Assembly: GCF_000682755.1 (NCBI RefSeq)
Contig: NZ_AWFF01000027.1
Span: forward strand, 1 to 64,000
Direction: 5' to 3'
Length of the DNA stretch: 64,000 bases
Source: Hyphomonas beringensis
GTDB lineage: Bacteria > Pseudomonadota > Alphaproteobacteria > Caulobacterales > Hyphomonadaceae
Shown in pieces: positions 1-64,000 of the stretch. The notes below the pieces were generated by a model. The model searched no databases and was not told where the DNA came from. It saw only the letters and a list, made by a program, of their open reading frames with translations. The translations under genes were made by a program, and so were the position numbers. The stretch's first letter is position 1. Each line of letters starts with the position of its first letter.

Positions 1-5
1 GGAAA

Positions 6-30
6 GAAATCGATCCAGTGAATCGATTTC
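6..30. repeat. Perfect inverted repeat at the window edge
   Basis: Nine-base arms GAAATCGAT (6-14) and ATCGATTTC (22-30) flank a 7-base spacer. It is followed by a GC-rich stretch (about 57-105) that can also fold, with CCCCTGAAAGGGG as its clearest hairpin. The stretch to 201 holds no convincing gene. No T-run follows, so this is not an obvious terminator. It may be the edge of an intergenic repeat or an operator for a gene outside the window. Confidence 0.45.
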
Positions 31-201
31 CCGAGGCAGGCTTGGGGCGCAAGCGTAGGGCAGGCGTCCCTCCCCCTGAAAGGGGCAGGACAGGTGGGGG
101 CCATACCACAATTGCTAATATAAGGCGCGAACCTCAGAGCAAAGGAAATACAATGACAAAGACAACTGGCACCCCGCCCGGAAAACCGGTAAGGCCCGTG
201 C

Positions 202-1395
202 ATGCAACCATCGCAGACATACGATACCATCGTCGTTGGAGCGGGGGCGGCGGGGCTGGCTCACGCAGCCATGTCCGGCCGCAATGGCCGGCGCGTTCTG
301 GTGCTGGACCACGCAAAACGCCCGGCTGAGAAAGTTCGCATTTCTGGCGGCGGGCGGTGCAATTTCACCAATCTGGAAACGCGCGCCGACCGCTTCCTCA
401 GCCAGAACCCCCATTTCGCCAAATCCGCCCTGGCGCGCTATACGCCCTGGGACTTTATTTCCCTGATGGCCGCTCACGGCCTCACCTATACCGAAAAGCA
501 CAAGGGCCAGCTCTTCTGTGATCAGAAGTCTGGCGCCATTATCCATATGCTGCTGGATGAAGCCGCGAGCGTCCATGCCGAAATTCGCCTGTCTACGGAG
601 GTTTCCGCTGTCCACCATCGCGGCGGCCACTATGAGGTGGAGACATCCGGCGGCCCTGTTCAGGCGACGCGTCTTGTTATGGCAACCGGCGGCCTGTCCA
701 TTCCCAAAATGGGCGCGAGCGGCCTTGCCTATGACATCGCCCGCCAATTCGGACATGATATTGTTGAGACCCGCGCCGGCCTTGTGCCCTTCACCTTTTC
801 TGGAGAGCTGGGCGAGAAATTCGCGGCGATCTCTGGCGTTGCCACGCCTGTGCGCGCCAGTGTTTCCGGGGCCAGCTTTGACGAAGACCTGCTGTTCACC
901 CATCGCGGCCTCTCCGGCCCGGCAGCGCTGCAAACCTCATCCTATTGGCAACCGGGGCAGGCCCTCACCCTCAGCCTGCTGACGGAGTCTGACCTTACCG
1001 AAACCCTGCGCACCGCGAAACAGACCCGGCCGAAACAGACCCTCGCCAAGGCGCTGGAAGACCTCTTCCCTGCCCGCCTCGCCGCCCTGGTGGCCGGTCT
1101 CGTCCCGGTCAGCGCGGACATGCGCCTCGCGGACCTCTCCCATGCCGCGATTGACGATCTCGCCGCCTTCACCCGCGCCTGGACCCTCACGCCCATGGGC
1201 ACAGAAGGCTATCGCACAGCAGAGGTCACCGTGGGCGGCATCTCAACAGATGGGCTGGACCAACGCACGATGGAGAGCCGCCATGTGCGCGGCCTCTATT
1301 TCATCGGCGAATGCGTGGACGTCACCGGCTGGCTGGGCGGCTATAATTTCCAATGGGCCTGGGCCAGTGCCCACGCCGCCGCGCAGGCGGAATAA
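202..1395 (+). CDS. NAD(P)/FAD-dependent oxidoreductase, HI0933/YhiN family
   Basis: A 397-residue flavoprotein. Residues 9-23 form the N-terminal dinucleotide-binding motif (TIVVGAGAAGLAHA), followed by the family hallmark ISGGGRCNFTN near residue 48. A second nucleotide-binding stretch (LVMATGGLSIPKMGASG) lies near residue 158. The C-terminus carries GLYFIGECVDVTGWLGGYNFQWAWASA, the FAD-contacting end typical of this family. The family is broadly annotated as BaiN/RdsA-like or PP_4765-like flavoproteins, and the physiological substrate is generally unknown. The ATG at 202 is the first in-frame start before the FAD motif. It converges on the ATP-grasp gene with no intervening base: stop codons end at 1395 and begin at 1396. 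The family is secure, the reaction unknown. Confidence 0.85.
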   Translation: MQPSQTYDTIVVGAGAAGLAHAAMSGRNGRRVLVLDHAKRPAEKVRISGGGRCNFTNLETRADRFLSQNPHFAKSALARYTPWDFISLMAAHGLTYTEKHKGQLFCDQKSGAIIHMLLDEAASVHAEIRLSTEVSAVHHRGGHYEVETSGGPVQATRLVMATGGLSIPKMGASGLAYDIARQFGHDIVETRAGLVPFTFSGELGEKFAAISGVATPVRASVSGASFDEDLLFTHRGLSGPAALQTSSYWQPGQALTLSLLTESDLTETLRTAKQTRPKQTLAKALEDLFPARLAALVAGLVPVSADMRLADLSHAAIDDLAAFTRAWTLTPMGTEGYRTAEVTVGGISTDGLDQRTMESRHVRGLYFIGECVDVTGWLGGYNFQWAWASAHAAAQAE

Positions 1396-2355
1396 TCAGG
1401 GCACCCACCGCGCGCGCAGAACCAGCCAGTCCCGCTTGCGCTGACTGACTAGGTCTGGATGGTCCAGCGCAATCGGCGCACCTTTGGTCGTATCGATCTG
1501 CTGCATGGCCTCCGCCAGACGCTGATGGAACAACGCGTCGGCCTCCACGCGGATTGGGAAAGGATGCTCCAGAATGCGGGAATTGTTCGGATTGGTATTG
1601 ATCTCGTAGACTTCTATCCGGCCATTCACCATGGCAAAGTCAGCCCGGCCAAACTCGACATTGGCGGCGCGGAAATACGCCTCCATAGCGGCGCCATGGC
1701 GGTTTTCCTTCACGGCGCTCAATTCGTCCTTGTACAGCTCTTCTGTCGCAACGCCTTCATGCCCGAATTTCGCATGCCAGGTCGCATCATGAACGGACAT
1801 GGAGGTGACCACCTTACCGCCCACACAATAGGCCGCCAGCTTTCGGAACAGATTCTCTGCCACCGGCTCAGCGCAATATTCGACAAACATCAGATCAGAC
1901 AGGCAATAGCCCTGATCGGTCAGATCCTGCAGCGCAGCCGCCGCCTCCTCCGCTGTGTTCAGCAGCTCCGTCAGCGTGCCCCGGTGCGCAGCGCGCGTAC
2001 GCAGGAACACGGGAAATCTGTCCGGCAGCCCATCGCTCGCGGCGTCCCACACCTGAAAACTGTTCAGGCCTTCCGCCTTGAGGTGTTTCAGCATCGCCAT
2101 CCGCGTCAGACAGGTAGCCGGATCATTCAGCACATTTGCGCCCCCGGCCTGCAAATTGCGGAAAGCCTTCGCAGCCAGTTCCAATTGCCAGAAATCCAGA
2201 CGGTCGAAGTCCGTAAAAATATAGGTCGCCTTCGGCAATTGCTTCGTGCGCAGCAACCGGTTGTAAGAGATCAGCTCAATGTCCGGCATGCCCGGAACAT
2301 CTATCAAATCCCGTACGGCGTATTTGTGCGCCCCGGAGGTTACAAAACAGATCAT
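1396..2355 (-). CDS. ATP-grasp domain protein, last gene of the peptide cassette
   Basis: A 319-residue protein that I read as a stand-alone ATP-grasp enzyme. The C-terminal half has the typical layout: FVEYCAEP, then FGRADFAMVNGRIEVYEINTNPNN, where the acidic residue and the E-x-N group would hold Mg-ATP. The N-terminus (MICFVTSGAHKYAVRDLI) resembles a pre-grasp Rossmann-like segment. ATP-grasp enzymes activate a carboxylate as an acyl-phosphate and join it to an amine, hydroxyl or thiol. Within RiPP pathways they form macrolactones or macrolactams (graspetides) or add residues. The gene starts 20 bases after the flippase stop with a strong ribosome site (GGGAAAGAG), so it is probably co-transcribed. 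Neither substrate nor exact family is recognised. A role in surface polysaccharide is the main alternative. Confidence 0.7.
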   Translation of the reverse strand: MICFVTSGAHKYAVRDLIDVPGMPDIELISYNRLLRTKQLPKATYIFTDFDRLDFWQLELAAKAFRNLQAGGANVLNDPATCLTRMAMLKHLKAEGLNSFQVWDAASDGLPDRFPVFLRTRAAHRGTLTELLNTAEEAAAALQDLTDQGYCLSDLMFVEYCAEPVAENLFRKLAAYCVGGKVVTSMSVHDATWHAKFGHEGVATEELYKDELSAVKENRHGAAMEAYFRAANVEFGRADFAMVNGRIEVYEINTNPNNSRILEHPFPIRVEADALFHQRLAEAMQQIDTTKGAPIALDHPDLVSQRKRDWLVLRARWVP

Positions 2356-2375
2356 ACGTCTCTTTCCCGCTTCCC

Positions 2376-3854
2376 TCAGGCCGGTTCCGGCAGGATGTCA
2401 TCATGGCTGCGGAACCATTTCAGGGCGCTCTTGATCTCGTCGATCTGACGTCCGGCTGCCAGCCACATCAGCCCCGCATAAATCGCGACGCCTGCCGTGA
2501 CCATAACCGCGATGATCGCGGCCGCAGGCCAGTCAGCCGGCAGGACAATCGGCAACAGCATCACGCTTGCGAACATAACAAGCGAGCAGAGAAGGGATCT
2601 CCAGCCGACCAGAAACTGGTGCCGCGCCGGATAGCCTGCTGCCCGCTCTACCAGCGTGGCAGACAGAGGCCAGGTCAGGAAGGTCCGCAAGGCAATCATG
2701 GCTGCAATTCCCGCCACTCCATAAGGCATCAACACCGGCGCCAGCGCCGCCAGCAGCAGAGTGCCTACAGACAGGATAAGAATCGGTGAGCGGGTGTCGC
2801 CCACACCACGCAGAATGGAAATGTTGAACGTGCCCGTCGCATCCCGGATCCCCAGCACCAGCAGGATCTGCAAAGGCAGGACAGCACCCTGCCATTCCTC
2901 ACCGAACATCAGGGGCACCAGGAAAGGGACAATCGCCGCAAGGCCCAGCGTTGAAGGATAGAGCAAAGTTGTCGTCAGCGTGAACACCCGGTCCAGCAGG
3001 TCACGCAGCATCCTGCGATCTGACTGCAGGCGCGCAATCACATTCATGGCGATTTCATTGAACGGTCCCATCAGCATGCCCGTCAGCATGCCGCTGATTG
3101 TATGCGCGATAGACAAGAGGCCCACGGCCCGCTCACCCCCAATGATACTCAGCAGAAAACGCGGAATGGCATTGTCTACATAGCCAATCAGGTAAGTGAG
3201 GATCGTATCGGTATTGAACGCAAACAGGTCCAGAAAGGCTTGCCGGCTGATGCGGAACCCGGGGCGCCAGCCCGACAACCAGAAAGACCCAACCGTCATG
3301 ATCATGGTACTGATCGCCATATTGGCGACAAGAGCCCACACACCAAACCCCGCCCAGGCCAGAAAAAGCGCAACCAGCGTAGCGATCATGCCGGCCCCTG
3401 CCCCGAGCATAACAACTTTATGCTGGTGCAGGTTTCGCTCCAGAAGAGCGCCGGGAACAGCGCTGATACTGCCGATAACCATAACCAGGCTGAGGGCAGG
3501 AAGAATCTCGCCCACTTGCTCTGAACTGACCAGAACCGACAGCGGCCCTGCAAAAACAACGATAGGAATGGCGAACAGCACCGTCAGACCGCTATTCAGC
3601 CAGAAGGTCGTATCCAGATGGTCCGGCGACACCTCTTCACGTTGCTGAATGGATTCCGTCAGCGGCGCGCCGACAAAAATACCAACCACACCAAAAATCA
3701 AGGCGGCCAGCGCCATCACCCCATAAGGGTCTGGGCCAAGGAACCGCGCCATCAGGGTAAAGCTGACCAGTCCGAACAGCGCAGAGCCCCAAGTATCCGC
3801 AAACATCCAGATGGCGCTGCGGACGGCGCGCTTTATGACCGATGGCGATGTCAT
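2376..3854 (-). CDS. Wzx/MATE-type polysaccharide or lipid flippase
   Basis: A 492-residue, very hydrophobic protein with about 12-14 predicted membrane segments. Its layout is that of oligosaccharide flippases: an N-terminal IWMFADTWGSALFGLVSFTLMARFLGPDPYG segment, an ERNLHQHK loop, a central LLSIAHTISGMLTGMLMGPFNEIAMNVIARLQ stretch, and a cytoplasmic tail after the last helices. Family members move lipid-linked sugars or small molecules across the inner membrane. Its ATG (3852-3854) lies one base after the stop of the HExxH gene, so the two are almost certainly translated together. No glycosyltransferase is present nearby. I infer export or membrane translocation of the modified peptide, or of a lipid-linked form of it. 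Flippase family confident, substrate unknown. Confidence 0.82.
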   Translation of the reverse strand: MTSPSVIKRAVRSAIWMFADTWGSALFGLVSFTLMARFLGPDPYGVMALAALIFGVVGIFVGAPLTESIQQREEVSPDHLDTTFWLNSGLTVLFAIPIVVFAGPLSVLVSSEQVGEILPALSLVMVIGSISAVPGALLERNLHQHKVVMLGAGAGMIATLVALFLAWAGFGVWALVANMAISTMIMTVGSFWLSGWRPGFRISRQAFLDLFAFNTDTILTYLIGYVDNAIPRFLLSIIGGERAVGLLSIAHTISGMLTGMLMGPFNEIAMNVIARLQSDRRMLRDLLDRVFTLTTTLLYPSTLGLAAIVPFLVPLMFGEEWQGAVLPLQILLVLGIRDATGTFNISILRGVGDTRSPILILSVGTLLLAALAPVLMPYGVAGIAAMIALRTFLTWPLSATLVERAAGYPARHQFLVGWRSLLCSLVMFASVMLLPIVLPADWPAAAIIAVMVTAGVAIYAGLMWLAAGRQIDEIKSALKWFRSHDDILPEPA

Positions 3855-3855
3855 A

Positions 3856-4854
3856 TCATGCAGACTGGAGGGTGGCAGCCTGCCCCGACATGAAGCCTGT
3901 CATGGCGGCCAGCACGTTCTGCCCCGTCCGGGTCAACCGGCCTTCACGGCGCACAATATCGGCGGATTCACGCTGAATGGCTTCCGTCTCACGCAAGGTA
4001 GACTCAAGCCTGCGGCGCTCCAGCCAGGAGAAATCTTTGCTCTCCTGCATGCGGCCCAAGACCCAGACCATCCGGGCAGATACGAAAGACGCATGAAAGA
4101 TCCCTTCCAGCGGGCGCTCTGTACCTCGGATAGGTGACCAGTAGCGCTCGGAGTCAGGGTTCTCGACCAGCATCTCCTCCTGGCAGGCTCCGAACAGGGC
4201 GGCATGGCCTTCTTCATGCGCCAGCGTGACAATCAGGTCTGCGAATGAGGCACGGCGCTCCGCGTTAAGCGCAACAGCGCCCCATAAACGGAAACACGTG
4301 CCGCCTTCAAAAGTAGCCTGCCCTTTGGCCGGGCCAACAAGAACAAGATCTCGCAGCAGCGTATTCATCTCACCGGAGAGTTCCGGCACGTTTGCATCAA
4401 TCCAGTTGATGGCTTCGCGCAGTTTCACAATGAAACGCTCTGCCTTGCGCGGGTCCGGCGCGGTCACACCGGCAACACCGGTTTCGGGCGCGCCCATGAA
4501 TTTCTGAATAATCGCCATCTCGCGCTCGGAATAGTCCGGCCCGAGGATGCGGAGTTTCACACCCTGAGGGGCAGCGGCCTGCTGGAAAATATCTGCAAGC
4601 AGGGAAAGACCTGTGTGGGTGTCATCGGCCTGAAGGGCTTCGACGGCTTCATAATATGTCCCAAAAACGGAGGGCGGCAGATTACTGCCAATCGGCAATC
4701 TGCTGCGCCAGGCCTGATAGGCGTTCTGCAATCCGGCGTCTGCACCAGAGAGAACTTCCACCAGGTAATTAAGGCTTTTGAACAATCGGTCATGCATGGC
4801 CAGATTGGTTTGTGCTGCGGCTTCAGCACTGGGGAGAAACTGGAAGGGTTGCAT
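3856..4854 (-). CDS. HExxH peptide-modification enzyme (aKG-HExxH type)
   Basis: A 332-residue protein. The motif LAHEEGH (His213, Glu214, His217) is a canonical HExxH metal site. About 35 residues later comes RPLEGIFHASFVSARM (His254 in the second element). The two together are the signature of the HExxH putative peptide-modification family (TIGR04267). Members of that family are now regarded as Fe/2-oxoglutarate-dependent peptide beta-hydroxylases of RiPP pathways rather than proteases. The ATG at 4854 is preferred, with TGAGG about 9 bases upstream. The longer reading from 4929 would begin inside an intrinsic terminator hairpin. The gene lies directly downstream of the small peptide gene and is coupled to the flippase. 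Family assignment rests on the two motifs; the hydroxylation target is inferred. Confidence 0.8.
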   Translation of the reverse strand: MQPFQFLPSAEAAAQTNLAMHDRLFKSLNYLVEVLSGADAGLQNAYQAWRSRLPIGSNLPPSVFGTYYEAVEALQADDTHTGLSLLADIFQQAAAPQGVKLRILGPDYSEREMAIIQKFMGAPETGVAGVTAPDPRKAERFIVKLREAINWIDANVPELSGEMNTLLRDLVLVGPAKGQATFEGGTCFRLWGAVALNAERRASFADLIVTLAHEEGHAALFGACQEEMLVENPDSERYWSPIRGTERPLEGIFHASFVSARMVWVLGRMQESKDFSWLERRRLESTLRETEAIQRESADIVRREGRLTRTGQNVLAAMTGFMSGQAATLQSA

Positions 4855-4893
4855 ATCCGGCCTCACAGGAAACTTTGTGTATTGAGTCTTTTG

Positions 4894-4928
4894 AAAAAAG
4901 CATGCCCCGCCCGTTTCCAGGCGGGGCA
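4894..4928 (-). terminator. Intrinsic terminator between peptide gene and HExxH gene
   Basis: On the minus strand a 9-bp perfect GC-rich stem (TGCCCCGCC / GGCGGGGCA, 4920-4928 and 4903-4911) with an 8-base loop is followed by a run of six T (4899-4894). It lies 20 bases after the peptide stop codon and about 40 bases before the HExxH start. Partial termination here would give excess peptide mRNA over enzyme mRNA, a common arrangement for precursor genes. Confidence 0.85.
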
Positions 4929-4947
4929 CAAGATTAGTCGCTGCGTA

Positions 4948-5079
4948 TTACCACCAGCCCCAGAAGGACCAGCCGCCGCGGCGCTTCTTACGACCGCCAC
5001 CTTTGCAACCAACCATCGTGTCGTTTTTCTCGTCACGACGATTGCTGTACCCAAGCAGCATTTCTTTGTTGAGTTTCAT
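4948..5079 (-). CDS. Small Trp-rich precursor-like peptide (43 aa)
   Basis: The peptide starts MKLNKEMLLGYSNRRDEKND, continues with TMVGCKGGG and RKKRR, and ends GGWSFWGWW. It has one Cys (25), a basic patch (30-34), a Gly-Gly at 35-36 and four Trp in the last seven residues (37, 40, 42, 43). ATG at 5079 has GGAG (5087-5090) 7 bases upstream. Two further in-frame ATGs at 5106 and 5118 would give 52 or 56 residues but lack a good ribosome site. A strong intrinsic terminator follows the gene, then the HExxH enzyme. A charged leader, a Gly-Gly junction and a short aromatic C-terminus next to a RiPP maturase are what a RiPP precursor looks like. I do not recognise the sequence family. Core boundary and modification are inference. 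Confidence 0.72.
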   Translation of the reverse strand: MKLNKEMLLGYSNRRDEKNDTMVGCKGGGRKKRRGGWSFWGWW

Positions 5080-5304
5080 TTGAGTACTCCATTGTCCCAC
5101 CACCATGGTGGTACTCATTTACTTGCATATTCTGTGCAAGTTGAAAGCCTCCAAGTAAAAATATTTATGAATTTATGTGTGTCAGAAGGATACAGCAGAC
5201 GAATGCAAGTTATTCGCAAGATTCAACCTCACCGGACAGATGAGCCTTGCATCGAAAACTCGCCCCTGAGTAGTAAATCGGAATGTCTGAAACGATGTCC
5301 GCCG
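5080..5304 (-). promoter_or_regulatory. Control region of the peptide cassette with ACTTGCA repeats
   Basis: This 225-base region between truB and the peptide gene is more AT-rich than its surroundings. It contains an inverted repeat ACTTGCA-N7-TGCAAGT (5121-5141), a further TGCAAGT at 5204-5210, and a 14-bp perfect palindrome ACCACCATGGTGGT (5099-5112). GAGTAC (5082-5087) and GTACTC (5111-5116) could pair in the mRNA and partly cover the ribosome site. An AT-rich island at 5150-5185 probably carries the promoter, but I cannot fix the -35 and -10 boxes. The regulator is unknown and none is encoded in the cassette. Confidence 0.5.
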
Positions 5305-6249
5305 TCAGTGTGTGAAAACGCGGCTCGGCTCAAATCGTCCGGCACGCACATCGCCCAGGGCGACAGCTTGGCCAGAGCAAATGGCAATCGCCGCCCGGTC
5401 ATACTCTTCGGCACCCGCCGCCGCTTCGCGCCACTGCTCCACAATGTGAGGCAACAGAACGATCGCGCGGCCCTGCCGAATATCCCGTGCTTCCTCGCGG
5501 GAGATGTCGATCTGGGGAATGTCTTCCAGAATGGCATGCACCGGCTGCAACAGGGAGAGCAGCTCTTCCTTGTCATCCGTCTCTTCGATGCGCGACAACG
5601 CCACAGCCTGCGGCGCGCCGAACACCCCGACGCGCGTGCGGCGTAGCTGGCTGATATGGCCTTCGCAGCCAAGGTCGAATGCCAGGTCGCGAGCCATGGC
5701 CCGCACATAGAATCCCTTGCCGGAGGTGACATGGATCACCGTATGGTCGGCATCCGGCATCCCGATCACGGCGGCTTCATAGACCTGCACCTCGCGGGAG
5801 GTGAGTTCGAACTCCTCCCCGTCGCGGGCAAGATCATAGGCGCGCTGGCCGTCCACCTTGATGGCAGAGAATTTCGGCGGCACCTGCTCAATGGTGCCGA
5901 GATAGTCTTTGAGAAGGTCTTCCACCTGCTCCCGTGTCGGGCGGGCGTCTGACGTCGCGGTCACCTCGCCTTCTGCATCCTGGCTCGCGGTCGAGACGCC
6001 CCAGCAGATGGTGAAGACATATTCCTTTTCAGCGTCCATCGCCCACTGGACCGTCTTCGTGGCTTCCCCGAAAGCAATCGGCAGGATGCCATCCGCCAAT
6101 GGGTCCAGCGTACCGCCATGGCCGACTTTCTGCGCATTGAATTTTCGCTTGAGAATAGCGACGGCCTGGGTTGAGGTCATGTCCACGGGTTTGAACAGGT
6201 TCAGCCACCCGCTGATCGGGTCACCTTTGCGTTTTCTCTGGCGGGCCAA
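5305..6249 (-). CDS. truB: tRNA pseudouridine(55) synthase TruB
   Basis: A 314-residue enzyme that isomerises U55 to pseudouridine in the T-loop of tRNAs. The N-terminus has GWLNLFKPVDMTSTQAV and the catalytic motif GHGGTLDPLADGILPIAFGEATK near residue 43, whose Asp is the nucleophile. KGFYVRAMARDLA and the LRRTRVGVF segment follow, as expected. The C-terminal part corresponds to the usual extended PUA-like end. It closes the rimP-nusA-infB-rbfA-truB string. In many alphaproteobacteria rpsO and pnp follow truB; here the peptide cassette follows instead. Length and motifs fit the family well. Confidence 0.96.
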   Translation of the reverse strand: MARQRKRKGDPISGWLNLFKPVDMTSTQAVAILKRKFNAQKVGHGGTLDPLADGILPIAFGEATKTVQWAMDAEKEYVFTICWGVSTASQDAEGEVTATSDARPTREQVEDLLKDYLGTIEQVPPKFSAIKVDGQRAYDLARDGEEFELTSREVQVYEAAVIGMPDADHTVIHVTSGKGFYVRAMARDLAFDLGCEGHISQLRRTRVGVFGAPQAVALSRIEETDDKEELLSLLQPVHAILEDIPQIDISREEARDIRQGRAIVLLPHIVEQWREAAAGAEEYDRAAIAICSGQAVALGDVRAGRFEPSRVFTH

Positions 6250-6378
6250 TGTAGACTCTCTTTATTTGCGCGGCCCGGCGGTTCGAACGCGGGCGGCGGC
6301 GGTCAGTTGGAATAGAACGAAGGCGCGGCCTTACGAAGCGCGCCTGTCTGCGTCAAGCCATCAACGGCAAGCTGGACA

Positions 6379-7053
6379 TCATGAAGCAGTCTTGATGACC
6401 TCAGCATCTGACTCGCGCTCGAAAAGCACATCCCGGTCTTCCGCTTCGGCCTCTTGCCCGCGCTCAGGCACCGCCTCTGTCGTCCGCACCCGCTCAGCCG
6501 CTTTGGCAGGCCGCTCGGCCTGTGTTGGCAGGCGCAGATTGACGAGGTCCAGGTCCAGATCGAAATCCCCGCGCATGTCGCGGTCGCCTGTGTCCATCTT
6601 GTGTCGCACCACGTCGCGGATACGCAGCAGAACATCGCGATTATTGTCGACCAGCGGGATCTGCCGGCCGTCCGCAGCGCCGATCACCAGCCGGAAATAG
6701 GATTGCTGCTTCTTCAGACGCATGGAGATCTGAATGGCGCGAATGCCCAGGAACAGCGCCAGCAGCATCAGCCCGCTGCCCACAGCCAGCGCGACCACGC
6801 CCGAAGGGCGCTGAGGCGTCAGGCCCCACCAGGCCAGCGCCATCATGCCGAAGAACAGGCAGACGACGAACAGCGTGGCATAGAGGCTTTTTGTGCGGCG
6901 ATTGGCAGGCGTGTCCCATGGATGGAACTCCACGGACTCAACCGACATGGTCGCAATGCCCTGAATGGCGATTGTATCATCGCCCATCTGCAGGGACGCA
7001 GCCGAAATCTCGCCGCGCCGCGCGCCTTCCATATCAAGAGTCTGACGGTCCAT
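6379..7053 (-). CDS. DUF6232-like two-helix membrane protein
   Basis: A 224-residue protein of unknown function. Residues 1-45 look like a short strand-rich segment ending ATMSVESVEF. Two hydrophobic helices follow (LYATLFVVCLFFGMMALAWW and VVALAVGSGLMLLALFLGI). Then comes RLVIGAADGRQIPLVDNNRDVLLRIRDVV, a pattern I associate with DUF6232 or bacterial PH-like membrane proteins. The charged C-terminal tail is Glu/Arg-rich. It lies between rbfA and truB. The 129 bases after it (6250-6378) contain no supported gene. The domain name is tentative; the membrane topology is clear. Confidence 0.6.
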   Translation of the reverse strand: MDRQTLDMEGARRGEISAASLQMGDDTIAIQGIATMSVESVEFHPWDTPANRRTKSLYATLFVVCLFFGMMALAWWGLTPQRPSGVVALAVGSGLMLLALFLGIRAIQISMRLKKQQSYFRLVIGAADGRQIPLVDNNRDVLLRIRDVVRHKMDTGDRDMRGDFDLDLDLVNLRLPTQAERPAKAAERVRTTEAVPERGQEAEAEDRDVLFERESDAEVIKTAS

Positions 7054-7141
7054 TCCGGGAGCCCCTGTTTAATTCATTACAGGGTCGCAACGTTATTCGG
7101 GGCTGTCAAATTACAAGCCATCCAGACAGGAGAGGCCGATG

Positions 7142-7549
7142 CTATTCGGGCTCCAGATCGCGTTTTACGCGCGGATCGGCCAGAAGACGGTCAATCGCGG
7201 TCGCCTCATCATAGGATTTGTCTGCAATGAAGTGCAGCTGGGGCGTGAACTTCAGGTCAATTTCCCGGCCAAGACGTCCGCGCAGGAAACTTGCCGCACG
7301 GTTCAACGCTTCGGCCAGAGATGTGCGGCCCTTTTCCGTGTCATCGCCCAGCGGCGATACAAACACGTTCGCATGGCGCAAATCCGGAGAGCAGCGCACC
7401 TCCCCCACAGTGACGATCACACCGATCAGGTCCGGATCACGCAGATCCTCACGCGCCAGAATGTCAGACACCGCATGGCGCACCAGTTCGCCGGCGCGAA
7501 GCTGGCGCTGTGTCGGCATGTTGCCGGAAGGGGAAGATTTACGTGCCAT
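7142..7549 (-). CDS. rbfA: Ribosome-binding factor A
   Basis: A 135-residue protein that assists 30S subunit maturation by acting on the 16S rRNA 5' helix. The sequence QRQLRAGELVRHAVSDILAREDLRDPDLIGVIVTVGEVRCSPDLRHANVFVSPLG is the standard RbfA KH-type domain, and LKFTPQLHFIADKSYDEATAIDRLL is the conserved end. The ATG at 7549 overlaps the stop of the upstream membrane-protein gene (TGATG), so translation is coupled. The open frame extends further upstream, but only inside that gene. The position after infB, with one gene interposed, supports the call. Confidence 0.94.
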   Translation of the reverse strand: MARKSSPSGNMPTQRQLRAGELVRHAVSDILAREDLRDPDLIGVIVTVGEVRCSPDLRHANVFVSPLGDDTEKGRTSLAEALNRAASFLRGRLGREIDLKFTPQLHFIADKSYDEATAIDRLLADPRVKRDLEPE

Positions 7550-8076
7550 CAGCTGCCTGTCTTCTGCATGAGCTGTTCTGTAAAGGCCTTGCGGGCCGTC
7601 TTGTCCTTGTTGAACCACGATGCCGGAATTATGACGGCATCGCCGCCCCGTATCCGGACTGTCGTGTGTCCACGATGCTGTTTCACCTCTTTGACGGCGT
7701 CCCAGCTGATCCGGGTTTCAATGCCGCCACGGCGAACCTGTAAAACGTCGTCCAGCAGAGCGATCTCTGCCTCACGTGCCATCTCGTCCTTGCCATCTCC
7801 GCTGACGCCATAGGACCAGCGGATGAAGATAAGATACCACGAAATACCGGCAAATGCCGCCACCAGCGCCGAGAGAAACCACTGCCAGTAGGCACTCAGC
7901 CCCGCCATGTCCGCTGCGTTGCGGACCATGAGGGAGATGCTGGCCGATATGATCGGGGCTGTGACCCCGGCATAATAGACTGCCGTAGGCCCAACCGTGC
8001 CGCCCCGACTGAGACGCGCAAGACGCTTGAGGTCTTTTTCGGCCAGCTGGCCCGAGACTATGACAGGTTCACTCAT
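7549..8076 (-). CDS. YcxB-like membrane protein between infB and rbfA
   Basis: A 175-residue protein with two membrane helices (VTAPIISASISLMV and WQWFLSALVAAFAGISWYLIFI) and a C-terminal strand-rich domain. That domain reads LQVRRGGIETRISWDAVKEVKQHRGHTTVRIRGGDAVIIPASWF. The PH-like pattern, in which a membrane hairpin is followed by '...WDAVKEV...IPASWF', is typical of YcxB-like proteins of unknown function. It lies 12 bases after infB and overlaps rbfA by one base, so it is embedded in the translation operon. No enzymatic role can be proposed. Confidence 0.7.
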   Translation of the reverse strand: MSEPVIVSGQLAEKDLKRLARLSRGGTVGPTAVYYAGVTAPIISASISLMVRNAADMAGLSAYWQWFLSALVAAFAGISWYLIFIRWSYGVSGDGKDEMAREAEIALLDDVLQVRRGGIETRISWDAVKEVKQHRGHTTVRIRGGDAVIIPASWFNKDKTARKAFTEQLMQKTGS

Positions 8077-8088
8077 GAGCGACCCTGT

Positions 8089-10641
8089 TTAGTCGAGCGT
8101 CCTTGCGATTTCCTCAACCTGGAAGCACTCGATCTTGTCGCCGACGCGCATGTCGTCATAGCGCTCGAACGCCATACCGCATTCCATGCCGGAATTGACC
8201 TCGTTGACCTCGTCCTTGAAACGCTTGAGCGTTTTCAGCTTGCCTTCATGGATGACGACATCGTCACGCAGCAGGCGAACGCCACAGCCGCGAAGCACTT
8301 TGCCTTCGCTGATCCGGCAGCCTGCAACCTTGCCCACTTTCGTGATGTTGAAGACTTCGAGGATCTCGGCATAGCCGATGAAGGTTTCGCGTTTCTCCGG
8401 TGCCAGCATGCCCGACAGGGTGGCTTTCACATCGTCGATCAGGTCGTAGATCACGGAATAGTAGCGGATCTCGACGCCTTCCTTCTCTGCCAGATCGCGC
8501 GCCTGCTTGTTGGCGCGGACGTTGAAGGCAAAGATCGGTGCGTTGGACGAACGGGCCAGCAGCACGTCGCTTTCGGAAATACCGCCCACAGCGCCATGAA
8601 TGACACGGGCACGGACTTCCTCGGTCGACAGCTTGTCCAGCGACTGGGAAATCGCCTCGACAGACCCCTGAACATCGCCCTTTACAACCACTGGCAGCTC
8701 GGACGTCTCGACAGAGCCATCTTTCAGCTTGCTGAGCAGCTGATCCAGTGAAGCACGCGCCGCAGCGCCCGCCTTGCCGGAAACCTGCCGCTTGGAGCGG
8801 ATACGGTATTCGGTGACTTCACGGGCACGGGCTTCGGTATCGACAACCACGAAGGAGTCGCCCGGGTCCGGCGCGCCATCCAGGCCGAGCACCTCGACCG
8901 GCTGGGCCGGGCCTGCGCCTTTCAGCTGTTGTCCACGCTCGTCAACCAGAGCCCGGACCTTACCCCATTGCGAGCCGGCCACGACGATATCGCCGCGCTC
9001 CAGCGTACCGCGCTTGACCAGCACGGTGGCAACCGGGCCGCGGCCCTTGTCCAGTTGGCTTTCGATCACCACGCCATCTGCATGACGCGACGGGTTGGCT
9101 TTCAGTTCCAGAAGTTCGGCCTGCAGAGTAATGGCATCCGTCAGCTCGTCCAGACCCTGACCCGTCAGGGCAGAGACTTTCACGGCCTGGGTTTCACCGC
9201 CCATGCTTTCGACCTGAACATCATGCTGCAACAGGTCTGTCAGCACCTTGTCGGCATTGGAGTCCGGCAGGTCTGTCTTGTTGACCGCCACGATGATCGG
9301 AACACCGGCCGCCTTGGCGTGATTGATGGATTCAATCGTCTGCGGCATCACGGAGTCATCCGCCGCCACGACCAGAATGGCAATGTCGGTCGCCGTCGCA
9401 CCACGCGCACGCATTGCCGTAAAGGCCGCGTGGCCCGGCGTATCGAGGAAGGTAATCCGGTCACCGGATTTCAGCTTCACCTGATAGGCACCGATATGTT
9501 GGGTAATGCCGCCTGCTTCGCCCGCGACCACATCGGTCTTGCGCAGGGCGTCCAGCAGAGAGGTCTTGCCGTGGTCGACATGGCCCATGATCGTGACGAT
9601 CGGCGGGCGTGACTTCAGATCTTTCGGATCATCATCCTCACCTTCAAGACCGATCTCGACATCGGATTCAGCAACACGTTTCACGGTGTGGCCAAATTCC
9701 TCGGCGATCAGTTCGGCCGTGTCAGCGTCGATAATGTCATTGCCGCGCAGCATCTCGCCTTGCTGGATCATGAATTTGACGACGTCTGCGACGCGCTCAT
9801 TCATCCGCTGGGCCAGATCCTGCAGTGTGATCGTTTCCGGCAGGGTGACTTCGACAGACACTTTCTCGCGCTGCTCGCTACCGCCTGTGCGGCGCTCACG
9901 TTCGCGCTCACGGGCACGGCGCAGGGAGGCCAGCGAACGCTGACGGTCTGCATCATCGCCAAGAGCCGAAGAAATGGTCAGCTTGCCACGACGGCGCTCA
10001 CCACCACCCCCACGAGAAGGACGGTTCTGCGTGTCACGGCGATCACGGTCATCCTTGGATTTACGCTTGCCGCCACTGCGCGCCGGGGCATCATCAACGG
10101 CAGGAGCCGCAGCCGCCGGGCTGTCGGCAGGTGCCGCAGATTTGGCGCGGGCTTTCGGGGCACGGTCAACGCGCTCCTTCGCGGCGGCTTCTTCAGCCTT
10201 GCGCGCTTCTTCCTCGGCCTTGCGGCGAGCTTCAGCCTCTTCGCGCTCTTTCGCTTCCTGCAGTTTCTTTTCCTGCTCGGAGCGAAGGCGGTCCTGGGCC
10301 TCCTTCTCGCGCTGCTCTTCCTTGGCGCGGGCCGCAACTTCGTTCTTGCGTTCCAGCAGGGCCTTCTGACGCGCTTTCAGCTCGTCGACGGTAATGCCCA
10401 GCTTCTTCGCGGTCGCAACCAGGCGCGCCTCAAGGGTATCATTCCCCTTTGGCGCGTCCTTGGCAGGTGCGGAGGAGGAGGAGCCGCCAGGGCCTACCGC
10501 CCGGCGCTTCTTCGTCTCAACAACCACCTGCTTGGAGCGGCCATGGCTGAAGCTTTGCTTCACCGTACCGGAACTCTTCCGGGAGACGGTGAGCGGTTTG
10601 CGCCCGCCTGAATTGCCACCAGTGTCTTTCGTATCGCTCAT
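8089..10641 (-). CDS. infB: Translation initiation factor IF-2
   Basis: An 850-residue GTPase that places initiator tRNA on the 30S subunit. Residues 1-300 are the long charged N-terminal region, with Ala/Glu/Arg-rich coiled coil and Lys/Arg patches, as in other alphaproteobacteria. The G domain shows [20 protein letters not shown] (G1), [12 protein letters not shown] (G2), [16 protein letters not shown] (G3) and NKTDLPD (G4). The C-terminal domains follow, ending with the fMet-tRNA-binding domain. A conserved IF2_N module precedes the G domain. It sits between ylxR/L7Ae and the interposed membrane gene. Confidence 0.98.
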
Positions 10642-10701
10642 GCGTTCTTCATACCACGTTTCTTGCCGATGCGCGCCATTGCGCCTCAGCTTTGTTTTCC
10701 G

Positions 10702-11379
10702 CTACCGATCCTGATCCGGGAACCAGTCCAGTTCGGGCCGTGTGCGAAATCCGGCAAGCCGCCGGTAGGCAAGCCGTATAGCTTTCGCAATTGGACCCTT
10801 GCGGACGAGACCGTGTATCACACGCTCACGCCCAAACGCCACGCCCAATTCCTCAGAACTGAGCGCACCGGCCATTTCCACGTCGCTATATAATGCTTTT
10901 GCAAGGAAATACACCTTTGAGCGGCCATCTTCTGCACCATCGGCCGCCTCAAGCAAAAGTCCGGGACGTTTCTTCTGGAGCGCATCGCGCACCTGATCAA
11001 AGCCCAGAACGATTTCGCCGGACTTCTTGGCCATGCCCAGAAGCCCCGTGAAACGCTTCAGCAGAAGCGCCTCGATCTGGTCGATCAGACCGTCAGGCAC
11101 CTTGACCTGAGTTTTGAAGCCCCGGGCAAACGCCCCTTTGCCAATCGCTGTCTCAAGCGTCTCGCGATCAGCCTTTACCCACACCCCCCGTCCAGGGAGC
11201 CGGGATGACACATCCGGCGTCACCACACCCTCAGGTGAGAGGGCAAAGCGCACCATCTCTGTCTGCGGGAGACGTTCCCGCGTCACGGCGCACTGGCGGA
11301 CAGGGATCTCCCCGTCCGCCATGCTTTGTCCGTCAGTGCCGGTTACCCGCGCATCACTCTTTCGGTGCGGCCTCGTCAT
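10702..11379 (-). CDS. YlxR-L7Ae RNA-binding protein (DUF448 plus ribosomal L7Ae-like)
   Basis: A 225-residue protein. The N-terminal YlxR/DUF448 module reads VRQCAVTRERLPQTEMVRFALSPEGVVTPDVSSRLPGRGVWV. A C-terminal L7Ae/L30e-like module begins about residue 110 (LLGMAKKSGEIVLGFDQVRDAL). Such fusions are normal between nusA and infB in alphaproteobacteria and are thought to bind RNA. The ATG at 11379 has GGAGG 7 bases upstream and overlaps the end of nusA by 26 bases. A later start at 11322 is possible but has a poor ribosome site. The final segment is Arg-rich. Confidence 0.88.
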   Translation of the reverse strand: MTRPHRKSDARVTGTDGQSMADGEIPVRQCAVTRERLPQTEMVRFALSPEGVVTPDVSSRLPGRGVWVKADRETLETAIGKGAFARGFKTQVKVPDGLIDQIEALLLKRFTGLLGMAKKSGEIVLGFDQVRDALQKKRPGLLLEAADGAEDGRSKVYFLAKALYSDVEMAGALSSEELGVAFGRERVIHGLVRKGPIAKAIRLAYRRLAGFRTRPELDWFPDQDR

Positions 11380-13120
11380 CGCCGCCCTCCGCTGACAGGG
11401 CTTCGAGATCAAACTCGAGCTCTTCAAGGGCCTCATCGACCGCCTCATCAGAAGCATTGCTGCCAAGATCGCCCAGCGCCAGCAGCGCGCGTTCTTCTTC
11501 GGTCAGCTCAGGCACTTCTTCTTCGGCCTTTTCAGCCAGCATCTTCTCGACGGTGTCCGGCTCAACCCAGCCTGCGGCAACGCGGGCCTTCATGACGAAC
11601 ATCTGCGCGTCATCCTTGCGCATCTCGCCCTTCTTCAGAATGCCTTCCACCCAGACCGGCTTGCCGTCCGGGCCCGGCTCACGCCAGCCGGTGATGTCGT
11701 CCGGCACCAGGCCTGCAACATCATCCAGCGTCTGCACGCCTTCTTCGCCGAGACGGACAGCAAAGGACGGCGTCATGCCTTCCAGCTCCATCACGGCATC
11801 TTCAACGCCCAGCTCCTTGCGCTTGGCATCATTCTCGGCGGCAACGCGGTCCAGATATTCACGGGCACGTTCCTGCAGCTCGGCGGCTACATCCTCGTCA
11901 AAGCCTTCAATCGTGATGAAGTCTTCAGAGGCCACATAGGCAATTTCTTCGACCGTCTCGAAGCCTTCAGAGGCGAGCAGCTGAGCCAGCGTTTCGTCCG
12001 CATCCAGCGCTTTCATGAACAGGTCGGTACGCTCCTGGAACTCACGCTGATAGCGCTCGGAATCGGCGCTTTCGGTCACGAGGTCGATCTGCCAGCCGGT
12101 CAGCTGGGAGGCGAGGCGCACATTCTGTCCGCGGCGGCCAATAGCCAGCGGGAACTGATCGTCCGCCACCACGACTTCCACGCGGCGCTCTTCCTCGTCC
12201 AGCACCACTTTCGACACTTCGGCCGGCTGCAGCGCGTTCACGATGAAGGTTGCGTCGTCATAGTTCCACGGAATGATGTCGATCTTCTCACCGGAGAGTT
12301 CGCCAACAACCGCCTGGACACGCGCACCGCGCATACCCACACAGGCGCCGACCGGATCAATCGAGCTGTCATTGGAGATCACGCCGATCTTGGCGCGGCT
12401 GCCCGCGTCACGGGCACAGGCCTTGATCTCGATCACACCTTCATAGACTTCCGGAACTTCCTGCGCGAACAGCTTGACCATGAAATCAGGCGCAGAGCGG
12501 GACAGGAAGATTTGCGGACCCTTGGTCTCGCGGCTGACCTTGTAAAGATAGGCCCGCACACGATCATTCGTCTGGAAGTTCTCGCGCGGAATACCGTCAT
12601 TGCGGCGGATAATGCCCTCTGCGCGGCCGAGGTCCACGATCACATGGCCATATTCGACGCGCTTAACGACACCGGAGATGATCTCTCCGACGCGATCCTT
12701 GTACTCATTGTACTGACGCTCACGCTCGGCATCACGCACCTTCTGCATGATGACCTGCTTGGCGGTCTGGGCAGCCACACGACCGAAATCGAACGGCGGC
12801 AGCTCGTCTTTCAGCTCGTCGCCGACCTCAAGGGAGTCGTCGATCTTCTTGGCTTCCGACAGACGCAGCTGTTTGGATTCATCCTCGAACTCATCGTCCG
12901 GGACGACTGTCTGGATCCGCCACAGCGTCTGTTCGCCGGTCTGCTCATCGATCTTCGCACGGATGTCGTGCTCCTGGCCGTATTTTGCTTTCGCGGCCTT
13001 CTCGATGGCTTCCTGCATAGCCTCGATGACGATTGTCTGATCAATCGCCTTCTCTTCAGCGACCGCCTTGGCGATCTGCAGGATTTCCAGCCTGTTGGCT
13101 GAAACGCCGATGGTGTTCAT
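11354..13120 (-). CDS. nusA: Transcription termination/antitermination protein NusA
   Basis: A 588-residue protein that binds RNA polymerase and modulates pausing, termination and antitermination. In order it has the N-terminal polymerase-binding domain, an S1 domain (GEIISGVVKRVEYGHVIVDLGRAEGII), and KH domains (IDPVGACVGMRGARVQAVVGELSGEKIDIIPW, then AIGRRGQNVRLASQLTGWQIDLV). Two C-terminal helix-hairpin-helix-type acidic repeats follow, and the tail is very acidic. Its start overlaps the rimP stop (ATGA, 13117-13120). The product itself could act on the terminator-like hairpin found in the rimP leader; that part is inference. Confidence 0.98.
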   Translation of the reverse strand: MNTIGVSANRLEILQIAKAVAEEKAIDQTIVIEAMQEAIEKAAKAKYGQEHDIRAKIDEQTGEQTLWRIQTVVPDDEFEDESKQLRLSEAKKIDDSLEVGDELKDELPPFDFGRVAAQTAKQVIMQKVRDAERERQYNEYKDRVGEIISGVVKRVEYGHVIVDLGRAEGIIRRNDGIPRENFQTNDRVRAYLYKVSRETKGPQIFLSRSAPDFMVKLFAQEVPEVYEGVIEIKACARDAGSRAKIGVISNDSSIDPVGACVGMRGARVQAVVGELSGEKIDIIPWNYDDATFIVNALQPAEVSKVVLDEEERRVEVVVADDQFPLAIGRRGQNVRLASQLTGWQIDLVTESADSERYQREFQERTDLFMKALDADETLAQLLASEGFETVEEIAYVASEDFITIEGFDEDVAAELQERAREYLDRVAAENDAKRKELGVEDAVMELEGMTPSFAVRLGEEGVQTLDDVAGLVPDDITGWREPGPDGKPVWVEGILKKGEMRKDDAQMFVMKARVAAGWVEPDTVEKMLAEKAEEEVPELTEEERALLALGDLGSNASDEAVDEALEELEFDLEALSAEGGDDEAAPKE

Positions 13121-13716
13121 TTGACGTCTCCCGTCTCTTCATTTGACTCGGTGTCTTCATCACTCTCGTCGATTTCAAGGTCGCCGAGGTCGTCTTCATC
13201 AGGTTGCGGCGGCAGATTACCGGAGGCACGTGCCGCTTCAATCAGTTCATCCGTCAGGATCAGGCTGGCGCGGCTCATCTCATGAACGTGTGCAACCAGC
13301 TCGGTCTCATCGTCCAGTTCCAGATGGGCGCCGTTTTCGTCTTCACCGGTAATGATGCCGGTAAAGCGGCGGCGGCCATCAATCGGGCGTGCCAGCTCCA
13401 CTTTTGCGGCATGGCCCACCCAGCGGGCAAAGTCCCCTTCCCGCGTCAGCGGGCGGTCAATGCCGGGCGTGGATACTTCCAGCGTATAGGCTTCCTTGAT
13501 GGGATCATCATCTTCCAGCACCGGCCCCAGAGCGCGTGAGAGCCTGGCGCAATCCTCGACATTGGTCGGGGCGCCGCCGGCTCTTTCCGTCATGATCTGA
13601 AGCTGCGGACGCCGCCCGCCCTGAATGCGCAGGCGTACGATTTCCAAGCCAAGGGACTCCGCCACGGGCGTGGCGAGAGCGAGAATGCGACGTTCCTGTT
13701 CGGTCAGAGCAATCAT
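13117..13716 (-). CDS. rimP: Ribosome maturation factor RimP
   Basis: A 199-residue protein needed for 30S assembly. The conserved core includes LATPVAESLGLEIVRLRIQGGRRPQLQIMTER, CARLSRALGPVLEDDDPI and YTLEVSTPGIDRPLTREGDFARWVGH. The C-terminus after about residue 150 is an acidic extension rich in Asp/Glu. I chose the ATG at 13716 because the core begins right after it and the longer frame (from 13809) would run through the promoter and leader hairpin. No clear Shine-Dalgarno precedes this ATG. First gene of the rimP-nusA operon. Confidence 0.92.
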   Translation of the reverse strand: MIALTEQERRILALATPVAESLGLEIVRLRIQGGRRPQLQIMTERAGGAPTNVEDCARLSRALGPVLEDDDPIKEAYTLEVSTPGIDRPLTREGDFARWVGHAAKVELARPIDGRRRFTGIITGEDENGAHLELDDETELVAHVHEMSRASLILTDELIEAARASGNLPPQPDEDDLGDLEIDESDEDTESNEETGDVK

Positions 13717-13740
13717 GCGTTTGAGGGAGTATTCCGGTAA

Positions 13741-13776
13741 AGAAAAGCGGCGGCCCCGTTTCCGGAACCGCCGCCG
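13741..13776 (-). terminator. Terminator-like hairpin in the rimP leader
   Basis: On the minus strand a GC-rich hairpin (CGGCGG...CCGCCG with inner TTCCGGAAAC) is followed by CTTTTCTTT, about 25 bases before the rimP start and just after the proposed transcription start. It resembles the hairpin ending the csp gene (13846-13878), sharing CGGCGGTTCCGG. It may attenuate transcription into rimP-nusA-infB. Confidence 0.6.
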
Positions 13777-13796
13777 ATATGTTTCGACTTGGAATA

Positions 13797-13825
13797 TATA
13801 TAGCCCCATAGGCGCGGCCTGTCGA
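13797..13825 (-). promoter_or_regulatory. Promoter of the rimP-nusA operon
   Basis: On the minus strand TCGACA (13820-13825) and TATATA (13797-13802) are separated by 17 bases, a good sigma-70-like pair. It lies between the csp terminator and the rimP leader hairpin, so transcription would start near 13790. Confidence 0.6.
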
Positions 13826-13845
13826 GTATGCGTTGCTGTAGATGC

Positions 13846-13878
13846 AAAAACGGCGGCTCCGCTTGCCGGAACCGCCGT
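13846..13878 (-). terminator. Terminator of the cold-shock gene
   Basis: The minus-strand stem ACGGCGG...CCGCCGT, with a near-perfect inner stem TTCCGG/CGGAG, is followed by TTTTT (13850-13846). It lies about 30 bases after the csp stop codon. Confidence 0.8.
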
Positions 13879-13882
13879 CTAA

Positions 13883-13900
13883 AATTCTCTCGAGAGAATT
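13883..13900. repeat. 18-bp perfect palindrome after the cold-shock gene
   Basis: AATTCTCTCGAGAGAATT is identical to its reverse complement over 18 bases. It sits between the csp stop codon (13908-13906) and the terminator. As RNA it would fold with almost no loop, so it is more likely a DNA site or a chance extension of the 3' end. Confidence 0.7.
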
Positions 13901-13905
13901 CTGTC

Positions 13906-14115
13906 TTAGAGAACCTTCAGGTCGACAGCCGAGGTTTTGCCACGGCGTTCGTCCTTGTAGAGTTCGTAAGATACTGCCTGATCTTCGGCCAGCGTGCGAA
14001 GGCCGGAGCGCTCAACGGCTGAAATGTGAACGAAAACGTCCGAGCCGCCCTCATCAGGTTTGATGAAGCCAAAGCCCTTCTGGTCATTGAACCATTTCAC
14101 TTTGCCAGTTGCCAT
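13906..14115 (-). CDS. CspA-family cold-shock protein
   Basis: A 69-residue single cold-shock domain, a small nucleic-acid chaperone. RNP1 (KGFGFIKP) and RNP2 (VFVHISAV) motifs are intact and the N-terminus is MATGKVKWFNDQKGFGF. The ATG at 14115 has AAAGGA about 10 bases upstream. The frame continues further up but without family similarity. A leader of more than 100 bases follows the promoter near 14258-14286; a long 5' UTR is usual in cold-inducible csp genes and may act as an RNA thermosensor. It has its own promoter and terminator between trmB and rimP. Confidence 0.95.
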   Translation of the reverse strand: MATGKVKWFNDQKGFGFIKPDEGGSDVFVHISAVERSGLRTLAEDQAVSYELYKDERRGKTSAVDLKVL

Positions 14116-14257
14116 TACTTGTAGTCCTTTTACGTTCAATTGAAGCGGCCCGGTCCGGATTTGAACCAAGTCCACCTATCGAAACGGGAGGGAAGAAAGT
14201 CATGGCCGCCGGTCTGACGGGGTCTTGATATTCAGACCGACCGAATTCGATGCCGCT

Positions 14258-14286
14258 ATTAATTCACGGGTGCGACATTCCGTCAA
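14258..14286 (-). promoter_or_regulatory. Promoter of the cold-shock gene
   Basis: On the minus strand TTGACG (14281-14286), a 17-base spacer and ATTAAT (14258-14263) fit a sigma-70-like promoter. It lies between the trmB stop and the csp gene and leaves a leader of roughly 130 bases. Confidence 0.55.
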
Positions 14287-14300
14287 GTGACTGCTTTGTG

Positions 14301-14999
14301 TCAGCTGCGAACGAAATCGAGCCAAACCGGGGCGCAATCGCCCAGTTTCTTGCTTTCATAACGGGTAGTGAGGTGATCTTCCGGCGGCGTTCGCCAGTCA
14401 TCTGCGCGCTCTGCCTGCCAGTCAAACCCGCCATGCGCCAGAAAGCGCTGCAGGGCCTCATCTGCATAACTCTTTACGTCTGTCGCGAAGCGGACCTGTG
14501 CGCCGGGCTTGCAGATGCGGTACAGGACGGACAGGAATTCCGGCTGGATCAGGCGGCGCTTCTGCTGGCGTTTTCTCGGCCACGGATCCGGAAACAGGAT
14601 AAAGGCGCGGGCAATGCTCTCATCCTTGAGAGAGGCCATGACGGGTCGCGCATCATCCATCACCAGCCTTACATTCTTCAGGCCCTGCCCCTCAATCCCG
14701 GTCAACGCCTTCGCCATCCCCTCGATCCAGGGCTCACACCCGATGAAGCCGGTATCAGGATGGAGCCCCGCCTGGCCGACAAGATGTTCGCCGCCGCCAA
14801 AGCCGATTTCCAGCCACACATCGCGCGCCTCCCCAAACAGGCCTGCCGGGTCCAGCGACCCATCCGGCGCGTCCGGAACCTGCAATTGCGGCAGCAATGT
14901 ATCAATCAGCCCCTGCTGTCGGGCAGACAGGCCGCGCCCGCCTATCCGGCCAAATGTCCGCAGGGGGATATGCTTGGGATCATCGTGTCTGTCAGTCAT
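14301..14999 (-). CDS. trmB: tRNA (guanine(46)-N7)-methyltransferase
   Basis: A 232-residue SAM-dependent methyltransferase making m7G46 in the tRNA variable loop. The SAM-binding motif is WLEIGFGGGEHL, followed by FIGCEPWIEGMAKAL, ARAFILFPDPWPRKRQQKRRLIQPEFL (the conserved catalytic PDPWPKKRH-type motif) and RFATDVKSYADEAL. It follows the XRE regulator on the same strand. In many alphaproteobacteria metK lies between these two; no metK is present here. Length is normal. Confidence 0.96.
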   Translation of the reverse strand: MTDRHDDPKHIPLRTFGRIGGRGLSARQQGLIDTLLPQLQVPDAPDGSLDPAGLFGEARDVWLEIGFGGGEHLVGQAGLHPDTGFIGCEPWIEGMAKALTGIEGQGLKNVRLVMDDARPVMASLKDESIARAFILFPDPWPRKRQQKRRLIQPEFLSVLYRICKPGAQVRFATDVKSYADEALQRFLAHGGFDWQAERADDWRTPPEDHLTTRYESKKLGDCAPVWLDFVRS

Positions 15000-15032
15000 C
15001 GCGCCGCCTGATGCCCGAGAGCGGTCTGCGGA

Positions 15033-15455
15033 TCAATCCTCGGCCTGCTTGTCATCAAAGGCGCTCGCCGCCGCCTGCACCGTCGCCAGCAGGGACTTTC
15101 GCAGCGAAACATCCTCGATCCGCTGAAACGCAGCAATCAGGTCCAGCACTTCGGATGTCATTATTGGCGCGTGGATGTCGTCCCCGTCTTCGGCCACTTG
15201 CAGGGCTTCATGCTGCAGATAGGCATCGGCCCCATCAAAGAAATAAGTGATCGGTATGCCCAGAACGGTCGACATTTCATACAGGCGGCCAGCCGAGACT
15301 CGATTGATGCCTTTTTCGTATTTCTGCACCTGTTGGAAAGTCAGGCCCAAAAGGTCGCCAAGCTTTTCCTGAGTCAGATTCAATTCCTTGCGGCGCCAAC
15401 GAATACGCTGGCCCACCACACGGTCTATCCCGCTCGGAAGTTTGCTGTCCGACAT
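15033..15455 (-). CDS. XRE-family transcriptional regulator
   Basis: A 140-residue protein. An HTH domain at residues 12-70 (VVGQRIRWRRKELNLTQEKLGDLLGLTFQQVQKYEKGINRVSAGRLYEMSTVLGIPITYFF) is followed by an acidic C-terminal region. This architecture is a well-conserved alphaproteobacterial regulator type found next to lnt and metK/trmB. The targets are not visible from the sequence. It lies 37 bases downstream of lnt on the same strand. DNA binding is confident, the role unknown. Confidence 0.9.
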   Translation of the reverse strand: MSDSKLPSGIDRVVGQRIRWRRKELNLTQEKLGDLLGLTFQQVQKYEKGINRVSAGRLYEMSTVLGIPITYFFDGADAYLQHEALQVAEDGDDIHAPIMTSEVLDLIAAFQRIEDVSLRKSLLATVQAAASAFDDKQAED

Positions 15456-15491
15456 TCCCCATCCAATTCAGATACTGAATAAGATCTAGGT

Positions 15492-17135
15492 TTACCGCCG
15501 CCACGTCAGGAAAGCGAGTCCGACGAAGAGACTAAGCGTCAACCAGAATAGCAACAGGCCAAGCCGTGTCTGGTAAAGCGTTACCGGGGCTGGCGCAGGA
15601 AGTTTCCCACGGCCAAAATCCGTATTCCAGCCACTTGGCGCATCTGTAACAGGTGCTGCACGGAACACTTCACGGCCATGGCCATCAACCATGGCCGACG
15701 CCCCGCGACTGGCCACGCGCGCCAGCGGCAAACCGGTTTCAATCGCGCGGTAGCGGTTTTGCGCATAATGCTGCGCCGGGCCCATTCCGCCGCCAAACCA
15801 GGCATCATTTGAGATCAAAACCAGCCAGTCCGCCCGCGCGCCAAGGTTCGCATTGCGCGGAATGGAGGGGTAGAGCCCTTCATAGCAGATCATCGCGACA
15901 AAGGGCGGAATGTCGTCAGCATAGATCACTGCCGGGCCGGGGCCCGGATGGAAGCCGTCGCGCGCCATGCGCTGGATCGCCCCCGGAAGAATGCCGGAAA
16001 GCGCCTCGCCAAACGGAATGATCTGTGCCGCCGCCAATTCCCCGAACGGAACAAGGCGGTGCTTGTCATACAGCGCCACAGGACCGGAGCGGATCGCCGT
16101 GTCATCGATCACGGTCAGGCTGTTATAATAGTCGCGCGAATTGTCGCCGGTAATCTCGTACCGGGTCGTGCCGACGATCAGCTTGCGCGGCCCAAGATAC
16201 GCGCCCACAGCGTCCAGCGCATTGGCGTCCTGCAACAGCGTCGTTGGCAGGGCCCCTTCCGGCCAGATAATGATGTCGCCCGGCTCGCCTTCCTGATTGG
16301 ACAGCAGGCGCAAATATTCGATCAGGATCGGGTCCGGCCCGATTTCCCATTTCTCATCCTGTGGCACGCCGGAATCCATCAGCACCACGGTCTGGTCCGT
16401 CATGGCAGAGGGTGTCGCAATGCGTTGCGAGCCCCAGCTCCAGCCCAGCGCCAGCAGGATCACCGCCGCGAAGGATGGCGCGATGCGCAGCATCAATCCT
16501 CGCGCATCACGTGTGTCCACCAACGCCGCCGGTGTCGACATCAGGAAGACAGTGACAAGCGTCAGCCAGTAAACCCCGCCCAGGGAGGCCCCTTGCGACA
16601 GCGCGCCCCCCGGCACCCAGGTCGTGCCGGGCAAATTCCACGGAAAGCCGCCAAACAAGTGGCCGCGTACATATTCAGCCAGCGCAAAGAAGAAGGCGAA
16701 GACAAAGATCCGCGACGGAGACGCAGACCAGAAGGCCCCCGCCATCGCGCCAAACACGCCCCAGATGATCGCCATGCCGCCCGGCAGCAGAACCAGCGGC
16801 ATCCACAGGAAAATGGCATGCTTTTCCGGCTCCACTAGAAATGGCGCCGCCGTCCAGTGCATGCTGATCAGGAAAAATCCTACGCCAAACGCCCAGCAGC
16901 GCAGGAAAACCGCCTTGCCCCATTTGCGATGGCCGCGCGCGCCGTCCAGCATCCAGATCAGGCCCGTGAAGGAAATCACCAGCACGGCGCTGAAATGGAA
17001 GGGCGCAAAGGCCACAGCGGAAAACGCGCCCAGCAGAATGCAGGTCGCGACCGCGGCCCAGCCTGTCAGGCGGGCAAACGCCTCGTGCAAGGGTCCAAGT
17101 GCCGTGAACCCGTGACTCCGCACCTCATGTGTCAT
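15492..17135 (-). CDS. lnt: Apolipoprotein N-acyltransferase
   Basis: A 547-residue inner-membrane enzyme that adds the third acyl chain to lipoproteins. About six to seven N-terminal membrane segments precede a nitrilase-like periplasmic domain, and a last helix ends the protein (LLLFWLTLSLFVGLAFLTW). The catalytic triad is readable: Glu in IIWPEGALPTTLL, Lys in YDKHRLVPFGE and Cys in MICYEGLYPSIPR. Several lipoproteins elsewhere in the window (GH16, metallo-beta-lactamase, amidohydrolase) would be substrates. It starts 3 bases after the CBS gene stop. Confidence 0.96.
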   Translation of the reverse strand: MTHEVRSHGFTALGPLHEAFARLTGWAAVATCILLGAFSAVAFAPFHFSAVLVISFTGLIWMLDGARGHRKWGKAVFLRCWAFGVGFFLISMHWTAAPFLVEPEKHAIFLWMPLVLLPGGMAIIWGVFGAMAGAFWSASPSRIFVFAFFFALAEYVRGHLFGGFPWNLPGTTWVPGGALSQGASLGGVYWLTLVTVFLMSTPAALVDTRDARGLMLRIAPSFAAVILLALGWSWGSQRIATPSAMTDQTVVLMDSGVPQDEKWEIGPDPILIEYLRLLSNQEGEPGDIIIWPEGALPTTLLQDANALDAVGAYLGPRKLIVGTTRYEITGDNSRDYYNSLTVIDDTAIRSGPVALYDKHRLVPFGELAAAQIIPFGEALSGILPGAIQRMARDGFHPGPGPAVIYADDIPPFVAMICYEGLYPSIPRNANLGARADWLVLISNDAWFGGGMGPAQHYAQNRYRAIETGLPLARVASRGASAMVDGHGREVFRAAPVTDAPSGWNTDFGRGKLPAPAPVTLYQTRLGLLLFWLTLSLFVGLAFLTWRR

Positions 17136-17138
17136 GCA

Positions 17139-18002
17139 TTACTCCTCAGAGGCGGGAGCGGGCTGTTCCGGTGTCCGCAGGCGCACGCGGCGAATTCGCC
17201 GTGCATCTGCGTCCATGATTTCAATCTCCACCCCTGTCGGGTGACGCAGAACCTCGCCGCGCACCGGCACCTTGCCCGCAAGGGCAAAGGCCACGCCGCC
17301 CAGCGTGTCGAAATCTCCGTCATTATCCTCGATTGAGAGGTCAATGCCCGTTTCCTCGGCAAAATCGTCTATCTCGGTTCGCGCATCCGCTTCCCAGACT
17401 CTCTGGCTGCGGCGCACGAACATCGCTTCTTCATCATCGTGTTCGTCTTCGATGTCACCGACGATTTCTTCAACCAGGTCTTCCAGGCTGACCAGTCCGT
17501 CAGTCCCGCCATACTCGTCGACCACGAGCCCAAGGTGAATACGCGTCGACTGCATTTTCACAAGAAGATCCGTCAGCTTCATCGAGGGCGGCACATACAG
17601 TGCCTCCCTGTGCAGCCGCTCCAGCGGGCGTTTGGCCGGCTCGCCATCCTTGGCCAGTTCGGTCACGACATCCTTGATGTGAATGAAGCCGATCGGGTCA
17701 TCCAGTGTCTCGCGGAAGACCGGCAGGCGCGAATGCGTCACTTCGGCGAAATATTTCAGCAGGTCCGGAAATTCCGTGCCGACTTCCAGCGCCTTGATCT
17801 CGGCGCGCGGCACCATGACGTCTTCCACCCGCATGTCCTGGAACTCGGCCAGGCGCAGGCGCATCTCGTTCGGATTATGCTGTGGGTCGCCCCCATTGGA
17901 ATTATCCTGAGACGACTCAACAGGCTGAGGCTTTCGGCCAAAACCGAAAAAGCTACGTAATCGGCCGCTTGGCGGCGCTTCAGAAGAGTCAGGGTCGCTC
18001 AT
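17139..18002 (-). CDS. CBS-domain protein, CorC/TlyC family
   Basis: A 287-residue soluble protein with paired CBS domains (VEDVMVPRAEIKALEVGTEFPDLLKYFAEVTHSRLPVFRETLDDPIGFIHIKDVV, then MKLTDLLVKMQSTRIHLGLVVDEYGGTDGLVSLEDLVEEIVG) and a C-terminal CorC/HlyC transporter-associated domain. It lacks the DUF21 membrane part, so it is the short CorC-like form. This form occurs with ybeY and lnt across proteobacteria and is often annotated hemolysin or magnesium/cobalt efflux protein, without proof. The exact role is open. Confidence 0.9.
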   Translation of the reverse strand: MSDPDSSEAPPSGRLRSFFGFGRKPQPVESSQDNSNGGDPQHNPNEMRLRLAEFQDMRVEDVMVPRAEIKALEVGTEFPDLLKYFAEVTHSRLPVFRETLDDPIGFIHIKDVVTELAKDGEPAKRPLERLHREALYVPPSMKLTDLLVKMQSTRIHLGLVVDEYGGTDGLVSLEDLVEEIVGDIEDEHDDEEAMFVRRSQRVWEADARTEIDDFAEETGIDLSIEDNDGDFDTLGGVAFALAGKVPVRGEVLRHPTGVEIEIMDADARRIRRVRLRTPEQPAPASEE

Positions 18003-18015
18003 GGCCTCAGGTGAT

Positions 18016-18465
18016 TCAGTCCGTCAAATATGGATTAGCAATGCCCAGGGATGCAAGCGCCTTTATTTCCAGCGCTTCCATAATCTCGGCCTCTGCCTGT
18101 GTTTCGTGGTCATGCCCCATCAGGTGCAGATAACCATGGATCAGCAAATGTGTCAGATGGTCCGGAAGTGACTTTCCCTGCGCCTCTGCATCGGCCAGCG
18201 ACACGCCATGCGCCACGGCAATGTCGCCCAGCAAGGGGCGGTCCATCACATCTGCCGGAAAGGACAGAACGTCCGTTGGCTTGTCTTTCCCGCGGAACTG
18301 GCGGTTCAGCTGATGCAGCGCATGATCATCGGCCAGCATCAGCGAGACAACGCCCTCTGCCAACTCAACCTTGCAGGCGGCCTCGAACGCGGTCTGACAG
18401 ACCGCTTCCAGATCCGGAATGGCTTGCCAGCTGTCATCCTCCAGGATGAGTTCAAACTCGATCAT
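18016..18465 (-). CDS. ybeY: Endoribonuclease YbeY, rRNA maturation factor
   Basis: A 149-residue metal-dependent RNase acting in 16S rRNA 3'-end maturation and ribosome quality control. The zinc motif [11 protein letters not shown] ([15 protein letters not shown]) is complete, and [17 protein letters not shown] is the conserved upstream element. I chose the ATG at 18465, 10 bases after the phoH stop, because the longer frame overlaps phoH and matches no family. It is co-transcribed with phoH and the CBS gene. Confidence 0.95.
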
Positions 18466-18475
18466 CGCTGCGCGT

Positions 18476-19459
18476 TCAGCCCTCGCCCGCCGCCGCATAG
18501 GCGTCGATGATGCGGCTGACCAAGCCATGACGCACAACATCCGCTGCCGTCAGCGTGTGGACATTCACGCCCTCGATATCGCCCAGAATCTGCAGCGCGT
18601 GCTTCATGCCGGAGGGTTGGTGCCCCGGCAGGTCAACCTGCCCAGGATCGCCCGTGATCACCATGCGGCTGTCACGGCCAAGGCGCGTCAGAACCATTTT
18701 CATCTGCGGAATGGTCGTGTTCTGCGCTTCATCCACAATGACGAAGGCATTCTTCAGTGTACGCCCGCGCATGAAAGCCAGTGGCGCGACTTCAATCTCG
18801 CCGCGCGCCATGCGCCGTTCCATCTGCTCCTGTCCCATCAGCTCGCGCAGCGAGTCCCAGATCGGCAGCATGTAGGGGTCGACCTTTTCTTCCAGCGTGC
18901 CCGGCAGGAAGCCTAGCTTCTCGCCCGCCTCCACAGCAGGACGCGTCACGATCAGGCGCTGGCGCGCGCCGGTCAACAACTCCGAAACGCCCGCCGCAAC
19001 GGCCAGGAAGGTCTTGCCGGTGCCGGCCGGACCGACGCCGAAAATCATTGCATTGTCCGGGTTCGCCAGAAGATCGATATAACGGGACTGGCCGCGTGTC
19101 TGCGGCGTCACCGGCTTCTTCAGCCCCCGGAAGGTGCCAAAGCTCTGCGCCGGTGTCTGCACTGCTTCCAGCGCGCCATCGACATCCATGTCGGTAATGT
19201 CCGTGCCCGTCCGCAACCGGCGCTCCAGTTCCGCCAGCACAGCCTCGGCAATCGACACACCTTCTGCCACACCGACCAACAGGACACCGCCGCCCTGGCT
19301 TTCCGCCCGCAGGCCGAATTCCTTCAGGCGCGTTTCCAGCAATTGCAGGTGGCGGTGATGCGGCCCGCACAGATCGCGCAGTGTTTCGGCATTGCGGACT
19401 TCGTAAATGCGGCTGATCGGAGCCTCAGGTGAGGCAGATGGACGGCGCCTTACGCTCAC
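18476..19459 (-). CDS. phoH: PhoH-like ATPase
   Basis: A 327-residue P-loop ATPase. Walker A is [15 protein letters not shown]; Walker B is [50 protein letters not shown] and [13 protein letters not shown] are typical of PhoH. The N-terminal part has a KH-like element. The start overlaps the miaB stop (ATGA). Adjacent to ybeY, its usual partner; a role in RNA metabolism is commonly proposed but not shown for most members. Confidence 0.95.
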
Positions 19460-20865
19460 AGGGCAACCTCTCGGGTACGCACCAGATCTCCACTCAGGGA
19501 GTTCAGGCTCGCATCAGTGATCTTTACATCGACAATCTCACCGGTCAGGTTTTCCGGGCCATTGAAGTGAACGGCCTGCATCCAGGGAGAGCGGCCATGG
19601 GCCTGGCCTTCGCGGCGGCCACGGCCTGTCACCAGCACGGGCACGGTCTGGCCGATCTTGGATTCATTGAAGGCAATCTGCTGTTCGCGGAGCAGTTTCT
19701 GCAGGGCCTGCAAGCGCACATCCTTCACCTCTTCCGGCACCTGGCCGAACATTTCCGCCGCCGGTGTGCCCGGACGCGGAGAATATTTGAAGGAGTATGC
19801 AATCGCATAATTCACATCCCGCACCAGTTGCATGGTCGCTTCGAAATCTTCGTCGCTTTCACCGGGGAAGCCCACGATGAAGTCTGACGCCATGGCAATA
19901 TCTGGCTGGGCAGCGCGCACCTTGCGAATGATCTCCCTGTACTCATCTGCCGTATGGCCACGATTCATGGCCTTCAGAATACGGTCAGAGCCAGACTGAA
20001 CGGGCAAGTGCAGGAAGGGTTGCATCTGCGGCGTGTCACCATGCGCGGCGATCAAATCATCATCCATGTCGCGCGGATGGCTGGTTGTGTAGCGAATGCG
20101 TTCAATGCCGCCAATCTTTGCCAGATGGCGCACCAGCTGGCCCAGCGTCCAGTCGGTTTCATTGGTTAGCGCAGGCGATGCGCCATGGAAGGCGTTGACG
20201 TTCTGGCCCAGCAGGGAAATCTCGCGCACGCCTTGTGCGGCCAGCGCCCGCGCCTCCAGGGTAATGTCATCCACGGGGCGCGACAGCTCGGCGCCGCGCG
20301 TATAGGGCACAACACAGAAAGTGCAGAACTTGTCACAGCCTTCCTGAACCGACAGGAACGCGGTCGGGCCATCAGCCTCCCGCGTTTTCGGCAGGGCGTC
20401 GAATTTTTCCAGCGTATCGAATTCTGTTTCCAGGCGGTCACCGACAGCGCGGCTGGCGCGGGCGATCATTTCCGGCAGCTTGTGATAGGCCTGCGGGCCC
20501 AGCACCAGATCCACCGCCGGCTGGCGCCGCATGATCTCTTCGCCTTCCGCCTGCGCAACGCAGCCGGCCACGGCAATCGTCATCTTGCCGCCGGAGCCTT
20601 CTTTCATGCGCTTCAGCTGGCCAAGTTCGGAATAGACCTTTTCCGTCGCCTTTTCACGGATATGGCAGGTGTTCAGAACCACCAGATCAGCGTTTTCAGG
20701 ACTGTCCACCGGGGCATAGCCAAGCGGGCGCAATACGTCTCGCATGCGCTCGGAATCATACACGTTCATCTGGCAGCCATACGTCTTGATGAAGACGCCT
20801 TTGGCGGTCTTGGGGGTCTCTGCTGAACTCATTCGGGCGCTTATGCCTGAAAACCCGTCATTCAT
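19456..20865 (-). CDS. miaB: tRNA-2-methylthio-N6-dimethylallyladenosine synthase MiaB
   Basis: A 469-residue radical SAM methylthiotransferase acting on i6A37 of tRNA. The N-terminal Fe-S domain has [15 protein letters not shown] and further Cys in [17 protein letters not shown] and [10 protein letters not shown]. The radical SAM CxxxCxxC is [17 protein letters not shown], and a C-terminal TRAM domain ends the protein. The start at 20865 has AAGG 6 bases upstream; ATG 20832 is also possible and only trims 11 residues. First gene of the miaB-phoH-ybeY string. Confidence 0.96.
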
Positions 20866-20991
20866 CCAGAACCTTCATGCCGATTGCCTGCAAACGCAGT
20901 TCATCCTGCCCTCTCGCCTGAGACAAACGCTTCACATGTGCCCAAAGCTGGCTAGTGTCGCGCCACGCAATCAAAGGAGCCGGGGAGGCCC

Positions 20992-22746
20992 ATGGAAACC
21001 TTAGTTACATTAATTCAAAACATCGCCGGATTTATCTGGGGTGGCAAATGGGGTGACACGGTCATCATCCCGGGAGAGATGGGCCCGCTGGCCATCCTGC
21101 TGCTCGGAACCGGCCTTCTCTTGATGATCCGCCTGGGCGGCCGGCCTGTCCGCCGCTTCGTTCCGGCGCTTGTCGAAGTGTGGCAGGGCCGCAAGGCGCA
21201 AGGCGAGGACGGGGCAATCACGCCCTGGCAGGCGCTGTCCACTGCGCTGTCCGGTCAGGTGGGCACAGGGAACCTCGCCGGTGTGGCCACCGCCATCGCC
21301 ATGGGCGGGCCCGGCGCCATCTTCTGGATGTGGGTGACCGCCCTGTTCGGCATGGCCCTCGCTTTCTCGGAAAGCTCGCTGGCCATCAAATACCGTGAGA
21401 CCGATGAATATGGCCGCATCAATGGCGGTCCGATGTATTACATCAAGAATGGCCTCGGCAAGAAATGGGGCTGGCTGGCCGTTATCTTCTGTATCGGCAC
21501 GCTGTTCTCCGCCATGGCAACCGGCTCCATGATCCAGGCCAACTCCATTGCCCAGACCGCTGTGGAAACCGCCCGCGGCACATTTGGCCTGTCCATGCCA
21601 TTCTGGCTTGTCGGCGTTGTGATCGCCGCGCTGGTGTTCGCCGTAATCATTGGCGGCATCAAGTCCATCGGCTCTGTTGCCGGCAAGGTCGTGCCGCTGA
21701 TGGCGGCGGCCTATGTGGTCTGCGCGCTGATCGTGCTGATCCTCAACGCCTCTGAAATCCCGCATGCCTTTGCGGTCATTTTCAAGTCGGCGTTCGGACT
21801 TCAGGAAGTCGTCGGGGGCGCCGCAGGTTACGGAATGATGCAGGCCGTTCGCTTTGGTATAGCGCGCGGCCTTTTTTCTAACGAAGCCGGTCAGGGCTCT
21901 GCCCCGATTGCCCACGCCGCTGCGCAGACCAAGAACCCTGTCCAGCAGGGCGAGATCGCAATGATCGGTGTCTTCATCGACACGATCGTGATCTGTACGA
22001 TGACGGCGCTTGTGATCCTCACCGTCTCAGGTGACTTCAAACGCAACCCGGCCCTCATCGCGGCAAACCAGTGCATCACAGAAGGCCATGCCACCTTGCC
22101 GGAAGGCGCCGGTGTGGAAGACCTGTTCCCCTCTGCCTACACAGATGGGCGTGAAGCCATCCTCGCTGAGAAGGGCGAAGATGCACAAGGCTTCCTTCAG
22201 GCCTGTCGCGGCGCCGGTCTCAACCTGATGAACGATCTGCCGCCAGGCACGACGCCTGAGGAAGAAGAAGCCTACTTCCAGAAGGCGCTCGCCGCAGCAG
22301 CAGACGGGAGCGTCCTCAACGAAGTGCGCTATGTCTATGAGACGGACGCGGAATCTTCCGGCATCACGGCCCGCGCTTACGGCACGGCCCTGCCGGGTGG
22401 GGAATGGGTGGTGACAATCGCCCTGTTCTTCTTCGCCTTCACCACAATCATCGGCTGGTCCTATTATGGGGAGCAGGCCGTAACCTATCTGATCGGTGAA
22501 TGGGCGACGCACCCCTTCCGCTATATCTGGGTTCTGGTCGTGTTTGCCGGAACGCTCGTCACCAATACGGACGCGCTCTGGCTGCTCGGGGATATCGCGA
22601 ACGCCTCCATGGCCTTCCCGAACCTGATTGCCCTGCTCGCCTTGTCGGGTGTCATCTATGCGATGCACAAAAACAATGGCGATCCGGATGGCGGACACCC
22701 GGTGCATGATTATCGGGATGAAGAGCGTCACCCCAAGGAAGACTAG
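20992..22746 (+). CDS. Sodium:alanine (AGCS) symporter family protein
   Basis: A 584-residue membrane carrier for Na+-coupled alanine or glycine uptake. Typical AGCS motifs are LSGQVGTGNLAGVATAIAMGGPGAIFWMWVTALFGMALAFSESSLAIKYRE and RGLFSNEAGQGSAPIAHAAA. A soluble segment at about residues 355-465 interrupts the last helices, making the protein longer than the common 450-500 residues. The ATG has GGGGAGG six bases upstream. It diverges from miaB and is followed by a strong terminator (22771-22803). No riboswitch was seen upstream. Confidence 0.92.
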   Translation: METLVTLIQNIAGFIWGGKWGDTVIIPGEMGPLAILLLGTGLLLMIRLGGRPVRRFVPALVEVWQGRKAQGEDGAITPWQALSTALSGQVGTGNLAGVATAIAMGGPGAIFWMWVTALFGMALAFSESSLAIKYRETDEYGRINGGPMYYIKNGLGKKWGWLAVIFCIGTLFSAMATGSMIQANSIAQTAVETARGTFGLSMPFWLVGVVIAALVFAVIIGGIKSIGSVAGKVVPLMAAAYVVCALIVLILNASEIPHAFAVIFKSAFGLQEVVGGAAGYGMMQAVRFGIARGLFSNEAGQGSAPIAHAAAQTKNPVQQGEIAMIGVFIDTIVICTMTALVILTVSGDFKRNPALIAANQCITEGHATLPEGAGVEDLFPSAYTDGREAILAEKGEDAQGFLQACRGAGLNLMNDLPPGTTPEEEEAYFQKALAAAADGSVLNEVRYVYETDAESSGITARAYGTALPGGEWVVTIALFFFAFTTIIGWSYYGEQAVTYLIGEWATHPFRYIWVLVVFAGTLVTNTDALWLLGDIANASMAFPNLIALLALSGVIYAMHKNNGDPDGGHPVHDYRDEERHPKED

Positions 22747-22770
22747 GGACTGACCCGCTACAGAAAAAAG

Positions 22771-22803
22771 GCCCCGCTTGGCATCTGCCAGGCGGGGCTT
22801 TTT
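22771..22803 (+). terminator. Terminator after the AGCS symporter
   Basis: A long stem (GCCCCGCTTGGCA / TGCCAGGCGGGGC) with a two-base loop is followed by TTTTT. A run of A before the stem would let it work in the other direction too. Confidence 0.9.
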
Positions 22804-22806
22804 CAT

Positions 22807-22885
22807 GGGGCCCTTATGGGGCTGTTTTGCCGATTTTCGGGTCTCTTTTGGGACTGTTTAGGGGCTGTTTTCGGGGCCCTTTTTT
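22807..22885. repeat. Degenerate 11-bp tandem repeat
   Basis: Seven consecutive units resembling GGGGCTGTTTT fill the gap between the symporter terminator and the end of the glyoxalase gene. They begin at 22807, 22818, 22829, 22839, 22850, 22861 and 22873, and the first and last contain GGGGCCC. The period is close to one DNA helical turn. The function is unknown. Confidence 0.6.
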
Positions 22886-22888
22886 ACG

Positions 22889-23362
22889 TCACCAGGTGCC
22901 GATGTTCTCCGCGCTGGCCCAGGGCTCTTTCGGCTGAAGCGCATCGCCCTTCTGCAGCAGCTCGACAGAGATGCCATCCGGCGAACGGACAAAGGCCATG
23001 CGGCCATCACGCGGCGGCCGGTTGATCGTCACGCCCAGAGACTGCAGGTGCTCCACGGCGCCATAGATATCGTCGACCAGATAGGCCAGATGCCCGAAAT
23101 TACGGCCGCCGGCATAGTCTTCCGGGTCCCAGTTATAGGTCAGTTCCACCATCGGAATATCGGTCTGCGTCGGGCTGACACCGTCCGGCATGCCGCCCAT
23201 ACGCTCGACATCTTCCGGGGTCGCCAGGAAGACCAGCGTGAAGCGCCCGGCCTCGCTGTCGACACGCGAAACCTCCTTCAGGCCCAGCCCGTCGCAATAG
23301 AATTTCAGGGATGCATCAATATCGGCAACGCGCACCATTGTGTGCAAATACTGAATCGTCAT
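22889..23362 (-). CDS. gloA: Lactoylglutathione lyase (glyoxalase I)
   Basis: A 157-residue VOC-fold metalloenzyme converting the methylglyoxal-glutathione adduct to S-lactoylglutathione. The four metal ligands are readable: His in YLHTMVRV, Glu in MVELTYNW, His in NFGHLAYLVDDIY and Glu in ISVELLQKG. The sequence FYCDGLGLKEVSR and RDGRMAFVRSPDG are typical. The start overlaps the stop of the upstream small membrane gene by four bases (ATGA). Assignment is firm. Confidence 0.94.
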   Translation of the reverse strand: MTIQYLHTMVRVADIDASLKFYCDGLGLKEVSRVDSEAGRFTLVFLATPEDVERMGGMPDGVSPTQTDIPMVELTYNWDPEDYAGGRNFGHLAYLVDDIYGAVEHLQSLGVTINRPPRDGRMAFVRSPDGISVELLQKGDALQPKEPWASAENIGTW

Positions 23363-23817
23363 GAGTGACCTCCATTCAGGTCGCGGATGACCTGCTTAAG
23401 CGTGGGTGGCATGACCGCGTAATAGCGGTGCATGGCGGCGGCCAGCAGGACGATTGCCACCAGCATGAATGCCAGGAAAACGGAAAAGGAATGGATCAGC
23501 GTGCCGGTCTCAAAGACAGGGTTCTGGCCGCTCAGCCGCCAGATCAGGCGCCACAGCTCATTGAACAGCGACACGAACGGCGCCAGGAAAAACAGCATGA
23601 CCGCCCCGCAGACAAAGAAATAGGTCGCCGCCCGCGGCCCTTCGCTGCGAAGGTAAAGGTCTGTGAACTCGGCAACCGAAACATCGGCGGGCAGTTCGCC
23701 GTCCGCTTGCTTTGTGGCCAGCACTTCAGGCGCGAAATCGCGGGTCTGCTTCCAGCGCCAGCCGAGGTGAAGCCCCCAGGCGACCAATCCAGCCAGTGCA
23801 GCAAAAAAGATAATCAT
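23359..23817 (-). CDS. Small membrane protein upstream of gloA
   Basis: A 152-residue protein with three predicted helices (IIFFAALAGLVAWGLHLGW, AATYFFVCGAVMLFFLAPFVSLF, and FSVFLAFMLVAIVLLAAAM) and a short cytoplasmic loop between the first two. I chose ATG 23817 because the hydrophobic segment starts there; the open frame extends 10 residues further. It shares a four-base overlap with gloA. No family is recognised. Confidence 0.65.
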   Translation of the reverse strand: MIIFFAALAGLVAWGLHLGWRWKQTRDFAPEVLATKQADGELPADVSVAEFTDLYLRSEGPRAATYFFVCGAVMLFFLAPFVSLFNELWRLIWRLSGQNPVFETGTLIHSFSVFLAFMLVAIVLLAAAMHRYYAVMPPTLKQVIRDLNGGHS

Positions 23818-23870
23818 AGATAAGGCCGGGCCCGGTTCCTGCGGCAAAAGCCGTCTGCCCCTCAGCCTGG

Positions 23871-24755
23871 TCAGGCCGCGTGGGCGCGTTCAAAAGTGAG
23901 CATGGCGCGTTTGCGATCCACTCCCCAATGATAATTATGGAGCCGACCGTCAGCTGCAAGGGCGCGGTGACAGGGAATGAACCAGCTGATCGGGTTTGCG
24001 CCCACTGCTGCGCCGACTGCGCGGGCCGCTTTCGGGTTACCGCTGGCCTTCGCGAGCGCTCCATAGGTGGCGGTTGTGCCGGCCGGAATCTCCAGCAAGG
24101 CCCGCCAGATCTGACGCCGGAAGGGCGTGCCATAAAGGGCAACGGGCAAAACCTCTCCCTGTTCGAACACTTGCCGCGCCAGCTTCAGGGCGGCCGCATC
24201 ATCGCGGCGGATATCGGCCTGAGGATAGCGCCCGGCAAGATCTGCAAAGGCGTCTGCCTCCCGGCGCCCCTGATGTTCAAACCCCGTCCGGGCCGGAGCA
24301 CCCTCATCAATGAAGCCAAGAGCCACGAGGCCGCGCGGCGAGATCAGCCAGGCCCCTTCTCCGAACGGCGTCGGGGCCCGGCCGATCAGCAGGTCTGCGC
24401 CGCGACCGCCCGCTTTGGCTTCTCCCGGGGTCAGGCCTTCATGGGCGATGAACAAATCATGCAGCCTGCCGGGCCCTGACAAGCCTGCCTCAAGCGAGGC
24501 GTCCAGCACGCTGACGCCGTTACGCAACAGGTCGCCTGCCGCGGCATGGGCCAGGGCTGCCTGGAACTGCTTTGGGCTGACACCAGCCCACCGGGTGAAT
24601 TCGCGCTGAAAATGACTGGGCGACAAATTCATCTGCTGCGCGACAGAGGCCAGATCTGGCCAATCACGCCAGGTATCTCCCAGGTATTTCAAGGCATTGG
24701 CCATTCGGTCATAGGCCGCGGCGCGTTCATCAAGAGGGGCAGTCATCTCGGTCAT
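23871..24755 (-). CDS. AraC-HTH / methylated-DNA-protein cysteine methyltransferase (Ada-like)
   Basis: A 294-residue two-part protein. Residues 1-110 form an AraC-type HTH (MANALKYLGDTWRDWPDLASVAQQMNLSPSHFQREFTRWAGVSPKQFQAALAH). The C-terminal half is an O6-alkylguanine-DNA alkyltransferase with the active-site PCHR (WFIPCHRALAADGRLHNYHWG). It corresponds to Ada without the N-terminal zinc-binding phosphotriester domain, so methyl-phosphotriester sensing is missing. It probably repairs O6-alkylguanine and may regulate itself or neighbours. It diverges from the GST gene. Confidence 0.92.
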   Translation of the reverse strand: MTEMTAPLDERAAAYDRMANALKYLGDTWRDWPDLASVAQQMNLSPSHFQREFTRWAGVSPKQFQAALAHAAAGDLLRNGVSVLDASLEAGLSGPGRLHDLFIAHEGLTPGEAKAGGRGADLLIGRAPTPFGEGAWLISPRGLVALGFIDEGAPARTGFEHQGRREADAFADLAGRYPQADIRRDDAAALKLARQVFEQGEVLPVALYGTPFRRQIWRALLEIPAGTTATYGALAKASGNPKAARAVGAAVGANPISWFIPCHRALAADGRLHNYHWGVDRKRAMLTFERAHAA

Positions 24756-24884
24756 GGGCCCTTATTTGCCGCGCAGAGACGAGCGCGGCCACCCGTTTCT
24801 TGCGCTTTGAAGCGGCTATAGAGACTTCCCTGAAACGCAAAAGCCCGGCAAGAGTATTCCGTAAAAGAAGCTGGGAGCGAATTT

Positions 24885-25832
24885 ATGGCTGATGCGCGCA
24901 GTATTATTCTGCATGAATACCCGACATCCCCGTTCGCAGAGAAAATACGTCTGGCGCTGCGCCTGAAGAATCTCGCCTATAGCCGGGTCGAGATTCCGGT
25001 CATAATGCCCCGACCGGACCTGATGCCGATGACAGGCGGATACCGCCGCACCCCAGTGATGCAGATTGGCGCGGACATCTACTGTGACACGGCCATCATT
25101 CTGCGCGAGCTTGAGGCCCGCTTTCCCATGCCGGCCCTGAAACTTCCCGGCCATGAGGGCCTTGCCCAGATGGTGGCAGGCTGGACCGATGGCCGCTGGT
25201 TCCAGAGCTCTGTTGCCGTCATCTTCGGCGAAAATGGCGATCAGGTGCCTGACGCCTTCAAGAAAGACCGCGAAGAACTGTCCGGACGCGCCTTCGATAC
25301 AGATGCCATGAAGGCCGTCGCGCCGATGATGCGCGATCAATGGCGCGCGCGTCTGATGCTGCTGGAAGAGCGGTTGCAAGGCGGTCAGGGCGCGGGCTCT
25401 GGCCTCTATCTGATTGGCATGAAACCGGGGTTGGTCGACATCCATGCCTATATGAATGTCTGGTTCATGGAGCAGAATGTCCCGGACTTTCTGGAACAGT
25501 GCTTTGAGCGCGCCGATTTGACCAAGGCCTGGTATGAGCGCCTAAAGGAATTCGAAGGTCAGGAGCCCGAGACCATTACCTCCCGCCAGGCACTCGACAT
25601 TGCACTGCTTGCAGCGCCGCGCCTCGTCGCGGCCACCACACGCAGCGAACCGCAGGGCCTCAGCCCCGGTGAAGACGTGGCTGTTGCGCCGGATGATTAC
25701 GGACAGGTCTGGGTGGAGGGCGAACTGGTACATGCCGACTCCCAGCGCATTATCCTGCAGCGTACATCGGAAGAAGCCGAAACCGTGCATGTTCACTTCC
25801 CACGCGCGGGATATCTGGTGCGCCGCCTCTAG
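24885..25832 (+). CDS. Glutathione S-transferase with C-terminal extension
   Basis: A 315-residue protein. The N-terminal thioredoxin-like GST domain (IILHEYPTSPFAEKIRLALRLKNLAYSRVEIP, with RTPVMQIG and DTAIILRELE) is followed by the helical domain to about residue 225. The last 80 or so residues (LSPGEDVAVAPDDYGQVWVEGELVHADSQRIILQRTSEEAETVHVHFPRAGYLV) form an extra strand-rich module not usual for GSTs. The putative catalytic residue is in the TSPFAEK segment. The substrate is unknown. GST fold confident. Confidence 0.85.
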   Translation: MADARSIILHEYPTSPFAEKIRLALRLKNLAYSRVEIPVIMPRPDLMPMTGGYRRTPVMQIGADIYCDTAIILRELEARFPMPALKLPGHEGLAQMVAGWTDGRWFQSSVAVIFGENGDQVPDAFKKDREELSGRAFDTDAMKAVAPMMRDQWRARLMLLEERLQGGQGAGSGLYLIGMKPGLVDIHAYMNVWFMEQNVPDFLEQCFERADLTKAWYERLKEFEGQEPETITSRQALDIALLAAPRLVAATTRSEPQGLSPGEDVAVAPDDYGQVWVEGELVHADSQRIILQRTSEEAETVHVHFPRAGYLVRRL

Positions 25833-25901
25833 ACCAGCCTTGTCAGGCGGCCCCGCCCAGCTAGTCTCACTCTCTGAAGTGCGTAACAAGGGAGCCCGGC
25901 A

Positions 25902-26711
25902 ATGGACCGCAGGCTATGTCTCATCACGGGTGCGTCTGCCGGTATCGGCGCGGAGTTTGCCCGACAATACGCAGCCCTCGGCTGGGATCTGGCACTGAGC
26001 GCCCGTCGTGAAGACCGCCTGAAGGATCTGGCGGATGAACTGCAGGACAAGCACGGCATCACGGTGATCTGCATTGCGCAGGATCTGGCCCGCGCCAATT
26101 CGGCCGACAAGATCATCACCAGCCTGTCCGAACAGGGCCGGCATGTGGACGCGCTGGTCAATAATGCCGGCTATGGCCTGCCGGGCACTTTCTTCAATAC
26201 AAGCTGGAAGTCACAGGCGGAGTTCATCCGCGTGCTCTACACGGCGCCCATCGAACTGGCGCACAAAGTGTTGCCGGGGATGGCGGAGCGTGGCTATGGA
26301 CGCATCATCAATGTCGCGTCCCTGGCGGGTTACGCGCCTGGCAGCGCTGGGCACACACTCTATGCCAGCGTGAAATCCGGCATGATCAAATTCTCTGAGA
26401 GTCTCAACGCCGAATGCGAGACGCTGGGCCATACAGACATTCACTGCACCGCCCTCTGCCCCGGCTTCACCTATAGCGAATTCCACGATGTGAACGGCAC
26501 GCGGGATAGCATGAACAAGATGAGCAAGCGCATGTGGATGGAGGCCGGGCCGGTCGTGAAAGCCGGGATCGACGCGGTCAATCGCGGGCAGCCCGTTGTC
26601 GTGCCCGGCATGGTCAACAAGACGATTGCTTCGCTGACGCGCATCCTGCCGGAACCGCTGGGCCGCGCCATGGTGGGCGCGCAAAGCAGGCGCTATCGCC
26701 GGATAGACTAG
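25902..26711 (+). CDS. SDR-family oxidoreductase
   Basis: A 269-residue classical short-chain dehydrogenase/reductase. The cofactor motif ITGASAGIGAEFARQYA, NNAGYG and the catalytic Y-A-S-V-K pattern (YASVKSGMIKF) are all intact; Ser lies in INVASLAGYAPG. The Arg-rich SARREDRL after the second strand suggests NADP(H). Its stop shares the CTAG tetranucleotide with the stop of the converging gene. The substrate cannot be named. Confidence 0.9.
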   Translation: MDRRLCLITGASAGIGAEFARQYAALGWDLALSARREDRLKDLADELQDKHGITVICIAQDLARANSADKIITSLSEQGRHVDALVNNAGYGLPGTFFNTSWKSQAEFIRVLYTAPIELAHKVLPGMAERGYGRIINVASLAGYAPGSAGHTLYASVKSGMIKFSESLNAECETLGHTDIHCTALCPGFTYSEFHDVNGTRDSMNKMSKRMWMEAGPVVKAGIDAVNRGQPVVVPGMVNKTIASLTRILPEPLGRAMVGAQSRRYRRID

Positions 26712-27571
26712 TCGCCGGAAGAAGATATCTCGTCGCGGATTCGATCTGCAGTGGGGGTCGTGTCAGATTTGCGCCAATCGGTTGCCCGGCGGCGTGGAAC
26801 AATACCGCCCTCTTCCCGCTCACGTCCTGCTGAGGATTTGCCAAAGCGCGGGCCATCTTCCTGGCGCGCGACCGTGACGATCGGGCCTTCATAAAAAGCC
26901 GCCCAGTATTTCGCGAGCACATCGCGGCGCCCGTCGAGGGAACGCAACTGACGACGCTCGCGCCAGCTGGTCAGCTTGATGCCTTCGGTTTTCACGCGCT
27001 TGTCTGCGCCAAGGGTCTGCAGGCAACCGGAATAGCGCCGGGGCGCGCCGCCGGTCAGGTCAAACTGGATTTCGCCAATGCCTTCGGCCTGTTTGCCGGA
27101 ATCCGCCGGTAGGGTTTCGCGAAACTTGAACTCAAGATGTGGCCAGCTCAGCTGGTAGAATTCGGTCTGTACGCCGCTTTCCACTTCTCCGCTGCGGGTC
27201 AGGCTGGTGGAGGACAGGAGGAGACCATTGCGAGAAGGCTTCAGCGAGACAATCGCGATGCGTGGCCCGTTCGGACCGCCGCGCTCAGCCTGGATCCAGC
27301 TGCCTTCAATATAAGCGCTTCCCAGCACCAGACGGCGCAGACCGCCCAGTTTGAGGATGGCCGGCAGAACGATCTCTGCCATGACGCCCCACAGGATCAC
27401 CAGAGTGGCGCACACCCCGGCCAGCATGGCCCACAGACCAACCTTGCCGCTGCCCGCCATGACGTCCGCCGACAGCGTCCGCAGCGCTGGGCCAAATGCC
27501 ACGACCGCGCCCAGAATGGCGACCGCCGCAATCAGATTGGGGAGGCTGCGAAAACGTTGATAAGGGTTCAT
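26708..27571 (-). CDS. 2TM beta-strand-rich membrane protein of unknown function
   Basis: A 287-residue protein. Two N-terminal membrane helices (LIAAVAILGAVVAFG and VGLWAMLAGVCATLVILWGVMAEIVL) precede a strand-rich domain beginning YIEGSWIQ. It then alternates hydrophobic strands (IAIVSLKPSRNGLLLSSTSL, FYQLSWPHLEFKFRE, GEIQFDLTGGAPRRYSGCL). The C-terminal 60 residues are charged and likely disordered. The layout recalls the 2TM-plus-lipocalin-like Cap15-type effectors of CBASS immunity, but no nucleotide cyclase is nearby and the resemblance is by eye only. ATG 27571 is chosen as the start of the membrane segment. Confidence 0.6.
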   Translation of the reverse strand: MNPYQRFRSLPNLIAAVAILGAVVAFGPALRTLSADVMAGSGKVGLWAMLAGVCATLVILWGVMAEIVLPAILKLGGLRRLVLGSAYIEGSWIQAERGGPNGPRIAIVSLKPSRNGLLLSSTSLTRSGEVESGVQTEFYQLSWPHLEFKFRETLPADSGKQAEGIGEIQFDLTGGAPRRYSGCLQTLGADKRVKTEGIKLTSWRERRQLRSLDGRRDVLAKYWAAFYEGPIVTVARQEDGPRFGKSSAGREREEGGIVPRRRATDWRKSDTTPTADRIRDEISSSGD

Positions 27572-27776
27572 AAGAAGCGCCGCTCCATTAAGACATTGCG
27601 GGATTTGCCAGCATCTAGCCCCCATGACCCGAAATTTTGGTTAACGCAATGCAAACACGTCCACATCAGTCGCAGCGTCAGGCGAGACGATTTGTTGCAG
27701 CGCACAAAAGCCGCATGACTTGTGCGAGGCAGTGCCCTATATCTATGAAAAATATTGCATAGCGGAGGAATACAGC

Positions 27777-29477
27777 ATGGATGCAGTTGCGGCGGACCCA
27801 ACTCAAAAATCGGTCATCATCCCGGATCTTGTGGCCCTGATCGGCAAGGCCTGTACCGCCATCGATGCCTATGCAGATGCCGCGCGCAGCAATTGCCGCG
27901 ATGTTCTTGTCAATGAAGACGGCCGCACGGATCGGCGCGCACTGGAAGCCGAGCAACACATGGCGCACGGCCTGTCCTGGGTCGTCACCTATGCCGAAAC
28001 CCTGAAACAGGTGGCCGACTGGGCAAGCCGCCTGGATGCAGACGGTCATTTTACAGATGTCGAAGCGCTGCTGACGCAGATCCTGTTCGGGGATTATTGC
28101 GCGCAGCTGGTCGGCGGCATTCCCATGAACCAGGGCGAGACCATTCGCCCGCACGAACTGGGCACACTGGAAGAAGCAGATACCCTGTTTGCTGATCCTG
28201 CTGTCCGTGAACTGATCCTAAAGGGCAAGACTTCCGGCTCGCTCGCCGCCGCGGCAAAGCTGCTGCCCGATGCGTTGAGCCGCAATACGGTTGAGAATAC
28301 CGGCCTCGACGAAACCATGAGCATGGTGCGCGAGCAGTTTTCGAAATATGCCAGCGACAAGATCAAGCCATACGCCCATGAGTGGCACCTGAAGAACGAA
28401 TACATCCCGATGGATGTGGTCGACGAAATGGCTGAGCTGGGCGTCTTCGGCCTGACAATTCCGGAAGAGTTCGGCGGCTTCGGCATGGGCAAAACGGCCA
28501 TGTGTGTTGTGTCTGAAGAGCTGTCGCGCGGCTATATCGGGACAGGCTCCCTCGGCACGCGGTCAGAGATTGCGGCTGAACTGATCCTGATTGGCGGCAC
28601 GGACGCCCAGAAGGAAAAATGGCTGCCCAAGATTGCCAGCGGTGAAATTCTGCCGACGGCCGTTTTCACCGAACCGAACACAGGATCGGACCTCGGTTCC
28701 CTGCGCACCCGCGCGGTAAAGACCGAGGACGGCGAATATTACAGCATCACCGGCAACAAGACCTGGATCACGCACCCTGTGCGCGCAGACCTGATGACGC
28801 TGTTGGCGCGGACTGATCCGGCAACGAATAATTTTTCTGGCCTGTCCATGCTGCTGGCCGAGAAACCGCGCGGCGATGATGCAACCCCCTTCCCGGCTGA
28901 GGGCATGACCGGCGGCGAGATCGAAGTGCTCGGCTATCGCGGCATGAAGGAATACGAGATCGGCTTTGACGATTTCAAGGTGAAGGCAGAGAACCTGCTG
29001 GGCGGCGTGGAAGGCCAGGGCTTCAAGCATTTGATGGCCACATTTGAAAGCGCGCGCATCCAGACGGCGGCCCGCGCCATCGGCGTTGGGCAGAACGCCT
29101 TCGAGACAGGCTTGCAATATGCGCTGGACCGCAATCAGTTCGGCAAGCCGATCTTTGAGTTCCCGCGCGTTGCCAACAAGCTGGTCATGATGGCGGCCGA
29201 ACTGGTCGGCGTTCGTCAGCTCACTTATTATTCTGCGCGCCAGAAAGACGGCGGCAAACGCTGTGACCTGGAGGCAGGCATGGCGAAACTACTGGCCGCT
29301 CGCGTGGCCTGGGCTGCAGCGGACAATGCCGTGCAGATCCATGGCGGCAATGGCTTTGCGCTGGAATACCCGGTCAGCCGCATTCTTCAGGATGCTCGTA
29401 TCCTGAACATCTTCGAAGGTGCAGGCGAAGTGCAGGCCATGGTCATTGCACGGCGACTGGTGGAAGGCGGCAATTAA
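27777..29477 (+). CDS. mcd: (2S)-methylsuccinyl-CoA dehydrogenase-like acyl-CoA dehydrogenase
   Basis: A 566-residue flavoprotein. A helical N-terminal extension of about 150 residues precedes a standard acyl-CoA dehydrogenase core. The core carries VFTEPNTGSDLGSLRTRAV, ITGNKTWITHPVRAD, YALDRNQFGKPIFEFPRVANKL and QIHGGNGFALEYPVSRILQDARILNIFEGAGEVQ, whose Glu is the catalytic-base region. The extension and GTGSLGTRSEIAAELI match methylsuccinyl-CoA dehydrogenase of the ethylmalonyl-CoA pathway better than a fatty-acid enzyme. The ATG at 27777 has GGAGG 8 bases upstream. Other pathway genes are not in the window, so the specific name rests on sequence features alone. Confidence 0.78.
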   Translation: MDAVAADPTQKSVIIPDLVALIGKACTAIDAYADAARSNCRDVLVNEDGRTDRRALEAEQHMAHGLSWVVTYAETLKQVADWASRLDADGHFTDVEALLTQILFGDYCAQLVGGIPMNQGETIRPHELGTLEEADTLFADPAVRELILKGKTSGSLAAAAKLLPDALSRNTVENTGLDETMSMVREQFSKYASDKIKPYAHEWHLKNEYIPMDVVDEMAELGVFGLTIPEEFGGFGMGKTAMCVVSEELSRGYIGTGSLGTRSEIAAELILIGGTDAQKEKWLPKIASGEILPTAVFTEPNTGSDLGSLRTRAVKTEDGEYYSITGNKTWITHPVRADLMTLLARTDPATNNFSGLSMLLAEKPRGDDATPFPAEGMTGGEIEVLGYRGMKEYEIGFDDFKVKAENLLGGVEGQGFKHLMATFESARIQTAARAIGVGQNAFETGLQYALDRNQFGKPIFEFPRVANKLVMMAAELVGVRQLTYYSARQKDGGKRCDLEAGMAKLLAARVAWAAADNAVQIHGGNGFALEYPVSRILQDARILNIFEGAGEVQAMVIARRLVEGGN

Positions 29478-29492
29478 GCCGCCTTACCCATC

Positions 29493-30353
29493 CTAATTGT
29501 TTGCGGGAAGCTCGACGCGCTCATAGACACGCACCCAATCGACGAGGAACCGGTCCGGCATACGCTTGGCGACCGGCATCTCAGACCACCATTGGTGCGC
29601 CGTTGACTCGCGCGTTGAAATTTCACCTGAGAACTTGATCCAGACAGGCGTCTTTGAGACCCCGCCCGCATCACTGCGCCAGACTTCATTGCCGTCGAGG
29701 AACCAGACATACTCCGTCTCGCTCCATTCCAGCGCATAGACGTGCCAGCCGGAGCGGATGCCTGGGCGGAATTCCTTGTGGTTCGCCGTCTGATGCGCCT
29801 TGCCATAGCCATCCCAATGCAGGGCATGACTGATCATATCCGTCCAACCGAAGCCTTCCATGATATCGATCTCGGTACCATCCTCACCTGAGCCATCTTC
29901 ATGGTGCACACGGTCTGAGAACAGCCAGAAGGCCACCCACCAGCCCGGATCCTGAGGCAGCTTCATGCGCGCTTCATAGCGGCCAAAGGTCGGCTCGAAT
30001 TTGCCCTCGGTCGAGACCATGCCGCTGGCATAATCATAAGGATCATCATCCTGGTCGGGATTCCGGTTGTTGATCTTGGTGGCCCGGATTTCCAGTTGGC
30101 CGTGCCCTGTCAGGCGGACATTCTCGCGAAGCCACCAGCCATCCGGCCCCTTCTTGTTGGGCTTTCGATTATACTCATGCGAGATCCATTTGTCCGGGTC
30201 CGGACGGCCATGACCGGAAAATTCATCCTGGAAGACCAGTTTCCAGCGGGGATCGTGCTCATCAAGAGCAGAGGAACTGTTACCGTCACTCGTACACGCC
30301 ACCAATGCTGCTGCCGAGAGTGCCCCTGCGCACAGCCAGAGCGGCCACCTCAT
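29493..30353 (-). CDS. Glycoside hydrolase family 16 lipoprotein
   Basis: A 286-residue beta-glucanase-type enzyme. A lipoprotein signal ends in LVAC (Cys20). The catalytic E-x-D-x-x-E motif is EIDIMEGF with Glu161, Asp163 and Glu166. WKLVFQDEFSG and VWFLDGNEVWRSDAGGV are family landmarks. It would hydrolyse beta-1,3/1,4-glucans or galactans such as laminarin or agar at the cell surface; the exact substrate is not readable. Its start overlaps the stop of the upstream metallo-beta-lactamase gene by four bases. A marine or algal polysaccharide lifestyle is plausible. Confidence 0.92.
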   Translation of the reverse strand: MRWPLWLCAGALSAAALVACTSDGNSSSALDEHDPRWKLVFQDEFSGHGRPDPDKWISHEYNRKPNKKGPDGWWLRENVRLTGHGQLEIRATKINNRNPDQDDDPYDYASGMVSTEGKFEPTFGRYEARMKLPQDPGWWVAFWLFSDRVHHEDGSGEDGTEIDIMEGFGWTDMISHALHWDGYGKAHQTANHKEFRPGIRSGWHVYALEWSETEYVWFLDGNEVWRSDAGGVSKTPVWIKFSGEISTRESTAHQWWSEMPVAKRMPDRFLVDWVRVYERVELPANN

Positions 30354-31276
30354 TGAATCTCGCCTTTCAGCGGATCAATGTCTTGCGGCTCATGCTGAAT
30401 GATGACCGTGGCGCCGAGCTCCTTTGCGCGCGCTTCAAACGCATCCATCGAAGCAAGCGTCATGGCCTCATCATAATTGAAACGTGGCACACGCTTCAAC
30501 TCGCGGCTCTCTGACCTGTGATAGAGATCCCCCGCCAGCAAAACAGGGCCAGCCTCCGGCATCATCAGCTGCAGCGATGTATGACCGGGCGTGTGTCCCG
30601 GAGTTTCAAAGATCACAACACTGCCATCGCCAAAGACATCATAATCACCGCGGAAGGTTTTCCGCTCCAATGGATTGAACATGGCGAATAGCGCCAATTG
30701 GTCAGCTGGCACCTGCGCCTCGCTGCCATCTGACGGGAACATGGCGTTCAGCTCGTCCTCATGTACCAGCCATAGGGCATTCTGAACCTGAGCAGCCTGG
30801 CCGATATGATCGAAATGACTGTGCGAGATAGCCAGATAATCAATGTCGTCCGGCGTCAGGCCGAGATCCTTGAGGTGAGATGTGAGCGTCTTGTCGAGCG
30901 AGACCGTATAGATCTGCTGTGTTTGCGGGCCCGCCATGGCCAGCATGCCCGGAAGGCCAAGATCCCACAGCATGATGCCATCCGGATGCCGGATCAGGAA
31001 ACATGTATCGGTGAACGTATCGGTCTGGCCGGCATAGTCGCCTGCGCTCGAAAATGCGTCGAGGTCAGATACGTCGATCTTGCCGCAATCCAGCACATCA
31101 ACGTGTAGTGCCGCCTCGGCGGATTCATCGGCCTCAGCCGTTTCTGCAACGTCTGCTGCAGCCACATCTTCTGCCGGCTTGGTTTCAGTCTTGCCGCATG
31201 CTGCAGCGAGGACCAGCACGGACGCCATTACAGCTGTCGCGAGTCTGCCCATCTTCACCCCCTTCTGGTTTTTCAT
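30350..31276 (-). CDS. Metallo-beta-lactamase-fold lipoprotein (AHL-lactonase-like)
   Basis: A 308-residue protein with a lipoprotein signal (VLVLAAAC, Cys27), then an acidic linker, then an MBL domain. The zinc motif is SHSHFDHIGQ, with further ligands in TPGHTPGHTSLQL and GDLYHRSES. Conservation of CFLIRHPDGIMLWDLGLPG matches N-acyl-homoserine lactonase-type family members, so quorum quenching is possible; other lactones or esters are also possible. ATG 31276 has GGAAGG 7 bases upstream and overlaps the hisI stop (TGATG). Coupling to hisI is odd for this function. Confidence 0.85.
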   Translation of the reverse strand: MKNQKGVKMGRLATAVMASVLVLAAACGKTETKPAEDVAAADVAETAEADESAEAALHVDVLDCGKIDVSDLDAFSSAGDYAGQTDTFTDTCFLIRHPDGIMLWDLGLPGMLAMAGPQTQQIYTVSLDKTLTSHLKDLGLTPDDIDYLAISHSHFDHIGQAAQVQNALWLVHEDELNAMFPSDGSEAQVPADQLALFAMFNPLERKTFRGDYDVFGDGSVVIFETPGHTPGHTSLQLMMPEAGPVLLAGDLYHRSESRELKRVPRFNYDEAMTLASMDAFEARAKELGATVIIQHEPQDIDPLKGEIQ

Positions 31277-31686
31277 CAGCCTTCCGAATCCATTTCTGGC
31301 AGCAGAATGAGCTTTCGTCTATCACCAGATACGATTCTGTAGAAGCACGACTCCCGTCCGGTATGGCAGGCTCCGCCTGTCTGGCGAACCTTCATCAGAA
31401 CCGCGTCCTGATCGCAGTCGATCCGCAACTCGACAACATCCTGAAAATGGCCGGAGGTTTCGCCCTTAACCCACAAGGCCTGGCGCGAGCGAGACCAGTA
31501 AGTCGCCCGTCCCGTCTCAATCGTGGCTGTCAGCGCGTCAGCATTCATCCAGGCGAGCATCAGCACTTCACCGGTCGAAACATCCTGCGCAATGGCGGCG
31601 ATCAGGCCGTCCGCATTGAAGCGCGGCCTCAGTTCCAGAACCTCATCCTGGGCACTTCCGGACAGTGGGGGATCATAATCAGTCAT
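31276..31686 (-). CDS. hisI: Phosphoribosyl-AMP cyclohydrolase
   Basis: A 136-residue enzyme of histidine biosynthesis that opens the purine ring of PR-AMP. Conserved metal motifs are present: [64 protein letters not shown]. It is the stand-alone HisI without the HisE domain. No other his gene is in the window. It is translationally coupled to the downstream metallo-beta-lactamase gene. Confidence 0.96.
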
Positions 31687-31768
31687 GCCTCATCCGGTGT
31701 GGCACACCGGCGAAAGAGTCAAGCAGTCACGCTTGCAGGAAGCGCAAAGCTGCGCCACATGATGCTGT

Positions 31769-32668
31769 ATGAGCAGACGCATTGATATTGTCGAAGTCGG
31801 CCCGCGTGACGGGCTGCAGAATGACCCCGCCGATTTGACTGTAGATCAGAAGCTGGAATTCATCTCCCGCTTGGAAGAGGCTGGCGTGAAGCGCATGGAA
31901 TCCGGCAGCTTCGTCAGCCCGAAGGCCGTGCCCAAAATGGCCGATTCCCCTGCCGTCTTCGCAGGCGTCGACCGGTCGCGCTCGACCCGTCACATCGCGC
32001 TGGCGCTGAACGAAAAGGGTGTACGCCGCGCCATCGATGCGAAAGCGGATGAAATCAACTTTGTGCTGGTGGCTGGCGAAACCTTTGGCCGCAAGAATCA
32101 GGGGATGAGCCCGCAGGAAAGCGCCGACATGCTGGCCCAGTGTGCACCCTTGGCGCTGGAGGCGGGCATTCCCCTGTCCGCCACCATCTCCGTCGCCTTC
32201 GGAGACCCGTATGACGGGGATGTTGATATCAAGGTCGTCGGGAATTTGGCCGCGCAGGCGCAGCGCGCCGGTGTCGGCGAACTGGCGCTCGGCGATACAA
32301 TCGGTGTGGCAACGCCGTGGGATGTGCGCGCGCGCATAGACCGCGTCCGTATGGAAGCGCCGGATGTGTTCCTGCGCATGCACTTCCACGACACACGCGG
32401 CGCAGGCCTCGCCAATGTCGCGGCGGCCGTAGACGCCGGCGTCGATGTGATTGATGCCAGCTGCGGCGGCATTGGCGGCTGTCCCTTTGCCCCGGCCGCG
32501 ACCGGCAATGTGGCAACCGAAGATGTTGTCTATATGCTGGAGCGTGCGGGCTTTGAGACCGGCCTCGATCTGGGCAAGCTGATCGACACCGCGCACTGGC
32601 TGGAAACAGCCCTTGGCCACCCGGTCGCCTCATCCCTCAGTAAGGCAGGCGGGTTTCCACCCGCCTAG
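31769..32668 (+). CDS. Hydroxymethylglutaryl-CoA lyase
   Basis: A 299-residue TIM-barrel enzyme that splits HMG-CoA into acetyl-CoA and acetoacetate in leucine/ketone-body metabolism. Motifs are IVEVGPRDGLQND, MESGSFVSPKAVPKMAD, LRMHFHDTRGAGLANV and the active-site cysteine loop GGIGGCPFAPAATGNVATED. It converges on cobT; the last codons and stop form a hairpin (32647-32666) that might act as a terminator for either side. Related acyl-CoA lyases cannot be excluded. Confidence 0.9.
   Translation: MSRRIDIVEVGPRDGLQNDPADLTVDQKLEFISRLEEAGVKRMESGSFVSPKAVPKMADSPAVFAGVDRSRSTRHIALALNEKGVRRAIDAKADEINFVLVAGETFGRKNQGMSPQESADMLAQCAPLALEAGIPLSATISVAFGDPYDGDVDIKVVGNLAAQAQRAGVGELALGDTIGVATPWDVRARIDRVRMEAPDVFLRMHFHDTRGAGLANVAAAVDAGVDVIDASCGGIGGCPFAPAATGNVATEDVVYMLERAGFETGLDLGKLIDTAHWLETALGHPVASSLSKAGGFPPA
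32647..32666. terminator. Hairpin between HMG-CoA lyase and cobT
   Basis: A perfect stem AGGCGGGT / ACCCGCCT with loop TTCC spans the end of the lyase gene, seven bases before the cobT stop. No long T-run follows on either strand, so this is a weak terminator candidate. Confidence 0.35.
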
Positions 32669-32672
32669 CAGC

Positions 32673-34676
32673 CTATTTCTTCGGGCCTCGGACTTCCTGC
32701 AGGCTGGTTGTCTTTACGGCGCGGCCGATGTCGACTTTCTTGCCGCGGCCATAGGAGGGCGCGCCGCTGGCTGCGCCAGAGACTGCACTACCGCCCCGGA
32801 CCGTCTTATCCGTTAGTGGAGGAATGGCCATGGCCTTTGGTTCCGGCCCGTCCTCGTCAAACAGGCTTGCCAGTTGCTCTGTCATGGCGCCGCCCAACTG
32901 TTCGGCATCCACAATCGTAACCGCGCGTTTGTAATAACGCGTCACATCATGGCCGATCCCAATGGCGATCAGCTCAATCGGGCTTCTCGTTTCGATCTCT
33001 TCGATCACCTGACGCAAATGGCGTTCAAGATAGTTGCCGACATTCACATTCAGCGTAGAATCATCGACCGGCGCGCCATCCGAAATCACCATCAGGATCT
33101 TGCGTTGTTCGGGCCGCCCGAGCATGCGATCATGCGCCCACAGCAACGCCTCGCCGTCGATATTCTCCTTGAGCAGACCTTCGCGCATCATCAGGCCGAG
33201 ATTCTTCCGTGCCCGGCGCCAAGGGGCATCCGCCTGCTTGTAGACGATGTGACGAATATCATTCAGGCGCCCCGGCTGAGCCGGCTTGTTCGCACGCACC
33301 CAGTCTTCACGAGACATGCCGCCTTTCCAGGCCTTGGTTGTGAAGCCAAGAATTTCTGTCTTCACGCCGCAGCGCTCCAGCGTGCGCGCCAGAATATCTG
33401 CACACAGAGCAGCCACCATGATGGGCCGCCCGCGCATGGAGCCGGAATTGTCCAGCAGCAGTGTGACCACCGTGTCGCGGAATTCTGAATCGTCTTCCTG
33501 CTTGAAAGACAGCGGCGCGGTCGGATCCGTAATGACGCGCGTCAAGCGCGCCGTATCCAGCACGCCCTCTTCCAGATCAAAGCTCCAGGACCGGTTCTGC
33601 TGCGCCATCAAGCGGCGCTGCAACTTGTTGGCCAGCTTTGATACGGCGCCTTGCAGGCCCTGCAGCTGATGATCCAGATAGGCCCGCAGACGCGTCAGCT
33701 CTTCCGGATCGCAAAGATCAGGCGCATTGGAGACTTCATCATGCTCCCGCGTGAATACGGAATAGTTGAAACGGTCGCGATCATCGCCATCCTTGAAGTT
33801 CGGGCGTAGCGGCTTGGTGCCTTCTTCCTCATCATCCGGATTATCATCAGCCTCTGCATCAACATCCATGTCGACGCTGACATTGGCCTCCTCGCCGTCC
33901 ATTTCTTCCGTATCGCCGGCATCCATCTGCTCGGTAGAGGCGCCCATCTGCTCCTCCGGCTCCATATCCCGGTCGCCTTCGGAGTTTTGCTCGCTTTCGT
34001 CTTCCTGATCAGCCTCGTCCTGATCTTCGGTCTCGGCGTCTTCACCGTCCACTTCCCCAGCGGTCAGATCCCGGATCATTTCGCGGACAGTCTGGGCAAA
34101 GCCCTGCTGGTCGTGCAACTGGGCAATCAGCTTTTCCAAAGCCCCGCCTGTGTCGGCCTCCACCTGGTCGCGCCAGATATCCGCCACGCGCTTGGCACTT
34201 TCAGGCAGAGCCCGGCCGGTCAGCTTTTCACGCAACAGGAATTCCAAAGCCGGGGCCAGAACCGCCTCGGCATTTTCCGTGCCCATCGCAAACTCGCCAG
34301 ACTGGCAGCGATGGTTCAGCACGGCGTCCAGATTGTTTGCGGTGCCACGCATGGCATTGATGCCCAGGCTTTCGATCCGCGCCTGCTCTGCCGCATCGTA
34401 GACCTGCCTTGGCAAGTCTCCCTGAGGGCGGTGAACCCGGTGCGCTTCCGGATTGTGGTGCGCCCGGCGCAAAGCGATGGCATCTGCTTCACCGCGAATA
34501 CGGGCAGCCACTTCCGGCTCGATCTGTTGCGGCGGCGGACGCAGGACAATCGCCTCGCCATTGTCTCCAGCATCATTGCCAAAGCCAACTTCCACGTCCC
34601 GGTCGGCGCTCATCGCCTTGGTCGTGGCGGCAAGCGCCTGCTTGAACAATTCCTGGGGGGATGCGTCCTTCGCCAT
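32673..34676 (-). CDS. cobT: Aerobic cobaltochelatase subunit CobT
   Basis: A 667-residue protein. A central very acidic stretch (about residues 215-300) is followed by a C-terminal VWA/MIDAS domain with the D-x-S-x-S motif ([13 protein letters not shown]) and [16 protein letters not shown]. With CobS it forms the AAA+ motor for CobN, which inserts cobalt in aerobic cobalamin synthesis. The start abuts the dienelactone hydrolase stop, and cobS lies one gene upstream. CobN is not in the window, which is common for cobST pairs. Confidence 0.94.
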
Positions 34677-35342
34677 TCAGCGGATCAGGGCCTCGTCGAA
34701 AAGTTTCAGGGTGCGGTCAAAGGCCAGGGCGTCGGCCTCGGCATTATAGTCTTCAGAGCCCTGACGGGCGAATCCATGACCGGCGTCATAAATATAGGTC
34801 GGCACATCGTGGCGCGCCTCTTTGAAGGCCTCCACCCCGTCCAGCGGGATGAACGGGTCCTGCTTGCCGAAATGCGCGATGGTCGGGCATTTCGGCTCAA
34901 TATCCTTCGCTTGCGGCAGCAGGCTGCCATAATAGCACGATGCGGCCGAAAGGCCGTCCACCTGGCAGGCCGCATGATATGACATCGACCCACCATAGCA
35001 GAATCCCGTAATAAAGACCGGCCCTTCCAGCGCATCAATACAGGCGGCAATGTCTGTCATCGCATTGTCCAGGCCATTTGCGCGGGCATGCCCCGCCCCG
35101 GCGGCAAGCGCCTCCTGGTCATGCCCCTCACGGACAAATCCTTTTTCCTGGCGATCAAACATGGACGGCAGCAGAACTTCATAGCCTTCGGCAGCAAACC
35201 GGCGTGCGGCGGCCAGCATGAAAGAGTTCAGGCCGAAGATTTCCTGAATCATCACAAGCCCGCCCTTGCGTGCACCTTCTGCAGGAACACGCACCGCATC
35301 GAAAACGAAGCCGTCAGAGCCTTCTATCTGTTCCTTGTCCAT
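34677..35342 (-). CDS. Dienelactone hydrolase-family protein
   Basis: A 221-residue alpha/beta hydrolase. The nucleophile motif is GFCYGGSMSYHAA, with Cys as nucleophile as in dienelactone hydrolase; Asp/His of the triad are in FIPLDGVEAF and YDAGHGF. It is placed between cobS and cobT, with 20 bases to cobS and no gap to cobT, so it is in the same operon although no link to cobalamin is known. The substrate is unknown. Confidence 0.88.
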   Translation of the reverse strand: MDKEQIEGSDGFVFDAVRVPAEGARKGGLVMIQEIFGLNSFMLAAARRFAAEGYEVLLPSMFDRQEKGFVREGHDQEALAAGAGHARANGLDNAMTDIAACIDALEGPVFITGFCYGGSMSYHAACQVDGLSAASCYYGSLLPQAKDIEPKCPTIAHFGKQDPFIPLDGVEAFKEARHDVPTYIYDAGHGFARQGSEDYNAEADALAFDRTLKLFDEALIR

Positions 35343-35362
35343 GATCAGGCCTTTGCGTCAGA

Positions 35363-36346
35363 TCAGGCGACCCTCACCATGAGGGCGCTCTCGGGCAGCT
35401 CCTCTGCGAAGCAGCGCTGATACATTTCTGCGACCAGCGGGCGCTCAAGCTCGTCACACTTGTTCAGGAAGGTCATGCGGAAGGCATGGCCCAGATCGCC
35501 AAAGATCGCATAGTTTTCCGCCCAGGTGATCACGGTCCGCGGGCTCATCACGGTGGACAGGTCGCCCGCCATGAAGGCGTTCCGGGTCAGATCAGCCAGC
35601 GTCACCATCTTGGACAGGGTGTCGTCATCCACGCCCGTGGCCTTGGTCTTCACGATGGCGACTTCGGCATCATGCTCCAGATAGTTCAGCGTTGTCACAA
35701 TGCTCCAACGGTCCATCTGCCCCTGGTTCAGCTGCTGCGTGCCATGATAGAGGCCGGTCGTATCGCCAAGGCCCACCGTGTTGGTGGTGGCAAAAAGGCG
35801 GAAATATGGGTTCGGCGCGATCACGCGGTTCTGGTCCAACAGGGTCAGCTTGCCGCTGGCTTCCAGCACACGCTGGATCACGAACATCACATCCGGACGG
35901 CCGGCATCATATTCATCAAAGGTGATCGCCACTGGCCGCTGCAGGGCCCATGGCAGAATGCCTTCGCGGAATTCGGTGATCTGCTTGCCGTCCTTCAGAA
36001 CAATCGCATCCTTGCCGACCATGTCGATCCGGCTGACATGGGAGTCGAGGTTGACCCGGATCATCGGCCAGTTGAGGCGCGCGGCCACCTGCTCAATGTG
36101 GGTGGATTTACCCGTGCCGTGATAGCCCTGCACCATGACGCGGCGGTTGTGCTGAAACCCCGCCAGAATCGCCATCGTGGTCTGCGGATCGAAGCGATAG
36201 GCCTCGTCAATCTCAGGCACATACTCGGTACGTGTCTCGAACCCGCGGACCACCATGTCCGTATCGAGGCCAAAAACCTCGCGGACATTGATCTCTACTG
36301 TCGGCTCCATGCCATCCAGCACATCGGTATCGCTCATTACGGTCAT
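35363..36346 (-). CDS. cobS: Aerobic cobaltochelatase subunit CobS
   Basis: A 327-residue AAA+ ATPase of the MoxR/CobS type. Walker A is [18 protein letters not shown], Walker B is [11 protein letters not shown], and sensor 1 is [33 protein letters not shown]. The N-terminal [24 protein letters not shown] segment is typical. It works as a hexamer with CobT. The start at 36346 or three codons later is equivalent for function. First gene of the cobS-DLH-cobT operon. Confidence 0.95.
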
Positions 36347-36471
36347 GATTGTATCTCGGGCTTCGGGAGGTTGTTTCGTTCAGAATGGGTTTTAGCACGG
36401 TAAAGGCTCACGCCTAGTGCGACGTAGCGTAAGAAGCTGTTTCGGCAACAGACGCCAGCTGCTACCAGCAA

Positions 36472-38139
36472 TTATTCAGAGGAAGATGGCACTCGCCAGA
36501 CAATATCCCCGGCAACGACGGTCATTACGGCCTGCGCCTCAAGAATCTCGTCCTCGGGAATAGTCATCAAATCACGGTCGAACACGGTGAAATCTGCCAG
36601 TTTGCCGGGCTCAATCGTGCCGAGGTCATCCTCCTGAAACGCTGCATAGGCTGCAGATGACGTGAACAGGGCAAGGGCCTGCTCGCGCGTCAGGGCCTGT
36701 TCGGGGTGCCAGCCCTCCCCTGTTTCGCCATTGAGACCCTTGCGTGCAACGGCGGCGTAGAACTCGATCAGTGGCGACCCAACCTCAACCGGCGCGTCGG
36801 AACCGCCCGCGACGACGGCACCGCTTTCCAGCAAGCTTTCCCAGGCATAAGCGCCGCCCAAACGGTCCATACCCAGCCGGTCAGGCGCGAATTTCAGGTC
36901 TCCGATGGCATGGCTGGGCTGCATGGAGGCAATCAGGCCCAACTGGCCAAGCCGGGCAATGTCTTCCGGGGCGAGAATCTGCGCATGCTCGATCCGCCAG
37001 CGCAAGTCCGGGCCGTAACCAAGATCTTCATAAGTATCGAGAATGCGCCGATTGGCGAGGTCTCCGATGGCGTGAATGGCCAGCTGAACCTCATCCTCCT
37101 CTGCATCCATCATCAGATTGTGCAGCGCGTTTTCATCCAGGATTTCCAGTCCGCGCGTATCCGGCCGATCCGAATAGGGCTGGATCAGCAAGGCCCCCCG
37201 GCTGCCGAGCGCGCCATCCATGTAGATCTTCACGGCGCGGTTCTGGATCGTATCGGTCTCATATTCGTGCGCCTTGGCGATATCGAAGCCATTCTCATTA
37301 TAGGCATTGTAGAGCCGCAGCGGCATCAGACCTTCATCATCCATGGACTTGAGAAGAACCGCGTGATTGCGGTCTACGCTCATATTGTGAGTGCCGGTCC
37401 AGCCGCGCGACACATAGAGCTTCGCGCCAATTTCGTACGCCTCGCGGATATCTGAATCGCTCGGCTCAGCGACCAGCTGCATGACCGGATACATGGCCTC
37501 GTCGATCACCATGCCGGTGGCCTTGCCGGTTTCCTCGTCGCGTTCGACCCGCCCACCATCACTGTCGCCAGTAATGTCGTAAATGTCGGCCGCTTTCAGA
37601 GCAGCCGTATTGGCGACCAGCGCGTGACCATCGGCGCGCATCAGGATCACCGGATTGTCAGGGCTGACGGGATCAAGGTCGTCCGCCAAGGGCATACGCC
37701 CCTCCGGCCAGCCGGTTTCTATCCAGCCGCGGCCAAAGATGATCTCACCAGGTGCCTTATCGGCGACCTCGGCGTCTATCCGGTCGACCAGCTCCGCGAC
37801 GGACGCCGTGCCTTCAAGATTCAGGGTCAGCTCGCGCTGCCCTATGCCGAGAAGGTGCGAATGGGCATCCGTAAAGCCGGGGAACATGACTGCACCGCCC
37901 AGATCCACAAGCGTGACCTCATCCTCACTCCAGTCTTCGGAGCTGGGGGGCGCCGTCGCGATGATGCGGCCATCTTCACCAACAATCACGGCATTAACAG
38001 TGGGCTGATCCGCCAGCCCTGTGTAAATTGTGCCGCCCGTAAAGACGGTGACTTTTCCCTGTGCAGGCGCCTCCGGACGGGCAGGATCATGGCAGGCCGC
38101 CAGCAAGCCCAAGGCCGCAATGGTCAAAAATGTGCGCAT
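36472..38139 (-). CDS. Amidohydrolase-family lipoprotein (YtcJ-like)
   Basis: A 555-residue protein. ATG 38139 begins a lipoprotein signal (MRTFLTIAALGLLAAC, Cys16) with GGGGGGA a few bases upstream. The metal site starts with FPGFTDAHSHLLGIG; further conserved parts are ARHWTGTHN-like RGWTGTHNMSV, IHAIGDLANR and AGGSDAPVEVGSPLIEFYAAV. The C-terminus has the strand-rich amidohydrolase cap (GTIEPGKLADFTVFDRDLMTIP). Family members hydrolyse amides, carbamates or esters; the substrate is unknown. It is surface- or periplasm-anchored. Confidence 0.88.
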   Translation of the reverse strand: MRTFLTIAALGLLAACHDPARPEAPAQGKVTVFTGGTIYTGLADQPTVNAVIVGEDGRIIATAPPSSEDWSEDEVTLVDLGGAVMFPGFTDAHSHLLGIGQRELTLNLEGTASVAELVDRIDAEVADKAPGEIIFGRGWIETGWPEGRMPLADDLDPVSPDNPVILMRADGHALVANTAALKAADIYDITGDSDGGRVERDEETGKATGMVIDEAMYPVMQLVAEPSDSDIREAYEIGAKLYVSRGWTGTHNMSVDRNHAVLLKSMDDEGLMPLRLYNAYNENGFDIAKAHEYETDTIQNRAVKIYMDGALGSRGALLIQPYSDRPDTRGLEILDENALHNLMMDAEEDEVQLAIHAIGDLANRRILDTYEDLGYGPDLRWRIEHAQILAPEDIARLGQLGLIASMQPSHAIGDLKFAPDRLGMDRLGGAYAWESLLESGAVVAGGSDAPVEVGSPLIEFYAAVARKGLNGETGEGWHPEQALTREQALALFTSSAAYAAFQEDDLGTIEPGKLADFTVFDRDLMTIPEDEILEAQAVMTVVAGDIVWRVPSSSE

Positions 38140-38211
38140 AATGTCCCCCCTGATCTCAGGAGGAGTCTTGTGCCATGCCGTTGCAAGCACGTCCAACTGC
38201 AAGACATAGAA

Positions 38212-38240
38212 AAGCGCGCGAAGCCCAGCCTCGCGCGCTT
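38212..38240 (-). terminator. Terminator of rpmB
   Basis: A perfect 10-bp stem (AAGCGCGCGA / TCGCGCGCTT) with a 9-base loop is followed on the minus strand by TTTTCT. It lies 27 bases after the rpmB stop codon. Confidence 0.8.
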
Positions 38241-38267
38241 GTATTCAGTTACCCGAAGGCAAACCGC

Positions 38268-38552
38268 TTAAGCGGCAGCTTTCTTCGCGATGTCACGCTT
38301 GATTTTCAGCGCTTTCGTGGAAAGGCTGTCGTCCTTCGCTTTGGCGAGGAACGCATCAAGGCCGCCCAGCTTATCCACCGTACGCAGGGCCTTGGCGGCG
38401 ATGCGCAGACGGAAGTCCTGCTCAAGAGCTTCAGAGTGAAGCGTGACCTGAACGAGGTTCGGGCGGAAAAGACGCTTGGTCTTGATCTGGGAGTGGCTCA
38501 CATTGTGGCCAACCATCGGCTTGGTGCCGGTAAGTTCACATTCGCGGGACAT
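38268..38552 (-). CDS. rpmB: Large ribosomal subunit protein bL28
   Basis: A 94-residue ribosomal protein. [36 protein letters not shown] is the conserved N-terminus, and [25 protein letters not shown] the C-terminal part typical of alphaproteobacteria. The N-terminal zinc cysteines are reduced to one, as is usual in this class. It has its own promoter (38594-38621) and terminator. Confidence 0.97.
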
Positions 38553-38593
38553 GGCCTCGCTCCGATAGGTGTCAATAATCTCGAAGGCGCGTC

Positions 38594-38621
38594 GTTACAG
38601 GGCAGAGCCCCCTCATGTCAA
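38594..38621 (-). promoter_or_regulatory. Promoter of rpmB
   Basis: Minus-strand TTGACA (38616-38621), a 16-base spacer and TGTAAC (38594-38599), about 42 bases before the rpmB start. The -35 box is consensus. Confidence 0.6.
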
Positions 38622-38799
38622 CTGCATGCATCAGGCATTTCGGCAGTTTTACGCTTGCGGGAGACATTCGCTGTCATACTTCTTGAATGCAAACCCCCGC
38701 TGAATGAGGCATGATAAGGGCAAGGCTGTTCAGACTGGGTTGGTGATAGCAGGCTATAAGGGGTACTCAACGAACCGCCCCGGAAAGGATTTCGTCCTG

Positions 38800-39672
38800 A
38801 TGAAACGCGCATTTCTACTGGCAACTGCTGCGGCCATGACTGCCGCTGGCCTGTCTGTGGCCGATACGGCACCCGCCAGCGACGCGCCTGCCCTGCTGGC
38901 AGATATCAAGGCGGGCGAGCCAACACGCATGATCTATGAATTGCGGGCCAAGGCCTATGTGCTGTTCATTCCCGCAACCGGCCGCGCTTCATTCGACGTG
39001 GAGATGCGCCCGGACACCTACAACATAAAATCTCGCGTGAAAGTCACCGGCATTGCTGACTGGTTCATCAATTACGACATGCACCTTCAGGCCTCCGGCT
39101 ATACCCGCGAGAATGAACTGAAGACCTACAATTACGTCTCTCAGAACCGGGACGGTAAAAAGAACCGCCGCGTTGACATGATCATGACATCTGACGGCTT
39201 CGAGATGACTGCCAATCCAGCCTTCGGCGATCTGGGAGATCCGCCCGCCACGGCCGAGCAGGCAATCAAGGCGAATGACCCGATCACAGCGCTGATCACT
39301 TTCGCGCTGGAGCCTCGTGCGCCTGGTGCTGACCCATGCGGCGGCCCTATCCGCATCTTTGACGGACGCCAGCTGACCTATCTGCACCTGAAGAATGCTG
39401 GCACCAAACGGGTGAACACAAAAGTCTGGTCAGGTGAAGCCATCGAATGCCATGTCACCATGGAACGCATTGCCGGCTATGACAAAGACGAAATGAAGGA
39501 CAATGACAATCTGTCCGCGCTCAACGGTCCGCTACGCATGTGGCTTGCTCCGCTGCCAAATGGCGCCTCAGTACCGATCAAGATCGCTGCAGAAACCGAC
39601 AAGATCGGCGATGTCACGCTGACGGCGTCCAAATTGCAATTTGAACCGCTGGTCGAGTCCGACAGCAACTGA
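38800..39672 (+). CDS. DUF3108 exported protein
   Basis: A 290-residue protein with an N-terminal signal peptide (MKRAFLLATAAAMTAAGLSVADTAPAS). The rest is a beta-rich DUF3108 domain, with landmarks YELRAKAYVLFIPATGRASFDVEMRPDTYNIKSRVKVTGIADWFINYDMHLQASG and PLRMWLAPLPNGASVPIKIAAET. It is predicted periplasmic; its function is unknown. The open frame extends upstream to 38704 but without a signal. The 247 bases separating it from rpmB contain the rpmB promoter and no gene. Confidence 0.82.
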   Translation: MKRAFLLATAAAMTAAGLSVADTAPASDAPALLADIKAGEPTRMIYELRAKAYVLFIPATGRASFDVEMRPDTYNIKSRVKVTGIADWFINYDMHLQASGYTRENELKTYNYVSQNRDGKKNRRVDMIMTSDGFEMTANPAFGDLGDPPATAEQAIKANDPITALITFALEPRAPGADPCGGPIRIFDGRQLTYLHLKNAGTKRVNTKVWSGEAIECHVTMERIAGYDKDEMKDNDNLSALNGPLRMWLAPLPNGASVPIKIAAETDKIGDVTLTASKLQFEPLVESDSN

Positions 39673-39680
39673 GGCAGCCT

Positions 39681-40700
39681 TCAGTCTTCCTTTGGCAGCT
39701 TTCTCAGCGCGGCAATCAAATCCGACATATCTTCTGGAAGAGGCGCTTCGAACCGGAGCGTCTCTTTCGTTATGGGGTGTACAAAGCCAAGCAAGGCCGC
39801 ATGCAGCGCCTGGCGCGGAAAGGCGCGCGCCGCCTTTGTGCCTTCAATATGCGCGTCGCCATGGCCGTATGAACTGATGCCCTTGTGACGGCCATAGACC
39901 GGATCACCGATCAGCGGCGCACCAATATGGCTCATATGTACGCGGATCTGGTGTGTCCGGCCTGTTTCCAGCTGGCACTGCACCAGCGCAGCGGCGGGCA
40001 GGCGTGTGCCTTTGTCTCGCAGACCAAAGGTCTCGATGGCCCGGTAATGCGTAATCGCATGCCGTCCTACCCCGCTTTCGGGATTGCGCACGACCGCCAT
40101 TTTCTTGCGGTCGCCCGTCGAGCGGGCAATCGGCTCATCCACCGTCCCCGATAGCGGACGCGGCGCCCCGCGCGTGACAGCCAGGTATTTCCGCTCAATA
40201 TCATGCGCCTGGAACAGCTCTGAAAGCCCGAGATGCGCCGGTTCCGTCTTTGCCACCACCAGCACACCGGTCGTCAGCTTGTCGATCCTGTGTACGATGC
40301 CGGGCCGCTCCACGCCGCCAATGCCGGACAGTTCGCCCTCGCAATGATGCAGCAACGCGTTGACCAGAGTGCCGTCCCAGCTGCCCGGCGCAGGGTGTAC
40401 CGCCATGCCGGATGGCTTGTTCAGCACTATCAGGTGCGCGTCCTCGAACAGGATATCGAGCGGAATGTCTTCCGCTTCAGGGGTTGCCGGCACTGGGTCC
40501 GGCAGGGTGATCGTATAGGTCGCGCCGCCCACAGCCGGCTTTCGCGGATCGGTTTCGGGCGCGCCGTTCACACTCACAGCGCCTTCAAGGATAAGCGCTT
40601 TCAGGCGCGACCGCGATAGCGAGTCCGCCTGGCTGGCAAGGAAGCTGTCCAGCCTCTTGCCCTCGTCAGCCGGGGTCGCAGTAATTTTCAAATGTTCCAT
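39681..40700 (-). CDS. RluA/RluD-family 23S rRNA pseudouridine synthase
   Basis: A 339-residue enzyme. An N-terminal S4 domain (KRLDSFLASQADSLSRSRLKALILEGAVSVNGAPETDPRKPAVGG) precedes the catalytic domain with HRIDKLTTGVLVVAKTEPAHLGLSELFQAHDIERKYLAV, whose Asp is the catalytic residue. CQLETGRTHQIRVHMSHIGAPLIGDPVYG follows. Most similar in layout to RluD, which modifies 23S helix 69 positions 1911/1915/1917; target specificity is inferred. It diverges from the PhoD gene. Confidence 0.92.
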   Translation of the reverse strand: MEHLKITATPADEGKRLDSFLASQADSLSRSRLKALILEGAVSVNGAPETDPRKPAVGGATYTITLPDPVPATPEAEDIPLDILFEDAHLIVLNKPSGMAVHPAPGSWDGTLVNALLHHCEGELSGIGGVERPGIVHRIDKLTTGVLVVAKTEPAHLGLSELFQAHDIERKYLAVTRGAPRPLSGTVDEPIARSTGDRKKMAVVRNPESGVGRHAITHYRAIETFGLRDKGTRLPAAALVQCQLETGRTHQIRVHMSHIGAPLIGDPVYGRHKGISSYGHGDAHIEGTKAARAFPRQALHAALLGFVHPITKETLRFEAPLPEDMSDLIAALRKLPKED

Positions 40701-40787
40701 TGCGGCGCTTATAGACGATTTGCGCGGTGATCGTCATGCTATTGTCAACAGACCGGACTAGGGAGTTCCGGAACACGGGAGATGAAC

Positions 40788-42497
40788 ATGACCAAGATTA
40801 CCCGCCGCGGCCTTCTGGGTGCCGCCGCAACCGGAAGCCTCAGCCTCGCGGCCTGCGCCACCACACCTGTGAGCGCACCGATAAAGACAGAGGCTTATGC
40901 AGGCGACATTGAATTCCTTCACGGCGTTGCCTCCGGCGACCCGCTGGCAGATCGCGTCATTGTCTGGACCCGCGTGACCCCCAAGAGCGGCTCAGGCCCC
41001 ATCCAGGTAAGATACGATGTTTTCGATCCTGCCGCCCCGAACGCTGCTGTTAGTAGCGGTGTCGTCACCACATCCGAGGCGCGCGACTATACAGTGAAGG
41101 CCGACGCCAAAGGCCTGCAGCCAGGCAAAGTCTACACCTATGAATTCACGGTCCTCACCTCGAATGGCGAAGTGACGTCTCCTGAGGGACGCATGAAAAC
41201 AACCGCCCTGTCAGGCGACACGCCTGTGCGTATGGCCGTTATCTCCTGCTCCAACTGGCAGTTCGGATATTTCAATGCGTATGACGCGATTTCCCAGGAA
41301 GCCGACCTGGATGCCGTTCTGCACCTCGGCGACTATCTCTATGAGTATGGCATTGATGGCTATGCCAGCCCCGAGGCCATGGCACTCGGCCGCACACATG
41401 ATCCGATCACGGAAATGGTGACCCTGTCTGATTACCGCACCCGCCACGCCCAGTACAAGACCGACCCAGCCCTGCAGGCCGCTCATGCTGCGGCCCCCTG
41501 GATCTGCACATGGGATGATCATGAAAGCGCGAACAATTCCTACCGCACAGGTGCGCAGAACCATAATCCGGAAAATGGTGAGGGTGACTGGAGCGACCGC
41601 AAACAGGCTGCCATGCAGGCATATTTCGAATGGCTCCCCCTGCGCGAGCCGGTTCCGGGCGAGGTTACGTCCGCTGTCTGGCGTAGCTTCAATTTCGGGG
41701 ACGTCGCCACGGTCATCGCGCTTGAGAGCCGCCTGACAGGCCGCTCACCTGACATCAGCTGGTCAGACGCTCTGGCAGGCGCAAGCGATCAGGAAACGAT
41801 CATGGCGCGTGTTCAGGAAACGATGCAGAAGATCAACAATCCGGAACGCACCATGCTTGGCGCGGAACAGGAAGCTTGGCTAGCAGAGGAACTGGCAGCA
41901 TCCGTCAAGGCCGGCAAGCGCTGGCAGGTGCTGGCCAATCAGGTCGTCATGGCCCGGACGAAACTGCCAAACATGCAGGAAGTTCTGACACCGGAGCAAA
42001 TCGCGGCGCAGACGAACCCCTATGTGGCACAAATGGTGCCCTTCTCTGCCCTTGGCCTGCCTTTCAACCCGGATGCCTGGGACGGCTTCCCAGCGGCCCG
42101 CGAGCGGCTCTATGAAGGCGCAGCCTCTGCCGGAGCAAGCCTGGTCACGCTGGCTGGCGACACGCATACAGCCTGGGCAAACACACTATATGACGCCGCT
42201 GGTGAGCGCCGTGGTGTCGAGTTCGGGTGTACATCCATCACGTCCCCCGGCACAGGCACCTATATCAAGGACATTCCGAACCTCGGCGAATTGTTTGCAG
42301 ATGCGAATACCGAAGTCGAATGGCATGACCCGTTTGGCCATGGCTACACGCTGGTCACGCTGACCTCCGACAAGGCGCTCGCGGAATACAAGAAGGTCTC
42401 TGATATTCTCAGCAAGACCTACACACTCGACACAGTCGCCATGTTCGAGACGGATACGGACACCAACCCTGTTCCGGGTCTCGTTCAAATCAGCTGA
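40788..42497 (+). CDS. phoD: PhoD-like alkaline phosphatase D, Tat-exported
   Basis: A 569-residue phosphatase/phosphodiesterase. The N-terminus is a Tat signal (TRRGLLGAAATGSLSLAAC) with a lipobox-like Cys23. An N-terminal fibronectin-like domain is followed by the metallophosphatase domain with LHLGDYLYEYG, TWDDHESANN, and TLAGDTHTAWANTL. Ca and Fe ligands of PhoD are consistent with these elements. I use the second ATG (40788) because GGGAG lies 7 bases before it but only one base before the first. Phosphate release in the periplasm is likely. Confidence 0.9.
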   Translation: MTKITRRGLLGAAATGSLSLAACATTPVSAPIKTEAYAGDIEFLHGVASGDPLADRVIVWTRVTPKSGSGPIQVRYDVFDPAAPNAAVSSGVVTTSEARDYTVKADAKGLQPGKVYTYEFTVLTSNGEVTSPEGRMKTTALSGDTPVRMAVISCSNWQFGYFNAYDAISQEADLDAVLHLGDYLYEYGIDGYASPEAMALGRTHDPITEMVTLSDYRTRHAQYKTDPALQAAHAAAPWICTWDDHESANNSYRTGAQNHNPENGEGDWSDRKQAAMQAYFEWLPLREPVPGEVTSAVWRSFNFGDVATVIALESRLTGRSPDISWSDALAGASDQETIMARVQETMQKINNPERTMLGAEQEAWLAEELAASVKAGKRWQVLANQVVMARTKLPNMQEVLTPEQIAAQTNPYVAQMVPFSALGLPFNPDAWDGFPAARERLYEGAASAGASLVTLAGDTHTAWANTLYDAAGERRGVEFGCTSITSPGTGTYIKDIPNLGELFADANTEVEWHDPFGHGYTLVTLTSDKALAEYKKVSDILSKTYTLDTVAMFETDTDTNPVPGLVQIS

Positions 42498-42500
42498 TCA

Positions 42501-43259
42501 CTATTCCAGAATACCGGCGAGTGCGGAGCGGCCCCCATCCAGCTTCAAAATCTCGCCGGTAATGAAGGCTGCGTTTGGTGACGACAGGAACTGGGCGGAG
42601 TCGGCAATCTCATCGGCCAGGGCGGCGCGTCCCAGCGGGGTGCGCCGCACGGTCCAGTTCTCAAGCTTTCCTTCGCGGGGCCGGATCGCGACAATCCCAT
42701 TCACGCGGACGGATTTCTCGGCAAGCTCAACAGCACCTGCTTTAATGATCCCCAGCACAGCCGATTGCGTGACGGTTTCGGTGAAACGGCCCGGCATGCT
42801 GGCAAGCGCCGAATAGGACAGGATAAAAGTGACAGTCCCCTTCTGGCGGATGCGCTCCACGCCTGCCATTGGCAGGTCTTCCTGTTCGTCAATCTGGTCT
42901 GCAAACACCTTCAAGGCCAGTGCGGCCCCGCGGCTGGCCTTGGCGAGGGATTTGTCAAACCGCTCAGGCACGAAGTCTGCCAGCGTATCCGGCTCTTCAA
43001 TCTGGGGGATGACAATCAGATTATCCACCCGGCCAAACGCTTCGACCGCGGCCGTCAGGGCGTTACGCAGGCCGAGACGTGTGTGAAGCTCGCCATGGTG
43101 CAACAGCACGTCCTCCGGCATGGCATTGCGGGCAATGCCGATGCGCTCTTCGGACGGGTCTGCGGCCACAACCTTGTGGCCATGTTCATTGAATCGGCGG
43201 GCGACCGCATCGCCCACCTCACGGCCAAGGCCGAGTATGACAGTTACTGGATCAGCCAT
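42501..43259 (-). CDS. SDR-fold protein lacking the catalytic Tyr/Lys
   Basis: A 252-residue short-chain dehydrogenase fold. The cofactor motif is altered (VILGLGREVGDAVARRF) and the NNAG position reads LIVIPQI. The expected YxxxK is replaced in FTETVTQSAVLGIIKAG, where no Tyr is present. SVRVNGIVAIRPREGKL and FITGEILKLDGG still mark the family. It may be a non-catalytic or divergent member. Its stop lies 3 bases beyond the phoD stop region on the opposite strand. Confidence 0.82.
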   Translation of the reverse strand: MADPVTVILGLGREVGDAVARRFNEHGHKVVAADPSEERIGIARNAMPEDVLLHHGELHTRLGLRNALTAAVEAFGRVDNLIVIPQIEEPDTLADFVPERFDKSLAKASRGAALALKVFADQIDEQEDLPMAGVERIRQKGTVTFILSYSALASMPGRFTETVTQSAVLGIIKAGAVELAEKSVRVNGIVAIRPREGKLENWTVRRTPLGRAALADEIADSAQFLSSPNAAFITGEILKLDGGRSALAGILE

Positions 43260-43264
43260 GAATA

Positions 43265-43585
43265 TCAGGCTTCCGTATCGGAGGCGGGTACTTTGCTACG
43301 CTGGGTACGCAGATCATCACCGAGAATGGAGAGCCGGTCATTCAGCCTGTGGCTCGCCGCCAGGATTTCTCCCAAAAAACGAACAACCACATACATGAAG
43401 CCCAGCACAGCGAAGCTGGCGACAATGCGACTCAAGCCCGTGAAGATATGGCCCTTGAAGATCCAGCCGAGACCGGACAGGACCGCGAATACCGCAGCAA
43501 TGAAGAAGATAACCGCAAGTATGGCGGTCGCCTGCTTCACGGCGCCGAGGGTCATGGCTCTGTCCTGATCAAATAGCTCACGCAT
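43265..43585 (-). CDS. Small two-helix membrane protein
   Basis: A 106-residue protein with two membrane helices (ATAILAVIFFIAAVFAVLSGLGWIF and IVASFAVLGFMYVVVRFLGEIL), a short loop between them and a charged tail. It lies 5 bases upstream of the degenerate SDR gene and is probably co-transcribed. No family is recognised. Confidence 0.65.
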   Translation of the reverse strand: MRELFDQDRAMTLGAVKQATAILAVIFFIAAVFAVLSGLGWIFKGHIFTGLSRIVASFAVLGFMYVVVRFLGEILAASHRLNDRLSILGDDLRTQRSKVPASDTEA

Positions 43586-43650
43586 GCAACATCCCTTTGC
43601 CCATTACAGATAAGGCTAGAACAAAAAGATGAAGGCTCCGTTGCGGTGTC

Positions 43651-43818
43651 CTAGCTGGCCTCAAGCCAGTGCAGCTCTTCCTTGATCTTCAGTTTTTTTC
43701 GTTTGAGGTCTTTCACTCGGAGGGCATCCGCCGCAGGTCGTTTTTGTTCTTCAGAAATCTTTTCGTCCAGCTTGCGATGCTTGTGTGCGAGCTCACTGAT
43801 TCTTCCTTGAAGCGACAT
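43651..43818 (-). CDS. YdcH-like DUF465 small protein
   Basis: A 55-residue coding region on the minus strand from ATG 43818. It starts MSLQGRISELAHKHRKLDEK and ends KIKEELHWLEAS. Heptad-like spacing of charged residues and the KRKKLKIKEEL segment match the DUF465/YdcH coiled-coil family, which is short and of unknown function. AAGGAG lies 8 bases upstream. The inverted repeat GTTAAG-N8-CTTAAC at 43839-43858 is in its promoter region. The gene is shorter than common ORF cut-offs and easily missed. Confidence 0.82.
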   Translation of the reverse strand: MSLQGRISELAHKHRKLDEKISEEQKRPAADALRVKDLKRKKLKIKEELHWLEAS

Positions 43819-43838
43819 GTACGGTCTCCTTCTTTGCC

Positions 43839-43858
43839 GTTAAGAGTTGTGACTTAAC
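43839..43858. promoter_or_regulatory. Inverted repeat GTTAAG-N8-CTTAAC upstream of the DUF465 gene
   Basis: A perfect 6-bp inverted repeat, with another TTAA at 43867-43870, lies 20-40 bases before the DUF465 start. It contains TTAA half-sites reminiscent of CtrA boxes, but the spacing (8 or 9) differs from the consensus 7. Confidence 0.4.
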
Positions 43859-43936
43859 AGCAACAGTTAAACACAAGAGCCCTAGCGCGTCACGGGGGAG
43901 ACAAGTCGGAATCGCGCTTTCTCCCATGAAATCTTC

Positions 43937-44620
43937 TTAAGTTGCCCGCCGGACGGATTTCCTGCGCGCCTTCTGTGCAAACATGGCCTGATCGGCAGCA
44001 GATATAAGGCTTTCCGCCACGAGCCCGGGCTGCCATTCAACGATCCCGCAAGAGGCTCCGATGTGTATTCCGGGCGAGGACTCGCCTGTTTCACGCCGCA
44101 CCACCAGCTGGTCCACCTCATGGCTGAGCTGTTCAGCCTTGCGGCGGCTGTCTTCTGCCGGGGCCTGCGCCAGAACGATACCAAATTCATCCCCGCCGAG
44201 CCGCCCGACAATGTCTGTCTCTCGCGTCAGGCGCAGCAATATTTCTGAAACCCGGATCAGAACCTCATCCCCGGCGGCGTGGCCGAAAGCATCATTGACC
44301 TGTTTGAAATTGTCGAGGTCAATATAGATCAGTGACAGCGGCGTCCGGAACCGCGCGGCCAGAGCGATCTCACGCCGTATTTCCCGCTCGAATGCTCGCC
44401 GGTTGAAGACCGGGCAAAGCGCGTCATTGTCTGCCAGGGACACAGCCTCATCCAGGGCGTCGCGCAACTGGTCCACGTCCTCCCGCAGGACCAGAACTTC
44501 ATCGCACAGAGCCTCAAGGGCCGCGCGGGTCCGCAAATCCAAGGCAGCCAGATCCACGCCCAGCACATCCAGCAGGGCGCGCCGCTCATGTGCCTGAGGA
44601 GAGTAGAGATCATCTGCCAT
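43937..44620 (-). CDS. GGDEF-domain diguanylate cyclase
   Basis: A 227-residue protein. A short helical N-terminal part (about residues 1-65, coiled-coil-like with [17 protein letters not shown]) is followed by a GGDEF domain with the active [13 protein letters not shown] and the substrate motif [19 protein letters not shown]. An inhibitory RxxD site is not evident. No EAL or sensor domain is present. It should make cyclic-di-GMP; the input signal is unknown. It is transcribed away from purE. Confidence 0.92.
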
Positions 44621-44746
44621 GGCGTAAGGTTAAGCTTTTCTTGCAGTGAGTTGAAGTCATTCCTGCGCCTTGCCCCATCATTACGGCAGTTGACGCAGCA
44701 CCCGGCTTACCTATGTTGCGCGCTTTCCAGCGGCGAGGCTTCCATC

Positions 44747-45238
44747 ATGGACACGGATTCCCCCAAGGTCGGCATTATCATGGGCAGCCAGTCTGACTGG
44801 CCCGTCATGCAGGCTGCATCCCAAATTCTCGCGGATCTGGGCGTTGCCCACGAAACGCGCATAGTTTCGGCCCACCGTACACCAGACCGCTTGGTGGAAT
44901 ATGCCAAATCAGCCAAGGGCCGCGGCCTGAAGGTCATCATTGCTGGCGCGGGCGGCGCAGCCCACCTGCCGGGTATGACCGCCTCCATGACGCCTCTGCC
45001 TGTTCTGGGCGTTCCGGTTCAGTCCAAGGCGCTGTCTGGCATGGACAGCCTGCTGTCCATTGTTCAGATGCCGCGCGGCGTTCCTGTTGGCACACTGGCC
45101 ATCGGCGAGGCTGGCGCCATGAATGCAGGGCTGATGGCAGCCTCTATTGTGGCGCTGGACGATGAGACGGTCGCCGACAAGCTGGATGCCTTCCGCCAGA
45201 AGCAAACCGACAGCGTAGGCGAGACTCCGGTTACATGA
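44747..45238 (+). CDS. purE: 5-(carboxyamino)imidazole ribonucleotide mutase PurE
   Basis: A 163-residue class I PurE converting N5-CAIR to CAIR in purine synthesis. The motifs [57 protein letters not shown] and [27 protein letters not shown] are complete. ATG 44747 has GAGG about 10 bases upstream. It overlaps purK by four bases (ATGA). Confidence 0.97.
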
Positions 45239-46314
45239 CGATGATTGTCCCCGGCAGCACGATCGGGATATTGGGGGGCGGCCAGCTCGGCCGCATGCTG
45301 GCCGCCGCCGCGAATCAGCTGGGCTTTGACGTTCACATCTATTGCCCGGAAACAGACGCCCCGGCCTCTCGCAGTGCGCGGAAGACGTGGACAGCCGACT
45401 ATACAGACCGTGACGCCCTGCGAGAGTTTGCGGCATCCTGCGACGTGGTCACTCTGGAATTCGAGAACATCCCGGTCGAAGCCGTGGAACTCATCACGCA
45501 GACCGGTGTGCCGCTGCATCCTGGCGCCAAGTCACTCGCTGTGTCTCAGGATAGGGCCGAAGAGAAAGCCTTTCTGAACGGCATCAACATTCCAACGGCT
45601 CCCTATGAGCTGATCAACTCGGCCGAAGACATTATAAAGGCGCTGGAAAAACTCGGGACCGAGGGCATTCTGAAGACACGTCGCGACGGCTATGATGGTA
45701 AAGGCCAGGCGCGCTTGCAGGATGGCAAGGACGCAGAGAGAGCATGGGCCTCCATTGGGGAGGTCCCCGCAGTTCTGGAAGCGCGCATTCCGTTCGAGCG
45801 GGAGATATCCGTTATTGTTGCACGCTCCAGCCGCGGCGAAACAACAAGCTGGGCCCCGCCCCGCAACATCCATGAGAACGGCATTCTTTCGCGCTCCATT
45901 GCGCCCTCCGGTCTGGACCTGAAGATCGAGGCTGATGCCCGCGAGCGCGCCGTGCGCCTCATCGATGCGCTGGATCATGTCGGCGTGCTGGCGCTGGAGT
46001 TCTTTGTGCTGGAAGATGGTACGCTGCTGGCCAATGAGTTTGCGCCACGCGTGCACAATTCCGGACACTGGACGCCGGAAGCCTGCCAGACAGGGCAGTT
46101 CGAACAGCACATTCGCGCAATATGCGGCTGGCCACTGGGTGACACCCGTCGCCTGTTTGATGCAGAGATGTATAATCTGATCGGCGACGCTGGCCTGATC
46201 GATCCGGCCGGACTGCAAGCAAACGAAACACTGACGCTGTATGGCAAGCGAGACGCCCGTCCCGGCCGCAAAATGGGGCATGTCACACGCCGCCTGGCGC
46301 CCAGAAAGGACTGA
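45235..46314 (+). CDS. purK: 5-(carboxyamino)imidazole ribonucleotide synthase PurK
   Basis: A 359-residue ATP-grasp enzyme making N5-CAIR from AIR, bicarbonate and ATP. N-terminal [15 protein letters not shown]-grasp [15 protein letters not shown] and the metal site [29 protein letters not shown] are all present. It acts with PurE just upstream. This is the clearly metabolic ATP-grasp of the window, unlike the cassette protein at 1396-2355. Confidence 0.97.
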
Positions 46315-46318
46315 GACC

Positions 46319-47074
46319 ATGCTGCTACCTGTTTCGACCTGGCCCGATATTGAATCCTGGCTAAAGAGATCGAAAACCATTGTCGTGCCGATCGGCTCGA
46401 TGGAGCAGCACGGGCCGAATGGCTTCATCGGCACAGACGCATTGTGTCCCGAAATTATTGCCCGCCATGCAGAAAGCCTCGCGCCGGACGATATGTTGGT
46501 CGGCCCGACCTTCTCTGTCGGCTGCGCGCAGCATCATCTCGGCTTTCCGGGAACCATCACTCTGCGCCCATCCACAATGATCGCGGCCATGGCGGACTGG
46601 ACCGAAAGCCTGATGCGGCATGGCTTTGAACGCATCTACTGGCTGAATGGTCATGGCGGCAACATTGCCACGATTGAAGCCGCCTTCTCCGAGATCCACG
46701 CCCGCCGCAGCTTTGATCTGCGCGGCGCAGACAATCGCCCCGGCCTCAAGCTGAAACGCCGCGACTGGTGGGATTTCAAATCCGTCATGACGCTGTGCAA
46801 CCAGCTCTATCCTGTCGGTCATGGCAGCCACGCCACGGCGTCAGAAGTCTCCGTGACCTATTATGGCTATCCCGACCATACCCGCACGGATGTGGAAATG
46901 TCGCCGAAGATTGCGCCGAACGGCAAGATAAGCGACGCGGTTCAATATCGCCGCGACTTCCCGGATGGTCGCATCGGCTCTGACCCGACCCAGTCGAGCG
47001 TGGAAGATGGCGAGAAGATTGTGGGAGCGGCAGCCAAGGCTGTTCTGGAAGAGGTCCGCCGCTTTTCCGCCTGA
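46319..47074 (+). CDS. Creatininase-family amidohydrolase
   Basis: A 251-residue metal hydrolase of the creatininase/FAPy-deformylase fold. Metal residues lie in VVPIGSMEQHGPNGFIGTDAL, SVGCAQHHLGFPGTITL, YWLNGHGGNIATIEAAF and VGHGSHATASEVSVTYYGYP. ATG 46319 follows purK after four bases with AAAGGA about 10 bases upstream. Members include creatininase, mycofactocin MftE and FAPy deformylases, so the substrate here is uncertain. No mycofactocin genes are present. Confidence 0.88.
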   Translation: MLLPVSTWPDIESWLKRSKTIVVPIGSMEQHGPNGFIGTDALCPEIIARHAESLAPDDMLVGPTFSVGCAQHHLGFPGTITLRPSTMIAAMADWTESLMRHGFERIYWLNGHGGNIATIEAAFSEIHARRSFDLRGADNRPGLKLKRRDWWDFKSVMTLCNQLYPVGHGSHATASEVSVTYYGYPDHTRTDVEMSPKIAPNGKISDAVQYRRDFPDGRIGSDPTQSSVEDGEKIVGAAAKAVLEEVRRFSA

Positions 47075-47160
47075 CATTACGATTGCATTAGGGCCACTGG
47101 CCAGACCGGGTGAACAACGGTATCAGAAGTTTCCCCCGGACAAGGATCGTGACGCGAAGA

Positions 47161-47892
47161 ATGCTGGACATTCAGAAGCTGGTAAAATCCTTTGGCACCA
47201 AGCGTGCCGTGCAAGGTCTGTCCTTCACTGTCGAGAAGGGCACAGTGCTGGGCTTCCTTGGGCCAAATGGAGCGGGCAAGTCCACGACCATGCGCATGAT
47301 CTCAGGCGTTCTGGAGCCGGATTCCGGTGACGCGCTGATTGCAGGCAAGTCTGTCGTCTCACAGCGCCGGGAAGCCCAGGCCGCACTCGGCTATCTTCCC
47401 GAAGGCGCGCCGCTCTATGATGACATGACGCCGCCGGAATTCCTGGCTTTCATGGCCGCAGCCCGCAGTCTGCCAAAGTCAGAGCGCAAACCTGCCATTG
47501 AGCGGGCTATTGCAGATTCCCGTATTTCCACCGTCTGCGGACAAAGGATTGGTTCTCTCTCAAAAGGCTATCGCCGGCGTGTCGGCCTGGCAGGCGCCAT
47601 TCTTCATGACCCGCCTGTCCTGCTGCTGGATGAACCTACTGATGGGCTGGACCCAAACCAGAAGCGCGCGGTGCGCGCGCTCATCGCCCGTATGGCGCCG
47701 ACAAAGGCGATTGTCATCTCCACCCACACGCTGACTGAAGTGCCAGCCATGTGCACGCGCGCCATTGTCATTGACCGTGGCCGGATCGTTGCGGATGAGA
47801 CGCCGGAAGGCCTGCGCCAGCTGTCATCGGATGGCACACTGGAAGGCGCCTTTACAAAGCTGACGGATCAAGCGGAGGCCGAATCCGCATGA
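47161..47892 (+). CDS. ABC transporter ATP-binding protein (Gld/ABC-2 type)
   Basis: A 243-residue ATPase. Walker A is GPNGAGKSTTMRMI, signature is SLSKGYRRRVGLAGAI, Walker B is VLLLDEPTDGLDPNQ, and the switch His is in VISTHTLTE. ATG 47161 is the start of the domain; the open frame reaches 47110. It overlaps the permease by four bases (ATGA) and belongs to a four-gene set with a GldG-like and a DUF4340 protein. Related to GldA/F/G systems of Bacteroidetes gliding machinery, but such sets are widespread and not tied to gliding. Confidence 0.9.
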   Translation: MLDIQKLVKSFGTKRAVQGLSFTVEKGTVLGFLGPNGAGKSTTMRMISGVLEPDSGDALIAGKSVVSQRREAQAALGYLPEGAPLYDDMTPPEFLAFMAAARSLPKSERKPAIERAIADSRISTVCGQRIGSLSKGYRRRVGLAGAILHDPPVLLLDEPTDGLDPNQKRAVRALIARMAPTKAIVISTHTLTEVPAMCTRAIVIDRGRIVADETPEGLRQLSSDGTLEGAFTKLTDQAEAESA

Positions 47893-48644
47893 ACTATCTG
47901 CGCCAACAACTCGGCAGTTTCATGCCAGTCTTCCGCCGGGAAATCGGGGCGTATTATTCAACGCCCATGGCCTATGTTTTCCTGGCCGTGTTCCTTCTCG
48001 CCCTCGGCATGTTCACCTGGGAGGCCTCTGGCTTTTTCGATACCGGCACTGCGGACCTGACGCCCTTTTTTGTATGGCATCCCTGGCTATACATGATCTT
48101 CCTTCCCGCACTCGCCATGCGCCTCTGGGCGGATGAGACAAGTGCGGGGACGGATGAGCTGTTGCTCTCCCTGCCCCTTGGTATGCCGGGCTTGGTGCTG
48201 GGCAAGCTTCTGGCGGCGTGGTCTGTCGCTGGCGTCGGCCTGCTGCTGACGTTCCCGATGTGGATCACCGTGAACTTCCTGGGCGAGCCGGACAATGCCG
48301 CAATTATCCTGACCTATTTTGTCAGCTTCCTGATGGCCGGTTCATACCTGTCGATCGGCGCGGCCGTATCGGCCCTGACACGAAGCCAGGTCACCGCCTT
48401 TGTCATCAGTGTCGTCATAGCGTTCATCTTCACCGCAGCGGGATGGCCCCTCGTCCTGTCGGGCGTGAAAAGCATTTTCGGAGCGGGCTTTGCGGACCTT
48501 GTCGCGCAATTCTCCTTCCTGTCGCATTTCGAAGCAGCCCAACGCGGCGTGCTGGAATTCCGCGCCGTCCTGTTCTTCCTTGGCTTCATGGCCCTGTGGA
48601 CCATTCTGAATGGCCTTTGGGCCTCACGTCACAGGCTGGGCTAA
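47889..48644 (+). CDS. ABC-2 permease (GldF-like)
   Basis: A 251-residue membrane protein with about six helices. MPVFRREIGAYYSTPMAYVFLAVFLLALGMFTWEASGFFDTG and ADETSAGTDELLLSLPLGMPGLVLGKLLAAW are typical of GldF/NosY-like permeases. It is coupled to the ATPase by a four-base overlap, and the GldG-like gene follows after three bases. The transported substrate is unknown. Confidence 0.88.
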   Translation: MNYLRQQLGSFMPVFRREIGAYYSTPMAYVFLAVFLLALGMFTWEASGFFDTGTADLTPFFVWHPWLYMIFLPALAMRLWADETSAGTDELLLSLPLGMPGLVLGKLLAAWSVAGVGLLLTFPMWITVNFLGEPDNAAIILTYFVSFLMAGSYLSIGAAVSALTRSQVTAFVISVVIAFIFTAAGWPLVLSGVKSIFGAGFADLVAQFSFLSHFEAAQRGVLEFRAVLFFLGFMALWTILNGLWASRHRLG

Positions 48645-48647
48645 GAC

Positions 48648-50540
48648 ATGCGGGCAAAGCATTATCTCATAGCCGCCACGGCCCTGACGCTGATAATCTT
48701 CATCGCCTCCAACCTTTTGGTGCAGAAGGTGTTCACGGGCGTGCGTCTCGATTTCACCGAAAACAATCTCTACACCCTGTCAGACGCCACGAAGTCCACA
48801 CTCGACAACGTAGCCGAGCCGGTCGAGCTGACCTTCGTTTACACGCGCAGCACCGGGCAGGACTATCCCTCCATCCGCGCCTATGCAGACCGTGTGCGCG
48901 AATTGCTGCATGTCTATGAGAGCCAGTCAGGCGGCAAGGTGCGTGTCACCGAAATTGATCCCCTGCCCTTCTCGCCAGCAGAAGACGAGGCCCTTGCTGC
49001 GGGGGCCACGGCCGTCGACACGAATGGCAATGATCCGCTCTATTTCGGCATCATTGGGCGCAACTCCATTGATGATCAGCGCGTCATTCCTTTCCTGGCA
49101 CCTGATCGTGAAGTCACCCTGGAATATGATCTCACGCGCATGGTGGATCGTCTGGATGATCCGGACCCGCCGCGTGTGGGGATTCTATCCTCCCTGCCCG
49201 GCATGACCTCGCCCGGCGGTGAAGGCGGATACGCCCTTCTGCGCGATATTGGCAAATCCTTCGAGATTGTCCCCATTGCAGAAACCTTCCAATCCCTGCC
49301 GGAAGATCTGGATGTCCTGCTCGTCGCACAACCGCCGGAGCTGACCGAACGCCAAAGCTGGCTGATCGACCAGTTCATCCTGCGGCGGGGGCGGGCCGTG
49401 TTCCTCATGGACCCGGCGGCAAAAACCGTCTCAGGGGGCGGCGTTTTCTCAATGGGAGAGCCGCTGACACATGCAACGCTTGGCGCCCTGCCGAACCTGT
49501 GGGGTGTTTCCCTGTCCGAGCAGGCTGTTGCGGACGCTGCCAACGCGCTGCCTGTACCCGTGGATGCCGGGAATGGCCGCGTCGAGGAGCTGGCCCATCC
49601 CCTCTTCATCGGTATTCCGGCCGGGGACATGAATCAGGATGATCTGATTACAGCGGACCTCAGCCGCAGCATCAATTTCGGCGCACCCGGCGCGTTTGAC
49701 TCGTCTCAGCTGGGCGACGGGGCTGAATTCACGCCGCTTATCACAACCGGCCCAAGCCCATCCTTCATCGATGCCGACAAGGCCATCACTGAAATGACGC
49801 CTCAAGCGGTTCTTCGCGAATACCAGACACAACCCACAGCCCTCGTGCTGGCCGGGCGCCTTTCCGGCAAGCTGACAACCGCCTTCCCGCAAGGGGCGCC
49901 CCCTGTTGATACACCGTCCGATCCGGTTCTTGCAGAACTGGCCATGGCCGAGGCGCAAAGCGTGCCTCCACACATCGCCGAAAGCGAAACGGATGCCCAA
50001 TTGGTTCTGATTGCAGATGTCGATTTCATCTCGGATGATTTCTACATCGTGCCCGGAAACGAGATTGTCGTAGCAGACAATGGCGCGCTGGTGCTCAACG
50101 CGCTGGATGCGCTTGCTGGCGGCGGAGAATTGTCGCGACTGCGGTCCCGCGCGCCCAGCCTGCGCCCGATGACACGGATTGATGGTATGCGTGAGAAGGC
50201 GGAAGCGATCTATTTCCGCCAGCAAGCCGAACTGGAAACAAACCTCCAGACCGCTCAGGCCAGACTGGAAGAACTGCAGGCCATCGGGTCCACTGACGGT
50301 TTTTTTGCCGGGGATCTTGAAGCCGACCTGACCGATGAGGAGCGTGCAGAACTTCTGGGACTGCGCGAGAGCATTGTCGACCTCCGTCAGCGCCTGCGCG
50401 AGATCGAGCGCGATTACCGCCGCGACATTGACCAGCTTGAAGGCATGCTGAAGGCCATCAACATCTGGAGCGGGCCCCTGATTGTCGGTCTGATTGGCCT
50501 GTTTGTCTGGTATCGTCAGAAGCGGAAGGGCCGGGCATGA
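48648..50540 (+). CDS. GldG-like ABC accessory protein
   Basis: A 630-residue protein. An N-terminal helix (LIAATALTLIIFIASNLLVQKVF) is followed by a large periplasmic ABC_transp_aux/GldG-type region (ADRVRELLHVYESQSGGKVRVTEIDPLPFSPAEDEAL, VGILSSLPGM, GRAVFLMDPAAKTVS). A coiled-coil and a C-terminal helix follow (SGPLIVGLIGLFVWYRQKRKG). It is expected to work with the permease and the following DUF4340 protein. Family level is confident; substrate is not. Confidence 0.88.
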   Translation: MRAKHYLIAATALTLIIFIASNLLVQKVFTGVRLDFTENNLYTLSDATKSTLDNVAEPVELTFVYTRSTGQDYPSIRAYADRVRELLHVYESQSGGKVRVTEIDPLPFSPAEDEALAAGATAVDTNGNDPLYFGIIGRNSIDDQRVIPFLAPDREVTLEYDLTRMVDRLDDPDPPRVGILSSLPGMTSPGGEGGYALLRDIGKSFEIVPIAETFQSLPEDLDVLLVAQPPELTERQSWLIDQFILRRGRAVFLMDPAAKTVSGGGVFSMGEPLTHATLGALPNLWGVSLSEQAVADAANALPVPVDAGNGRVEELAHPLFIGIPAGDMNQDDLITADLSRSINFGAPGAFDSSQLGDGAEFTPLITTGPSPSFIDADKAITEMTPQAVLREYQTQPTALVLAGRLSGKLTTAFPQGAPPVDTPSDPVLAELAMAEAQSVPPHIAESETDAQLVLIADVDFISDDFYIVPGNEIVVADNGALVLNALDALAGGGELSRLRSRAPSLRPMTRIDGMREKAEAIYFRQQAELETNLQTAQARLEELQAIGSTDGFFAGDLEADLTDEERAELLGLRESIVDLRQRLREIERDYRRDIDQLEGMLKAINIWSGPLIVGLIGLFVWYRQKRKGRA

Positions 50541-51589
50541 GCGAGATCCGCACACGCCAACGCATGCGGCGACTACAGATCATGGCAGGCACCGCCGGGG
50601 CTCTGACGCTGCTGACCGTCATTGCCTATTCCATGGGTGGGTCGCGCACGGCCACAACCAGCCGCATGGGCAACCCGGTGATCCCGGACTTCGCCTCTAT
50701 CCGTGCCCAGGCGAGCGAAATCCGCGTGACGCTGTCAGACGAATCCTATGTTCTGGTCAACACGCTGGATGGCTGGAAAATGGGGACGGAAGATGGCTAC
50801 CCGATCCGGCCGGACCGTCTGGCGACACTCGCGACAGGCTTGGGCGAGCTGACCTGGGGCGAAGGCCGCACGCGCGATCCCGACAAGCTGAACCGGATTG
50901 GCCTGGGAGACCCGCGCGATGGTGGAACTGGCGCCTTGGTTGAGATTATTGACGAAGATGGCAAGACCGAAGCGTCCCTGATTACCGGCCGAAAGGGCGA
51001 CCATGTCTATGGCCGTCTGCCAGGCGAGGAACAGGCTTTTCAGGTGAAAGGCGATCTTCCCCCACTCTACAATCATGATGCCTGGCTCGATTTTGACATC
51101 CTGGAAATCAATTCCGACGCCATTTCCGCCGTGCGAATCTATGATTCCATGGGCGAGAGCCTGTACCTGCAGCGCTCTGTCGGCACCAGTGATCGCAGCT
51201 TTGTACCGGGACCGCCCTATCAGGATTTCAAACTGGTGAGCCGGATTGCCGCCTCAACACCCGCTTTGGCGCTGACCCGGTTCGCTCCGATTGGCGTCAA
51301 ACCCGCGAGCAAGCTCGAGACCCGCCCTGTCGCGCGCCACATCACCGAAACACATGATGGACTGGAAGTGGATGTCTCTGCCTATCGCGAACCCGACGGG
51401 TACTTCATCACTCTGCGCGCCATTGAGGCTGGCGAAGGCGCCCAGCGTGGCAGCACCATCAATGACAAGGCCGATGGCTGGGCGTTTCAGTTGTCGGAAT
51501 ATGACTGGAAAGAATTCACGCCGCGCGTCTCTTCTATCGTACGCCCGCCTCTTATGGCTTTAGACAGCGAACAGCCAACGCAACCCTGA
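50537..51589 (+). CDS. DUF4340 protein
   Basis: A 350-residue protein with an N-terminal helix (LQIMAGTAGALTLLTVIAYSM) and a DUF4340 region rich in short strands, including VLVNTLDGWKMGTEDGYPIRPDRLATLATGLGELTWGEGRTRDPDKLNRIGL. It overlaps the GldG-like gene by four bases and closes the ABC set. DUF4340 proteins almost always accompany GldG-type transporters; their function is unknown. It converges on the DUF1223 gene with adjacent stop codons. Confidence 0.85.
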   Translation: MSEIRTRQRMRRLQIMAGTAGALTLLTVIAYSMGGSRTATTSRMGNPVIPDFASIRAQASEIRVTLSDESYVLVNTLDGWKMGTEDGYPIRPDRLATLATGLGELTWGEGRTRDPDKLNRIGLGDPRDGGTGALVEIIDEDGKTEASLITGRKGDHVYGRLPGEEQAFQVKGDLPPLYNHDAWLDFDILEINSDAISAVRIYDSMGESLYLQRSVGTSDRSFVPGPPYQDFKLVSRIAASTPALALTRFAPIGVKPASKLETRPVARHITETHDGLEVDVSAYREPDGYFITLRAIEAGEGAQRGSTINDKADGWAFQLSEYDWKEFTPRVSSIVRPPLMALDSEQPTQP

Positions 51590-52240
51590 TCAGGGCTTGA
51601 CCACCAGCGTCTCCAGCACGGGGCCAAACCCCGCTTCCTGAACGATGATGGCACAGCCGGATTCACAATGCGGCTTGTTCAGTTGAACATCATTGCCAAG
51701 CCATGGGCCGAGAGCGGAAACACGGGTGACGGGATGCACCATATTTGTCGTATTCGCCGCGCCAGAGAGATAATCCACGAGCCAGATATCAGTCAGCCCC
51801 GGCGCCGTGCCTGATAGCAGGATCTTGTCGCCTTTTACGGTCAACTTCACATCCGTGTCCGGACGCTCAGAAGCCTTTTCAAGCGCCTTTTTGACATAGG
51901 AGCGCTTGCTGCCAACACATTGCTCGACACCGTCATAGACAGTCTGGGGCGTATACGGCCCGCGCAGATGGAAGCGGTCGACATAACCACGCTGGCGTTC
52001 CTTGGACTCCACCATCGCCATGGGGTCCTTGTCGCCGAGATAGTCCCAGTAATCGACAGACCAGGTCAGGATCAGGACGTCATCATGCTCAGCATCAAGC
52101 GCCTTCAGCACTTTGTGCGCCTTCGGGCAGACGCGGCAGTTCTGTGAGGCGAACAGCTCGACAAGCACGGGCTCCTCAGCCGCCGCGACGGGCATCAGGC
52201 CAATAAAGGCCAGAATGAGAGAGACCAGAATGCGTTTCAT
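51590..52240 (-). CDS. DUF1223 thioredoxin-like exported protein
   Basis: A 216-residue protein with a signal peptide (MKRILVSLILAFIGLMPVAAAEE). The mature part begins VLVELFASQNCRVCPKAHKVLKAL, a thioredoxin-like CxxC where the second Cys pairs inside CRVC. DDVLILTWSVDYWDYLGDKDP and YTPQTVYDGVEQCVGSK are typical of DUF1223. Location would be periplasmic; a redox role is suggested by the fold but not shown. Confidence 0.88.
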   Translation of the reverse strand: MKRILVSLILAFIGLMPVAAAEEPVLVELFASQNCRVCPKAHKVLKALDAEHDDVLILTWSVDYWDYLGDKDPMAMVESKERQRGYVDRFHLRGPYTPQTVYDGVEQCVGSKRSYVKKALEKASERPDTDVKLTVKGDKILLSGTAPGLTDIWLVDYLSGAANTTNMVHPVTRVSALGPWLGNDVQLNKPHCESGCAIIVQEAGFGPVLETLVVKP

Positions 52241-52299
52241 GAGGATCATTTATAAGGCCAGACCTGCTGCTGAAACAGTCACAGGGATGTGAGCGCTGT

Positions 52300-52332
52300 A
52301 AAAAAGCCCCCACAGCACATGCTGCAGGGGCC
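52300..52332 (-). terminator. Terminator of acnA
   Basis: An imperfect GC-rich stem (GGCCCCTGCAGCA / TGTGGGGGC) is followed on the minus strand by six T (52305-52300), about 27 bases after the acnA stop. Confidence 0.7.
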
Positions 52333-52358
52333 TTTCAAAATCATGAAACCCTTTGGGA

Positions 52359-55130
52359 TCAGGCTTCTGCACGCGCTAGATTGCGCAGAACGAAGTGCAG
52401 GATGCCACCATTGCGGTAGTAATCCATCTCGTTCTCGGTATCGATCCGCACGCGGCATTCGACATTCATCGAAGAGCCATCCGCTTTCGTGATGTTCACA
52501 TTCATCATCTGACGCGGCTTGATGTCGGAGATACCTTCGATCGTGACCGTCTCATCGCCCTTCAGGCCCAGCTTCTCCCAGCTATCACCTTCCTTGAACT
52601 GCAGGGGCAGCACACCCATGCCGATCAAATTGGAGCGGTGAATACGCTCAAAGCTGCCCGCGATCACGGCGCGCACACCCAGAAGGATCGTACCTTTTGC
52701 AGCCCAGTCACGGGAAGAGCCCGTACCGTACTGCTCACCTGCGAAGACGACGAGGTCCTTGCCGTCTTCCTGATACTTCATGGCGGCATCATAGATGTCC
52801 ATCTGCTCGCCGGACGGATAATGGATTGTCACACCGCCTTCGACGCCCGGAACCATCTGGTTCTTAATGCGGATATTCGCGAACGTACCGCGCATCATGA
52901 CTTCATGGTTCCCGCGGCGCGAACCGTAGGAGTTGAAGTCTGTCGGGGACACCTGGTGCTCCTGCAGGTAGCGACCTGCGGGGCTGGAGGCCTTGATCGA
53001 ACCGGCCGGGGAAATGTGGTCGGTCGTGATGGAATCACCGAAGAGGCCCATGATGTGAGCGCCATTGATGTCTTCGGTTGGCTCCGGCTCAAGGCCCATG
53101 CCTTCGAAATATGGCGGGTTCTGAACATAAGTGGAGCCGGCCGGCCAGCCATAGGTGTCGCCACCGCTGACTTCGATAGCCTGCCAGCGCTCGTCGCCCT
53201 TGAACACTTCACCATAGCGGCTGGAGAACATGTCCGGCGTCACGGCAGAGCGCATGACTTCGGCAATCTCTTTGTTCGATGGCCAGATGTCTTTCAGGTA
53301 GACCGGCTTGCCGTCCTTGCTGGTGCCCAGCGGATCGGTGCTCAGGTTGATGTGCAGGGAGCCTGCAATCGCATAAGCAACGACCAACGGCGGGGAAGCC
53401 AGATAGTTCGCGCGAATATCCTGACCGATACGGCCTTCAAAGTTCCGGTTACCGGACAGAACCGAACAGGCAACCAGGTCGTTCTCGTTGATCGACTTGG
53501 AAATCGCCGGCGGCAGCGGGCCGGAGTTACCGATACAAGTGGTGCAGCCATAACCGACCAGGTTGAAGCCCAGAGCGTCCAGATCATCCTGCAGATTTGC
53601 TTTGAGCAGGTAGTCCGTCACGACCTGAGAGCCCGGAGCGAGAGACGTTTTCACCCATGGCTTGCGTGTCAGGCCCAGTTCGTTCGCTTTCTTGGCCAAC
53701 AGGCCAGCGGCGATCAGGACGGACGGGTTGGACGTGTTCGTGCAGGACGTGATCGCTGCGATGACGACAGAGCCGTCATGCAGGTGGAAGTCTTCGCCGT
53801 CCACGGCATACGGCGACACGCCATAGTCTTCCGGAGCGGTGTAGACATTGTTGGCGCCTTCGTCGACGAAGCGGCTTTCGCCTTCCGTCTTCGGCGTTGT
53901 TTCCGGGTTCTTGCGGCCACCGCGGATTTCGTTCAGCGCATCACGGAATGCGGTATCGGCTTCAGACAGCAGAACGCGGTCTTGCGGGCGCTTCGGACCT
54001 GCGAGCGACGGCTTAACGTCGCCAAGGTCAAGCTGCAGCGTATCCGTGAAGACCGGCTCGGCCATGTCAGGACGCCAATAGCCCTGGGCCTTGGCATAGG
54101 CTTCGACCAGCTGGACGCGCTCAGGATCGCGGCCTGTGTCGGACAGATAGGAAATGGTTTCTTCATCAACCGGGAAGAAGCCACAGGTCGCACCATATTC
54201 CGGCGCCATGTTGGAGATCGTGGCTTCGTCTTCCAGCGTCAGGTTTGCGAGGCCTTCGCCATAGAATTCAACGAACTTGCCGACGACGCCCTTCTTGCGC
54301 AGCATTTCCACCACGGTCAGCACGAGGTCTGTTGCCGTCGCGCCTTCAGCCATCTTGCCGGTCAGCTTGAAGCCGATGACTTCCGGGATCAGCATGGAGA
54401 CCGGCTGGCCCAGCATGGCCGCTTCAGCTTCGATGCCGCCAACACCCCAACCGAGCACGGCCAGGCCATTGATCATGGTTGTGTGAGAGTCGGTACCGAC
54501 ACAGGTATCCGGATAGGCAACGGTTTCGCCGTCTTCATCACGGGTCCAGACCGTCTGGCCCAGATATTCCAGATTCACCTGGTGGCAGATGCCCGTGCCC
54601 GGCGGCACAACACGGAAGTTTTCAAAGGCCTTGGAGCCCCAGCGGAGGAATTCATAGCGCTCGCCATTGCGCTCATATTCCTTTTCAACGTTCTGTTCGA
54701 ACGCGCCCGGACCAGCAAAATAGTCAACCATCACAGAGTGGTCGATGACGAGATCAACTGGAACCTGCGGGTTGATGGCCTGGGCAGAAGCGCCAAGCTT
54801 CTTGGAAGCATCGCGCATGGCAGCAAGGTCAACCACGGCTGGAACGCCGGTAAAGTCCTGCATCAGAACGCGGGCCGGGCGGTAGGCGATCTCGTGATCG
54901 TCCTTGCCTTTGCTTTCCAGCCAGTTCTTGAATGCCACGATGTCGTCTTTGGTGACCGTACGGCCATCTTCAAAGCGCAACATGTTTTCGAGAAGAACCT
55001 TCAGGGACGCCGGGAGACGGGAAACATCACCCAGTCCATTTTCCGCTGCCGCAGCAAGCGAGTAATAGGTGTAAGTCTTGCTTCCTACCTGGAGCGTACG
55101 TTTTGATTTAAAGCTGTCGAGGGACGGCAT
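52359..55130 (-). CDS. acnA: Aconitate hydratase A
   Basis: A 923-residue TCA-cycle enzyme that isomerises citrate and isocitrate with a 4Fe-4S cluster. Cluster cysteines lie in [13 protein letters not shown] and [14 protein letters not shown]; the active-site elements [26 protein letters not shown] and [19 protein letters not shown] are intact. Length fits AcnA/IRP-type aconitases. It has a candidate promoter at 55192-55220 and a terminator downstream. It diverges from ccmA, an arrangement common in alphaproteobacteria. Confidence 0.98.
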
Positions 55131-55191
55131 GGGGAGGGAACCTCGCGTCTGGAATTGTCATCTGCGGCGAAGGGCCGCCGCGCTGGTCTGT

Positions 55192-55220
55192 CTCATATAG
55201 CCCCTAATGGATTGAGGCAA
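55192..55220 (-). promoter_or_regulatory. Candidate promoter of acnA
   Basis: Minus-strand TTGCCT (55215-55220), 17-base spacer, TATGAG (55192-55197). The leader of about 60 bases contains a GC-rich stretch GGCGGCCCTTCGCCGC that can fold. Confidence 0.4.
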
Positions 55221-55247
55221 TTGGGACAAAGGGTCTAAACCAAACAT

Positions 55248-55826
55248 ATGATTACCGGTGCGCTCCTTTCTGCGACAGATCTCGGCATGATTCGGGGCGA
55301 ACGCATTCTTTTCCGGAATGTGTCCCTTGCCGCTCATGCCGGGGAGGCCATTGTGCTGCGCGGTGCAAATGGAGCGGGCAAGACCACCCTTCTGCGCATT
55401 CTGGCAGGACTCACCCGCCCCGAAACAGGCAGCGTAGACCGCGCGGCATCTCATCACTGGATTGCCCATCGGGAAGGGCTCAAGCCCCACGAAACCCCAC
55501 GCACCCATCTTGGCCTATGGGCACGGGCCTGGGGCGCGCCGACAGACCAGATAGACGCAGTCTTGAAGAAAATGGTGCTCATCCGCCCTTCCGACGTCTC
55601 AGCACGCCACCTGTCAGCCGGGCAAAGGCGCAGAACCGCTCTGGCACGCCTTCTCTTGCAGGAGCGACCTGTCTGGCTGCTGGATGAACCGCTCACCGCA
55701 CTGGATGCGGATGGACGGGAATTATTGCTGAGTATGATTTCCGAACACAGGTTGCGTGGCGGAGCCATCATTGCAGCGATACATGGTGATGCGGGCTTTG
55801 ACTCGTCTCGCGAGGTGACGATTTGA
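55248..55826 (+). CDS. ccmA: Heme exporter ATP-binding protein CcmA
   Basis: A 192-residue ABC ATPase of the cytochrome c maturation system I. Walker A is RGANGAGKTTLLRILAGLTRP, signature LSAGQRRRTALARLLL, Walker B VWLLDEPLTALDADG. It works with CcmB to drive release of holo-CcmE from CcmC. The start at 55248 fits the family length. The stop overlaps the TTG start of ccmB. Confidence 0.95.
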   Translation: MITGALLSATDLGMIRGERILFRNVSLAAHAGEAIVLRGANGAGKTTLLRILAGLTRPETGSVDRAASHHWIAHREGLKPHETPRTHLGLWARAWGAPTDQIDAVLKKMVLIRPSDVSARHLSAGQRRRTALARLLLQERPVWLLDEPLTALDADGRELLLSMISEHRLRGGAIIAAIHGDAGFDSSREVTI

Positions 55827-56488
55827 GCGCCTCTCCGATCCTTTCAGCCTTCCGGCAGGCCCTGACGGAAGCCTGGGCTGGCGGCGCAGGTGCACTGATG
55901 CCCCTCGGCTTTTTTGCGGGCGCGGCTGTCCTGGTGCCACTCGGCATCGGAACCGACCCGACTACGCTGCGCGCCGTTGGACCAGGCATTCTCTGGGTTG
56001 CCCTGGCGCTTGCCAGCCTTGTGACGCTGGAGCGTATTTTCCAAGCAGATGTCGAGGATGGCGCACTGGACCTTTGGCTCCAGACAGGCGCTCCCGCGTC
56101 CATGATCGCCGCAGCCAAGGCCTTTGCCCACTGGCTGACCGCCGGCCTGCCGCTTGCGATTCTCTCCCCCATTTTTGCGCTGATGTTCCAGGCCAAGGCA
56201 GATACCAGCCTTCTGGCCCATATGGGGCTATACGCCTTGGGCGGACTGGCCTTCTTCTTCTGGGGCGGCGTTGGCGCTGCCCTGTCAGCCACTGTACGCC
56301 GCGGCGGATTACTCATCAGTCTGATCGCGCTGCCGCTTTATGTGCCGACCGCCATTTTCGGCGCACTGGCAATGAGCGGAGGCCCCGGCAGTACAGGCGC
56401 GCCGCTCTTCCTGGCCGCCTCAACCTTGTTCGCGCTTGCCGTGGCCCCATTTGCCATGGGTGCAGCCTTGCGCTTGGCGGCAGACTGA
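55823..56488 (+). CDS. ccmB: Heme exporter membrane protein CcmB
   Basis: A 221-residue membrane subunit with six helices. FRQALTEAWAGGAGALMPLGFFAGAAVLVPLGIG at the start and VTLERIFQADVEDGALDLWLQTGAP in the first loop are CcmB landmarks. The start codon is TTG (55823-55825), inside a TTGA overlap with the ccmA stop; no ATG lies near. CcmABCDG follow one another, while ccmE, ccmF and ccmH are not in the window. Confidence 0.94.
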   Translation: MSASPILSAFRQALTEAWAGGAGALMPLGFFAGAAVLVPLGIGTDPTTLRAVGPGILWVALALASLVTLERIFQADVEDGALDLWLQTGAPASMIAAAKAFAHWLTAGLPLAILSPIFALMFQAKADTSLLAHMGLYALGGLAFFFWGGVGAALSATVRRGGLLISLIALPLYVPTAIFGALAMSGGPGSTGAPLFLAASTLFALAVAPFAMGAALRLAAD

Positions 56489-56509
56489 AGCGAGGGTATT
56501 CCGAACGCG

Positions 56510-57241
56510 ATGTTTTCCTGGTTTGCAAACCCCCACCGGTTCCTCACCCTGTCCAGCTGGCTGGCGCCTGTCTGCTATGCGCTGGGCGCGCTGCTGATTG
56601 CCTGGGGGCTTTGGCAGGGCCTCTGGATTGTTCCGAAAGACGAATATCAGGGCGGTGACATCATGCGTGTCATGTTCCTGCATGTTCCCGCCGCCTGGCT
56701 GGCCATGGCCAGCTATATGGGCATGGCGATGATGAGCTTCATCTGGTTCATCTGGCGCCACGAAGTCGCCGACATCGCCGCCAAGGCCATCGCCCCCCTT
56801 GGCGCGACCTGGACAGCTCTGTGCCTTGCCACCGGCTCGATCTGGGGCAAGCCGACCTGGGGCACCTGGTGGCAATGGGATGATGCGCGGATGATGTCCG
56901 TGCTCTTCATGTTCTTTCTTTTCCTGGGATACATGGCGCTGCGCGCCGCCATGGACACCCGCCAGAAGGCCGCCCGCGCCGGGGCTATCCTCGCCATGGT
57001 TGGCGCAATCAATGTACCCCTCATCAAATTCTCCGTGGACCTCTTCACCTCCCTCCATCAGGACGCCAGCGTGATCACGGTCGACGGGCCCAAAATGGCC
57101 GCTGTCTATCTCTGGCCCCTTCTGGCCAGTGGTCTGGGACATTCCTTATTGTTTGCCGGCCTGGTCATGACATTGATGCGCGCAGAGATCTGGCAGAGAC
57201 GCGCCGCGCAAATCCGCGCGCGGCTGATGGCAGGAGACTGA
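56510..57241 (+). CDS. ccmC: Heme-handling protein CcmC
   Basis: A 243-residue protein with six membrane helices. The tryptophan-rich WWD motif (WGTWWQWDDARMMSVLFMFFLF) and flanking His residues (FLHVPAAWLAM; SLHQD) form the heme site where heme is loaded on CcmE. It lies 21 bases after ccmB and 4 bases before ccmD. Confidence 0.96.
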   Translation: MFSWFANPHRFLTLSSWLAPVCYALGALLIAWGLWQGLWIVPKDEYQGGDIMRVMFLHVPAAWLAMASYMGMAMMSFIWFIWRHEVADIAAKAIAPLGATWTALCLATGSIWGKPTWGTWWQWDDARMMSVLFMFFLFLGYMALRAAMDTRQKAARAGAILAMVGAINVPLIKFSVDLFTSLHQDASVITVDGPKMAAVYLWPLLASGLGHSLLFAGLVMTLMRAEIWQRRAAQIRARLMAGD

Positions 57242-57245
57242 CGCA

Positions 57246-57410
57246 ATGCTCCCCGAATTCGACAAGAACGCCGCCTTTATCTGGGCAAGCTATGCGCTCG
57301 GCGCCATCATGATTGGCGGCGCAATCCTCACCGTGATGATGAAAGCCCGTCTTGCCAAAGCCGAACTTGCCCGCACGCAAGCACGCGCTGAGGAGGCCAG
57401 ACAAAAATGA
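57246..57410 (+). CDS. ccmD: Small heme exporter protein CcmD
   Basis: A 54-residue protein too short for the usual ORF cut-off. It starts MLPEFDKNAAFIWASYALG and has a single membrane helix (about 13-32) followed by the charged tail MMKARLAKAELARTQARAEEARQK. Position between ccmC and ccmG and the tail pattern identify CcmD, which holds CcmC and CcmE together. The stop overlaps the ccmG start (ATGA). Confidence 0.9.
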   Translation: MLPEFDKNAAFIWASYALGAIMIGGAILTVMMKARLAKAELARTQARAEEARQK

Positions 57411-57931
57411 AACGCTGGCTGGCTGCAATCCCCGTAGCAGTCCTTCTCATTTTCAGCGTTCTGGCTGCGAACCAGCTGATGAATCCCGAAAAGGGGGATT
57501 TTGAACGTGTGCTACGCGATGCGCCCGGTACGACTTTCGAGACGATGGACGGCCAGAAAATCCAGTTCGCACCCAGCCCGACTGGCGGCGCAGTTGCGGT
57601 GAACCTCTTCGCCAGCTGGTGCGGCCCGTGCGAAGCAGAGCACAAATACATCATGGCGCTGTCAGAAGCGCATCCCGGCCAGGTTTTCGGTGTGCTCTAC
57701 AAGGACAAGATATCCGCCGGGCAGGAGTTTCTGGACCGGCTGGGCAATCCCTATACGCAGGTCGCGCTGGACCCGGATGGTCAGGGTGGGCTTGAATTCG
57801 GCCTCACTGGCGTGCCGGAAACATTTGTTATCTCTCCAGCAGGCGACATCATTCTGCATATTGATGGGCCGTTGAATGAAAGCTCCGCCAAAAAAATAGG
57901 CGAGGCGCTGGAAAGCGCCCCGCCCAATTAA
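57407..57931 (+). CDS. ccmG: Thiol:disulfide interchange protein CcmG/DsbE
   Basis: A 174-residue membrane-anchored thioredoxin. The N-terminal anchor is RWLAAIPVAVLLIFSVLAANQLM; the active site is NLFASWCGPCEAEH, with GVPETFVISPAGDII the typical cis-Pro part. It keeps apocytochrome c cysteines reduced for heme attachment. Last gene of the ccmABCDG set. Confidence 0.95.
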   Translation: MKRWLAAIPVAVLLIFSVLAANQLMNPEKGDFERVLRDAPGTTFETMDGQKIQFAPSPTGGAVAVNLFASWCGPCEAEHKYIMALSEAHPGQVFGVLYKDKISAGQEFLDRLGNPYTQVALDPDGQGGLEFGLTGVPETFVISPAGDIILHIDGPLNESSAKKIGEALESAPPN

Positions 57932-57953
57932 ATCCGTCAGGTTCGGATTATTT
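57931..57953. terminator. Small hairpin between ccmG and the MarR gene
   Basis: AATCCG / CGGATT (57931-57936 and 57944-57949) with a 7-base loop, then ATTTCTTT on the plus strand. It overlaps the end of the converging MarR gene. A weak terminator candidate. Confidence 0.35.
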
Positions 57954-58640
57954 CTTTGCCTTGGTAGCTTTCTTGGCCGGAGCCTTTTTAGCCGGGGCTT
58001 TTTTCACGGTCGGCTTGGAAGCCGTTGCAGCTTTAGCCTTGGACTTTGCCGGAGCTTTCTTGGCCGGAGCCTTTTTGGCTGCAGGGGCTTTCTTAGCTGC
58101 AGGCGCTTTCTTGGCAGCAGCCTTTTTGGCCGGGGCTTTCTTAGCCGGAGCTTTTTTCGCGACCGGAGCAGGTGCAGCAGCAGCGGCAGGGGCCGGAGCA
58201 GCAGCGGCCTCAGCTTTCTCAGCTTCGGAAACCATGTCTTTCAGACCGGAAACGAGAGCGGACTGCTTCGTTTTCGGCAGGGCTTCGAAGATGGCAGCGT
58301 CAGCTTTTTCGACAGCCGGCAGAGCTTTCTCGTAGGCTTTTTTGCCTTTGGCCATCAGCGACACGACTTTTGCGCGCTTGTCGGTTTTGGAAGCGACGCG
58401 CTTGATCAGGCCAGCTTTCTCCATACGGGCGACCATGTCAGCCAGTGTGGAACGGTCGATACCGGTTGCGTTGACAAGGTCAGACTGGCTGACGCCGTCA
58501 TTACCGGACAGAGCAGCGAGAACGGAGAACTGGCGAAGCGTGATGCCAGCAGATGCCAGAGCAGAGGCAGACTCGTTTGCAGCAATCTGCTGCGCGCGGT
58601 GAAGCAGGTGGCTCGGGGAAGTATTGAGGTTATAAGACAT
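57948..58640 (-). CDS. MarR-family regulator with histone-H1-like Lys/Ala/Pro tail
   Basis: A 230-residue protein. Residues 1-135 form a MarR winged helix: ITLRQFSVLAALSGNDGVSQSDLVNATGIDRSTLADMVARMEKAGLIKRVASKTDKRAKVVSLMAKGKKAYEKALP. From about residue 145 an Ala-rich linker passes into repeats of A-K-K-A-P, with over 30 Lys, resembling histone H1-like proteins. The tail should bind DNA non-specifically. Its operon and ligand are unknown. It converges on ccmG and diverges from the NUDIX gene. Confidence 0.9.
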   Translation of the reverse strand: MSYNLNTSPSHLLHRAQQIAANESASALASAGITLRQFSVLAALSGNDGVSQSDLVNATGIDRSTLADMVARMEKAGLIKRVASKTDKRAKVVSLMAKGKKAYEKALPAVEKADAAIFEALPKTKQSALVSGLKDMVSEAEKAEAAAAPAPAAAAAPAPVAKKAPAKKAPAKKAAAKKAPAAKKAPAAKKAPAKKAPAKSKAKAATASKPTVKKAPAKKAPAKKATKAKK

Positions 58641-58768
58641 GATAATAGTACCTTTCAGTATTCAAAAATGCGTTGGGCGCCTAGAAAATCCGGTTTCCAG
58701 TCTGTTAATGAGCAGACCCGTGTGCGGATCAACATGGTTCTCCATATACGCGAGAGGATTAAGGTTCG

Positions 58769-59320
58769 ATGACGGATCAATTAGCAAATGGTTTCATTTC
58801 GCAAGATTTCAAGCATGAAATACCTGATGGAGACGACCGAATACGCCGTGTTTGCTCACATTGCCAGTTCGTAGACTACATAAACCCCAAAATTGTCGCA
58901 GGTTCCGTTGTCACAAAACGGGACAAGATCGTACTTTGTAAACGTGCGATTGCTCCGCGTAAGGGATTCTGGACCTTGCCAGCTGGTTTCATGGAGGAAG
59001 GGGAATCTGTAGAGGAAGCTGCTATGCGCGAAGCCAGGGAAGAAGCCAATGCCGATATTCGGCTGGACCAGGTACTGGCGATATATTCCGTACCGCGCAT
59101 CTCGCAGGTTCAGGTGATGTTTCGGGCCGAGCTTTTTTCGGAAATTTCAGCTGGCCCGGAAAGTGAAGAAGTTGGCCTGTTCGCGTGGAAAGATATTCCC
59201 TGGGCGACTCTGGCCTTCCCAACTGTCGTATGGGCCCTGACCCATTACGCTCAAACGCGGCACCTCAGTGCATTTCCGCCTTTCACAAATCCGCCTGGCA
59301 CGGAAACCATTACGCGTTAG
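58769..59320 (+). CDS. NUDIX hydrolase (ADP-ribose pyrophosphatase-like)
   Basis: A 183-residue enzyme. An N-terminal zinc-ribbon-like segment (RRVCSHCQFVDYINP) keeps one CxxC pair. The Nudix box is GFMEEGESVEEAAMREAREEANAD, complete except Ala for the second Gly. KGFWTLPAGFM precedes it as usual. It would hydrolyse a nucleoside diphosphate derivative; the substrate is not readable. Its stop overlaps the stop of ispZ on the other strand. Confidence 0.9.
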   Translation: MTDQLANGFISQDFKHEIPDGDDRIRRVCSHCQFVDYINPKIVAGSVVTKRDKIVLCKRAIAPRKGFWTLPAGFMEEGESVEEAAMREAREEANADIRLDQVLAIYSVPRISQVQVMFRAELFSEISAGPESEEVGLFAWKDIPWATLAFPTVVWALTHYAQTRHLSAFPPFTNPPGTETITR

Positions 59321-59958
59321 TCTTCCGCCTCTTCCGTATTACGAAGGTGCTTCAGCGTGTACGGCGTATTTGCCAGCGCAAACAGAAAACCAAGGACCAG
59401 ATTGCCCAGCTTCCAATTGGCCCATGTCGCCTCTGAAAAGTTACGCCAAAGGATTTCATTCCAGATAGCCATAGCTACGAAATAAAGCCCCCAGCGAATA
59501 GCAAGGGTCTTCCAGGCGAAGTCCGGAAGGTCAAACAAGGAGTTGAACAACATCTTCCAAACATTCCGGCCAACCGCCAGCCCGCCAAAAATGACGCCCG
59601 CATAGAGCAGATTGATAATGGTCGGTTTGATGAAGAGGAACAGTTTCGACTGAAGCAGAATACCGGCAGTGCCGAATGATCCGATGAGGAGCGATGAAAT
59701 GATCAGGAAGGGCGGAATCTTCTCACCCCGGACCAGTTTCAATACGATTAGGCAAAGCGTTGCGACAATCAGGATACCCGTCGCCCAGTAAAGCGCAGTC
59801 GACTTGGTAAACAGACCATCGCCATCTGGAAACCTTAGCATCACATTGTAGATCACGATGAAGGCCAGGGTCGGCCCAAGCTCGGTCCAGATGCCACCTG
59901 CCTTGCCTGCTGCATCCCCGAGGTCTGCGGACGATTCTTTGGTCTGTGTGTCTGTCAT
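59317..59958 (-). CDS. ispZ: Septation protein A (YciB/IspZ)
   Basis: A 213-residue inner-membrane protein with five or so helices. LGPTLAFIVIYNVMLRFPDGDGLF, KLFLFIKPTIINLLYAGVIFGGL, NVWKMLFNSLFDLPDFAWKTLAIRWGLYFVAMAIWNEILWRNFSEATWANWKLG are family landmarks. It is implicated in intracellular septation and envelope integrity. In many alphaproteobacteria it is linked to ftsY and ccm genes, which agrees with this window. Confidence 0.95.
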   Translation of the reverse strand: MTDTQTKESSADLGDAAGKAGGIWTELGPTLAFIVIYNVMLRFPDGDGLFTKSTALYWATGILIVATLCLIVLKLVRGEKIPPFLIISSLLIGSFGTAGILLQSKLFLFIKPTIINLLYAGVIFGGLAVGRNVWKMLFNSLFDLPDFAWKTLAIRWGLYFVAMAIWNEILWRNFSEATWANWKLGNLVLGFLFALANTPYTLKHLRNTEEAED

Positions 59959-60073
59959 CTACTTTATACGCAGCAATGCCGCTTCCGGTTTTGTTGATCG
60001 GCTTACGCCGCGCATCCGCTCACTCGCATGCACGGAGCTAATAAATCACGAACGTACTGTTTGTGCGTGAACC

Positions 60074-60934
60074 TCATGCGCCTACCTGCATCATCACAAG
60101 GCCCGTCGCGAGGACACCCGCCGCAATAATACGCCTGCGCCCAAAGCCTTCCTTCAGCAGGATTGCGCCCATTATGGCCGCAAAGACAACAGAGGTTTCT
60201 CTCAGCGCTGTCACGATCGCGGCATCTGTCAGTGTATAGGCATAGATTGCCATCCCATAGGACAACGTTCCGGCAACCCCGCCAATAAGCCCGGCCTTCC
60301 ATTGCAGCCGCACCGCTTCGCGTATGCGGCCGTGTCTTTGCCACAGCGCCACCACCGTTACGCCAATCCAGTCGATCAGGAATAACCAGACAACAAACGT
60401 CATGGGAGTGGACATGGCCCGCGCGGCTTTTGTGTCGGCCACCGCATACATGCCGACCCCAAGCGCCGTCAGAGCTGCCCAAACCAGCGCCCTACGGTCC
60501 AGGCTGCGCCTGGAAGGATCACTCGCTGTTGGCAAGGCAAAGATAATTATCGCCAGGCTCGCCGCCAGCAAACCCAGCGTCTGCACAAAGCTAAGCCGCT
60601 CATGCAGTATGAAAGTCGCGAAGCATGCTGTCGCCAACGGAGCCAACCCGCGCATCACAGGAAATACAAGCGAGAGATCCCCCCGGTGGAGGGCGCGGAC
60701 AAGGCAGAACTGATATGCCCAGTGCACGACCATGGAGATCGCAATCAGATGCCAGGTCTCCTTCGGCGGCAAAGGCACAAAGGGCACAAATGGAAGAACA
60801 CTGATCGCCATAGCAACGGCGACAGTCATCCGCGCCGTCAGGACGTCCCCACCACGCTTCACCAGAACATTGGTCAAGGCAACCGTCACTGCGGAAAAGA
60901 GACACAGCGCAACAGGGAGGAGAGCAGACGACAT
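60074..60934 (-). CDS. EamA/DMT-family transporter
   Basis: A 286-residue protein with ten predicted helices arranged as two EamA repeats (for example LFSAVTVALTNVLVKRGGDVLTARMTVAVAM and TLTDAAIVTALRETSVVFAAIMGAILLKEGFG). The family exports metabolites such as amino acids. The substrate is unknown. It diverges from the D-aminoacylase-type gene. Confidence 0.88.
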   Translation of the reverse strand: MSSALLPVALCLFSAVTVALTNVLVKRGGDVLTARMTVAVAMAISVLPFVPFVPLPPKETWHLIAISMVVHWAYQFCLVRALHRGDLSLVFPVMRGLAPLATACFATFILHERLSFVQTLGLLAASLAIIIFALPTASDPSRRSLDRRALVWAALTALGVGMYAVADTKAARAMSTPMTFVVWLFLIDWIGVTVVALWQRHGRIREAVRLQWKAGLIGGVAGTLSYGMAIYAYTLTDAAIVTALRETSVVFAAIMGAILLKEGFGRRRIIAAGVLATGLVMMQVGA

Positions 60935-61038
60935 TATGCGCGCCTATGCACCACTTCCTGCCCCGTGGGAAGGATTTGACTTAGGCCTCCTCGGGCCCAT
61001 GATCGCCACAAAACACGGACAAAAAAGTGGAGGAAGAG

Positions 61039-62778
61039 ATGGCGACGCATGATCTGGTTATACGAGGCGGCACAATTGTGGATGGCACCGGGGGGGAAAC
61101 CTATGAAGCGGACGTTGCCATATCCGATGGCCTGATCGCTGAGATCGGAAGCGTACAGGCCCGCGGCATTGAGGAGATCGATGCGCGCGGACAAATCGTG
61201 ACACCCGGCTTTGTCGACATCCACACCCATTATGATGGCCAGGCCGCATGGAGCGATACGATCAGCCCCTCTTCCCTGCACGGTATCACGACCGTTGTGA
61301 TGGGAAACTGTGGCGTCGGCTTTGCCCCTTGCAAACCGGAAGACCATGACAGGCTTATCCGCCTGATGGAGGGCGTGGAAGATATTCCGTTCCCGGTCCT
61401 GTCAGAAGGCTTGCCATGGAACTGGACAAGTTTCCCGGATTATCTGGACAGCCTGTCATCGCGTCATTTCGATACAGACATCTGCGCGCAATTGCCTCAT
61501 GCCGCGCTGCGCGTTTTCGTCATGGGAGAACGCGGTGCCAATCGTGAAGACGCAACCGAGGCAGATATTGCCCGCATGAAGGCGCTGACCACAGAAGCTA
61601 TCAAGGCGGGCGCTATGGGCTTCTCCACCTCCCGAACGCTGAACCACCGGACCAGCGATGGTCAGCCCACCCCGACACTGACCGCCAGCGAAGCCGAGCT
61701 CACCGGCATCGCGCAAGGTGTGGCAGAGGCTGGCTCTGGCGTGTTGCAGTTTGTGTCTGACTTCAATGATCCGGAAAAAGAGGCCGCCATGCTGCGCCGA
61801 ATTGTTGAGGCGAGCGGACGACCACTATCGGTTTCGCTTGCACAGGCCGATGTCGCGCCAGAAGGTTGGCGCAAATTGCTGGGGGCCATTGAAGCCGCCG
61901 TGGAGGACGGGCTTCCCATGCGGGCCCAGGTCGCGCCGCGTCCTGTGGGCGTGCTGCTCGGATTGGAACTCACCCTCAATCCGTTCAGTGCGCATCCCGC
62001 CTACCGGGAAATCGCAAACCTTCCCTTTGAGGCGCGTGTCGCTAAGCTCCGCGATCCAGACTATCGCGCACGTCTGCTGGCGGATGCCCCGGATACAGAT
62101 AACCCATTCCTGAAAGTGATGCTGCGCAGCTTCGGCAAGATGTTCCAGCTGGACGAAACGGTAAACTATGAACCGACGCAGGACAGAACACTCGAAGCCA
62201 TTGCCGCACAACGCAGTATCTCCCCGGAAGAGGCCGCGCTTGACCTGATGCTGGAACGCGAAGGCCGCGGCATGCTATACCTGCCCTTTCTGAATTATGC
62301 CGACGGAAATCTTGAGCCTTCACGCGAAATGATGCTTAGCCCGGCCACCCTGCCAGGCTTGTCAGATGGCGGGGCGCATGTCGGCATGATCTGTGATGGC
62401 TCTTTCACCACAACCATGCTGACCCATTGGGTGCGGGACCGGACACGTGGGGCCCGTGTGCCTTTGGAGCATATTGTTCACAGACAATCCCGTGCCACGG
62501 CACAATGGATCGGGCTGCATGACCGCGGGCTGATCGCTCCGGGATATCGCGCAGACCTCAACGTGATCGATCTGACGAACCTGAAACTCCACCTGCCGGA
62601 AGTGCGCTACGATTTGCCCGCAGGCGGTCGCCGCCTGATGCAACGCGCAGATGGTTACACTGCAACCATCCTGAAAGGCGTGATCACTCACCGTGATGGA
62701 GATCCCACCGGCACGAAACCCGGCCGCTTGGTACGCGGTGCACAGCATCTGGACGCCCCGGCCATGGCGGCTGAATAA
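61039..62778 (+). CDS. N-acyl-D-amino-acid deacylase family amidohydrolase
   Basis: A 579-residue metal hydrolase. The first metal motif is [17 protein letters not shown], with [15 protein letters not shown]; a further part is [18 protein letters not shown], and the C-terminus has [19 protein letters not shown] 61039 has GGAGGA 6 bases upstream; a GTG at 61027 would add four residues. It fits the D-aminoacylase/dihydroorotase-like set. Whether it acts on N-acyl-D-amino acids or another amide is not readable. Confidence 0.88.
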
Positions 62779-62858
62779 GTTTTGTAAAGCACGCTTGACT
62801 GACAAGCTCACTTGTCATACTGTCAATGAAACTTGATAAACAGACAAGGAGCTTTGTC

Positions 62859-63263
62859 ATGACTCAACGCGGATTTCGTACTGCCAAACGTCGCTACCAT
62901 TATCTCTTCTGGCCTTTGATGGCCGCCTATACAGTGCTCGTGTTCGCGACCAGCTTTCTGGTCGACACCGATACAGCGCCCACCTGGCTGAAGGTGACCA
63001 GTGCTCTGGCAGTCACCTTGCCTCTGTTTGGTGTCCTCTACGCCATGCGGCGGCAGACAGAAGAAACTGACGAATATACGCGGATGCGCCAATTGCAGGC
63101 GATGCGCGATGGTGGCCTGATCACGGCAGGCTTCGCCTTTATGATCGGTTTCCTGCAGATCTTTGAAGTGGTCGACTTGATTTCGGTCTTCTGGTTCGGT
63201 CCGCTTTTCTTCATCAGCTACGGCCTGTCCTTCTGCACGCAGAATTTTGGAAAAGTGGTCTAA
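62859..63263 (+). CDS. Small membrane protein paired with an XRE regulator
   Basis: A 134-residue protein with four membrane helices (YLFWPLMAAYTVLVFATSFLV, WLKVTSALAVTLPLFGVLYAM, GGLITAGFAFMIGFLQIFEVV, ISVFWFGPLFFISYGLSFC). The loop RRQTEETDEYTRMRQLQAMRDGG is characteristic of a family often encoded next to a small XRE regulator. AAGGAG lies 8 bases before ATG 62859; the frame opens further at 62826. Function unknown. Confidence 0.75.
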   Translation: MTQRGFRTAKRRYHYLFWPLMAAYTVLVFATSFLVDTDTAPTWLKVTSALAVTLPLFGVLYAMRRQTEETDEYTRMRQLQAMRDGGLITAGFAFMIGFLQIFEVVDLISVFWFGPLFFISYGLSFCTQNFGKVV

Positions 63264-63268
63264 GTCAG

Positions 63269-63484
63269 ATGAAGAACATCCTGAAGATACTACGAACGGA
63301 GAAAGGGTGGAGCCAGGCAGCCTTGGCGGAAAAACTCGACGTGTCCCGCCAATCGGTCAACGCCATCGAAACGGGGAAGTATGACCCATCCCTGCCACTG
63401 GCTTTCGCCATCGCCCGCCTTTTTGGCCGCCCCATTGAAGAAATCTTCGATGATGGAGTCGAACTTGCCAGCGCCGCAGAATAG
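63269..63484 (+). CDS. Small XRE/YozG-like HTH regulator
   Basis: A 71-residue protein consisting of one HTH: MKNILKILRTEKGWSQAALAEKLDVSRQSVNAIETGKYDPSLPLAFAIARLFGRPIEEIF. It follows the membrane gene by five bases, so the two form a unit. Such pairs are common in bacteria and are probably self-regulating. Confidence 0.92.
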   Translation: MKNILKILRTEKGWSQAALAEKLDVSRQSVNAIETGKYDPSLPLAFAIARLFGRPIEEIFDDGVELASAAE

Positions 63485-63498
63485 GCGCCAAAGCAAAA

Positions 63499-63527
63499 AG
63501 CCGGTCATCAAAGTGACCGGCTTTTTT
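63499..63527. terminator. Bidirectional terminator between XRE gene and ftsY
   Basis: Stem AGCCGGTCA / TGACCGGCT with a 6-base loop, T-run on both strands (TTTTTT at 63522-63527; AAAAA at 63495-63499). It serves the XRE gene and ftsY, which converge here. Confidence 0.9.
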
Positions 63528-63534
63528 CTGTCTT

Positions 63535-64000
63535 CTATTCAGCGCCGACCAGGGCTTTCGAAAAGGCCTCGGCGCTGAAAGGACGAAGGTCTTCTGCCTT
63601 CTCACCAATCCCGATAAAGTGAATCGGCAGATCATGCGCTTCCGCAATCGCGACCAGCACACCGCCCTTTGCCGTACCGTCGAGTTTGGTCATGACCAGT
63701 CCCGTCACACCGGCAGTATTCCTGAACGCCTCAACCTGAGACAGGGCATTCTGGCCCACAGTCGCATCCAGAACCAGGATCACATCATGCGGGGCATCCG
63801 GATCAAGCTTGCGCGTTACACGGACGATCTTCTCCAGCTCCGACATCAGCTCTGACTTGTTTTGTAGGCGCCCAGCCGTATCGATCAGAACAAGATCCAG
63901 ATCTTCCGCCTTCGCCTTTTCTATGGCCTCATAAACAAGCCCCGCAGCATCAGATCCGATCGGCTTTGACATAACCGGAATATCGGCGCGCTCACCCCAC
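63535..64000 (-). CDS. ftsY: Signal recognition particle receptor FtsY (C-terminal part)
   Basis: The last 155 residues of FtsY, open at the right edge. The frame runs from the window end as WGERADIPVMSKPIGSDAAGL, then VLIDTAGRLQNKSELMSELEKI (G3), VILVLDATVGQNALSQVEAF, TGLVMTKLDGTAKGG (G4) and FIGIGEKAEDLRPFSAEAFSKAL (G5 and end). It is the SRP-receptor GTPase that delivers nascent membrane proteins. The N-terminal acidic and N domains lie outside the window. Confidence 0.95.
   Translation of the reverse strand, partial: WGERADIPVMSKPIGSDAAGLVYEAIEKAKAEDLDLVLIDTAGRLQNKSELMSELEKIVRVTRKLDPDAPHDVILVLDATVGQNALSQVEAFRNTAGVTGLVMTKLDGTAKGGVLVAIAEAHDLPIHFIGIGEKAEDLRPFSAEAFSKALVGAE

Follow-up and report, generated by a model that had tools for sequence, protein, structure and literature searches.

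A candidate RiPP cassette of Hyphomonas that combines an alphaKG-HExxH-type oxygenase with an unassigned ATP-grasp ligase

Within the window, as we call the whole 64,000-nucleotide stretch of Hyphomonas beringensis DNA that was analysed, a cassette of four minus-strand genes (1396-5141) very probably directs the synthesis of a small peptide that an oxygenase and an unusual ligase modify chemically. Its genes encode a peptide, an HExxH protein, a Wzx flippase and an ATP-grasp protein, with gaps of 1 base between the HExxH and Wzx genes and 20 bases between the Wzx and ATP-grasp genes, and the whole of this tight arrangement, first noticed in a preliminary description, was present on re-reading of the open reading frames. 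The same description had taken the cassette to be of the RiPP type, a reading that held, a small leader-bearing precursor lying beside modifying enzymes in 24 of 25 loci across genomes. The existence of a RiPP family that unites HExxH oxidation with ATP-grasp ligation is considered likely; as had been supposed, no description of a family with this combination was found in the literature searched. The features of the cassette are:

1384-5313, no strand assigned: whole cassette, flanked by truB and an FAD oxidoreductase-like gene; not present in relatives G016 and G009
1396-2355, minus strand: ATP-grasp ligase of an unnamed family, predicted from GRxD and EINTNP motifs and a fold model
2376-3854, minus strand: MOP/Wzx-type flippase (Pfam PF13440), between the HExxH and ATP-grasp genes
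3856-4854, minus strand: predicted alphaKG-HExxH-type peptide hydroxylase (TIGR04267) with HEEGH, distal His in GIFHA, and SPxRxxxRP
4901-4930, minus strand: intrinsic terminator at the peptide/enzyme boundary, a 13-pair stem followed by a run with six T
4948-5079, minus strand: precursor peptide gene, 43 aa, ATG start, conserved in six Hyphomonas-type loci
5096-5113, minus strand: possible 5′-UTR hairpin of 7 pairs before the ribosome-binding site
5123-5139, minus strand: palindrome TTGCA-N7-TGCAA, possible regulator site, each half-site unchanged across six Hyphomonas-type loci

The cassette is missing as one block of ∼3.9 kb from two close relatives (G016 and G009). At loci L073 and L074, window positions 5314 and 1383 (or 1382) flank a gap of 47 or 49 bases, and the span originally noted, 1396-5141, fits the block lost in the relatives (about 1384-5313). 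No protease gene was seen in the open reading frame list of the Hyphomonas block; a leader protease encoded elsewhere is described for a subset of RiPPs in the accessible part of PMC12636437. A defence system was also considered and discarded, the three large proteins of the cassette having no PADLOC match.

The peptide open reading frame is a real gene, conserved in the six Hyphomonas-type loci. A ribosome-binding site, GGAG, lies 7 bases upstream of its ATG, and over the first 28 codons synonymous differences outnumber non-synonymous ones in 14 of the 15 pairs of these loci, with a tie in the other pair. The window peptide consists, in order, of a leader with MLLGY (LLGF in relatives), VGCKGG, a basic stretch, GG and an aromatic tail, WSFWGWW. 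Its designation as Trp-rich applies to the tail of this strain only; the other five Hyphomonas-type tails read RKFFKFW and similar, and the common features are instead the LLGF leader and GxK. The window precursor matched no Pfam or NCBIfam model, and nine other precursors that were tried gave NCBIfam matches at chance level only.

Both flanking signals noted earlier were recovered. The terminator after the peptide gene has the longest stem among 7 terminator-like sites in 1300-5400 (shuffled mean 4.5), and the operator-like palindrome is kept in six of six aligned Hyphomonas-type loci. The HExxH gene starts at an ATG; an alternative longer GTG open reading frame (to 4929) extends back into the terminator. 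A structured 5′-UTR RNA was rejected, since 90.2% of cells were paired yet shuffles matched this (154 of 500 for pairing, 78 of 500 for covariation), and Rfam gave no match in 1-12000. A sigma-54 promoter ahead of the peptide gene was likewise set aside, as the window fits one by eye but the relatives do not.

A gene of one and the same unnamed ATP-grasp family accompanies the HExxH gene in 25 loci from two phyla, including Caulobacter, Parvibaculum, Novosphingobium, Pseudomonas and Verrucomicrobiota. Of the four genes, whose joint recurrence had been proposed as a check, the peptide, HExxH and ATP-grasp genes recur together in distant bacteria, whereas the flippase joins them in Hyphomonadaceae only. 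When searches were led by HExxH, so that loci were not chosen by ATP-grasp, pairing was seen in 5 of 5 loci in the genus and in 4 of the 8 opened (of 9) in a phylum sample; HExxH relatives without ATP-grasp are common (4 of the 8 opened), and the weak matches L049, L050 and L108 were not opened. Distances between HExxH proteins and between ATP-grasp proteins were correlated (r = 0.86 over 16 pairs and 0.70 over 12 pairs with one Hyphomonas; reached in 0 of 5000 permutations). Four weak HExxH matches lie on plasmids, and the two opened carry MFS transporters and no ATP-grasp. Pfam was run on ten neighbours of the other cassettes; the third gene of the verrucomicrobial cassette had no Pfam or PDB match.

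That the peptide is kept beside HExxH homologues was upheld: a small open reading frame with an LLGF-type leader lies just upstream of the HExxH gene in 24 of the 25 paired loci, the contig ending there in the 25th, and in 3 of the 7 opened HExxH loci without ATP-grasp (L062, L063 and L109). The genomes of L062 and L063 had no ATP-grasp match. A second HExxH/ATP-grasp pair in L014 is without a visible precursor. A strict precursor pattern was found upstream of HExxH in 14 of 22 loci (11,252 bp), as against 7 open reading frames in 272,330 bp elsewhere; the pattern is blind to the Hyphomonas spelling MLLGF, which accounts for five of its 8 misses. Among six loci added once the motif was known, the strict pattern was found in 5 and a loose one in all 6, against 2 open reading frames in 64,210 bp elsewhere. 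A Gly-x-Lys core is usual in the LLGF-leader open reading frames of the paired loci, and in 17 precursors 66 of 92 core lysines have a glycine at ±2 (shuffled mean 28.7; reached in 0 of 2000), a count that leaves out five Hyphomonas-type precursors as near copies and does not include nine extra precursors found later. Hyphomonas cores have a single clear VGCK only, and the core of L063 has LGRLFSKRG in place of G-x-K.

Profile, motif and fold all place the HExxH protein among the alphaKG-HExxH peptide hydroxylases, its activity being predicted. Its assignment to the TIGR04267 type was confirmed by a match of 91.5 bits against a cut-off of 40 (E 5.9e-26), and its AlphaFold model (pLDDT 92.3) shares the fold of ChlBHExxH, the best PDB match (8s5f; E 1.7e-9, TM 0.70). 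Residues H214, E215, H218, H255, S241-P242, R244 and R248-P249 are invariant in 16 HExxH rows and are predicted to bind Fe or alphaKG. Trees of the ATP-grasp, HExxH and flippase proteins come from short searches only; on that of HExxH, the rows of L062 and L063, two of the three HExxH-only loci with a precursor, are long-branched.

The ATP-grasp protein, in which the GRxD and EINTNP motifs are intact, has no Pfam or NCBIfam assignment, and the RimK and Ddl profile models all scored far under cut-off. The closest PDB chains to its AlphaFold model (pLDDT 92.7) are Ddl, RimK and LysX/ArgX, with VanA and synapsin also among the best 50 of 385 fold matches at E ≤ 0.001. Relatives without an adjoining HExxH gene are common as well, occurring in at least 3 of 6, 5 of 9 and 4 of 13 genomes with a match, the weakest matches (G106, G921, G062 and G1149) not being opened. 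Some of these relatives adjoin glycosyltransferase, flippase or transporter-like genes, so the ancestral job of the ligase need not be on peptides. On the tree, ATP-grasp proteins with and without HExxH separate (2 changes, against a shuffled mean of 15.6). One ATP-grasp profile scan of viral contigs gave 86 pattern stretches, in none of which a relative is encoded, and two distant matches lie on plasmids (Deinococcus and Paracoccus), with HExxH in neither stretch examined.

We propose that the oxygenase would recognise the LLGF leader of the precursor, because three loci that have no ATP-grasp gene nearby retain such a leader, and would hydroxylate a beta-carbon within or next to the G-x-K motif. 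The ATP-grasp enzyme would form an acyl phosphate and couple the peptide to a small acid or an amino acid, with the amines of the conserved lysines as the likeliest site, itself put forward tentatively. Passage of the product, or of an intermediate, through the inner membrane may fall to the Wzx-type flippase in Hyphomonadaceae, and a protease encoded elsewhere would cut off the leader. As a whole, a new RiPP class in at least two phyla, marked by an LLGF leader, in which evenly spaced lysines receive hydroxyl and acyl (or aminoacyl) groups from a free-standing alphaKG-HExxH enzyme and an ATP-grasp ligase, and a Wzx-type flippase moves the Hyphomonas product, is possible, if on the doubtful side.

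Graspetide-like action, in which the ATP-grasp enzyme cross-links side chains in the peptide (Lys-Asp/Glu, or a new hydroxyl-carboxylate link) and HExxH only decorates it, is judged unlikely. The known RiPP ATP-grasps are macrocyclases in the accessible part of the literature, and RDxKNDT, kept in the Hyphomonas peptides, puts acidic and Lys/Thr residues close to each other. However, across the family as a whole acidic residues are few and their positions are not conserved: among the 19 ATP-grasp-linked cores listed, that of L017 has none and those of L016, L019, L020 and L021 have one each, which does not fit conserved acidic acceptors of the graspetide kind. Nor did any graspetide-ligase model match the ATP-grasp protein at E ≤ 1, and no graspetide ligase was among the best 50 of 385 fold matches (E ≤ 0.001), where Ddl, RimK and LysX are nearest, and the parallel drawn earlier with graspetide enzymes is changed accordingly.

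Extension or capping of the peptide C-terminus by the ATP-grasp enzyme, after the manner of RimK and LysX/ArgX on protein substrates, also seems improbable. RimK, LysX and ArgX attach amino acids to proteins, RimK and LysX/ArgX activate a protein carboxylate, and these enzymes are among the closest folds (best 50 of 385). The C-terminal residues, though, vary across precursors, and it is the lysines that are conserved.

The flippase matches Polysacc_synt_3 (PF13440) at 185.6 bits against a cut-off of 23, the matching NCBIfam subfamily models all being under cut-off. In 7 of the 25 loci, all Hyphomonadaceae, it is located between the two enzyme genes; the other 18 are without it, so that it no longer counts as part of the recurring set. 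Flippase and ATP-grasp genes without the other two, whose regular occurrence had been named as an argument against the cassette, were found in one case only among the loci opened, and thus not regularly. Cassette flippases group weakly on the tree (support 66), which does not establish a single origin. To our knowledge, Wzx-type flippases are so far known for lipid-linked sugars, and a Paracoccus plasmid carries a flippase and a distant ATP-grasp in a polysaccharide region with no HExxH in the 11 kb examined, while the ATP-grasp of L135 adjoins a GT2-like gene (read by eye). Both loci would suit a role of flippase and ATP-grasp in glycan or lipid-linked assembly, with the peptide as a decoration or regulator of that assembly; this is very unlikely, given the 18 cassette loci without a flippase, the separation on the tree of cassette ATP-grasps from those beside polysaccharide or GT2-like genes, and an open reading frame list of the Hyphomonas block in which no glycosyltransferase was seen. 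Highly improbable, finally, is a role of HExxH as a protease of the zincin type, releasing the aromatic tail behind GG for export by the flippase: the HExxH motif, the GG ahead of the tail in six Hyphomonas-type peptides and the hydrolysis of a leaderless substrate by the relative PflC (accessible part of PMC12636437) favour it, but sequence and fold match alphaKG oxygenases, the basic-GG-aromatic tail is lacking in precursors outside Hyphomonas, and full-length PflA escaped hydrolysis under anaerobic conditions (same part of PMC12636437).

Among RiPP enzymes the alphaKG-HExxH class is a young one, with His, Asp, Phe, Gln and Pro as targets reported in the accessible part of PMC13060819. A family in which such an enzyme shares Lys/Gly-repeat peptides with an ATP-grasp ligase of no assigned family predicts new chemistry; the LLGF leader offers a simple handle for members that present models miss, and the Hyphomonas flippase poses a direct question on peptide transport by the MOP family.

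Among known systems, the pfl/pos RiPPs of Pseudomonas (PflC/PosC) likewise set an alphaKG-HExxH oxygenase to a small precursor in a cluster without a protease, but their precursors, with nitrile-hydratase-like leaders, Gln runs and ARMD, are unlike those of the cassette; the enzymes that accompany the oxygenase there are a GNAT and an MNIO-nitroreductase fusion, and the term ATP-grasp is absent from the text available (PMC12636437). Nitrilobacillin clusters (PesO) also combine an alphaKG-HExxH beta-hydroxylase with an ATP-using, carboxylate-activating enzyme, which is however asparagine-synthetase-like and forms a C-terminal nitrile, and an MNIO is present; ATP-grasp is again absent from the available text (PMC13060819). 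ChlBHExxH has in common with the cassette enzyme its fold (TM 0.70) and the motifs HExxH, SPxRxDxRP and GxxHA, at 13-14% identity in the fold alignment, but forms a fusion with a radical SAM enzyme and requires a cyclophane (accessible part of PMC12636437), whereas the cassette enzyme is free-standing. Graspetides of the microviridin type (PMC8939145) similarly have an ATP-grasp ligase adjoining a leader-bearing precursor, but the cassette ATP-grasp does not match their ligase models and the cores of the family lack conserved acidic acceptors; HEXXH, Hyphomonas, flippase and KLLGF are all absent from the main text of that survey. The RimK, LysX, ArgX and D-Ala-D-Ala ligases are the closest folds to the cassette ATP-grasp (best 50 of 385), at 11-16% identity and TM 0.43-0.56; unlike them, the cassette enzyme pairs with HExxH and LLGF peptides.

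The cassette lies between a truB gene and an FAD oxidoreductase-like gene (both names from our own reading), and its four minus-strand genes have the order and intergenic gaps given in the preliminary description.

202-1395, FAD oxidoreductase-like gene, flanking the cassette
1396-2355, minus strand, ATP-grasp gene
2376-3854, minus strand, Wzx-type flippase gene (Pfam PF13440)
3856-4854, minus strand, HExxH gene
4948-5079, minus strand, precursor peptide gene, 43 codons
5305-6249, truB, flanking the cassette on the other side

The terminator reported after the peptide gene is present, with a 13-pair stem, and separates it from the flippase gene and the two enzyme genes, a placement that would allow surplus peptide production. 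The operator-like region in front (5096-5139, minus strand) holds, in the six Hyphomonas-type loci (window, L007 and L010-L013), a conserved TTGCA-N7-TGCAA palindrome and a possible hairpin directly before the peptide ribosome binding site.

HExxH homologues were found in five of 41 genomes searched, counting the window's own, and in 5/25 within the genus. Three relatives (G003, G019 and G024) carry this four-gene set at the same site, and G010 has a distant copy elsewhere. The FAD gene was looked for in 19 of these relatives. G016 and G009 lack the cassette, their truB and FAD genes being 47 and 49 bases apart and encoding proteins with 91-96% identity to those of the window. Seven further relatives have the FAD gene, with no cassette gene and no truB within 1.5 kb on either side; the rest comprise seven with weak FAD matches only and the three with the four-gene set at that site. 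The empty site in G016 and G009, the sole clean comparison of this kind, thus argues that all four genes were gained or lost as one block. Read from sequence, this is a real and conserved cassette of RiPP type, whose genes are found or missing together.

Common to all six precursors of the Hyphomonas type is M(N/K)L(K/N)(K/T)(E/D)MLLG(F/Y)SNxRDxKNDTMVGCKGG, followed by a variable basic stretch and aromatic tail; the description of the peptide as Trp-rich holds for the window (WSFWGWW) and not for the others (RKFFKFW-like). Of the 15 pairs compared over codons 1-28, 14 had more synonymous than non-synonymous differences and one had equal numbers. By these comparisons the 43-codon ORF is a genuine gene. 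In all six, GG precedes a 7-8-residue aromatic, mostly cationic tail, which could mark a site of cleavage and, in the tail, a product active on membranes.

A scan of named genomes with an ATP-grasp profile gave 15 loci, in 13 of which HExxH adjoins; the exceptions were L018, 587 bases from a contig end, and L023. Searches led by ATP-grasp placed HExxH alongside in 2/6 matching genomes in the class (385 searched), 3/9 in the order (200) and 7/13 in family f27 (295), with the weakest matches (G106, G921, G062 and G1149) left unopened. The HExxH-led phylum search matched 9 of 398 genomes; of eight opened, four had ATP-grasp next to HExxH (the window's own, G535, G687 and G711) and four did not (G432, G601, G620 and G531). 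In total the two genes were side by side at 25 loci (the six Hyphomonas-type, L014-L017, L019-L022, L024, L036, L059-L061 and L125-L130), which is no rate, the majority having been reached via ATP-grasp; L015 (5.7 kb) and L021 (3.6 kb) are short contigs. Of the four genes expected to recur together, precursor, HExxH and ATP-grasp did so at 24 loci; the flippase was present at seven, every one in Hyphomonadaceae. The core of the cassette, as judged from these loci, is an LLGF precursor with an alphaKG-HExxH enzyme, often with ATP-grasp, and the flippase is local. In both verrucomicrobial cassettes a 306-aa gene directly follows HExxH (L020 4785-5705 and L021 253-1173, both minus strand), with no Pfam match in either and no PDB match for L020; by eye it resembles a glycosyltransferase.

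The preliminary description had staked its reading on conservation of the peptide beside HExxH homologues, and this was borne out beyond Hyphomonas: a same-strand ORF with an LLGF-type leader lies upstream of HExxH at all of the 25 loci except L015, whose contig starts ~140 bases ahead of HExxH.

Precursors at three loci
L017, Pseudomonas sp. N040: MTVKFDIAKLLGFRISSAHSAGAKTGLKAGVKVGMKAGVKPV
L022, Parvibaculum: MQVKLQLTKLLGFRILVAAGEPVTSAKIGEKIGGKPGVKVGMKPPADF
L021, Opitutia: MEKNIQNTKLDQSKLLGFISTTKVGQKPTAPLQAKVGSKVGFKD

Leader variants include RMLGL (L036), KMLGY (L059) and RLMGF (L130). Three consecutive LLGF precursors precede one HExxH gene at L125 (4233-4707, minus strand), with two ATP-grasp genes close by, and L130 has two precursors. 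L014 carries a second, divergent HExxH/ATP-grasp pair on the same contig (11021-13015), with no precursor seen beside it. Since the motif was noticed first and only then searched, two control counts were made. The strict motif, a pattern that misses MLLGF, occurred at 14 of 22 loci (the 22 including four HExxH-only) in 11 kb upstream versus 7 ORFs in 272 kb elsewhere; among six later-fetched loci, five matched strictly and six loosely, versus 2 ORFs in 64 kb elsewhere. In 17 precursors, three of them HExxH-only, 66 of 92 core lysines had a glycine two residues off (shuffled mean 28.7; 0/2000 shuffles).

The HExxH protein was assigned to TIGR04267, as first proposed, with 91.5 bits (cut-off 40). 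A profile of 16 relatives matched the alphaKG-HExxH oxygenase ChlH (8s5f, E 5.6e-11) and a chain titled 'Radical SAM core domain-containing protein' (E 1.7e-10). The AlphaFold model (pLDDT 92.3) matched 8s5f (TM 0.70) and 22ob (SjiH, E 1.3e-7), with no other fold match at E <= 0.001.

No ATP-grasp model of Pfam matched the ATP-grasp protein, and NCBIfam gave just weak Ddl/RimK hits; against the PDB, the profile of this protein matched Ddl alone at E <= 0.1 (best E 4.1e-4). Fold matches of its model (pLDDT 92.7) were Ddl, RimK and LysX/ArgX, with TM 0.43-0.56 among the best 50 of 385 at E <= 0.001, and the motifs GRxD and EINTNP were invariant in 20 rows. On a 48-row tree, HExxH presence or absence required 2 changes (shuffled mean 15.6), as did the flippase label (shuffled mean 6.7). 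On a Paracoccus plasmid, an ATP-grasp gene with no HExxH in the 11 kb examined adjoins flippase and polysaccharide genes. A second group of these ligases without HExxH (L131-L135) lies close to ORFs that by eye are transporter-like and, at L135, near one that is GT2-like. HExxH and ATP-grasp distances were correlated (r 0.86 for 16 pairs, 0.70 for 12; 0/5000 permutations), which is also expected from shared descent and is no proof of contact.

Seven opened HExxH loci lack an adjacent ATP-grasp gene. LLGF-type leaders were found at L062 (KLYGF), L063 (KLFGF) and L109 (LIGF); no such ORF was found at L064, L065, L136 or L137. Searches of the genomes with L062 and L063 (G432 and G601) gave no ATP-grasp match, and G221 has three such matches at other places. 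Because the leader is kept at HExxH loci without a neighbouring ATP-grasp, the simplest reading would be that it serves the HExxH enzyme. The core lysines may be the target of HExxH, ATP-grasp or both: at L062 and L109 the G-x-K or G-K cores persist with no ATP-grasp gene alongside, and the earlier proposal that ATP-grasp joins an acid or amino acid to these lysines is therefore weakened; L063 does not keep G-x-K. The L063 precursor has two LGRLFSKRG repeats, and an 841-aa ORF (4767-7292, minus strand) overlaps the HExxH end there. L136 (4605-6716), on a conjugative Pantoea plasmid, and L137 (4845-7174), on a Xenorhabdus plasmid, each pair HExxH with an MFS transporter gene, L137 with a carboxymuconolactone decarboxylase-family gene between.

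The preliminary description knew of no described family with HExxH, ATP-grasp and a Wzx-type flippase, and our literature search, with most subscription papers outside its reach, turned up no publication that describes a RiPP family pairing HExxH and ATP-grasp. The main text of a graspetide survey (PMC8939145) has no mention of HEXXH, Hyphomonas, flippase or KLLGF. The only paper found to mention HEXXH, ATP-grasp and a precursor peptide together concerns a microviridin leader protease (PMC13039773). For HExxH enzymes themselves, PMC13060819 gives His, Asp, Phe, Gln and Pro as reported targets.
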